From: a virus
DNA: 29,796 bases
Strand: one strand, 5' to 3'
Virus record (IMG/VR): IMGVR_UViG_3300046808_000057
Location: 1-29,796 of that record
Made by a program: the position numbers and the translations under genes. How positions within the stretch are numbered: position 1 is the stretch's first letter; every line of letters starts with the position of its first letter. The notes beneath the pieces were generated by a model. The model was given only the letters and a program-made list of their open reading frames with translations. It searched no databases and had not been told where the DNA came from. Shown here one piece after another: positions 1 through 29,796 of the stretch.

Positions 1-145
1 TCTCCGTAACCGTTGGCGTCGGCGACAAGGTAAAGCCGGTGGGCGTAGGCGTCTCCGTAACCGTTGGCGTCGGCGACAAGGTAAAGCCGGTGGGCGTAGG
101 CGTCTCCGTAACCGTTGGCGTCGGCGATAAGGTAAAGCCGGTGGT
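1..145. repeat. 51-bp tandem repeat inside a coding region
   Basis: Two identical 51-bp units (1-51 and 52-102) are followed by a third (from 103) that has a single C/T change and then diverges near 145. More degenerate copies of the same Thr/Pro-coding pattern continue to about 230. The unit is a multiple of three and encodes 17 residues, so copy-number change keeps the frame. The window begins inside the array, so the true copy number is unknown. Confidence 0.95.
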
Positions 146-1951
146 GGTGGGGCTACCAGTCGGGCTACCCGTTGGCGTTGGTGACACAGTGAAGCCAGTG
201 GTGGTGGGGCTACTGGTGGGAGTTGGAGACGATGTTGCTGTAACTGTAGTATCGAGACCGCCAATACCAGCAACAGCCTCACCAACCTTAGTGCCTGCCG
301 TCTGATCGGCCTTGTCACCCGTCACCGTCAATGCGTTTGACAGCAAGTTTTTGTAGAAGCTGTCATTAGTAACAAACCTTGCGCCGCCTTCACCATATTG
401 ATTGCGAGCGTTAACGATAAGCGCGTCCATCGCGTTTTTCGCGGCGGTCAGACCAGCCGCTGATTTGCCAGTAACATTCAGATCCTCTTGAATGTCGGCA
501 ATTTGATCCGACAGCGTGTTGCGTACACCTTCATCCAATTGACCGCCAATGTCTGCATAGGGCTCTGCTGTGGTGTCAGTTTTTGTTTGCGTGCCGGAAG
601 ATACCGCCGCACCGACAAATGAAGCAAAATCCTTAGCCACTCGGTCAGCGGCCCATTTGCCAATTTCGTTACCATACTCTTTGCCGGCGTTAACGACAAT
701 TTCATCAAGGTCAAATTTGGCGAGCATGCTGCGCGTTGCTGGGTCAGTAACGTTCTCATACAGCGCTAGTTTATCACCGATCTGCTCACTAATGATGTCC
801 CGAGCTTCTTTAGCTGCCAGTTCTTTTTGTTTTGCAATCTCCTCAGCAACCTCCGTACTAACATATTGAGCCGCGCCACTTATAAGGCCGTTTACAAATG
901 AATCCTTGATATCGTTGCCAAGGACTAAGCTGCCGGCTGTAGTACCAATCCCACCGCCAATTGAAGCGCCTACATTTGTTGCAACTTCACCAGCCCCTTT
1001 AACCGATTCAATCACAGGACCGAGAACCGTAGAGCCGAGCGTAGTGAATGCTCCAGTGACAGCGCCTTCAAGTGGATCGCCACCAAGCGCTGCGCTTGTA
1101 ATGCCGCCACGCAACGCACCCATGCCGACTTGTGCTAAGAGGGTTGAGCTTGCCTGCGTCAACCCTGCGGCTGCCGCCTGAGTCGCTGCAATGTTACTAA
1201 TCGCAGCTACGTTTGCGGCGGTGCTTGATGCAAGAGATGACGCCGAAACCAAGCTACTAGTTGTGGAGCCAGCGGCAGCGCCGGCCCCAGCGGCAGCCGC
1301 AGTTTGAGCAGTCGCTGCAGCAAGCCCAGCACCAGCCATTGCCATGATACCGGCAGCCTGCACCAGCATACTTACGTCATTGACAAAGCCGGTCTTCTTG
1401 TTGGTGTAAACATCCGAGTAGCCAGAGGTCATGTTCCCCTTGCCGTCAGAGTAAGAGCCGTACTCCTGCAGCGCCCAGTTAGCGTTGCCGCCCATCTTCT
1501 CTGAGATGGCATTGGCCGCTTCAGCTAGGCCCTTGGCTTCTGCCGCATTGGTTGCGGTGCCAATGACTTCGCCTGTGTTGTTATCAAGCAGCCGATACGT
1601 CTTTCCCGGGACGGGGACGAAGTTGTAGTTCTCGTATTCCTGATCGCCCTTGATGTTGAACACCGGGGCATAGTCATACGACTGCGGAATCAGGCCGAGA
1701 CGGCCCATGATCTGAGCATTCGTACCGGGGATCAGGTCATAATAACTGGGATCAAATAAGGCTACGTACTTATCAGACAAGCCGGTCGCCTGCGCTGCGG
1801 TAAGCCCGCGCGCCATAGCATCTTCATATGCTTTTTGATTGGCCTGATAGGTCTTCTGATACTCAGTGATGTCAAACGCCAACAGCTCAGCGATGTCAGC
1901 TTCAGAAAGTCCGGCAGCCCTCAGCTCATCAATATCATAGCCTTCTGCCAT
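1..1951 (-). CDS. Large Ala/Gly-rich protein with Thr/Pro tandem repeats, partial (C-terminus outside window)
   Basis: My own reverse-strand translation from the ATG at 1951 stays open for 650 codons to the window edge, so the stop lies outside. GGGG about 7 nt upstream of the ATG serves as a plausible ribosome binding site. The first ~190 residues are mixed and partly acidic, beginning MAEGYDIDELRAAGLSEADI. Residues ~190-330 are Ala/Gly-rich and hydrophobic with many small-residue pairs, as in membrane-active or glycine-zipper proteins. A charged helical part follows to ~560. The tail is Thr/Pro/Ser-rich with a 17-residue tandem repeat (PTPTGFTLSPTPTVTET). It lies just downstream of the tail-hub gene. 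By position and composition it could be an internal (ejected) protein or a tail-tip protein; I do not recognise the family. The reading frame is certain, the function is not. Confidence 0.8.
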   Translation of the reverse strand, partial: MAEGYDIDELRAAGLSEADIAELLAFDITEYQKTYQANQKAYEDAMARGLTAAQATGLSDKYVALFDPSYYDLIPGTNAQIMGRLGLIPQSYDYAPVFNIKGDQEYENYNFVPVPGKTYRLLDNNTGEVIGTATNAAEAKGLAEAANAISEKMGGNANWALQEYGSYSDGKGNMTSGYSDVYTNKKTGFVNDVSMLVQAAGIMAMAGAGLAAATAQTAAAAGAGAAAGSTTSSLVSASSLASSTAANVAAISNIAATQAAAAGLTQASSTLLAQVGMGALRGGITSAALGGDPLEGAVTGAFTTLGSTVLGPVIESVKGAGEVATNVGASIGGGIGTTAGSLVLGNDIKDSFVNGLISGAAQYVSTEVAEEIAKQKELAAKEARDIISEQIGDKLALYENVTDPATRSMLAKFDLDEIVVNAGKEYGNEIGKWAADRVAKDFASFVGAAVSSGTQTKTDTTAEPYADIGGQLDEGVRNTLSDQIADIQEDLNVTGKSAAGLTAAKNAMDALIVNARNQYGEGGARFVTNDSFYKNLLSNALTVTGDKADQTAGTKVGEAVAGIGGLDTTVTATSSPTPTSSPTTTGFTVSPTPTGSPTGSPTTTGFTLSPTPTVTETPTPTGFTLSPTPTVTETPTPTGFTLSPTPTVTE

Positions 1952-1953
1952 CC

Positions 1954-2199
1954 CTACGACCCCTGATTAATCACTTCATTGAAACGAATGGCCCATTCCC
2001 GCCAATCATCAAACTGAAATGGATTCGGTGTATTCAATCCTGCAAAGCCTGCAATCGACAATAAACCAGATGCCCAGTTTTGCCAATCGTCCTCTGACAT
2101 AAGCCGAGAAGGGACGCCAAATTCCTCAATCGTCGGCCACATATAGTCCGACCATTGTACAACATCGTCAGCAAGACGGGGGTCAACTGTCGTGCTCAT
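1954..2199 (-). CDS. Hypothetical 81-aa protein between tail hub and large repeat protein
   Basis: The start overlaps the stop of the upstream tail-hub gene as ATGA (2196-2199), and the next gene begins 2 bp after its stop, so it is translationally coupled on both sides. The protein is acidic and rich in Trp and Asp/Glu, with no signal peptide or obvious membrane span. Its position within the tail module suggests a small virion or tail-assembly protein. I cannot assign a family or function. Confidence 0.8.
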   Translation of the reverse strand: MSTTVDPRLADDVVQWSDYMWPTIEEFGVPSRLMSEDDWQNWASGLLSIAGFAGLNTPNPFQFDDWREWAIRFNEVINQGS

Positions 2200-3803
2200 G
2201 ACTGATACCGCCCGTCTGCCTCAGCGATGTGGCCAATGATCTGGCCCATCTGATAATCCCCACCGATTATATCCGATGAGAACCGGAAACGAAGCTCGCG
2301 ACGCTGCTCCTTGAAGAAAACCTGCTGCTGATAGCTCTCTGAGGGTTCTGCCGGGAATGTCCGAATGGGGCCGTAAACCTCAGGGGCGCGGGCGTTGATA
2401 CGGCCAATGACCTCAACTGTCATATCACCAGACTGCACGAAGTCAGGTTCGATCATCTCAACGTGGATAGCCCTGTTCCTCGCACCCTCACCAATAAGAG
2501 AGGTAAGGTCGGCAGTCTCAAAGTAGCTCAGCACTGGGTTAATGCTGGCTCCATCCACCTCATCAACACCGTTTTCATGCTGCCAAATCTTATAGGTCGG
2601 CACGCCGTTATCCACGACGCGCGTGTCACCATCTTCGGTGATGCGCGTGTCACTGGCTTCCGTGATGCGCGTTCCCGGCGTGGGAGGATCGCGTTGATCA
2701 ACGCCAGCTAGAATTGGAGTCTGAATGTATTGCGCGTAAATGCCGGCAGAACGACCAGAATTAGGAAGCTCAGTGTCATACCAGATATTCTCGCGGAAGT
2801 TGAAGATGACAGCGTGAGTGCATTCCGTTGCATCCCCTCTCGGGTAGCACCACCAGATTTCACCGAAGCGCGGAACCTTGTACGCGAAGATCTTATTCGC
2901 GTAATCCTTGTTCAAACCTTCGAAGAAGTAATTGATGTTGAGGTTGTTCTGCACCTCACGGACAACGCCGTTATACATCATGAAGCGGCCATCGCCGATC
3001 CAGAAGTAGATGCCGTCGAATTCAATCACGCTGTTCGCAGCGATAATAGAGGACGATGAGCTGATCGTATCAAACGCGAATACGTCAGTTCCGCCCGTGT
3101 AGTAACAGCGGATCAGGCTATCGAGCGTCCAGAAAAGGCCAGCAGGGTTCTGGCCACCGCCGCGCAGTGGAAGACCGCGAATAATCTTAGACGATGAAAT
3201 GAAGGCATCTCCCGCATCACCAGTCGTGAAGTTCGTAGGGTCGTTAGCGTCCGACCATTTGATGTATCCGTTCTTGCAGAACATAAACAGATACGGGTGG
3301 AGAACCACGATGCCGCCGCAGACACCCGGAGTTGGGATCGCGGACAGAGCGGCAGTGCCGTAGATGTCACCGATGTAGGCGCTGTAATTCGTGCCAGTTG
3401 AAATATCGAGCGCCGCATCTGAGGCATGAGCAATGATCACAGAGCCACTGCCAGCGCCATCATACATGGCGTCGAACTGCCACATGAAGTTTTCGCCACC
3501 CACATAGCCAACCGGAGTCCGGTCAAACGGCGCACTGGTGTTCGCGCTGGTGTCTATGGTCATCTGCTGGAGGCCAGCGCCATAGCCCATATGCGTGTAG
3601 ATCAGGTTGTTCAGCGCCTGAAGATGGAACTGGTTAACCTTGCCATTGGCGTAATTGCTGATGCGCCGATAGCCGCCGATCTTACGCGGCAGCCCGCGCT
3701 GGAATCGGACCCACTGCCCGTCCACGTACTGATCGCCCTCGAACTTAGTCCCGTCACGTTTAATGCCGGGAGCAGAGCGAATCTGGACGAGCTGGTTTGC
3801 CAT
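2196..3803 (-). CDS. Tail hub/nozzle-type structural protein (P22 gp10-like, tentative)
   Basis: A 535-aa protein starting MANQLVQIRSAPGIKRDG. The region up to ~residue 45 has the pattern 'QYVDGQWVRFQRGLPRKIGG', which I associate with podovirus tail-hub/stabilisation proteins that sit under the head-tail adaptor. Most of the rest is beta-rich with many Trp, Tyr and Gly, as in propeller-like tail proteins. Around residues 385-400 there is a short internal repeat (RITEASD, RITEDGD, RVVDNG). The start overlaps the stop of the upstream fibre gene as TAATG (3803). A role at the distal tail is inferred from neighbours (adaptor, fibre, ejection-like protein). It could instead be another baseplate-like component. 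Confidence 0.65.
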   Translation of the reverse strand: MANQLVQIRSAPGIKRDGTKFEGDQYVDGQWVRFQRGLPRKIGGYRRISNYANGKVNQFHLQALNNLIYTHMGYGAGLQQMTIDTSANTSAPFDRTPVGYVGGENFMWQFDAMYDGAGSGSVIIAHASDAALDISTGTNYSAYIGDIYGTAALSAIPTPGVCGGIVVLHPYLFMFCKNGYIKWSDANDPTNFTTGDAGDAFISSSKIIRGLPLRGGGQNPAGLFWTLDSLIRCYYTGGTDVFAFDTISSSSSIIAANSVIEFDGIYFWIGDGRFMMYNGVVREVQNNLNINYFFEGLNKDYANKIFAYKVPRFGEIWWCYPRGDATECTHAVIFNFRENIWYDTELPNSGRSAGIYAQYIQTPILAGVDQRDPPTPGTRITEASDTRITEDGDTRVVDNGVPTYKIWQHENGVDEVDGASINPVLSYFETADLTSLIGEGARNRAIHVEMIEPDFVQSGDMTVEVIGRINARAPEVYGPIRTFPAEPSESYQQQVFFKEQRRELRFRFSSDIIGGDYQMGQIIGHIAEADGRYQS

Positions 3804-6013
3804 TAGGCGACGACCACTTCAACGGTGCGGACATTGGCTACCCAGTTAAGCGTGAACCCAGCACGTCCGGTAACGACAAGTTGCAAAGCTCCGTTAGTGG
3901 TATCTGCCTGCACATAGTAATCAGTTCCGCCGACGAAAGCCGGAGAGAAGCTGTCACCTATCGTGGTGTAGGTTGGAGTTCCCAGAAGGGCCGTTGATGC
4001 GGCGTTGGCATCCCTTGTGATGGCTCCTTGAATTCTAAATGCGGCTGCAACCCCTGTTGAAGCCGCGCGGCGAACAGTGACTAGTATTTCATAGGCGAAG
4101 CAGGACGTGTTTGGCAGCACGACTTGATTAGTTGCAAAAACAGCGCCGCCGTCAGCCGTCATCGTGGAAGTGGTTGCACCAGAAACGGCCACTCGCAGAA
4201 CATGACTGGATCGCTGTGCGTCTCCTGTTACCGAGAACCGTCCATTTGAACGAGCCTCTGCCCCGTAAACACTTCGAGTTGTAGCGTACCTGCCGCCGAC
4301 TATGCTGGAGTATTGAGCATTGGCCTCATTGCTTGTGCCGCCAACAATTGCGGCATAATTGGACGTAACCGCGTTGCTACTACCAGAGCCGATGAAAGAG
4401 CCCTGACCATTTGTGATTGAACAAGAAAAGCCGCCGACGATTGCGCTTTGCTGAGAAGTAATCCCAGTAATTGAAGAAAACGCCCCGCCCCCAATGAATG
4501 TCCGTGAGGCTGCCGCTGTGCCGCCGGAACCTCCGACGATTGCGGAGTAGCCTCCAGAAGCAACCTGTGTTGCAGCCGATCTGTCAAACTGAAGGTCTAT
4601 TGCATAATTTCCGCGCTTATCGCCACCCGCTGCGGTGCCATCAGGGATGTCACAAAGGATAGCTCCACTACCTTTAGGTAAGATTGCAAAGTCAACATTA
4701 GTGGCGGCATCGACCGCCTCAACATACACAACAGGCGTTGTCGTATTTACCCCAGAGTTATTAAAGCCGCCGCCAGTTACATCGGTGGTCAGGATGACCT
4801 TACCCCATGAAGGGGCCGCACCAACGCCGTTTGACCGCAATACGTTATTAGCAGCAACAGCGGCCAGCTTCGTCAGGGAAGTAGACCCTGACGCATAGAT
4901 CATGTCGCCAGTCGTGTAGCTGGTGATGCCTGTGCCGCCGTAGGGAACGGTGACCACAGTGGGCGTTGAGCTTGACGCAGCCGAAGCCAGAATCACGTCA
5001 CTACCGTCGCAGTACAGGATTGCGCTGGCACCCTGAGGGATGTCAATCGGCAACACCTGAGAGGCCGTCTTCACCCCAAGCGTGAAAGCTCCGCTGGTTG
5101 CGTTCGTCACCCAGTATTGCTGCGTCGTCGCAGGAACGACAACTTCGCAGTTCGATGTCAGCGTGCCAGCAAAGCGATAGGCAATGCGGTTCAGCTCAAC
5201 GCCAGACAGCGTGTATGTGCCGCCAGTCACGTTGATCGTCGTATAATCGAATGCGAACGTGGCGCTCTGGCCGAAGCCCAGAGTGTACCAATTCAGGCCA
5301 TCCGTCGCAATTGTGGCGCTATCCCCGGGAGCGAGCGTCAGGCTGGAAAGGCCATTGATCTGTTCGCTGCCTGCGGGAGAGATAACCAGATTACCGCCAC
5401 CGCTGTTGCGAAGGGATACGAAGTAATTGCTGCCAACATCTGCCGCGATGGGGAGCGTAACTGCGCCAGTACCCGTATCGTCCCACACCAGAAGCGTGGC
5501 GCGTTGAGCTGCAGTCACCGTGAACGGCGTCGTGTTAAACGTAACCACTGGAGTCGCTGTCGCAATCGCGGTGCCAATCGGCGTCAGACCGAAGCCAGCC
5601 AGAGCGCTCGGTTGCACGCTCGCCGTAGTTGCGCCATAATTCAGGGCAACCCACGAACCCGCATCAGTCGTGTTGTCGGTAATGTACACCTGCCACTGCT
5701 CGCCGGGAGCAACGACTGCAATCTGGCCGTTCGCGAAATCGCGTACTGTGAAAGCGTAAAGCCCGGTATTGTTAAACAGAACGGTCTGGCCGACGCTGGT
5801 TTGGCTTGCGGGCGGCATGATAACCGAAAAGTTATTACCCCCCGGAGTGAGCCCGGACGGCGTAACGTCCATGATCTTGGCGACGATGTTCGCGCCAGCA
5901 TCAGCCTCAATCGGCCATGACATCTGAGTGTTAGCGTCAAGCGCCAGTGCGAGATACGAAACCTCGGACGGGTAGATGGTCGAGCCGCCAAAGATCTGGG
6001 TGTAGCTGGTCAT
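3803..6013 (-). CDS. Tail fibre/adhesin with GGTG shaft module and YadA-head-like repeats
   Basis: A 736-aa protein, almost entirely Ser/Thr/Gly/Ala/Val-rich as in beta-structured phage fibres. The N-terminal ~350 residues contain repeated beta modules (TLPIAADVGSNYFVSL type). Near residues 355-405 is a GGTG-containing module ending APSWGK that is also found in the 1358-aa fibre. Residues ~470-580 contain short repeats with IVGG/FIGGG motifs spaced about 14 residues apart, reminiscent of trimeric autotransporter head repeats. The C-terminal ~130 residues look like a globular beta domain (FRIQGAITRDA... TVEVVVA) and are the likely receptor-binding tip. The gene overlaps its neighbours as TGATG (6013) and TAATG (3803). 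Host-range function is inferred from architecture. Confidence 0.8.
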   Translation of the reverse strand: MTSYTQIFGGSTIYPSEVSYLALALDANTQMSWPIEADAGANIVAKIMDVTPSGLTPGGNNFSVIMPPASQTSVGQTVLFNNTGLYAFTVRDFANGQIAVVAPGEQWQVYITDNTTDAGSWVALNYGATTASVQPSALAGFGLTPIGTAIATATPVVTFNTTPFTVTAAQRATLLVWDDTGTGAVTLPIAADVGSNYFVSLRNSGGGNLVISPAGSEQINGLSSLTLAPGDSATIATDGLNWYTLGFGQSATFAFDYTTINVTGGTYTLSGVELNRIAYRFAGTLTSNCEVVVPATTQQYWVTNATSGAFTLGVKTASQVLPIDIPQGASAILYCDGSDVILASAASSSTPTVVTVPYGGTGITSYTTGDMIYASGSTSLTKLAAVAANNVLRSNGVGAAPSWGKVILTTDVTGGGFNNSGVNTTTPVVYVEAVDAATNVDFAILPKGSGAILCDIPDGTAAGGDKRGNYAIDLQFDRSAATQVASGGYSAIVGGSGGTAAASRTFIGGGAFSSITGITSQQSAIVGGFSCSITNGQGSFIGSGSSNAVTSNYAAIVGGTSNEANAQYSSIVGGRYATTRSVYGAEARSNGRFSVTGDAQRSSHVLRVAVSGATTSTMTADGGAVFATNQVVLPNTSCFAYEILVTVRRAASTGVAAAFRIQGAITRDANAASTALLGTPTYTTIGDSFSPAFVGGTDYYVQADTTNGALQLVVTGRAGFTLNWVANVRTVEVVVA

Positions 6014-6666
6014 CAGGCTTCCTTTCGCACCGCAGAGCGGTCAAGAATCTTCATCATGTCTTCGCCGTTCAGCATCTCAGCGGCGCGATCATACATGGAT
6101 TGCCATACTGGAATGCGATCATCGTTCTTCAGGAACGGTGTCGCCTCCAGAAGCGTCGCATAAAGCAGGAGCTGGGGCGCGTATTCAGTCAGCCAGTTGG
6201 TCTGTGTTTCGTCGTCCAGCAGCGGCGGAAGCTCGTAATAGAGAACCTCAAACGGGTATTCGGCGTCCGGCGTCGGCGCGAAAATCCAGTTCGAGTAATC
6301 GTAATCGGCATAGAACCGGGGCGTATCAGTCGAGTCCCGGTTCGGCCAGTATGTCGTGATGTATTCATAGGCGCGGCCATAGATGATCTGACGATCCGTG
6401 TAGCCAACACCCGTGCCGACGTTCACCGAGACAGTATCACGCCAGCGCTCAGGCTTCTGGTAAACGCATTGGCCGGCAGCCATCGTGCCGGTCACTACAT
6501 TGATGAATCCCTGAACCTTCAGCTCGCGCGCGATCTTGCGCTCGGCAAGATTGATCAAGCGAGGAATCTGCTCGTAGACAGTCGGGTCAGTTTCAAGGGT
6601 CGCGCCACGCTCAAGATAGCGACTCACGTCTTGCTTGAGAGTGGTGAAGGTCATCGTCTCGGCCAT
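6013..6666 (-). CDS. Head-tail adaptor-like protein (SU10 adaptor-type)
   Basis: A 217-aa mostly helical protein. The N-terminus (TFTTLKQDVSRYLERGAT... QIPRLINLAERKIARELK) and the later LYYELPPLLDD...NWLTEYAPQLLLYATLLEA segment fit the adaptor/connector family of podoviruses such as SU10. That family docks on the portal and bridges to the nozzle. The order adaptor, fibre, hub supports this. The start at 6666 is preceded by AAGG about 8 nt away. A second adaptor-like gene (15239-15922) exists, so one may be a P22 gp4-type connector and the other may occupy a lower ring. Family assignment is from pattern recognition only. Confidence 0.65.
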   Translation of the reverse strand: MAETMTFTTLKQDVSRYLERGATLETDPTVYEQIPRLINLAERKIARELKVQGFINVVTGTMAAGQCVYQKPERWRDTVSVNVGTGVGYTDRQIIYGRAYEYITTYWPNRDSTDTPRFYADYDYSNWIFAPTPDAEYPFEVLYYELPPLLDDETQTNWLTEYAPQLLLYATLLEATPFLKNDDRIPVWQSMYDRAAEMLNGEDMMKILDRSAVRKEA

Positions 6667-6722
6667 GGCACGCCCTTATATCATTATGAGTCTCTTAAGA
6701 ATAGACCCCTGTTAATACAGCC

Positions 6723-6881
6723 TCAGCGGCCAATAGCACTGCGTACAGCGCCCAAACCAGCAGCATTCAGCAGCAGCCATGCCCACTCAGGGATGTTATA
6801 GCCAAAGGCGCTGGCAGCAGCGGCGGCAGCGGCAAGGATTGCGACGACATAGGTCTTCTTGCCATTGAGTGCGTTCAACAT
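6723..6881 (-). CDS. Small holin-like membrane protein (52 aa)
   Basis: I choose the ATG at 6881, not the in-frame starts further upstream inside the endolysin. GGAAAG precedes it closely, and the endolysin stop is 1 bp away. The product begins MLNALNGKKTYVVAIL and has an Ala-rich hydrophobic helix (~residues 10-28). A second hydrophobic stretch (~33-46, WAWLLLNAAGLGAV) follows, then a basic C-terminus. Size, two short membrane segments and the position next to an M15 endolysin fit a class II-type holin. The sequence itself is not diagnostic. Confidence 0.65.
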   Translation of the reverse strand: MLNALNGKKTYVVAILAAAAAAASAFGYNIPEWAWLLLNAAGLGAVRSAIGR

Positions 6882-6882
6882 A

Positions 6883-7275
6883 TTACTTTCCTTTCGGATA
6901 TTGCTTCCAAGGAAGTTCCCAATGCGGACCATCTTTGAAAGTTCGCCAGTCCCCACCCCAAGTGATCGGGACTTTCTCAGCCGCAGCAGCGGCCTTCACG
7001 ATCTTGGCCAGCCGATGATACAACGGCCAGTCCCAAGATATTTTGCCACCGATCATCGGAGCCAAGTCTACAGCATGGCCGGTCAGGTGGCGGGAGTTCA
7101 TCGTCTTCGTAGCGCCATTTGCCATAAGCTCTTTCTGACGCTCTAGCGTGCGCAATCCCTCAAGGACAGTAAAGTCTAAATCAGACATGGCCGCAGCCTT
7201 CTTGACGACGCGCACAAGGTCAGGGTGAACACCCTGCAACCGCGACAGTGAGCGAGCGCCAAGGACGATAGACAT
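6883..7275 (-). CDS. M15 family L-alanyl-D-glutamate peptidase endolysin
   Basis: A 130-aa single-domain protein. It shows the M15 zinc motif SxHxxGxAxD at residues 61-70 (SRHLTGHAVD), with H63 and D70 as metal ligands. A later DGPHWEL segment contains H118 (third ligand) and D115. The H-x6-D spacing and the Asp three residues before the last His match the T5-type endolysin active site. These enzymes cut the L-Ala-D-Glu bond in peptidoglycan stem peptides and need a holin to reach the periplasm. The start overlaps the upstream stop as TGATG. No signal peptide is seen. Endolysin function is well supported. Confidence 0.93.
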   Translation of the reverse strand: MSIVLGARSLSRLQGVHPDLVRVVKKAAAMSDLDFTVLEGLRTLERQKELMANGATKTMNSRHLTGHAVDLAPMIGGKISWDWPLYHRLAKIVKAAAAAEKVPITWGGDWRTFKDGPHWELPWKQYPKGK

Positions 7276-7523
7276 CAGTTCTTATCCTCTTTGCGCTCGA
7301 GGCGCTTGAAGATCGTGTTCAACGTGTTGTCGATCTTGTCAAAGCCAGAGCGCATGTCTTCGCGCATGTCCTTGAAGTCATCCTTGGACACGTAAATATG
7401 CGGCAGATCGCGCACATCTTTGTCCAGCCTATCGATTGCCTTGGTCATGTTGTTTAACACCCAACCTCCAAGAAACCCGGCAGCGGAGAATGCTATGTTA
7501 AAAAGAATCTGATAGTCCGGCAC
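7275..7523 (-). CDS. Membrane-anchored coiled-coil protein in lysis cassette (GTG start)
   Basis: No ATG or TTG lies in frame just upstream, so the GTG at 7523 is the likely start. The 82-aa product has one N-terminal hydrophobic segment (~residues 5-25, ILFNIAFSAAGFLGGWVL). A long charged helix follows with heptad-like hydrophobics (MREDMRSGFDKIDNTLNTIFKRLERKED). This N-in, helix-out layout directly upstream of an endolysin resembles small lysis accessory or spanin-like proteins. It could also be a second holin-associated factor. No lipobox or partner outer-membrane gene is visible, so the spanin reading is weak. Confidence 0.7.
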   Translation of the reverse strand: MPDYQILFNIAFSAAGFLGGWVLNNMTKAIDRLDKDVRDLPHIYVSKDDFKDMREDMRSGFDKIDNTLNTIFKRLERKEDKN

Positions 7524-7536
7524 TGGCGCAACCCCA

Positions 7537-7902
7537 TCACTTAAGGTTTCTAAGTTTATAGATGGCTGACAGGTAGACCCCTGTCAAAGTATCAATGAGA
7601 TTCGCCACTGCGCGGTTTCCCTTGCAGATGCCCTCATGATTCTTTTCAATCCATTCCGCGTCTGCCTCGAGACATTTAAGGCAATCCGTCGGGCAATCCT
7701 TCGGAGCCGGAATGGCACCGATCAGATCGAAAGCGCCCTGATACGCTTCCACCAATGGATCAATCGCGTCGATAACGCCGTCATAGAATTCCCCCAAGGC
7801 CATGTGCTTGGCAAAGCTGCCTTCACCTTTAGCACGCCAATGGGAGAAATGCGCTAGGTTGCGGGCATAGAAGACCCGGGAGATGAGCTGCTCGATCATC
7901 AT
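7537..7902 (-). CDS. Dps/ferritin-like four-helix protein (DUF5856-like)
   Basis: A 121-aa helical protein. Counting from MMIEQ, H21-W22 begins a segment whose residues fall at Dps ferroxidase spacing: H21, H33 (+12), D48 (+27) and E52 (+31). E. coli Dps has H51, H63, D78 and E82 in the same register, and both share HW, a Gly, and a Phe three residues before the second His. The Dps Asp at +16 is Gly37 here, with Glu38 next to it. Three cysteines lie further on (C70, C74, C77 region). Dps proteins oxidise Fe(II) with peroxide and bind DNA. The length is shorter than Dps (~167 aa). The start overlaps the fibre stop as ATGA. It sits between a fibre and the lysis genes. The fold is likely; iron chemistry is inference. 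Confidence 0.7.
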   Translation of the reverse strand: MMIEQLISRVFYARNLAHFSHWRAKGEGSFAKHMALGEFYDGVIDAIDPLVEAYQGAFDLIGAIPAPKDCPTDCLKCLEADAEWIEKNHEGICKGNRAVANLIDTLTGVYLSAIYKLRNLK

Positions 7903-8618
7903 GCAATCCTTTGCGCTACGATAATCGCAGAGGCGATTGATGGCCGCGCATACGGAACCACCTGAGCAGCAGTGTATGCCAGCGAAACTGTCGCACTATC
8001 TACAGCGCAAACGACTTCGATGTAATTAGTAGCAGAGACCTGAACAACGCCCTGAACTTGGAAGAACATAGACCCGCCATCCGCGAGCTTTGGCACGCTT
8101 GTTTCGCTGGCGGAATACGCGATGTCAGTACCATTCAAACGGAACCAGATGTCGCCGACGTGGTCTGAAGTATCTGAGTTTTCAAACTGGCAATGGAACG
8201 CGATCTCATAAGTTCCAGCAGCCGCGAAAGTAACCCGAGTCGGATTGCCACTACCGTCGTTCTCAATGGTGATGCCAGTCTCAATGCCTGCGACATCAAA
8301 CTCAATAGTGGCTGGAGTGTTCGCAGAAAACGTAACGTCTGCAGAATTGTAAGCAATGCAGTGAGCGCGCCCAGCTATGTCGTTATAAGGAATCGTGGCG
8401 CTCGCCGTCATTGCCGACGTGCCATTGCCCTTGACGTAGCCAGTGAGTGTAGAAGCGCCCGTGCCGCCAGTTGGTACGGTGCGGACGTTCGTGGCAGTGG
8501 CCGCGATGTCAGAGGCCGCAACCTTACGGCTATTCGTGCTCTGAACGATTTCGAGAAGTTCAGTACCGGCCAGAGGTGTAGTGGCTGGCGCTAAGTCTGT
8601 GATCTTTACGTTTGCCAA
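7899..8618 (-). CDS. Short tail fibre/receptor-binding protein (TTG start)
   Basis: The start is a TTG at 8618 with GGAGG five bases upstream. It is confirmed by resemblance of its N-terminus (MANVKITDLAPA...SDIA) to that of the 1358-aa fibre (MSDIKISDMQPW...LSQL), a probable virion-anchor segment. A GGTG module follows at ~residues 50-60. Then comes a ~150-residue beta-rich C-terminal domain with alternating hydrophobics (TIEFDVAGIETGITIENDGSG, YEIAFHCQFEN), compatible with a TNF/C1q-like jelly roll. It lies next to other adhesins and likely contributes to receptor binding. The specific receptor cannot be told. Confidence 0.75.
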   Translation of the reverse strand: MANVKITDLAPATTPLAGTELLEIVQSTNSRKVAASDIAATATNVRTVPTGGTGASTLTGYVKGNGTSAMTASATIPYNDIAGRAHCIAYNSADVTFSANTPATIEFDVAGIETGITIENDGSGNPTRVTFAAAGTYEIAFHCQFENSDTSDHVGDIWFRLNGTDIAYSASETSVPKLADGGSMFFQVQGVVQVSATNYIEVVCAVDSATVSLAYTAAQVVPYARPSIASAIIVAQRIA

Positions 8619-8644
8619 ATTAACCTCCAGCGTTTCGTAATTGG

Positions 8645-9313
8645 TTACGCGTCTATAGCATCTTCAGCAGATTCTTTAATACGCTTAATGTAGCTATCAA
8701 AGTCACCCACGAACTTCTTCGTGCCAACGTGTCCGCAGGTCATGTGCGGAGCCAGCCAAAGATCGAAGCCGAGATCCTTCAGCTTGCGGAACATGGCGGT
8801 GTCTTCCGAGTAAAGCTCGCCGTCTACGATCTCCACGTTGCAGACCATGCGGCCAGTCTTGCCGTTGTTAGTGTAGGGCTCGCTCATGTCCCAGACAGCG
8901 TGAACAGCATCCTTGCTCAGCTTCACGAAGCCAGTGCCGAGCCCTTCGCACTTGATCATGCCATTGTCGTGGATGGTCAGGTCGCGCGTCTTGGCGACAT
9001 ACAGCTCTTCGTCATCCGTCTTCTTGCGGGCCGTGCCACCGATCACATGCTCTTCCCGCTCAAGCATCTCCATGATCCACTCGGGGTTCCATTCCATGTC
9101 CGCGTCGATGAAGATCATCGCGTCATAGTCACCCTCAACGGCGAGCTTGAACAGGTCATTGCGCGCGCGCTGGACGAGGGCATCGTAGGACATGAAGACT
9201 GGGTGCAAGAAGATCCCCATCTCCTGCGCGATCCGCACGGAGTTCACGAGGCTGTTGACGTACCAAACGTCAAGCTGCCCAGTGTGCGCAGGAGTGGCGA
9301 TCAGGACTTTCAT
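8645..9313 (-). CDS. GT-A fold glycosyltransferase in tail locus
   Basis: A 222-aa protein with an N-terminal nucleotide-binding pattern (MKVLIATPAHTG) and a DxD motif at residues 70-72 (FIDADMEW). This motif binds metal and nucleotide-sugar in GT-A glycosyltransferases. An acidic pair in GELYSEDTAMF (170-171) matches the GT2 catalytic region, and a late GHVG (H195) fits the third metal-proximal site. No membrane helix is present, so a soluble enzyme is expected. It is coupled to the 79-aa gene by TAATG and sits between fibre genes. Possible targets are virion proteins, host surface glycans or DNA; the sequence does not decide. Fold confidence is high, substrate unknown. Confidence 0.8.
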   Translation of the reverse strand: MKVLIATPAHTGQLDVWYVNSLVNSVRIAQEMGIFLHPVFMSYDALVQRARNDLFKLAVEGDYDAMIFIDADMEWNPEWIMEMLEREEHVIGGTARKKTDDEELYVAKTRDLTIHDNGMIKCEGLGTGFVKLSKDAVHAVWDMSEPYTNNGKTGRMVCNVEIVDGELYSEDTAMFRKLKDLGFDLWLAPHMTCGHVGTKKFVGDFDSYIKRIKESAEDAIDA

Positions 9314-9552
9314 TAGCCGAGATATGCCTTGCCAGCAGCAATGGCCGCATCGACCTCAGTGAAGTCTTCGTCGGTCCAGAAGTCCTTGGCCTTCATGATT
9401 TCAAGGTGAGCCACATTCCGTTCAACGCAGCCGTTCTTGTCCTCTTGGCTGTCGTTAGCCATCTCTTCGCCAGAGATCACGGCGTTAATCAGCCACACGC
9501 TGTCGCCAAGAGCCTTGAAGTGCTGTGCAATCTGTTCGGGTGTTTCGTCCAT
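9313..9552 (-). CDS. Small acidic hypothetical protein (79 aa)
   Basis: An acidic, helix-rich protein beginning MDETPEQIAQHFKALGDS. It starts one base after the stop of the preceding gene and ends in a TAATG overlap with the glycosyltransferase, so it is co-translated with the tail module. No motif, membrane span or cysteine pair stands out. I have the impression of a small protein often seen near fibre genes in aquatic phages, but I cannot name a function. Confidence 0.75.
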   Translation of the reverse strand: MDETPEQIAQHFKALGDSVWLINAVISGEEMANDSQEDKNGCVERNVAHLEIMKAKDFWTDEDFTEVDAAIAAGKAYLG

Positions 9553-9553
9553 G

Positions 9554-9919
9554 TCAGTCTGCCTTCTCTAAAAACTTAACCCAGCTTAGTGTAGGTTCAT
9601 CCCAATAGTACAAAGCATCTTCCGGCATCGAAACCGGAGCTTGCCATCTACATGAATTTTCGTCCAGCGTCCATGAAGGGAAGGGCTGGGGCGGAATGAA
9701 TGCGTCGCGCACAGCATCATAACGGTAGCCAACGCCAGCGAAGTTCTTACGGAAAGATCCCGAGTAAGAGGTCTGAACCCAGTCACCACCAAAAAGCTGC
9801 TGGCAAAAAGCGCGGCCCGTAGCTTCATCTTCAACGCCATCCGTAGTGAGGACATCGTTGCTCACCACGATGACTTGCTGGACGATGCCGTTTTGGTCGA
9901 TTTGCGCAAAGTGAGCCAT
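9554..9919 (-). CDS. Conserved fibre-adjacent protein (121 aa)
   Basis: I choose the ATG at 9919, which overlaps the glycine-rich gene's stop as TGATG. Upstream in-frame starts would intrude into that gene. The product begins MAHFAQIDQNGIVQQVIVVSN. It contains a small beta-rich core followed by YRYDAVRDAFIPPQPFPSW and a Trp-rich tail (YYWDEPTLSWVKF). This layout is familiar to me from tail-fibre-adjacent proteins of marine phages, where it may be a tip or assembly factor. The resemblance is by memory of pattern, not a search. No catalytic motif is seen. Confidence 0.8.
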   Translation of the reverse strand: MAHFAQIDQNGIVQQVIVVSNDVLTTDGVEDEATGRAFCQQLFGGDWVQTSYSGSFRKNFAGVGYRYDAVRDAFIPPQPFPSWTLDENSCRWQAPVSMPEDALYYWDEPTLSWVKFLEKAD

Positions 9920-10809
9920 CAGAAGATTACCGATCCCGATCCGTTCCACTGGTAAATGCGATACCCACCAGAAACGGTTACACTAGGCGATCCCGTCACT
10001 GTACCCGGCGCATCATAGGTATCAGCATACCGTAGAATAATTACGCCAGAGCCACCTGATCCGCCTTGATTTGTGTTATATCCACCTGATCCGCCACCAC
10101 CGCCAGTATTAGCAGTACCGTTAGCGCCCGGTGTGCTGTTATCCCCGGTGCCAGCAGCGCCACCGCCAAGACCTCCAGAGCCAGCAGTCCCGTTATTATA
10201 AGCAGAGCCCCCACCACCGCCGCCGTAATAAGTGGCAGTTCCGGTTATACTGTTGCTAATGCCGTCACCGCCATTACCGCCTGTGTAGCCAACGCCATCT
10301 TGGCCAACTGCACCAGCGCCACCCCCGCCAGCACCGCCCCATCCACTTGTCGATTTGTCGCCACCATCGTTGCCCTGCCCAGCAGTGCCAGCGCCGCCAT
10401 AATTAGGGCCGCCAAAGTCCCAAGGAGACGCGCCCCCACCAGAGCCTCCAGCAATACCATTCGTGGCTTGACCGCTACCGCCACCGCTACGTGATGGACC
10501 GCCCCCACCGCCGATGGCTGTTAATGTGCTGAAAGAGCTATTATTCCCATTTGCCCCGATAGTTCCAGATGAACTTGCCGACCCTGTACTACCCGCGCCC
10601 CCTGCACCAACAGTGACGCTGTAGTTCGTCCCGCCGGTCACAGCAAAGGTCGTCTCATATAGCACGCCACCAGCACCACCGCCGCCAGCAAATGCAGCAC
10701 TGCCGCCCCCACCTGCAACAAGCAGGATGTCAATGGAAGGAGGAGGATTACCACTACCCCCACCACCAGCGGGCTTGCGCCCGACCATCATGCCTTGAAT
10801 GCCGCCCAT
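9919..10809 (-). CDS. Glycine-rich tail protein
   Basis: A 296-aa protein, strongly Gly-rich (many GGGG and GGxG runs). It has the typical opening of glycine-rich adhesin domains (SIDILLVAGGGGSAAFAGGGGAGGVLY...TNYSVTVGAGG). The C-terminal ~40 residues return to ordinary beta sequence (GVIILRYADTY...YRIYQWNGSGSVIF). Polyglycine sandwich domains are known in phage tip adhesins such as the gp38 of S16. The gene follows the 1358-aa fibre with a TAATG overlap (10809), consistent with a tip or chaperone of that fibre. Its role as a receptor-contacting tip is inferred. Confidence 0.8.
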   Translation of the reverse strand: MGGIQGMMVGRKPAGGGGSGNPPPSIDILLVAGGGGSAAFAGGGGAGGVLYETTFAVTGGTNYSVTVGAGGAGSTGSASSSGTIGANGNNSSFSTLTAIGGGGGPSRSGGGSGQATNGIAGGSGGGASPWDFGGPNYGGAGTAGQGNDGGDKSTSGWGGAGGGGAGAVGQDGVGYTGGNGGDGISNSITGTATYYGGGGGGSAYNNGTAGSGGLGGGAAGTGDNSTPGANGTANTGGGGGSGGYNTNQGGSGGSGVIILRYADTYDAPGTVTGSPSVTVSGGYRIYQWNGSGSVIF

Positions 10810-13800
10810 TACGTCACGTTCCCGCTAACAACGCACAGAGTGCCGCTGATGAACAAGACCGTCGCCACGCCGCGAGTAGCCAGCGTCATGGTGCCGCCCG
10901 TTCCCTTGTTGGTGTTGTCGCCAGCAATGTAGGCATCCGTAATGTTCAAGGTGATCGTGATGGTGCCAGACGTATTGTTGAACAGCGAGACGATGTCACC
11001 GTTTGCAAACGTGCTGTCTGGAACGTCAATAGCACCGCCCGTCCCAAGCTCAACGTACTTGCCGACATCGCCCGTAGCAAGCGTGTAGGAAGTTGTCTGG
11101 GCCCCAACGGCAGGCACGTTACGATACGGAATAGTATTCGCTGTCCAGCTAACGCTAAGACCGGGAATGCGGAATGCCGTGATACTGGCATCGCCAAGGG
11201 TAATTTCATTACTGACAGTATTAGAAGATGACTGCGCAAACTTACCAATAATGATGTTGTTACTGCCGGTTGTGAGAGTTGGGCCACTAGAACCGACACC
11301 CGCATAAGCGCCAATGATTGTATTACTTGACCCCGTAGTGACGTTATAGCCAGCGGTGTCACCAATAATTACGTTCTCATCACCAGTTGTTATGGAGCTA
11401 CCCGAGTTCCAACCAACTGCCACGTTGCTGTAAGATGTTTGCTGACTGTAAAGGGAATACGTGCCGATTGCTATGTTTTGAAATCCAGTCGTATTGGAAA
11501 AAAGTGACTGAATGCCAATCGCAATGTTATCGTAACCAGTCGTGTTGGTATAGAGAGCGAGGTTACCAACAGCGGTGTTTCTAGCGCCGGTTGTGTTGGA
11601 GTATAGCGTTTCAACGCCAAATGCTGAGTTATCAGAACCCGTAGTGGTAAAACGGAGAGCGCCCTGCCCAAATGCGCTGTTTCCGCTTGCTGTCGTATTA
11701 GCAAGAAGTGCATTCTGCCCAAATGCTCCGTTGTTTGAGCCCGTTGTGTTCGCACCCAACGCATCCTTGCCAACGGCAGTGCTGCGTATCCCGGTTGTAT
11801 TTACGGCAAGCGCACCCTGACCGACAGCCGTGTTGCTGACACCTGTCGTGTTTGCCCCAAGAGCGTCGAGACCAACTGCCGTGTTGTTAGTTCCAATCGT
11901 GCTAACGTCAAGCGCGCCGTGACCGACAGCCGTATTGCCAACGCCAGTCGTATTGCCACGCAACGCCCAATACCCCACAGCCGTGTTCTGCGTGCCTGTG
12001 GTGGTGCTCTGAAGCGCACCAGAGCCAACAGCAGTCAACTGAGATGCGGTTGTGTTGTTTAGGGCTAAGTTACCAACGGCAACGTTGTCTGTCGCAGTCG
12101 TGGCATTTGCAAGTGATGCGCGGCCAATCGCTACGTTCTGACTACCACTAGTAAGGGTGACGGCGGCACCATATCCTACAGCTACGTTTTCAGTGCCTGT
12201 TGAAGAATAAAGTGCAAGATTACCGACAGCGGTATTGTAAGTGCCGATATTTCCATTCTGCATAGCGCCATAGCCAACTGCCACGTTATCGCGGCCAGTG
12301 GTGTTTGCGTTTAGGGAATAGTAGCCAACGGCAGTATTTTGCACGCCAGTGGTATTGTACTCAAGAGCGCGATACCCAAAGCCAGAGTTATTGTTACCCG
12401 TCGTGTTGGTGTAAAGAGTTCTGTAACCAAAGGCGGCTGTTCCGCTGGCACTCGTCTGACTATAGGCGGCAGTGTGACCAAAGGCTGAGTTTCCACTGCT
12501 GCTTGTGAGACCGCGCAGAGCGTTATAGCCAAAAGCCGAATTTTGGCTGGTATTAGAAAACCTAAGCGAAGCGAACCCAAACGATGCGTTCTCGACGCCG
12601 GTAGTGTTGGCATAAAGTGTCGTCCGGCCAAAAGCGGAATTACCTGTGCCTGTCGCATTTGAATAGAGTGCATTAGAACCAAATGCGTCGTTTTCAGTGC
12701 CTGTTGTATTGCTTGCCAAAGCCCTAGCGCCGACAGCCGTTATCCCACTAGAAGTGCCGGTATAAGAGCCCAAGGCATTGGAGCCAATCGCCGTGATGTC
12801 GCTTGCGCTTGTACTAACGTCAAGCGCTTGATAGCCAAGCGCAGTATTGTCAGTTCCACTTGTGTTACTTAAACCAGCCTGATAGCCAATGAAAGAATTA
12901 CGAACACCCGTGTTGGCGTTACCTGCTTGATAGCCAAGAGCAGTCTCAAATGGCGTGAGGGTGTCTGTAACGCCGAGCAACGAACCGCCACCACCAGAAG
13001 CATCAATCGTAATGCCGCCCGCGCTGTTGGTAATCGTGATGTTCGTTCCAGCGGTTAGCGTTGCCAGCGAGAAGCCGGTTCCGTTACCAATCAGCAACTG
13101 ACCGTTCGTCGGCGTGCTACTGACGCCCGTACCGCCATTTCCGATGGGAAGTGTGCCAGATACGTGCGTTGTCAGACCGATCTTGCCCCATGACGGAGCG
13201 GTGCTTACGCCACCAGAGATCAGGGCATTGCCCGTCGCAACGTCTGCCAGCTTTGCCAAGCTCGTTGTAGTGTTGGCGTAGAGGATGTCGCCCACAGCAT
13301 AGCTGCTCTGGCCAGTACCGCCGTTGTCAGCATCCAGCGTGCCAGCCATCGTGATCGTGCCAGACGTAGTGACTGGGCCGCCAGAGAAGGTAAGACCAGT
13401 CGTGCCGCCAGAAACGTCAACCGATGTGACAGTCCCAGATCCGCCGCCACCCGTGGCTGCAATCGTGATGCTACCTGCGCCGTTGGTGATGGTGATGCCT
13501 GAACCAGCAGTCAGAGTGCTGAGCGAATAGCCCGTGCCGTTACCGATCAGGATCTGCCCATTGGTCGGAACTGTCGCCGTTCCCGTGCCGCCATTGGCCA
13601 CAGGAAGCGTGCCAGTGACCTGCGTGGTCAGACTGACGTTAGACAGCGTGCCGCCAAGCGTGAGGCTTCCAGAGGACGTGACAGTGCCCGTGAGCGTGAT
13701 GCCGTTGACGCTGCCCGTACCAGAGACGGACGTAACCGTACCGTCGCCTGTACCTGCGCCAATTGCTGTGCGGAACGTGGCCGCATCCAGAGTGGAGACG

Positions 13801-14885
13801 CTGTTGTCAGCGTTAATGCGCGGGAACGTGATTGCGCTCGGGTTGGTGAGCGTGAAGAAGTTGCTGCCGACAGTCGTCGCGCCAAGAGACGTGCGACCCG
13901 TAGCTGCAACCAGACCAGTCGCACCACCGTCCCACTTGAGGCGATCCGTATAGGCCGTGTCCCAGTTGGTTTGACTTGCTGTGGTCGGGATGGAGTAGCC
14001 AGAAGCAAACGTAACTGCGAGAGTTCCGCTTGTGGTGATTGGGTTGCCGCTCACCTGCAAGCCTGTCGGCACCGTCATATCGACGCTGGTTACAGTCCCA
14101 GAGCCACCACCGCTAACAGTATCCCACACGAAATTCGTGCCGTTCCACTTCAGATAGGTGTTCATAACCGTTGGAGCGGTCATGAATGTCGTCGTGCTGG
14201 AACCAGTCTGATATGCGATCTGATTCGCTCCACCGCCAGCCAGATTGTTCGCAACGCTTGCCGTGCTGGCATTGGTCGCCGTTGCAGCATTCCCACTGAT
14301 GTCGATGGCCCATGTGCCAGACGCGCCAGTACCCGTCAGAGATGGCACGCCAAGGCTGGTCCGAGCTCCAGATGCAGTCGTCGCGCCAGTCCCGCCATTT
14401 GTCAGGCCGAGCGTACCACCAAGCGTGATCGTCCCAGCGCTCGTAATCGGACCACCTGAGAACGTCAGACCTGTAGTCCCACCAGAGAGATCAATCGACG
14501 TAACTGTGCCCGTGTTCGTGGCAGCAATGACAATCGCGCCAGCGGCGTTCGTGATCGTAACGCCCGTACCAGCAGTGAGCGTGCTGAGCGTGTAATCAGT
14601 TCCATTGCCAATCAGGAGCTCACCATTAGCAGGAGCAGTGCCAAGGCCAGTTCCGCCATTCGCGACAGTGATCGCACCAGACAGCGCCGTGACTGCGACG
14701 TTTCCGCCCGTGATGTTTACGGCATTGGAATCCTGAAGGGCCATCGTGCCGAAGCCGAATGTTGACGTTGTCAACTGGCTGAGAGCAATCCGATAGTTCT
14801 CGTTTCCAAACACAGCCGGGAATTCGACGTTGCCAGTTACGGCACCGACCCATGGCTGCATATCAGAAATTTTAATGTCGGACAT
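10809..14885 (-). CDS. Giant tail fibre with YadA-head-like repeats (1358 aa)
   Basis: The largest gene in the window, starting directly after the zinc-ribbon stop (TAAATG). The N-terminus MSDIKISDMQPWVGAV is likely the virion anchor. Residues ~70-630 carry several beta modules with the pattern PVANGGTG...LLIGNGTGYSLSTL repeated about three to four times. Residues ~640-1230 are a long series of ~14-15-residue repeats of the type NTAVGYGAL-x-NTTG, as in the head domains of trimeric autotransporter adhesins (left-handed beta-roll). The last ~110 residues form a distinct domain (TTSYTLATGDVGKYVEL...TLCVVSGNVT). A trimeric host-recognition fibre is strongly suggested. No peptidase S74 chaperone motif is visible. 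Confidence 0.9.
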   Translation of the reverse strand: MSDIKISDMQPWVGAVTGNVEFPAVFGNENYRIALSQLTTSTFGFGTMALQDSNAVNITGGNVAVTALSGAITVANGGTGLGTAPANGELLIGNGTDYTLSTLTAGTGVTITNAAGAIVIAATNTGTVTSIDLSGGTTGLTFSGGPITSAGTITLGGTLGLTNGGTGATTASGARTSLGVPSLTGTGASGTWAIDISGNAATATNASTASVANNLAGGGANQIAYQTGSSTTTFMTAPTVMNTYLKWNGTNFVWDTVSGGGSGTVTSVDMTVPTGLQVSGNPITTSGTLAVTFASGYSIPTTASQTNWDTAYTDRLKWDGGATGLVAATGRTSLGATTVGSNFFTLTNPSAITFPRINADNSVSTLDAATFRTAIGAGTGDGTVTSVSGTGSVNGITLTGTVTSSGSLTLGGTLSNVSLTTQVTGTLPVANGGTGTATVPTNGQILIGNGTGYSLSTLTAGSGITITNGAGSITIAATGGGGSGTVTSVDVSGGTTGLTFSGGPVTTSGTITMAGTLDADNGGTGQSSYAVGDILYANTTTSLAKLADVATGNALISGGVSTAPSWGKIGLTTHVSGTLPIGNGGTGVSSTPTNGQLLIGNGTGFSLATLTAGTNITITNSAGGITIDASGGGGSLLGVTDTLTPFETALGYQAGNANTGVRNSFIGYQAGLSNTSGTDNTALGYQALDVSTSASDITAIGSNALGSYTGTSSGITAVGARALASNTTGTENDAFGSNALYSNATGTGNSAFGRTTLYANTTGVENASFGFASLRFSNTSQNSAFGYNALRGLTSSSGNSAFGHTAAYSQTSASGTAAFGYRTLYTNTTGNNNSGFGYRALEYNTTGVQNTAVGYYSLNANTTGRDNVAVGYGAMQNGNIGTYNTAVGNLALYSSTGTENVAVGYGAAVTLTSGSQNVAIGRASLANATTATDNVAVGNLALNNTTASQLTAVGSGALQSTTTGTQNTAVGYWALRGNTTGVGNTAVGHGALDVSTIGTNNTAVGLDALGANTTGVSNTAVGQGALAVNTTGIRSTAVGKDALGANTTGSNNGAFGQNALLANTTASGNSAFGQGALRFTTTGSDNSAFGVETLYSNTTGARNTAVGNLALYTNTTGYDNIAIGIQSLFSNTTGFQNIAIGTYSLYSQQTSYSNVAVGWNSGSSITTGDENVIIGDTAGYNVTTGSSNTIIGAYAGVGSSGPTLTTGSNNIIIGKFAQSSSNTVSNEITLGDASITAFRIPGLSVSWTANTIPYRNVPAVGAQTTSYTLATGDVGKYVELGTGGAIDVPDSTFANGDIVSLFNNTSGTITITLNITDAYIAGDNTNKGTGGTMTLATRGVATVLFISGTLCVVSGNVT

Positions 14886-15239
14886 TTAACTCTCCTGAAT
14901 GATCGGCTCGTCGTCCTGAGTAACGATCCTCTGTATCCCATTTTCGTCTAAAACGTAATAGGTTGGATTGTAATCAGGGCGCGGATTCTTCAACGGCACT
15001 GGATCGGGGCGAAGGAGCAGACGCCGATAATATGGCTGAGGCACATCATCGCAAGAAGCGCAAACCCAAATGCCAAGACCAACTGGCACCGAGCCGCCGC
15101 GATAATCCTTCTTTTCTCTGAGGTGCGAGTGCTGGACAAGGAATCCGCATCCGTCGCAGATGGCAATACCGCGCGGGTCTTTGGCGTCGAATTTTGGTTG
15201 GGTGCGATGCTTGCGACCTTTTCCGAATGCGTACTGCAT
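14886..15239 (-). CDS. Zinc-ribbon-like phage protein (117 aa)
   Basis: I choose the ATG at 15239, which overlaps the adaptor stop as TGATG and has GGAG six bases upstream. An earlier TTG is less likely. The basic N-terminus (MQYAFGKGRKHRTQ) is followed by two CxxC pairs (C28/C31 and C60/C63) fit to bind one zinc ion. Then comes a conserved-looking segment LLLRPDPVPLKNPRPD. Proteins of this layout sit next to adaptor and tail genes in many phages; their role is not known to me. A DNA-binding or structural zinc role is possible. Confidence 0.8.
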   Translation of the reverse strand: MQYAFGKGRKHRTQPKFDAKDPRGIAICDGCGFLVQHSHLREKKDYRGGSVPVGLGIWVCASCDDVPQPYYRRLLLRPDPVPLKNPRPDYNPTYYVLDENGIQRIVTQDDEPIIQES

Positions 15240-15922
15240 CAGCAACTCCAAGAGTCGATAGTGATCCTCAGTGGAACCTTTTCACGGTCTTCAGCCGCAG
15301 CGCGGTTATAAGCAACATCTGCCATACCCTGAAGAAACTCAAGACGATCCGGCTGGAACTTAACTGCCAGCTTGGCAGCAAGGCCAGCGGCAATAGCCTC
15401 CATCCAGCGATTCGGCGCGTCCATGCTGTCAGTGAATGCGCCAGCATCCTCTTGAATTTTCATGCGATGATAGAACAGCGTAACGCCAGCGCTTTGCGGA
15501 GCCTGCCAGATATACAGGCGCGGCGTAATCGTGCGCTGGAAGTAATACTGGAATGGGCGTTGTCCGAGCTGGCCCTTGTTCGGGATCGCGTCGTATTCAG
15601 CGCGGCTGATAGGCGACATCATCAAGTCGGTGTTGATTCCGCCCGCTGTGGTGCGCGTGTAGACCTGAAGGATCGAAACCGTGCGGGGCTCCAGATCATA
15701 ATAGAGAACGCCCGGCAGCAGCGTGATGGACTGAAGATCAACGGCCCAGAGGTTAGGACCATTGTTCGACCAGTCTGAAAACATATAGTTGATCGAGCGG
15801 CGCGCACTATCAATGTCGTTAGCGGACAGGGTGCTGGCATTGCGCCCGATGCGCTCAAACGCCTCAGTGATGATGTCGATCTGTTCGGACGTGCCGAAAT
15901 CATATGTGCCGCTAGTGGTCAT
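15239..15922 (-). CDS. Head-tail adaptor (P22 gp4-like)
   Basis: A 227-aa protein with the recognisable opening DIITEAFERIGRNASTLSANDIDSARRSINYMFSDWSNNGPNLWAV. A central beta stretch (LPGVLYYDLEPRTVSILQVY) and a helical C-terminus (NRWMEAIAAGLAAKLAVKF) follow. This matches the podovirus head-completion/adaptor family that plugs below the portal ring. It overlaps the 79-aa gene as ATGA and the zinc-ribbon gene as TGATG. It is the better of two adaptor candidates in the window. P22 gp4 also has muralytic activity; I see no clear active site here. Confidence 0.75.
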   Translation of the reverse strand: MTTSGTYDFGTSEQIDIITEAFERIGRNASTLSANDIDSARRSINYMFSDWSNNGPNLWAVDLQSITLLPGVLYYDLEPRTVSILQVYTRTTAGGINTDLMMSPISRAEYDAIPNKGQLGQRPFQYYFQRTITPRLYIWQAPQSAGVTLFYHRMKIQEDAGAFTDSMDAPNRWMEAIAAGLAAKLAVKFQPDRLEFLQGMADVAYNRAAAEDREKVPLRITIDSWSC

Positions 15923-16158
15923 CTAAACCTCGCCGTCTTCTTTGCGATGGCTTTTGGCTGAGAAACAAATTGCTTGCCAGCCTTTTTGCCTTCGCGCTTG
16001 GCTTTGCTTGTAGCAGCATATTCAGCCGGCGTCAGCGATTTAATGGCAGCCTGCGGTAGATACCGCTCCCCAGTCTTGCTGGACGGCTTGCCGGACTTGG
16101 TGGTCCACTTTTGCTTAGTCCAGTCTTTCAGGGACTGCTGGGGCTTTCTAATCGGCAT
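15919..16158 (-). CDS. Small basic conserved protein (SLKDWTKQ family, 79 aa)
   Basis: The ATG at 16158 gives MPIRKPQQSLKDWTKQKW. A GTG six bases upstream would add two residues. The protein is very basic and has the pattern SLKDWTKQKWTTKSGKPSS followed by TGERYLP. It continues AIKSLTPAEYAATSKAKREG and ends KAIAKKTARFR. I recognise this as a small family that is widespread in phages and bacteria (DUF5872-like in my memory), of unknown role. It overlaps both neighbours and is one of a run of small basic proteins after the capsid gene. Nucleic-acid binding is plausible from charge only. Confidence 0.82.
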   Translation of the reverse strand: MPIRKPQQSLKDWTKQKWTTKSGKPSSKTGERYLPQAAIKSLTPAEYAATSKAKREGKKAGKQFVSQPKAIAKKTARFR

Positions 16159-16336
16159 ATCCACCGCCCTTTGCCTTGTATTCCTTGGCTAAGAGCTGTG
16201 CTTTGCGCGCTGACCACTGCCCTGCCTTGGTGCCATGCGTGTCACGCGACTTGATGCTCTCAAAGAGACGCTTGCGAAGGCCGGGCTTTGTGTAATTCCC
16301 AGCCTCATTGACGCGCGACTCTTTGCGCCCGCGCAT
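16148..16336 (-). CDS. Small basic conserved protein (RVNEAGNYTKP family, 62 aa)
   Basis: The start overlaps the upstream stop as TAATG (16336). The product begins MRGRKESRVNEAGNYTKP, continues LRKRLFESIKSRDTHGTK and ends in GQWSARKAQLLAKEYKAKG-GGYAD. The same arrangement recurs in small proteins of many aquatic phages. It is strongly basic with no cysteine or membrane segment. The end overlaps the next gene. Function unknown; an internal head or DNA-binding role would fit charge and location. Confidence 0.85.
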   Translation of the reverse strand: MRGRKESRVNEAGNYTKPGLRKRLFESIKSRDTHGTKAGQWSARKAQLLAKEYKAKGGGYAD

Positions 16337-16515
16337 TATTTCTTCTTCTTAGCGGCAGCCTTTACAGGTGCAGCCTTGGCTGGCTCGGCAGCGGCAGCCT
16401 TACCGAAGCCCAGCATGTTATTCAGGTCGGCCTCTGTCAGGGCATCCCACTGGTCAGCAGAAAGGGTAACTTCCTGACGTTCGCCACTGGCGTTTTGATA
16501 TGCGCGAGTAATCAT
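16336..16515 (-). CDS. Small hypothetical protein with Lys-rich tail (59 aa)
   Basis: I choose the ATG at 16515, preceded by GAGAGG about 7 nt away, over a TTG at 16530 that overlaps the upstream stop. Residues 1-40 (MITRAYQNASGERQEVTLS...NNMLGFGKA) may fold. The rest is an Ala/Pro/Lys linker ending in four lysines, like the tail of a histone H1. It is coupled to the next gene by TAATG. Function unknown. Confidence 0.75.
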   Translation of the reverse strand: MITRAYQNASGERQEVTLSADQWDALTEADLNNMLGFGKAAAAEPAKAAPVKAAAKKKK

Positions 16516-16526
16516 AGCTAAGCCTC

Positions 16527-16928
16527 TCAAGCGTAGGTTTTGATCATCTCAAGGATGATGCTGTACGTGTCACCAGACGAAGCACCAATGGTGGTGAACA
16601 TGATGTCCCCAGTTTTGCCGGTGCCTGCGTTGTTGCCAAGAATGGCGGTGTCGTCAAAGTTGAAAGTGTACATGCCGGGAGCAAGCACAACTGCGCTCAC
16701 GTCAGTGTCCGCATCCCACAGGACGTTAACCGACATGCCGTTGATCATCGCTGTGATCTTACGGATTGAAACGCCAGTGCAGGTCTTGCCCTCAAAGTTG
16801 GCCTTTAGGGCCGAGACATCGACCTTGAGAACAGCAGTCTCACCCGTGCCATCGGACACGTTGTTGAACTTCATGACGGCTTGGCTGTCACCGTCAAACA
16901 GGGTCTGCGAGTTAACAGCATCAGCCAT
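16527..16928 (-). CDS. Probable virion structural protein (133 aa)
   Basis: A beta-rich acidic protein (MADAVNSQTLFDGDSQAVMK ... YSIILEMIKTYA) that starts in a TAATG overlap with the 59-aa gene. The alternating hydrophobic pattern and the single cysteine in CTGVSIRKITAMING resemble small capsid-decoration or tail proteins. It is the only non-basic member of the string of small genes after the capsid. I have a weak memory of homologues annotated as virion proteins in marine podoviruses. Function not established. Confidence 0.75.
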   Translation of the reverse strand: MADAVNSQTLFDGDSQAVMKFNNVSDGTGETAVLKVDVSALKANFEGKTCTGVSIRKITAMINGMSVNVLWDADTDVSAVVLAPGMYTFNFDDTAILGNNAGTGKTGDIMFTTIGASSGDTYSIILEMIKTYA

Positions 16929-17107
16929 TATTTCATTCCTTTCAGAGTCATAGCGAGACGAGCGCGCTGACCCAGCTTACCGGGCTTCTTAGCGGCTGCC
17001 TCCAGCTTTCCTGCTGGGATCGGCTTGCCAGCTTTGGCACCGAGTTCTTTGCGAAGTGCGCCGGGCTTTTTCACGGCTTCAGCAATCCAGTTCTTTTTGC
17101 CACGCAT
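16928..17107 (-). CDS. Very small basic conserved protein (59 aa)
   Basis: Found by direct reverse-strand reading: ATG at 17107, stop at 16928-16930. The product begins MRGKKNWIAEAVKKPGAL and ends GQRARLAMTLKGMK. The sequence KNWIAEAVKKPGALRKELG plus a later KKPGKLGQRARLA is a repeated theme in small phage proteins I have seen, so a real gene is likely. It starts 1 bp after the upstream stop and overlaps the next start as TAATG. It is very basic (about one Lys/Arg in four). Function unknown; an internal head or DNA-associated role is possible. Confidence 0.82.
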   Translation of the reverse strand: MRGKKNWIAEAVKKPGALRKELGAKAGKPIPAGKLEAAAKKPGKLGQRARLAMTLKGMK

Positions 17108-17108
17108 G

Positions 17109-17360
17109 TCAGCAGTTCCACGCTCTGAGTGATTTGTTGATCCGACTATTCGGATCTTTGGCAGTCTCAGCCGAGGTATTTTTCTTCTTCATCCCTTTCA
17201 TCCGGGCACAGAAGCTATCTCGACGGGGACCGCCTTCGGGCTGCGGGCGCTTCAGATTACTACCAGTGGCTGCATTATAAGCCTTACGGCCAGCCTCATT
17301 GAGACCGCCCTTGGGGTTCTTGTGCTTAGCCTTGAACTGGAAGTCCTTCTTAGCGCGCAT
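17109..17360 (-). CDS. Small basic conserved protein (DUF6321-like, 83 aa)
   Basis: I choose the ATG at 17360 because GGAG lies six bases upstream. Upstream TTG and ATG codons are less convincing, and the TTG would read through a hairpin. The product starts MRAKKDFQFKAKHKNPKG. It contains the conserved-looking GGLNEAGRKAYNAATGSNLK, RPQPEGGPRRDSFCARMKG and MKKKNTSAETAKDPNSRINK. This arrangement is familiar from small proteins near capsid genes (DUF6321-like by memory). It is highly basic with one central cysteine and one at the C-terminus. Function unknown. Confidence 0.8.
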   Translation of the reverse strand: MRAKKDFQFKAKHKNPKGGLNEAGRKAYNAATGSNLKRPQPEGGPRRDSFCARMKGMKKKNTSAETAKDPNSRINKSLRAWNC

Positions 17361-17377
17361 TCCGGTCTCCATATAAC

Positions 17378-17401
17378 TGGGGCGACCCGAGAGCCGCCCC
17401 A
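17378..17401 (-). other. Intercistronic hairpin after the 221-aa gene
   Basis: TGGGGCG (17378-17384) pairs with CGCCCCA (17395-17401) around a 10-base loop. It lies between the stop of the 221-aa gene and the chosen start of the 83-aa gene. No T-run follows on the minus strand, so it is not a classical terminator. It may be an mRNA-processing or stability element, or weaken translation downstream. Confidence 0.65.
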
Positions 17402-17406
17402 ATCAA

Positions 17407-18072
17407 TTAGGCTTGGGTGACGCCATAGAGGCCGGTCTGAGTGTCATCGTCTTCGATGAACATCCACACCGTCAACTGCTTCGAGCCGTCTGCCGCATCG
17501 GGAACCGCAAAGGTACCGCGAACATCGCCAGTGGTTGTCGTAGCCGGGCTTGTCGTAACGGCTGCCACAAAAGTACCAGTCGTAACAAAAGCGCCATTCC
17601 AAGCGGTCAGGCAGTAGTTACGGCTGTCAGCGCGGAACGGAAGGCCGAACACGTCGCCGGTACCAACAAAGAAGTCGGTAGCGGCAGCCGAGGCTGCAAC
17701 GCGAGTGATCGTCTTGAATGCCTTCTTACCAGCAACAGCAGTCGTGCCATTCAGGGTGATCGCTTCAGACATCGAAATGCCATAAGCGTCAGTGCCATAA
17801 ATGGTAAGAACAGCAGTAGCAGCGCCAGCGGCGTCAACAACGACGTTACGAGGAACGTCAAGGGTGACAGTGCCACCGGAGGCAAGAGCCCCGTTCAGCA
17901 GGGCATTGCCGGCAGCGGCAAGCGTTTGCTGAGCGCAGATGCCGTCCGCATCCAAAGCCACCGGAACAATGTCATAGACATTGATCGGCGACATGAAGAC
18001 GCCGGGCTGATTAGCGGTACCGTTGTTAGCGAAGTTGCGACCTGCCCGGACACCATCAGAGAAATGAGTCAT
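17407..18072 (-). CDS. Probable structural protein after the capsid (221 aa)
   Basis: An Ala/Thr/Gly-rich, beta-type protein starting MTHFSDGVRAGRNFANNG, with GGAG eight bases upstream of the ATG. It has no membrane span and one central region (YGISMSEAITLNGTTAVAG) typical of phage structural beta domains. Its place directly after the major capsid gene and between two GC-rich hairpins suggests separate dosage, as expected of a decoration or minor head protein. I do not recognise the family with certainty. Confidence 0.75.
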   Translation of the reverse strand: MTHFSDGVRAGRNFANNGTANQPGVFMSPINVYDIVPVALDADGICAQQTLAAAGNALLNGALASGGTVTLDVPRNVVVDAAGAATAVLTIYGTDAYGISMSEAITLNGTTAVAGKKAFKTITRVAASAAATDFFVGTGDVFGLPFRADSRNYCLTAWNGAFVTTGTFVAAVTTSPATTTTGDVRGTFAVPDAADGSKQLTVWMFIEDDDTQTGLYGVTQA

Positions 18073-18091
18073 GAGTTTTTCTCCATAGTTT

Positions 18092-18113
18092 GGGGGTGAC
18101 GGATGCCACCCCC
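18092..18113 (-). other. GC-rich hairpin directly after the major capsid gene
   Basis: GGGGGTG (18092-18098) and CACCCCC (18107-18113) form a perfect 7-bp stem with an 8-base loop, 10 bases after the capsid stop. No T-run follows on the minus strand. In an operon this could stop 3'-exonucleases and raise capsid mRNA, or give partial termination. Confidence 0.7.
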
Positions 18114-18122
18114 ATTATCCGA

Positions 18123-19028
18123 TTAGGAAGCGCCCTGAGAACCCCAGCCAGCGCGGAAGTTCGAGCAGCCGAACGAGTAACGCTCAATGGCCTTCGCCTT
18201 GAGGTTGTCGGTGTCGAAGTCCGTGTAGACATCGGTTTCGAGAGCTTCACGCTCGTAGTACTTGAAGCCGTTCGGAGCGTCGGTCAGCAGGAACCAAGAG
18301 TTGGTGTCCGTCAAGAACATGTTAACGCGATGACCCTGCGGAACCGCCGAGTTGTTGTAAATCGCATTAATGTCATTGTTTGCTGTATCGACGCGGAACT
18401 GCGATTGCAGAAGGCGCGTGGCCGTCCACTGCAGTTCAGCCGGAACGATCAGCTTCGTCGGCTTGGTCATGATGCGGAGACCCGCAGCATCACGGAAGCG
18501 CTGAACGCCAACGATGGCGTCCTGAAGCGAAGTTTCGTTCAAGTCAGCCTGCACCGTGAAGGTGTTGGCAACCGTACCGTTTTCGATGGGGTGAGCCGTC
18601 GAGAACAGCGGCTGACCATCGCCAATCGGGAAGTTGGCCGAGAAGCCGTTGTTCAGCACCGAAGCACCGAGCACTTCCTTGGTCTGTTCCATCGACTGAC
18701 GAAGAGCCTTCGCCTGCAGCGGGAACGACGATTGGTACAGGTTGTCCTTGATCGCCTGACGGGTGATGATGAAACCAATGCTGGTGTAACGGTTCACGTA
18801 GTTCGTTACATAGCGCTGGCCCATTTCGCCGTAAGCGGTCGAAGCACCTTCAGCCTTGATCTGAGCGAGGCCAAGCAGCTTGACTTCGACTTCGATTTCA
18901 ACGGCCTTATCGGACGTGTGCTTTTCAAAGATTTCCGACCATTGACCCGGGTACATCGGATAGTCGCCGAAAACGGCAGCCAGACCGGGACGGAGCAGGT
19001 CGCGAATTGCGGTTGTATTAATAGCCAT
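18123..19028 (-). CDS. Major capsid protein (Mu gpT-like)
   Basis: A 301-aa protein. The central part has the gpT-family pattern: FSTAHPIENG...ADLNETSLQDAIVGVQRFRDAAGLRI followed by PTKLIVPAELQWTATRLLQSQ. The length fits that of gpT-type HK97-fold capsids. The start MAINTTAIRDLL has a GGGAGA site ~8 nt upstream. No long N-terminal scaffold/delta domain is present, agreeing with a separate scaffold gene upstream. It forms the icosahedral shell, with folding perhaps assisted by the GroES-like protein in module 1. It is flanked by a hairpin on its 3' side and is second in a unit with its own promoter. High confidence for the role. Confidence 0.9.
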   Translation of the reverse strand: MAINTTAIRDLLRPGLAAVFGDYPMYPGQWSEIFEKHTSDKAVEIEVEVKLLGLAQIKAEGASTAYGEMGQRYVTNYVNRYTSIGFIITRQAIKDNLYQSSFPLQAKALRQSMEQTKEVLGASVLNNGFSANFPIGDGQPLFSTAHPIENGTVANTFTVQADLNETSLQDAIVGVQRFRDAAGLRIMTKPTKLIVPAELQWTATRLLQSQFRVDTANNDINAIYNNSAVPQGHRVNMFLTDTNSWFLLTDAPNGFKYYEREALETDVYTDFDTDNLKAKAIERYSFGCSNFRAGWGSQGAS

Positions 19029-19053
19029 TTCTTATGTCTCCCTGCTTGGCCGA

Positions 19054-19650
19054 TTAGACGCCAGTCACGCCACCCCGGTAGAGGTGGTTGTTGATGGTCA
19101 CGAGCCAGTTTGCGAAGGCACCAACAGCGTTGCCCGGAGTCGGGTCGAGCTGCAGGATCTTGCAGTTAAGCGTCGAAGTATCAGCTTCTGTCGCGTTGTT
19201 GATCGACACAGCCGACTGACCAGTCGATGTGGAACCAGCAGTGTACAGGAAGTTGATGTTCAAGCCACGGTCAGCCAGAGCAAGCGGGGTGCCTGCAGTG
19301 CCAGTGCCGCTGGTTTCTTGAACGGTGAACACTGTGTCGGGATCGTCAATGACCAGAGCTTCGACCGTCGAGCCGGTCAGAACGCCCGGGTTGCCCGGCC
19401 AGTAGTTCATGAACTTAACAACGCCCGTGCTGTCGGTGTACTTGACACCCCAGAACACGCCGACGCAAGCGGAGCCGGCAACGCCGACTTCAAGGTAGCC
19501 AGACGTGCCAATCGTGACGGGGTCGCCACGGAAAATCGCAGTCGCGTAAGTGGTAACGATCTGATAAGGATTCGTTGCGCCGGTCCAAGCAGAGCCATCG
19601 AGCTTCTTGACGGGGATGAACCCCTGAGGCGCATTGGTGCCGTAAGCCAT
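19054..19650 (-). CDS. Capsid-adjacent structural protein (198 aa), likely decoration or minor head
   Basis: I choose the ATG at 19650 (MAYGTNAPQGFIPVKKLDGS) because GGAG lies 7 bases upstream. The reading frame continues far upstream without a stop, but that part crosses a terminator and promoter and overlaps the 157-aa gene. The protein is beta-rich with many Gly/Thr/Val. It lies directly upstream of the capsid gene, first in the operon from the predicted promoter. Such small proteins often decorate or stabilise the shell. Family not recognised. Confidence 0.78.
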   Translation of the reverse strand: MAYGTNAPQGFIPVKKLDGSAWTGATNPYQIVTTYATAIFRGDPVTIGTSGYLEVGVAGSACVGVFWGVKYTDSTGVVKFMNYWPGNPGVLTGSTVEALVIDDPDTVFTVQETSGTGTAGTPLALADRGLNINFLYTAGSTSTGQSAVSINNATEADTSTLNCKILQLDPTPGNAVGAFANWLVTINNHLYRGGVTGV

Positions 19651-19807
19651 ACGGAATCTCCATGCTGAAGTGAATGATGTTTCGGCTTTGACCCGCCTTC
19701 GAGGTACCACGATACGTAACGCGGCATCGGAACGGCTACCCGCCGGAGGAGTGGATACGTGACCACCATCGAGTTCGGCACGATACGTGACGGCCATCGA
19801 AGTCTTT
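19651..19807 (-). other. ~150-nt leader of capsid unit with repeated GATACGTGAC boxes
   Basis: Between the predicted promoter and the 198-aa ATG I see three copies of GATACGT(A/G)AC on the plus strand (19711-19720, 19754-19763, 19782-19791). The last is part of CACG-ATA-CGTG, a perfect short inverted repeat. The stretch stays open in the frame of the 198-aa gene from an ATG near 19799, so an N-terminal extension is possible. No good ribosome site precedes it. Regulatory role is unproven. Confidence 0.5.
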
Positions 19808-19836
19808 AAATTACAGTACCCTTGAGAGACTGTCAA
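19808..19836 (-). promoter_or_regulatory. Predicted sigma-70-type promoter for the capsid unit
   Basis: On the minus strand a perfect TTGACA (19831-19836) is followed by TAATTT at 17-base spacing or TGTAAT (5/6 match) at 15. It begins seven bases past the T-run of the preceding terminator. This is where a separate promoter for the capsid genes would be expected. The start site is not known. Confidence 0.6.
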
Positions 19837-19842
19837 CTTAGG

Positions 19843-19877
19843 AATAAAAAGCCCCCGTCCAGCTAACCGGACGGGGC
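19843..19877 (-). terminator. Rho-independent terminator at the end of module 1
   Basis: On the minus strand CCCCGTCC pairs perfectly with GGACGGGG (plus-strand arms 19853-19860 and 19869-19876, 8-base loop) and is followed by GCTTTTTATT. This is a textbook intrinsic terminator for transcripts from the terminase/portal/scaffold genes. Confidence 0.9.
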
Positions 19878-19884
19878 AGTTAGG

Positions 19885-19910
19885 CGCGGCGGAGGAGAGC
19901 CCCCGCCGCG
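19885..19910 (-). other. Second GC hairpin just before the terminator
   Basis: CGCGGCGG (19885-19892) and CCGCCGCG (19903-19910) form a perfect 8-bp stem with a 10-base loop, right after the stop of the 157-aa gene. It is met by RNA polymerase before the true terminator and has no T-run itself. It may pause polymerase or protect the 3' end. Confidence 0.7.
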
Positions 19911-19918
19911 ACCGGAGG

Positions 19919-20392
19919 TTAATCCTTGAAAGAGGTAACCCGCTCAAAGCCCACGCTGCTTTCGTCAATACGCGGCAGGTTCGGGTCTTGTTGACCAGTC
20001 CATGCAACGTCCTGCAGCGTTTCAACGTTTTCAAGCTCTCGATCTGCCTTGCGCTCCTCGACATCCCGTGTCGGGCATTCGCACAAGATAAGACCGCCGC
20101 GACGGATAACCGTCACTTCCATGCCTTCGTAACCGGGCAGGGGAGGAGGAACCATCTCAGGGTGACGGTTAGCAGGAACCGGCTGCCATCCACGGATCAT
20201 GCGATCTGTCATGTTGTCGGGATCCGGCTCATTCAAAGTGGACTCACGCACCCAAGAGTACGTCATGCCAGTCGGGATCTTGTCCTTGGGGACATAGAGC
20301 TTGGACTGGAAGTGTGTCTCGGGGCGCTTGCGCATCCCTGCTTCGCGTGATTCTGCGGCGCGCGATTGCGCCATACGTGATGCTCGTGCCAT
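19919..20392 (-). CDS. Hypothetical protein between scaffold and capsid (157 aa)
   Basis: A charged protein starting MARASRMAQSRAAESREAGM, with AAAGGAG about 7 bases upstream inside the scaffold end. The N-terminus is basic and Ala/Arg-rich. The middle holds a conserved-looking patch (GMTYSWVRESTLNEPDPDN, then RMIRGWQPVPANRHPE), followed by a beta stretch (MEVTVIRRGGLILCECP). It is the last gene of module 1. The location in the head-assembly block suggests a role in head formation or stability. No family assigned. Confidence 0.75.
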   Translation of the reverse strand: MARASRMAQSRAAESREAGMRKRPETHFQSKLYVPKDKIPTGMTYSWVRESTLNEPDPDNMTDRMIRGWQPVPANRHPEMVPPPLPGYEGMEVTVIRRGGLILCECPTRDVEERKADRELENVETLQDVAWTGQQDPNLPRIDESSVGFERVTSFKD

Positions 20393-20394
20393 TG

Positions 20395-21456
20395 TTATGC
20401 TCCTTTCGCCTGCTTCATCATGTGGATCGCGTAGTATTTCTCAGCTTCTACCTCAGTCATACGGCCACCATTCGGTTTGCGAATGGCACCAGACTGAGCG
20501 AGCTGATGCGCCATGCGACGCTGATCCGCTGTAAGGCGGGCAACTTTAGTATTTTTTGCGGGTTGGCCCGGGGCCGCACTGCGCTGCACCGGAGCCACAT
20601 TCGATTCACGGCTCATTGGCGGGACTTTCTTGCTGGGTGCTACGCGCTCGCTAAATGCGTCAGGGAACTCCTGTTGCATGTGGCGATCAATCTCAGTGAA
20701 GTAATCCACCCCACCAATCTCATTATCACGCCCCTCAGCACGATAACGACGTTCAATGCGGCGCGCATAAATCGTCGCCTCTTCGTGCATCTCAGGGTCA
20801 AAGTCGCTTGAGTTTGGCTGGAACCAACTGTTGCGCTGGATCCAGTCAGCAGTGCGAGGCTCAAGCGTGGGCTGAGCCGCCTGACGCTCTTGCTCCTGAG
20901 GTGCTGCCTGAGCTGCCTGCTTGGGCTGAGGCGCATTCAGCTCCTGCTGAGCCTTCCAAGTCTCAATGCTATTGAGGTCAGTCTGCAGTTTGTAGAACTC
21001 ACCCTGAAGCTCAACGATACGTTCGCTGTCTCCAATGGAGTGAGCGTCAACAAGTTGGCGCTTCACTTCCTCAGCTCGACCATGAAGGCGCTGCTCATAG
21101 TGCGTCATCATCGCCATGTCTGATTGCTGACGAAGCTGCTCTGCTTGCTGTAGGCGAGCTTCCATTTCCTGAGCCCGACGCTCAGCTTCAGCAGCTTTCC
21201 GAGCCAGCTCGGCGATGCGACGATCTGGTGAGCGCTTGCGCTTTGGAGCCTCTTCTTCGGAAGCCTCCTCTTGCTCTTCCTCTTGCTGCTCTTCAGCTTC
21301 TTCCTGCTGCTCTTCCTCTTCCGGCTCATCAGAGCTTTCATCAGGATAGTCCACCAAGCTTTCGCCAAGATCCTCTTCAGTGATCTCGATCTCAACGTCC
21401 TCGGTGGGACCGTCCTCAGTCACCGGAAGTTCTGGAACTTCTGTCTCTTCTGACAT
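20395..21456 (-). CDS. Scaffolding protein
   Basis: A 353-aa protein with a very acidic N-terminus (~residues 1-70, long Glu/Gln runs) and a basic patch KRKRSPDRR. A long predicted coiled coil follows (~75-165, IAELARKAAEAERRAQEMEA), then a looser Gln/Ala/Pro-rich middle and a helical C-terminus (VEAEKYYAIHMMKQAKGA). This charge layout, size and place between the portal and capsid are classic for an internal scaffold that directs shell assembly and leaves afterwards. AAGGAG precedes the start. No protease motif is seen. Confidence 0.85.
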   Translation of the reverse strand: MSEETEVPELPVTEDGPTEDVEIEITEEDLGESLVDYPDESSDEPEEEEQQEEAEEQQEEEQEEASEEEAPKRKRSPDRRIAELARKAAEAERRAQEMEARLQQAEQLRQQSDMAMMTHYEQRLHGRAEEVKRQLVDAHSIGDSERIVELQGEFYKLQTDLNSIETWKAQQELNAPQPKQAAQAAPQEQERQAAQPTLEPRTADWIQRNSWFQPNSSDFDPEMHEEATIYARRIERRYRAEGRDNEIGGVDYFTEIDRHMQQEFPDAFSERVAPSKKVPPMSRESNVAPVQRSAAPGQPAKNTKVARLTADQRRMAHQLAQSGAIRKPNGGRMTEVEAEKYYAIHMMKQAKGA

Positions 21457-21466
21457 AACCTACTCC

Positions 21467-21925
21467 TTAAAAGTCGCCAGCAAACTTGCCGGACATAACG
21501 TCCTCAGGGCCAGTGATGACAGCCATGACGCGGTCGTCAGGAAGCAAAGCCATTGCGACGCCGCGATACGACACCATCGTCGATTCATAGCGAGGGATCA
21601 AAATCCAATCACCCGGCTTGCACCAAGGACCAGATCGCTCAAACTTTTCACCCTGATACGCCTCAGGGCCAACAGCGCATACCAAAGCTGACACAGAGCT
21701 GTACTTGTCCTCAGCTCGAACGGTGTCAGGCAGGTAGAGTGTGACCTCGGTGCCGTCTTCTTGGGTGATCGTCTTGAGTTCTTCAGGACGCACATAGATC
21801 TTTACAGCCACGAGATAGCCAGCCGGACGCATGTCAAATGGCTTGCCAGTCATTTCAATAAAATGCTGATCAATCAACGCCTTAGCTTCGGCTTCTTCGT
21901 GCTCTTCGATATTGCTCATACTCAT
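21467..21925 (-). CDS. GroES-like co-chaperonin
   Basis: A 152-aa protein whose residues ~34-139 follow the Cpn10 layout. A first strand YLVAVKIYV is followed by a variable loop (~50-66, including VTLYLPD where GroES has its GGIVL mobile loop). Then come SVSALVCAVGPEAY (GroES GKVVAVG), CKPGDWILIPRYE (KVGDKVLF) and RVMAVI (DILAVI). An extra ~33-residue acidic N-terminus is unlike host GroES. Phage co-chaperonins such as T4 gp31 replace GroES on GroEL to fold the capsid protein, and this gene lies two genes upstream of the capsid unit. The TAATG overlap couples it to the 93-aa gene. Fold is likely; GroEL binding is inference. Confidence 0.75.
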   Translation of the reverse strand: MSMSNIEEHEEAEAKALIDQHFIEMTGKPFDMRPAGYLVAVKIYVRPEELKTITQEDGTEVTLYLPDTVRAEDKYSSVSALVCAVGPEAYQGEKFERSGPWCKPGDWILIPRYESTMVSYRGVAMALLPDDRVMAVITGPEDVMSGKFAGDF

Positions 21926-22206
21926 TAGTATGCACTCCCTCTAGGTTGCTCCGGTTTTCGTTCTTCATCTGGCTGCATCATGCGCTTGAACTCTTCATTT
22001 AGAACTTCAATCGCCGATGTGTACGCGCGCGCCAACGCATTCCCCTCCAAAGTTTGAAGGGCAATTTCCTCAGCCGTCGTCGCTGGCATGTATAAATTAC
22101 CGCCTGACGAAGGCCTAAACCTTGCATTTAAAGAATACTCAACAGCGCGGTCGCGCAGTTCTGAGATCCGCTGTGCGGTTCTGTTTCGCAGTTCTTCTGC
22201 GCTCAT
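21925..22206 (-). CDS. Hypothetical 93-aa helical protein
   Basis: A charged helical protein (MSAEELRNRTAQRISELRDR) with GGAG five bases before the start and a proline/arginine-rich end. The middle contains FRPSSGGNLYMPATTAEEIA. It is coupled to the GroES-like gene by TAATG. No known motif; a small head-assembly accessory is possible from position. Confidence 0.75.
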   Translation of the reverse strand: MSAEELRNRTAQRISELRDRAVEYSLNARFRPSSGGNLYMPATTAEEIALQTLEGNALARAYTSAIEVLNEEFKRMMQPDEERKPEQPRGSAY

Positions 22207-22228
22207 ATTTTATCTCCGGTTTTTTATG

Positions 22229-22252
22229 TGGCGGCTATTGCCCGGGCCGCCA
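22229..22252 (-). other. Intergenic GC hairpin
   Basis: TGGCGGC (22229-22235) and GCCGCCA (22246-22252) form a 7-bp perfect stem between the 392-aa and 93-aa genes. On the minus strand it is followed by A-rich, not T-rich, sequence, so it is not a usual terminator. It is similar in type to the hairpins at 17378 and 18092. Confidence 0.6.
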
Positions 22253-22265
22253 TCCGGGGCCCCCA

Positions 22266-23444
22266 TTACATTCCGCCGATACCCTTCTTCGGCTTCACAA
22301 CCTGCTTGATATCACCAGTTTCGGACATCATGCCCTTGCGAACCTTAGCGGCACCGCCCTGAGCTTTCTTGATGGGGGCCATACCCTTGCGGGTTTTGCC
22401 TGCGCCACCAACGGCCTTCTTCACGGGAGCGCCCCTGCCCAGAGTTACGGGACCAGTGCTTGCGCGCATACCAGTACCCGTGTCAACCATGGTCTTGTTG
22501 CCAAGCGTCACGCCCTCGCTTTGTCGTGCTAAATTGCTCGGCAGCTTTACAGGTTGTGGCAATGACGAACCCGTGCTGGGCAGATACATCCTCTTATTGC
22601 CAAGCGTTATACCACCAGCGGCCTTTTTGACAACGCCACCCTTGTTGCGGCGAAGCGTGGTGTTTCCACCCATATTTTGCGGCTTGGGAGCATTTGACTT
22701 CTGTAAGGGGGTGCCACTCATATACATCCCAAATTTTGGACCAGATGATTTTGGCGAGGGCGGGGCGACAGGCGTCTTCGCTCTAGCCACCTGAGTGGGT
22801 CCGCCAGTGTAATTGGCTGGATTGCTTGTCGCTGATGGGGCTTGACGCGAGACTTCACCACCTCCAGCTTTCTTCACGGTCTTCGTCTTGCCAATAGCAA
22901 TCATGACAGCGAGACCATCCTTGGCTTTGCCGCCCTTTTTCATGCCGCCCATCTCGGTAGCCAGCTTCTTGGCAGTGTCAGCAGAGGTCTGAACCTTGCC
23001 GCCCTTCTTATAGTTACCAGCAGCCATGCGAGCAGCCACACGCTCAGCAGTGATGTCACCACCCTCAGCGTACTTGCCAGCTTTACCGCCGCAAGCCTTG
23101 CCTCCGCTCTTCATCTTAATACCGAGAAGCTTATCAGCAGCTTCCTGCTTCTTGCGGCGCATCATTTCCTTATCGGATTCCATGCGCTTCTGAGCGTCCA
23201 TTACTTCTTTGCCCTTGCGCTTCATCATGAGCGCGTCGCCCATCTTGCGCTCAGCAGTCGAGAGCTTCGGCATAGCGCCGCCGTCAGCCTTCTTCACAAC
23301 GCCGCCAACCTTATAGGTCGGGATCGGACGCGCATTAGCGCGCTGCTGAAGAGCTTTGGCACCGTTCGGCTGATTTGGCATAGGCTCGGCAACAGCGCTG
23401 CCGAAAATTGCGCGAGCCTTCGCCCGCAGATCAGTGGACTTCAT
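22266..23444 (-). CDS. Lys/Gly-rich low-complexity repeat protein (392 aa)
   Basis: A strongly basic protein full of KKGGK, VKKAxGG and KRKG-type repeats. Two near-repeats of a TLGNK-x-M element occur near residues 277 and 316. The N-terminus (MKSTDLRAKARAIFGSAVAE) looks like a folded or signal-like anchor. The middle has a Lys/Glu/Met helix (~60-110). The start overlaps the portal stop as ATGA. Proteins like this accompany portals in several aquatic phages, in my memory. The charge suggests binding to DNA or acidic scaffold. It could be an internal head protein. Function unproven. Confidence 0.8.
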   Translation of the reverse strand: MKSTDLRAKARAIFGSAVAEPMPNQPNGAKALQQRANARPIPTYKVGGVVKKADGGAMPKLSTAERKMGDALMMKRKGKEVMDAQKRMESDKEMMRRKKQEAADKLLGIKMKSGGKACGGKAGKYAEGGDITAERVAARMAAGNYKKGGKVQTSADTAKKLATEMGGMKKGGKAKDGLAVMIAIGKTKTVKKAGGGEVSRQAPSATSNPANYTGGPTQVARAKTPVAPPSPKSSGPKFGMYMSGTPLQKSNAPKPQNMGGNTTLRRNKGGVVKKAAGGITLGNKRMYLPSTGSSLPQPVKLPSNLARQSEGVTLGNKTMVDTGTGMRASTGPVTLGRGAPVKKAVGGAGKTRKGMAPIKKAQGGAAKVRKGMMSETGDIKQVVKPKKGIGGM

Positions 23445-25822
23445 CGTTGATCTCCAAGGAATTGAGTGGAGTAGGGTTCAGGGGGCGCAGGGTTATCTGC
23501 CAGATCAGCGAACACACGAAGTGTCGCCGTCCGCTCTCGAGCCGCAGTATCAGCCATGTCGGCTGCTGCCGTGATCTCAGCAACGCGCTCACGCGATTGT
23601 GCGTCGATCTCGGCCTTACGGTCCTTCTGAGCGATTTTCGCCTGCTCAACCTCGAGATACGGGTCGGGCTGCTCCTGCGGACGATACATCGGCGCGAGCT
23701 GCTGCATGGCCTGTGCAACCATGACGGCGATTTGGTTTTCAATCTCAGGCGGCAGCGGCTGGCCCGGAGGCGGAAGCGGCTGACCAATGATCTGCTCGAC
23801 CTGAACGCGCATCTTCAGAGCCAAGTGCTCGTTGATATGCGCCTGCAATGCGGGGTTCTCAGCAGCAATCGGGGCATGCGCCGCGATGTGCGCATCGTGA
23901 TCCTGATAGGGAGCTGCCTTCAGCGGGGCACCAAGGATAGCATTCTGGTTCTCAGTCAGCGGATCCAATGGCTGCGCCTGCTTCATGTCCGAACGCAGGA
24001 TCAATTCGATCTTCTCATCAGGGATGCCCATCTCGACATACATCTGACGATAGGCCTCACGGATGTTGTGCTGGTCAGGCTGCTGGGTTGCAAAGCGCAA
24101 CAGCGCCTCAGCACGCATCATGCGCTGCGCCGACGACGAGATATTCGGGTCGGACACGGGGATCACGTCGATGTTATTCGAGAAGTCCTCGCGCATGATA
24201 GCCGACATTCCGCCCCGAACAGGGAAGGGATACGGCGTATTTGGCAGGTATTTGCCGAACAAGTCGGCAATCAGCTTCAATTCCCGACTAAACGCTTTGT
24301 GAGCCCGCTTGAGTGTGGCCGATTGCAGACGGGTCGCCGCCTCCATAAGAGCCACAGTCGTTCCAACTGGGGCATCCTGTCTGCCTTCCCCGACGGCGAT
24401 CTCCGCCGTATTCGCCAGATTACGCGCTCCTTCGTAGGTCTCACGCAGCAGCTCCAATGATACTTGTGACGGCTCCTTATAGGGCATCGTCATGATCGCA
24501 TTCTGGATCGGCAAGCCACCAGTGTCGATCTCGCGGAACTCAGTCGGACCAATACCGATGTTATTGTCCTCGATCCGCATGCCCTTAACGCGCAGACCGC
24601 CCGGGAAGTTATTGAGCGTGCCCGCGTCAATCAACTGACGACGAATAGACGTGGCCGTCTTCGCCGAATTGCCGAGCAAATGCGCGTAGCCAAGGCCGTA
24701 GAAGCCAACGCCCGGCATAAACTTGTAGTGAACGAACTTATCCCGGCGCTGATACGTCGGGTCAGTTTCCTCATAGTTCCGATAAATCGAGAGAACCTTG
24801 CGAGTCCCCTCCTCAATCGTCACAATATACGGAAGAGGAATGCCATCCTCGTTTTCAAAGCCCACCAGATTCAGGTCAGCATAGACCTCGTAAATCCGGT
24901 ACTCCTCAGTGCCCTCGGCACCCGGCTCAACGCCCTGAACACCGTCAACCTCAGCCTGAATCGGCGTCTGAGAGCTGTCGTCCTGCTGCGGATCGCCAAT
25001 GTCAATGTCGCGATACACGCCAGCCAACTGCGCCAAGCGGAAATTCCGGCGCGTCATGGTGGAAATGTGGCAGAAGCGCGGCGAAGTCGCCAAGTCAGTC
25101 GTGCCGTAAGACGCAATGAAGTTGTCCGGCAAAACAAACCGGCTCACTGGACGACCCAGAAGCCGGTCTTGGTACACCTTCTTGAACGTCGAGCCGACCA
25201 ATGACAGCCAGAATAGCATCTGGTCGAACTCTTCGTAGAACTCAGGAGCTAGCTCCGTCAGATACAGGTTCATAAATTGCTGAACCCGTGAGGCCTGCGC
25301 CTCTAACTGCTCATTGGCCACGCCCACAATCTGCGTCTTAACCGGGCCGCTAGCGGGCAACAGCTCTCCACAAGCCACAGCCTGCCAGCGCACCACAGCC
25401 TCTGCCAAGAGCGGGTCAAATACCCCACATGCACCCTTAAATGGCGTGGTGCGGTCCTCAATCTTGAGGCCCATAAGCTTGATGCCCTCAGACATCGTCG
25501 CTTCCCACTCACCACGGCTGTTGCGGTCATCCTCAACACCACTGAGCAACGTCTCGCCCAGCGTGTTCAAGTCCATGTCGTCCATGAAGAGTGCGAGGTT
25601 CGCGTCGAACTCAATGACCTCAGGTACGTCTACGTCAGGCTGAAAGTTAATCTCAACCCCGCCATCGTCCATCTCAGTCATCTCAGCACCGTCAACGAGC
25701 TGCGTGCCCTCGTCATCCAGCTCGATGTCAATCCCAGTGTCAGGAATGTCAACGTCAACACCGCCGATACCCTCAAAGGCAGGGCGGAGCGTGTCAGCGA
25801 TGCTAGTCGGTCTACGGGCCAT
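23441..25822 (-). CDS. Portal protein (P22-like)
   Basis: A 793-aa protein, somewhat longer than P22 portal (725 aa). The N-terminal ~75 residues are acidic. Core segments familiar from podovirus portals follow: LLAEAVVRWQAVACGELLPASG, an RDKFVHYKFMPGVGFYGLG region, TATSIRRQLIDAGTLNNFPG and IAVGEGRQDAPVGTTVALME. The C-terminal ~200 residues are Pro/Gln-rich then helical (barrel-like). It forms the dodecameric ring at one vertex through which DNA is pumped by the terminase encoded just upstream. A GGAAG site precedes the ATG. High confidence for the role. Confidence 0.92.
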   Translation of the reverse strand: MARRPTSIADTLRPAFEGIGGVDVDIPDTGIDIELDDEGTQLVDGAEMTEMDDGGVEINFQPDVDVPEVIEFDANLALFMDDMDLNTLGETLLSGVEDDRNSRGEWEATMSEGIKLMGLKIEDRTTPFKGACGVFDPLLAEAVVRWQAVACGELLPASGPVKTQIVGVANEQLEAQASRVQQFMNLYLTELAPEFYEEFDQMLFWLSLVGSTFKKVYQDRLLGRPVSRFVLPDNFIASYGTTDLATSPRFCHISTMTRRNFRLAQLAGVYRDIDIGDPQQDDSSQTPIQAEVDGVQGVEPGAEGTEEYRIYEVYADLNLVGFENEDGIPLPYIVTIEEGTRKVLSIYRNYEETDPTYQRRDKFVHYKFMPGVGFYGLGYAHLLGNSAKTATSIRRQLIDAGTLNNFPGGLRVKGMRIEDNNIGIGPTEFREIDTGGLPIQNAIMTMPYKEPSQVSLELLRETYEGARNLANTAEIAVGEGRQDAPVGTTVALMEAATRLQSATLKRAHKAFSRELKLIADLFGKYLPNTPYPFPVRGGMSAIMREDFSNNIDVIPVSDPNISSSAQRMMRAEALLRFATQQPDQHNIREAYRQMYVEMGIPDEKIELILRSDMKQAQPLDPLTENQNAILGAPLKAAPYQDHDAHIAAHAPIAAENPALQAHINEHLALKMRVQVEQIIGQPLPPPGQPLPPEIENQIAVMVAQAMQQLAPMYRPQEQPDPYLEVEQAKIAQKDRKAEIDAQSRERVAEITAAADMADTAARERTATLRVFADLADNPAPPEPYSTQFLGDQR

Positions 25823-25833
25823 GCTGCTTCCTA

Positions 25834-27372
25834 TCAGTAAAATGCAGCTTGCTCAAGTGGCGTATCGTAAACCTCTTCATATGGGTCTTCCGTATTCGCC
25901 ACCCAGCCCGACTGCTTAATCCGCAAAAACGCCATTGTCATGGTGTCAACCCAGTCCCGTGCATCCGCAGCAGGAAAGGCAACGCATTGCTGCATGAACT
26001 CTTCCGCCCATTTACGCAACTGCTGAAATGTGGGGCCAGCCGCCGGCAGCCACACCCTGCCGTTCTCAATCAAGTCCGTAATCAAACGAACACGCGCAAT
26101 CTTGTCACCATGCTTGTCGGGATTGAACGGCGTCGCCACAATCCCAGCCTTAGCCAAGTCTAATATCAGCATCTGGCCGTTCGCCTTGGCCTCAACCAAG
26201 ATCGTGTCCGGCTTGCGCCCCCGAGAGGGCTTGATCGGCATCTTGTAGTTGTCGTCCCGGTAGTCATTCGCCATGCGCTGGACCATCCGACGCAGCACCG
26301 GCCACTCCGCACGGTCACGCCACGCACTCAGCAAGATCAAATTAGGAATGCCGTTATCGTCGTCAAACACTCCCCACGTCGTGCTCGCGCTGTACGCAGA
26401 AGTCTTATTCGCCGTGAGCGCCGTGTCCCAAGACTGTATAACATACTGGATCTTCGGCGGCTCAGACTGACGCCACCACTTAAACCATGTGCCGTCAATG
26501 ATACCACCAGAGTCCACCACAGGGTTCTGCTGGTACAAAGATGACCACATACGCGCCGTTGTCGACGAACGATTGCGGATCCTCTCGAGGTTTTCCTTGC
26601 TGAACTGCGACTCCCAGAGCGCCTCCCCCGGCTTTCTCCCCAGAGGATCGTCCTCCAGAGCCAGCGCCGGCAGGATCACACGCTCCCACTTCTCACCAGT
26701 CCCGTCGCGCTCCTCCTGATCCAGCATCCCAAAGTGGTCACCCAAGTGCCACCTCGTCCCAATCAGAATGATAGCCGTGTCGTCGTCCACACGCCGCGTG
26801 TAAAAGTCACTGTTGTACCAAGCCCACAGCTTGCGCCTGTGCGAGTCGCTCTCTGCCGCTTCAATACCGGAGAGCAAGTCGTCCCCAATCAGCAAATGAC
26901 CACGACGACCCGTCACAGACGCGCCAACCGCCGTCGCCTTGTACGACCCATCAGACAGCGTCATCCACTCGCCCGCCGCCGTCTTATCCAGCGAAATACC
27001 CGCCTCAGGAAATACCTTCCGGTGCTCGTCCGACTTCATCAGATTGCGCACCTTCAAACCGAAACTGTCCGACAGCTCCTGCGTGTGCGTCGCGCAAATC
27101 AGGTTCTTCTTCCCGTATTTGCTCAAATACCACGCCGGAAAGTGCTGCGATGCCGTGAAGCTCTTCGCATGCCCCGGTGGCATCGATATCATCAGGCGCT
27201 TAATCCGCCCCTCAGCTACCGCCTCCAGCTTCTCACACAAATGCTCAATGTGCTTCGGCGGCTTCAAACCACTCACATACTCAATGTACTTCGCCAAAGA
27301 GTCCACCGCCTCCTCACGAGCCAGCAACTCCTCCATCATCGCCTTCAGGTTGTCAGGATCAGCCTCAGCCAT
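25834..27372 (-). CDS. terL: Terminase large subunit (ATPase/nuclease)
   Basis: I choose the ATG at 27372; a TTG three bases upstream would add one residue. The 512-aa protein shows Walker A MPPGHAKS (64-71), Walker B LLIGDD (160-165) and the coupling motif GTRWH (205-209). The C-terminal RNase H-like nuclease has acidic residues D316 (SWDTA), E394 (LVEAKANG) and D473/D476 (DARDWVD). It packages and cuts DNA at the portal. It overlaps the 82-aa gene by 8 bases. All key residues are present, so it should be active. Confidence 0.96.
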   Translation of the reverse strand: MAEADPDNLKAMMEELLAREEAVDSLAKYIEYVSGLKPPKHIEHLCEKLEAVAEGRIKRLMISMPPGHAKSFTASQHFPAWYLSKYGKKNLICATHTQELSDSFGLKVRNLMKSDEHRKVFPEAGISLDKTAAGEWMTLSDGSYKATAVGASVTGRRGHLLIGDDLLSGIEAAESDSHRRKLWAWYNSDFYTRRVDDDTAIILIGTRWHLGDHFGMLDQEERDGTGEKWERVILPALALEDDPLGRKPGEALWESQFSKENLERIRNRSSTTARMWSSLYQQNPVVDSGGIIDGTWFKWWRQSEPPKIQYVIQSWDTALTANKTSAYSASTTWGVFDDDNGIPNLILLSAWRDRAEWPVLRRMVQRMANDYRDDNYKMPIKPSRGRKPDTILVEAKANGQMLILDLAKAGIVATPFNPDKHGDKIARVRLITDLIENGRVWLPAAGPTFQQLRKWAEEFMQQCVAFPAADARDWVDTMTMAFLRIKQSGWVANTEDPYEEVYDTPLEQAAFY

Positions 27373-27613
27373 CAAACTCTACACCATCCAGCCACGCATC
27401 CACCAACTCGTGCACCTTCTGACGGTTCTTCACCCACGCAGGTACCTCACCCACCGGCCCGTCAAACACCTTAATCCGCGTCTCGTCCGTCAACCACGCA
27501 CGAAAGTCATCACCCTTCGTCAGCGTCAGCGCCACCTCATCACCATCCGAACGCAGCGGCAAACTCCCCTTGCCCGTCAAAAACCCCATCATAAACCCAA
27601 TACTATACCGCAT
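27365..27613 (-). CDS. Hypothetical 82-aa protein between terminase subunits
   Basis: A small protein starting MRYSIGFMMGFLTGKGSLPL, with a short hydrophobic N-terminus followed by charged sequence (LTLTKGDDFRAWLTDETRIKVF) ending acidic. The start lies 1 base after the small-terminase stop, with GGAGG overlapping it. The end overlaps the large terminase. A coupled gene of this size between the subunits may regulate packaging, but no motif supports a specific role. Confidence 0.75.
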   Translation of the reverse strand: MRYSIGFMMGFLTGKGSLPLRSDGDEVALTLTKGDDFRAWLTDETRIKVFDGPVGEVPAWVKNRQKVHELVDAWLDGVEFDG

Positions 27614-27614
27614 C

Positions 27615-28157
27615 TCACCCCTCCTTCACCTCCACATACTCACCCTCAATCAATGCAGGTCGATCACCACTCAGCTCCGCAATCCGACGACGCAACTCGT
27701 CCGTCGTCATCTCGCGCGGCTCAACCGAGTGCGTCACATGAACCGTCTTGTCCAAATATCCCAGCATCTGAGCCTGCACCTTCTTAGCACTAATAGCCGG
27801 CGCAAACGCACCGTCCTCCTTAGCCTGCAAATGCAACGCCTCCAGATCGTCCAAAATCAACTGCAGCGAATACCCACCAGCTAAACGCGCACGACGCTTC
27901 TCGTCCGCATTCACCAACTGCTTCTGAATCGCAATCGCCGCCTGTATCTCAGGCCTAGAGAGATGATACTCCGCCATCACATTCAACGCATAGCGACTGT
28001 CCGTCAAACCAGCTCGGCTGACAGACAACATCTCATCACCAGTCTTCACATACTCGCGAACAAATATAGCGTCCGGCGTCATCTGCGTGTCGCCGTTCAC
28101 ACCGTGCATCACGGTCTGTTCCCACATCTCGTCGTCGGCTTCTTCTAAGTCAGCCAT
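27615..28157 (-). CDS. terS: Terminase small subunit
   Basis: A 180-aa protein with an acidic N-terminus. A helix-turn-helix-like region (~30-80, FVREYVKTGDEMLSVSRAG...SRPEIQAAIAIQ) is typical of Terminase_2-type small subunits, and a later helix (YSLQLILDDLEALHLQAKED) could oligomerise. It recognises the packaging start site and recruits the large subunit, two genes on. GGAG lies six bases before the ATG. It is the first gene of the late cluster, next to a repeat-rich non-coding region that may hold its binding site. Confidence 0.82.
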   Translation of the reverse strand: MADLEEADDEMWEQTVMHGVNGDTQMTPDAIFVREYVKTGDEMLSVSRAGLTDSRYALNVMAEYHLSRPEIQAAIAIQKQLVNADEKRRARLAGGYSLQLILDDLEALHLQAKEDGAFAPAISAKKVQAQMLGYLDKTVHVTHSVEPREMTTDELRRRIAELSGDRPALIEGEYVEVKEG

Positions 28158-28305
28158 TCTAGTCTCCGGTTGTCAATATAGGTAAACCCACATCGACGGT
28201 GAGCGACGCCGCTCCAATAGATAGAAAGAGGGGATCTCCATCCACCGACATCAGCGCCGCTCCACCAGAACATATCGTGGATCAGGCCTGAATGTAAAGA
28301 GGAGG

Positions 28306-28329
28306 TAATCGTTACACTAATCGTTACAC
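28306..28329. repeat. Tandem 12-bp repeat TAATCGTTACAC x2
   Basis: Two perfect head-to-tail copies lie at 28306-28317 and 28318-28329. They contain the GTTACA core of the boxes at the right end of the window. Placement ~150 bases upstream of the terminase start suits a regulator-binding site. Confidence 0.9.
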
Positions 28330-28553
28330 CGTATCGATTTCAAAAACGAAAATAAAACACCCCCCGGGTCAGTCTAAAAATCAGGGGGTGGGGGTCTGTG
28401 TGGCGGGGTGGAAATTTCTGGCCGCAAACACGGATCAATGGGGGTGTATACTGTGGGGGATCGCGCCCGCCCGCGCGCGAGTGGGTGGGTGGGGGTGCGC
28501 GCAGGCGCCCGGGGGCACGCTTGGGCATGACGCGCCCGTGACGTGATCACGCG

Positions 28554-28571
28554 GTCAACCGGATGGTTGAC
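28554..28571. promoter_or_regulatory. Operator-like inverted repeat (GTCAACC-ggat-GGTTGAC)
   Basis: Perfect 7-bp arms separated by 4 bases (28554-28560 and 28565-28571). The core GTCAAC/GTTGAC also forms the inverted repeats at 28744 and 29646, though in the opposite arm order here. A binding protein is inferred. Confidence 0.5.
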
Positions 28572-28743
28572 ATCCGCAGGGACGCGCGCGCCTGCACGCT
28601 TGCACGTCATGACGCTTGCATCACGAGGCGACTCGGCGTTTTGCTGCACTGCACAATTGTAAAAATCCGCCAGAAAAATCATCGGCCCAGCGCCCCGAAC
28701 GGCGACCCTAACCCTACGGGTTACAAAAAAAGTTTTCGAAAGG

Positions 28744-28762
28744 TGTTGACCGCCGCTCAACA
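28744..28762. promoter_or_regulatory. Operator-like inverted repeat on a predicted promoter (TGTTGA-n7-TCAACA)
   Basis: TGTTGA (28744-28749) and TCAACA (28757-28762) are exact inverted arms that cover the -35 box of the predicted plus-strand promoter. Binding here would block transcription. It relates to the sites at 28554 and 29646. Confidence 0.5.
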
Positions 28763-28774
28763 ATCGGCTGTTAT
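28746..28774 (+). promoter_or_regulatory. Predicted promoter of the plus-strand unit
   Basis: TTGACC (28746-28751) and TGTTAT (28769-28774) are separated by 17 bases, the optimum for a sigma-70-type promoter. It faces the only plus-strand gene. The transcript would begin near 28781 and run to the terminator at 29448-29480. Confidence 0.6.
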
Positions 28775-28780
28775 TAAGGG

Positions 28781-29238
28781 GTCGAGACGGCAAGGTCAGT
28801 CGCTTCCGATTTATCAGACAGCCCGAGTGGCGACATGAAACGGAACCGCACAACCCGTCAGGACATAGTCCTCGCTGTGACGGCGAGATGGAATGCAAGG
28901 TTTCATATACGACAGCTAAAGCTGGACGCTGTCATCATAGCCCCTCTGATCGGGGCTTCCAGCCCATCACTAGTGGACGGAACCATCATTACGCCACCCC
29001 TTTGGGGAAGGAGCGGGTGAGAAGGCCAAAGCTGGTTTGTGGTGGATTACTTCGTAGTGGCCCTACGAAGTAGGGGGGCGCTTGGCAAATCAACAGCGGA
29101 ACGTGTGTTCGAAATCCCCAGCAGTATACAAGGGCTAGGGCAGGGAGGTTCGTGACCTCCTGCCTCCCGAAGGGAGCCTGACCGCTCCTTTCCGGAGGCA
29201 CCGGCATAGGGCCGGTTGCTTTAATGCGGAGCATTATC
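28781..29238 (+). other. Long structured leader (possible non-coding RNA) before the 65-aa gene
   Basis: No ORF with a good ribosome site is visible over ~460 bases. I see perfect or near-perfect stems at 28939-28957 (AGCCCC/GGGGCT), 29048-29072 (10-bp TACTTCGTAG/CTACGAAGTA, 5-base loop), 29140-29163 (9 bp with one bulge), 29164-29176 and 29198-29219 (GCCGG-based). Near 28911-28933, GACAGC can pair with GCTGTC or form a shorter CAGCT/AGCTG hairpin, a switch-like choice. I could not fold any tRNA. Function unknown. Confidence 0.55.
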
Positions 29239-29436
29239 ATGAACGTTGTTCTTCAGATCGAATATACGAAGTATATCGTTGACGCCGCTGATGCCGTGAA
29301 GGTCATGGCAATCCTTAGCGGAGCTACTATCGTCGATCACAATTACGACGACGACGATCAGGCCTACTACAATCCTCGCAAAGCGAACACTGTCATCATG
29401 TCAGTGGAGCCTATTCGGCTCGAGATTCGCGGCTGA
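29239..29436 (+). CDS. Hypothetical 65-aa protein, only plus-strand gene
   Basis: I choose the ATG at 29239 (MNVVLQIEYTKYIVDAAD) because GGAG lies seven bases upstream; an ATG at 29224 lacks such a site. The protein shows alternating strand, helix, strand (IEYTKYIVDAADAVKVMAIL), a DDDD acidic run and a strand at the C-terminus (IMSVEPIRLEIRG). It has no cysteine or membrane segment. It is monocistronic, between a predicted promoter with long leader and a perfect terminator. It may be an early or regulatory protein; no family assigned. Confidence 0.8.
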   Translation: MNVVLQIEYTKYIVDAADAVKVMAILSGATIVDHNYDDDDQAYYNPRKANTVIMSVEPIRLEIRG

Positions 29437-29447
29437 TGAGGCCCGAG

Positions 29448-29480
29448 AAGGGGGTGTAACAAAAGTTTACACCCCTTTTT
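29448..29480 (+). terminator. Rho-independent terminator of the 65-aa gene
   Basis: GGGGTGTAA (29451-29459) pairs perfectly with TTACACCCC (29467-29475) and is followed by TTTTT. The stem starts 14 bases after the stop codon. Flanking A and T bases extend it, so it may also act on the other strand. One arm contains a TGTAACA box. Confidence 0.92.
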
Positions 29481-29602
29481 CCGCAGAAAATCGTCGATTC
29501 CTGCTGCGTTTACACTGAAAGTGTAACAGATGTAACAAAATGTAACGTGGTTTTGTTACGCTAAGAGCCGCAGAAATCCGCCATTTCCTGCTATATGTAA
29601 CA

Positions 29603-29624
29603 ATATCTATAGAAATATAGATAT
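29603..29624. repeat. AT-rich inverted repeat (ATATCTATA-gaaa-TATAGATAT)
   Basis: Perfect 9-bp arms (29603-29611, 29616-29624) around GAAA, followed by more alternating AT to 29631. This is the most easily melted DNA in the window and lies amid the TGTAACA boxes, as a duplex-unwinding element would in an iteron origin. Confidence 0.85.
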
Positions 29625-29645
29625 ATATATAGAGTTACCTATCCC

Positions 29646-29664
29646 TGTTGACAGGAGGTCAACA
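29646..29664. promoter_or_regulatory. Operator-like inverted repeat (TGTTGAC-aggag-GTCAACA)
   Basis: Perfect 7-bp arms with a 5-base spacer. It includes a TTGACA and an AGGAGG in the spacer, but no start codon follows closely. It shares its arms with the site over the promoter at 28744. Confidence 0.6.
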
Positions 29665-29796
29665 TCACATTTCTCTATAGGGCTATATTTCCCGAAATCC
29701 TGTTACATTTGTTACAACGGCGGAAAACTGCGGCTGAGAGCGTAACAATCGTTGTTACACTGCTGTTACATTTGTTACATTTTGGCCGTTTTGTTT

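Follow-up and report, generated by a model that had tools for sequence, protein, structure and literature searches.

A large structured RNA ahead of exchangeable small ORFs in a phage genome, proposed as a new phage RNA family

A small ORF that is preceded by several hundred nucleotides of folded RNA raises the question of which of the two is the conserved product, and whether the RNA serves the ORF behind it or acts by itself. The locus considered here lies in an IMG/VR virus record of 29,796 nt, which was studied at its full length (the window) and to which all coordinates without a prefix refer. The minus-strand genes of the window include those for the large terminase (terL, 25834–27375, phrog_38), the portal (phrog_1216), the major head protein and an endolysin, and the best-listed terL matches in a named-phage collection, 023Pt_psg01 and Pelagibacter phage HTVC027P, are only about 35% identical. 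The unit under study is placed on the opposite strand, beyond the small-terminase (terS) ORF and before a block of TGTAACA/TGTTACA repeats. This block (29480–29796), which also holds a large inverted repeat (29553–29585 with 29716–29748), is found in the same place in relatives and resembles an operator array or a replication origin. The sequence GTGGGTGGGTGGGGG (28480–28500) is present in 34 of 77 loci and stands, where its position was read, at the same site on the far side of terS; it is a possible packaging or regulatory site. The record itself starts with a 51-base tandem repeat (1–144; 2.8 copies, 98% matches).

Positions 28746–29480 form one plus-strand unit with an early-type promoter, a folded RNA of about 460 nt, a 65-aa ORF and an intrinsic terminator, and all four parts that had been claimed in a sequence-only reading of this DNA are present. 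The parts that frame the RNA are the following.

28745–28781, plus strand: early-type promoter, TTGACC (28746–28751), 17-nt spacer, TGTTAT (28769–28774)
28745–28761, plus strand: promoter dyad GTTGA-N7-TCAAC, which covers the −35
29223–29241, plus strand: translation start region AATGCGGAGCATT-ATC-ATG, with the Shine-Dalgarno GGAG inside a small hairpin
29239–29436, plus strand: 65-aa ORF, phrog_4367-like
29447–29480, plus strand: intrinsic terminator, 9 perfect pairs GGGGTGTAA/TTACACCCC (29451–29475), then TTTTT

Relatives of the unit were sought through a terL query, which led to 80 loci. The leader is found in five contigs at 75–81% nucleotide identity, in three versions (L002, identical to L003; L004, identical to L005; and L008), which together with the window make up the close group. 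L010 came from a shared hairpin spotted by eye, and L113 and L121 were added by a motif scan, giving a known set of seven distinct RNA sequences in two groups, all from uncultured phages of environmental samples. A covariance model (R1; 166 positions, 28 pairs) that was built solely from the window, L002, L004 and L008 finds the distant members over 83 sources and 877,304 bases (L113, E 1e-8; L121, 2.4e-5; L010, 1.3e-4), the next-best scores being those of L020 (E 0.26) and L050 (E 8.4); in this run L002, L004 and L012 stood for L003, L005 and L013, to which they are identical around the unit. The two groups are homologous. Beyond them, blastn of 28160–29796 against 50,697 phage records gave 82 records, and the 20 matches listed were taken as chance, being short (about 26–37 nt) and of E 0.5 to 6. 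The motif GCNGNNCGTGTGNNCGAAAT occurs in 51 IMG/VR stretches; those that are leaders come from L113, L121 and the members already known, and the others, including L102 with a pairing hairpin, resemble, by eye, coding or chance matches. A second motif, GNNCGTGTGNNCGAAATNNC, gave 118 stretches, with no new member by eye among the 20 listed with a complementary hairpin, a stricter motif gave 23 stretches in 84,980 GTDB genomes, none leader-like by eye, and two group-specific motifs gave 5 and 3 stretches, from known members only.

The promoter of the unit is nearly identical letter for letter across the close relatives and shares class and layout with early promoters of L002 and L004; GGGG stands near the likely transcription start, and in the L010 group the promoter sequence is TTTTGACACCGCGTCAAAA. 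The terminator stretch (29446–29486, predicted fold −18.0 kcal/mol) recurs in L002 and L004, and in L008 in changed form. Simple scans, for a sigma-70 consensus and for terminators, list neither the promoter nor the terminator. The start region is nearly invariant across the close group, and its hairpin has a probability of 0 to 0.41, depending on the sequence; an in-frame ATG at 29224 would extend the ORF to 70 aa. Purifying selection acts on the 65-aa frame (dN/dS 0.19–0.47, six comparisons over the first 36 codons), and the ORF is, by this measure, a real gene. Between the window and the other close members it is 56–57% identical in nucleotides, versus 75–81% for the leader, and by these figures it is evolving faster than the RNA upstream. 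A profile match to phrog_4367, a PHROG family without known function, covers residues 4–52 (E 3.1e-6). Pfam, NCBIfam and PADLOC gave nothing usable for the protein, tblastn gave no match in the phage collection and six IMG/VR stretches, none of which was confirmed, and the AlphaFold model has a mean pLDDT of only 50.6. In the L008 copy of this ORF (480–693, minus strand) about 45 nt are duplicated in tandem (RVDMVYGYEAEGTAK repeated).

The RNA itself is predicted to be built of the following elements, whose pairs are called double-changed where both partners differ between sequences.

28782–28865, plus strand: RNA 5′ domain, partly conserved (TCAGACAGYCCGAG...), from alignment A2
28871–28887, plus strand: Pa hairpin with loop UGUGACG; double changes in 3 of 5 pairs
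28892–28896, plus strand: 5′ strand of P1, AATGC, with the tentative partner GCATT at 29231–29235 (RNAalifold)
28911–28933, plus strand: P2 hairpin GACAGC/GCTGTC, invariant in the close group
28921–28926 with 28958–28963, plus strand: predicted pseudoknot of the P2 loop (GCTGGA) with TCCAGC, invariant in the close group
28940–28963, plus strand: P3 hairpin GCCCC/GGGGC (28940–28956) and the pseudoknot 3′ strand (28958–28963); one P3 double change
28964–29045, plus strand: P4, CCATCAC/GTGGTGG (28964–28970 with 29039–29045); 4 of 7 pairs double-changed over seven sequences
28971–28973 with 29032–29034, plus strand: P4 extension TAG/CTG; P4 encloses a variable insert
29048–29072, plus strand: P5, perfect 10-bp hairpin; 7 of 10 pairs double-changed, the stem being rewritten in every version
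29074–29119, plus strand: P6-P7-P8 junction, in which GGGGG/TCCCC closes CGC/GCG and the hairpin GAAC-GTGT-GTTC; then GAAAT
29139–29215, plus strand: 3′ hairpins P9 (29139–29164), P10 (29169–29192) and P11 (29201–29215), with 2, 7 and 2 double-changed pairs

Two details that had been noticed from the letters of the window hold: the perfect 10-bp leader stem is TACTTCGTAG/CTACGAAGTA at 29048–29072, and the alternative pairing near 28911–28933 is that of GACAGC/GCTGTC versus AGCT/AGCT inside the same hairpin. Fold energy alone is weak evidence for structure in the leader (z = −1.95 against shuffles, 4 of 100 of which fold equally well), and the decisive evidence is covariation. In an alignment of the four distinct close sequences (A4), with a structure of 14 helices and 82 pairs that includes the pseudoknot and leaves the 5′-domain helices out, 26 of the 82 pairs are double-changed, the mean of shuffles being 10.5 and the count with partners slid by 1–3 columns 2–5. 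In the same alignment 97.5% of 326 cells are paired, versus 35–44% in the slid controls, in which the counted structure is favoured because it was partly derived from this alignment by RNAalifold. For the RNAalifold structure itself, double changes are seen in 35 of 123 pairs. Within the close group, five of the 14 counted helices (P1, P2, the pseudoknot, P4b and P7) are invariant, so that the count there bears on the other nine. A model-fitted alignment of all seven sequences (A9), which leans towards the model, has 13 of 28 pairs double-changed (0–3 in slid versions) and 99.5% of 191 cells paired; the distant group alone (A8, three sequences) has 8 of 68 pairs double-changed (0–2 when slid). 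P6, P7 and P8 show double changes over the seven sequences, with 100% of cells paired. P2 and the pseudoknot, when compared by eye, keep their topology in L010, L121 and L113 with different letters (pseudoknot strands GCTGGA/TCCAGC in the close group versus CTTCCCT/GGGGAAG in the distant one), and both appear to gain support from this between-group comparison. The P9–P11 region shows no letter-for-letter homology in the L010 group, and L004 carries a 60-nt insert at the end of the 5′ domain. The structure is conserved and, as far as aligned sequences tell, the RNA is under selection for it. A lack of covariation in homologous leaders had been named beforehand as the outcome that would count against a functional RNA; covariation is present, and that outcome did not occur.

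The Pa hairpin links the RNA to other transcripts of these phages. Across 883 kb of loci, the heptamer UGUGACG is flanked by four or more Watson-Crick pairs at 10 distinct places. Three of these belong to leaders, namely those of the window, of L002 and of L004. The other seven lie, by eye, in 5′ UTRs (L002, L004, L010 twice, L013, L040 and L058), 3′ of a promoter-like TTGAC or TGACAG and 5′ of a Shine-Dalgarno and ATG. Counted with duplicates there are 12 such hairpins, against an average of 0.5 and at most 8 for 60 permuted versions of the heptamer. The loop is constant and the stems are unrelated, and L008 has UUUGACG in place of UGUGACG. The unit contains both an early-type promoter and this UTR element, and its RNA carries what reads as an early-mRNA signature; the hairpin is likely a candidate binding site for an RNA-binding factor. 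The sequence 3′ of the Pa hairpin (GATGGAATGCAAGGTTTCATA) also resembles an early-gene UTR in L002 (GATAGAAAGGTTTCGCTATG) and may descend from one.

This likeness of the post-Pa sequence to early-gene 5′ UTRs, seen in L002 and L010, could also be read as a sign that the leader is a hidden or decayed coding sequence, a gene or gene remnant and not an RNA, and all four close sequences, by eye, keep one frame open along a part of it. That explanation is very unlikely: the changes show no codon-position bias (for positions mod 3 = 0, 1 and 2, L002 has 11, 7 and 10, L004 has 18, 17 and 21, and L008 has 10, 9 and 11), in L004 and L008 the open frames, by eye, lose register past the insert, and paired double changes predominate.

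The main rival explanation is that of a cis-regulatory leader, an RNA that would set the translation of the next ORF in response to a ligand, a protein or the stage of infection, possibly through GCATT (29231–29235), which would pair either with a local AATGC or with the far-5′ one; taken as a whole, this is a serious possibility, but one to which we give clearly less than even weight. The RNA always stands directly before a small ORF, the start region hardly varies in the close group, the closing helix in the RNAalifold structure spans the start codon, and a competing 3′ hairpin is kept through paired changes in L010 and L113. The closing helix P1 is invariant in the close group, and L010 versus L113 shows a one-sided change; its pairing has a probability of about zero in all four single-sequence folding calculations, made with a model that cannot represent the pseudoknot. 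This speaks against a cis leader, as do the likely Shine-Dalgarno of L010 and L121, which lies outside the hairpin, the plus strand, which matches no riboswitch family, and the exchange of the ORF behind a retained RNA.

Every known copy of the RNA has a small ORF directly after it, and this ORF is exchanged between the groups: in L010 and L121 it is MTRKDYVLIAEAF..., and in L113 it is MAVITRKQREAL..., followed by MTRKDYVLIAD.... The small protein MTRKDYxLIA... recurs in a divergent small-ORF cassette in L024, L029, L034, L047, L060, L076, L015, L010, L113 and L121, and a PHROG search with its L010 copy gave no match at E up to 1; by eye, the first seven of these loci have a short leader followed by several small ORFs, the MTRKDY type included. 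The suggestion that the RNA may act itself with the 65-aa protein as its partner is in part borne out, as covariation indicates selection on the RNA structure; a dedicated partnership with the 65-aa protein is not supported, since other small ORFs follow the RNA in L010/L121 and L113. These other ORFs also weigh on the idea of an RNA-toxin pair or similar, in which the RNA would be an antitoxin-like partner of the small proteins behind it. The order of RNA, small fast-changing ORF and terminator recalls such systems, although the leader has no repeat array, PADLOC matches none of five small proteins, and unrelated ORFs follow homologous RNAs, which leaves this explanation highly improbable.

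The distribution of the RNA bears on a role in packaging. Forty loci reach more than 2.5 kb upstream of terL and 37 entered the R1 search; the RNA is found in four of these (L002, L004, L008 and L010), and at E 0.01 the other 33, some of which may end short, have no match. L012 and L013 (terL 88%, terS 71% identical) cover the site and have no leader, and L010, with terL about 87% identical, carries the RNA; the RNA is gained or lost between close relatives. A terS alignment comprises 17 loci, and the new terS loci L238, L239 and L240 have no model match, the first two having also been read by eye. At 7900–8450 (minus strand) of L011, whose terL is about 82% identical, another long non-coding, structured-looking stretch lies between a promoter and small ORFs, and R1 does not match it. 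Since distant members precede other ORFs and 33 of 37 terminase relatives have no match, the RNA is best described as a swappable module and is unlikely to be bound, as leader or as partner, to the 65-aa protein. The lack of a leader in L012 and L013 despite 88% terL identity speaks for such a module and against the packaging role that had been entertained. That the RNA lies beside the small-terminase gene, both in the window and in close relatives, would suit a packaging RNA or another component of the packaging machinery. Against this, L012 is among the many terminase relatives without a match and the predicted transcription of the unit runs away from the terminase genes; the RNA is almost certainly not of this kind.

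The RNA was also compared with known families. The Rfam search that the sequence-only reading had proposed was run, and no Rfam 15 family, with GOLLD, ROOL and OLE among those covered, matches the RNA; at gathering score there are no matches in the whole window. Under relaxed settings the window region, L113, L008 and L002 gave weak matches far below gathering scores. One of them, to sR28, recurs at 12.5–13 bits (gathering score 39) on the antisense strand, and these matches are not independent because all lie at one homologous place. No group I intron matched in Rfam at E up to 5 or 10, and no riboswitch above gathering score. The RNA resembles riboswitches and long 5′ leaders in being folded, in standing immediately ahead of an ORF and in the pairings that may compete around the start region; it differs from them in that the gene behind it is not constant, the ORF class varying from one copy to another. 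Type III toxin-antitoxin systems combine a tandem-repeat RNA with a ToxN-like toxin; the leader has no repeat array, and PADLOC gave no match for the five small proteins compared. The phi29-type pRNA is a phage RNA encoded near packaging genes, as is this one, which however is not co-inherited with the terminase (four of the 37 terL relatives searched) and has no Rfam match. The put-type antiterminators of HK022 are folded RNAs near the start of a phage transcript and ahead of a terminator; the present RNA is likewise folded and has the same place in its predicted transcript, but it is much larger. In L002 and L010, promoter-like sequences also lie beyond the terminator and the repeats, so that readthrough is not needed there.

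The closest known kind is represented by GOLLD and ROOL, which passages of a published account describe as large, elaborately folded phage or prophage RNAs with pseudoknots, whose function is still open and which are often near tRNA islands (PMC12286853). The present RNA is likewise large, phage-encoded and elaborately folded, with extensive covarying structure and a predicted pseudoknot. It differs from GOLLD and ROOL in being shorter (about 450–500 nt), in having no Rfam 15 match and, as far as those passages go, in lying beside a small ORF and terminase genes instead of near tRNA islands; the window contains no tRNA gene. No report of this RNA was found in the literature searched. The family appears to be new, although GOLLD and ROOL already represent its kind, the large structured phage RNA.

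The reading we favour, with somewhat better than even confidence, is that this unit belongs to a new family of phage RNAs. Its conserved product would be the RNA and not the ORF, and the RNA would act by itself. That the RNA stays while the ORF changes favours this over a cis leader. According to the proposed model, an RNA of about 450–500 nt would be transcribed early, together with one or two small ORFs that lie 3′ of it on the same transcript. It would consist of the 5′ domain, the UGUGACG hairpin, the P2/P3 pseudoknot, the long P4 with its insert and the P6-P7-P8 junction, which would bear the GUGU hairpin and then GAAAU. After early transcription the RNA would most likely function in its own right through a phage or host partner to which it binds, and the small genes downstream would be interchangeable passengers. 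Transcription as drawn, action in trans and the existence of a partner are steps that we infer. More tentatively, and at rather less than even confidence, the family may be a new class of large phage RNA that acts in trans in host takeover, through a host or phage factor or by self-assembly; on this reading it would pass between related phages as a module equipped with the early promoter and the UGUGACG 5′ UTR hairpin of their mRNAs, and the small genes behind it would be exchanged.

Large structured phage RNAs are rarely described. The new family offers a testable core of motif, pseudoknot and junction, and closely related phages differ clearly in having or lacking it; the occurrence of the UGUGACG hairpin on ordinary early mRNAs as well points to a possible shared RNA-binding factor.

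Follow-up and report, generated by a model that had tools for sequence, protein, structure and literature searches.

The array of short repeats at the right end of this phage contig probably functions as an iteron replication origin of the phage, working like the Pri-Rep origins of SaPIs and PICIs, and from the sequence comparisons we give this reading a probability of about 0.78. It is said to work like these origins rather than to be one of them because it does not lie beside the rep gene here and because the genome is not that of a PICI. The window is the whole IMG/VR contig of 29,796 b, and its right end falls inside the array. Relatives, that is loci encoding the terminase, were used to see past this end. 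The earlier note on this DNA had proposed an iteron origin, and that interpretation is well supported, as the box is confined to the array, the array is syntenic in relatives and the cumulative GC skew of the long relatives, though confounded with gene orientation, has its minimum at or near it.

Results

Anatomy of the array

The array is real and non-random. By exact-match count over the 29.8-kb contig the heptamer TGTTACA/TGTAACA occurs nine times, against 2.2 expected for the whole window, and none of 100 shuffles reached nine. All nine copies lie within 29455-29779, so that the comparison of motif frequency proposed earlier found the box not to be frequent elsewhere. In the 356 b from 29441 to 29796 the heptamer is present nine times, against at most 4 copies of the top 7-mer in 2,000 dinucleotide shuffles. 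About a dozen boxes in both orientations had been described in 29505-29780, which is a fair count since there are 8 exact boxes and three one-off boxes (29541 TGTAACG, 29554 TGTTACG, 29741 CGTAACA). The described steps of 9-11 bases were likewise seen, with 9, 10 and 11 b all present (29522-29531-29541; 29701-29710; 29753-29764-29773). These boxes, spaced roughly 10 bp apart, form two oppositely oriented arms, and the ninth exact copy, at 29455, stands apart within a terminator-like hairpin. The order of elements is iteron arm, AT-rich core, 17-bp palindrome and iteron arm, which makes an interrupted inverted repeat (Table 1); in L001-type relatives the array matches itself on the opposite strand across about 278 nt. 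The 40-base window 29601-29640 is 80% AT. A 9-bp inverted repeat, earlier called AT-only, does exist here (ATATCTATA at 29603-29611 and TATAGATAT at 29616-29624), but with one G/C per arm it is not strictly AT-only. The AT-rich core is a candidate DNA-unwinding element.

Table 1. Features of the window and of related loci (window coordinates unless a locus is named)
Feature	Position	Strand	Remarks
Terminase large subunit	25834-27375	-	
Gene where the small subunit usually lies	27615-28157	-	With large-subunit gene, start of late operon
Tandem repeat, unit TAATCGTTACAC	28306-28329		Upstream of terminase; lacks heptamer
GC-rich element, ..CCACCCACCCACTCGCGCGCGGGCGGG..	28463-28501	late strand	Upstream of terminase
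GTTGACCGCCGCTCAAC, GTTGAC palindrome with 1 mismatch	28745-28761		Upstream of structured RNA; conserved in L001, L003, L012
Large structured RNA, ~470 nt	28775-29245	+	Between palindrome 28745 and 65-aa ORF
65-aa ORF, phrog_4367 (unknown function)	29239-29436	+	Kept in relatives; reads towards array
Terminator-like hairpin, then T run	29445-29481	+	After 65-aa ORF; heptamer at 29455 inside
Iteron arm 1, late-gene side	29522-29602		TGTAACA at 29522, 29531, 29596; one-off 29541, 29554; read from sequence
Interrupted inverted repeat, arm-arm pairing	29553-29585 with 29716-29748		33 nt, 79%; includes GCCGCAG..TCCGCC boxes
AT-rich core	29603-29634		Holds ATATCTATA/TATAGATAT inverted repeat; AT-rich stretch recurs here in relatives
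GTTGACAGGAGGTCAAC, perfect 17-bp palindrome GTTGAC-N5-GTCAAC	29647-29663		Between core and arm 2
Iteron arm 2, early-gene side	29701-29779		TGTTACA at 29701, 29710, 29753, 29764, 29773; one-off 29741
Structured RNA relatives	L001 8263-8745; L003 8858-9372; L012 687-1170	-	
P22-Cro/YdaS-like gene	L001 1350-1598	-	PF14549, 2e-14
P22-Cro/YdaS-like gene	G001 8528-8770	-	
TGTSACA arrays	L028, L042-L049, L062		
TGTTTCA arrays	L051, L054, L076, L077		
TGTGACG arrays	L070, L080, L262		
GGTTACS array	G005		
TGTATGA arrays	L025, L050, L078, L245		

Position and heptamer types in related phages

A search of related phages, which had also been proposed, found the array in the syntenic position. Its distance upstream of the terminase is 2.1-3.1 kb in eight close or medium relatives as well as in L064 and L067, and 2-4 kb in relatives overall. 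The array is 96% identical to that of L001 and so is more strongly conserved than the neighbouring noncoding DNA, which is 83-88% identical. In distant relatives, where DNA alignment is no longer possible, the same position is occupied by a different heptamer flanking a different AT-rich core (Table 1). In G005 (L222) an origin-like region at 28400-28690 of the contig mixes GGTTACS and GGAACNG-like boxes. In the long contigs examined, the array marks the point from which the early and late operons diverge. The cumulative GC skew of long relatives reaches its lowest value there or close by, with the minimum of G005 about 2 kb off. This agrees with what had been predicted, but it is weak evidence and was rejected as an independent line, since gene orientation alone could yield the minimum and the noncoding spacer of the window has almost zero skew.

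No direct DNA homologue was found in cultured phages, and the outcome was the same for L155. In three cultured phages with distant primases (L301-L303) the heptamer cluster was absent from the stretch fetched, so that even relatives of this primase-helicase do not always come with the heptamer. A literature search on the heptamer string returned unrelated papers only.

The candidate initiator

It had been suggested that an initiator gene be looked for to the right of the window. The window contig ends within the array without a primase gene, and the initiator is deduced from relatives, where such a gene is indeed present. The early module of G001 encodes an 818-aa primase-helicase which matches phrog_35358 DNA primase, and the contig of the close relatives L003/L010 encodes the partial primase-helicase L259, 76% identical to the G001 protein. 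In fold comparison the model of the G001 protein (pLDDT 80) matches cores of the DnaG TOPRIM kind as well as D5-type helicases, among them the SaPI5 primase-helicase 7ola_E. The closest relative reaching far enough encodes a primase-helicase of this TOPRIM/D5 type. A candidate initiator of the D5/SF3 type is found in the relatives and not in the truncated window. The distance from the origin to the primase gene is about 4.6-17 kb (G001, G002, G004).

The C-terminal domain was compared in 23 proteins of known iteron type, with pairs matched at a helicase-core identity of 72-80%. Identity in this domain was 85% for the 15 pairs that share an iteron type, all of them TGTTTCA, and 70% for the 72 pairs that do not. 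Proteins of the TGTATGA and TGTTTCA types share 89% in the N-terminal region and only 70% in the C-terminal domain. The C-terminal domain thus tends to follow iteron type more closely than the helicase core; this is a trend, because the sequences are related and the counts are not independent. When modelled alone, the domain gave only insignificant fold matches, the best being TcpK-DNA, a DNA-bound relaxosome accessory protein (E 0.71).

Arrays beside other primase-helicase genes

Arrays were also searched for by DNA pattern only, blind to genes, and a stricter triple-heptamer pattern was run afterwards. Primase-helicase genes belonging to several families proved to have a TGTTACA array 0-185 bp beyond their 3' end (L127, L142, L155, L182, L188, L314, L428, L442). 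The first pattern gave arrays directly 3' of such genes in L142, L188, L182, L155/L165 and L127/L152, and the triple-heptamer pattern added L314, L428 and L442. In L142 the array begins one base past the stop codon of the primase-helicase gene. The flanking genes were collected from real-heptamer arrays with at least 6 boxes in both orientations, giving 125 genes after dereplication. DUF5906 was the commonest Pfam family among them (10 genes), followed by Terminase_2 (5), VapE-like (4), D5_N (3), DUF927 (2) and Cch HTH (2), and the top four PHROG families are all DNA primases. In the same collection a reversed-heptamer control gave 50 matches, 10 of them with mixed-orientation arrays, against at least 54 among the first 119 matches listed for the real heptamer; that the control yields some such arrays too speaks against the origin reading.

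Several contigs from bacterial genomes, Chryseobacterium among them, contain long TGTTACA tandem runs of nearly uniform orientation (L316, L318, L320, L333, L386, L395, L413). These differ from the mixed-orientation origin arrays and are possibly unrelated repeats.

The GTTGAC palindrome and the late side

Copies of the GTTGAC-N5-GTCAAC palindrome occur in the middle of the origin, at further sites on the early side and close to the late region. When up to two mismatches are allowed, six sites are present in L001 and seven in L003, and the copy GTTGACCGCCGCTCAAC at 28745 may overlap a -35. A Cro-like gene and the palindromes occur together in L001, L003 and G001, so that the association expected of a Cro/CI-type operator is seen for the palindrome and not for the heptamer. 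In G002-G006 no Cro homologue was detected and no palindrome cluster is present at the array. GTTGACAGGAGGTCAAC is therefore put forward as a candidate operator of the Cro-like repressor.

The earlier note had reported a perfect GTTACA tandem repeat upstream of the terminase and had tied the array to late-gene control through it. A tandem repeat is present there, but its unit lacks the heptamer. Its copy number is also unstable, with about two copies in the window, one in L001, about four in L003 (9808-9866) and none in L012. The array is hence not tied to control of the late genes by this repeat. The GC-rich element is 90-97% identical over 30-39 nt even in genomes with other iteron types (L248, L264, L267, L050, L078), and it is a candidate packaging site or late control element. 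The terminator-like hairpin was not called by a consensus terminator scan.

The large structured RNA, which covaries strongly and reads towards the origin, is not part of the origin claim. In an alignment of four sequences it forms 20 helices, and 97.6% of cells are paired. Of its 124 pairs, 33 carry compensatory changes in both partners, whereas sliding the partner columns as a control gave no more than 5. The G-U pairs favour the + strand. No Rfam family matched at the gathering threshold, and the best sub-threshold match was on the opposite strand. A model of one RNA domain found a weak extra member at L014 3566-3662 (-). The start codon of the 65-aa ORF lies within the closing helix, and the ribosome site of this ORF could be masked by a competing local hairpin, an arrangement suggestive of a riboswitch-like leader.

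Discussion

The anatomy, synteny, gene association and co-variation described above were seen in the analysis, and from them we infer how the origin would be bound, loaded, melted and left by the forks. The TOPRIM-primase/D5-type (SF3-like) helicase would bind the heptamers through its C-terminal domain and assemble as a helicase ring on each arm. The two rings would melt the AT-rich core, and replication would be bidirectional, with two forks moving apart, one into the early and one into the late operon. Transcriptional control would be separate and would act through the 17-bp GTTGAC palindrome within the origin, probably read by the Cro-like protein.

The earlier note had offered a master operator as the alternative, in which a phage transcription factor binds the heptamers and switches the divergent early and late operons. 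The position of the array between these operons, the presence of a Cro-like HTH gene and the occurrence of heptamer arrays elsewhere near terminase small-subunit genes (Terminase_2, 5 of the 125 flanking genes) are in its favour. However, no other promoter of the window or of its closest relatives carries the heptamer, which is confined to the array in these genomes, and the element with several promoter-region copies, sitting at regulatory positions, is the palindrome instead. The neighbours of arrays are also most often primase-helicases, and G004 has kept a TGTWACA array while lacking both a detectable Cro homologue and GTTGAC palindromes at that place, for which reason the Cro-like protein was judged an unlikely binder of the heptamer. 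The operator role is thus improbable for the array; the palindrome with the Cro-like protein is a better candidate for it, and the heptamer is probably not the master operator.

Other functions of the array appear less probable still. The parC site has two repeat clusters around an AT-rich segment, and the present layout resembles it, so that the array could be thought of as a partition centromere with two iteron arms around a promoter, as in ParMRC. This is very improbable, as no ParM/ParR- or ParB-like gene was recognised in a non-exhaustive look among the annotated neighbours in the contigs examined in detail, and the arrays found by DNA pattern associate with primase-helicases and not with partition genes. 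A packaging (pac/cos) site recognised by the small terminase would fit the location of the array 1-3 kb upstream of the terminase genes, and some unrelated arrays do adjoin small-terminase genes. There is little chance of it all the same: the GC-rich element at 28463-28501, conserved in distant lineages, is a better candidate, and although their heptamers differ, TGTSACA and TGTTTCA genomes have large terminases with about 75% identity to that of the window. The heptamer might also be a general host-factor or structural motif with no phage-specific role, its association with primases being incidental, for TGTTACA triplets are present in contigs of many phyla and some arrays lie inside ORFs. 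The synteny, the mirrored arms with an AT-rich core, the lineage-specific change of heptamer and the enrichment of primase-helicases nearby make this highly unlikely.

A wider proposal can be made only tentatively. TGTNACA-type arrays might be a common origin signature of self-loading primase-helicases (TOPRIM-D5, VapE, PrimPol-D5, DUF927/Cch) in unrelated phages and mobile elements, with the heptamer and the helicase C-terminal domain shifting in step within one phage family (TGTWACA, TGTSACA, TGTTTCA, TGTATGA, GGTTACS). If this is true, metagenomes could yield a recognition code for phage origins. The five or more iteron types that occur naturally, each accompanied by a distinct version of the putative initiator's C-terminal domain, make a data set on origin choice by self-loading helicases, and the heptamer arrays offer a sequence handle for locating origins in uncultured phages.

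Comparison with known systems shows where this origin would stand. Lambda O and iteron-plasmid origins likewise have iterons and an AT-rich melting region, but there a separate initiator protein recruits the host helicase; a non-exhaustive look at the present phages turned up no gene of the O-like or Rep_3 type. The alpha protein of satellite phage P4 is a primase-helicase with its own repeats as origin. The P4 repeats are divided between ori and crr, unlike the array here. The use of its own repeats as origin by P4 is mentioned briefly in PMC6092414. Cch2 of SCCmec is also a D5-type helicase and binds short direct repeats (5-nt AAGTG) via its C-terminal domain, but it has just three iterons, directly downstream of the helicase operon (PMC7581432). 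The closest likeness is to the (Pri-)Rep origins of SaPIs and PICIs, whose initiator is a D5/SF3-type primase-helicase as well (PMC6092414; PMC7581432). In SaPI Rep and Cch2 it is the C-terminal domain that binds the iterons, and binding is apparently by hexamers (PMC7581432); the same domain tracks iteron type in this phage family. The two systems differ in that the SaPI/PICI origin lies immediately 3' of rep, an arrangement seen in L142, L188, L182 and L314 and not in G001, G002 and G004, where the origin is 4.6-17 kb away at the early/late divergence. The primase module is AEP in SaPIs and PICIs and TOPRIM here, and the phage origin differs in having the candidate Cro-like operator embedded in it. 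A PICI is, moreover, a satellite without a full structural set and with int and rpr/stl, a description which the window does not fit; its genes include terminase, portal, capsid, further structural genes and endolysin. An origin with two iteron sets around an AT-rich region was called unique to PICIs among known bacterial replicons (2018, PMC6092414), and here this layout is found in many contigs, including those of tailed phages that encode structural genes of their own.
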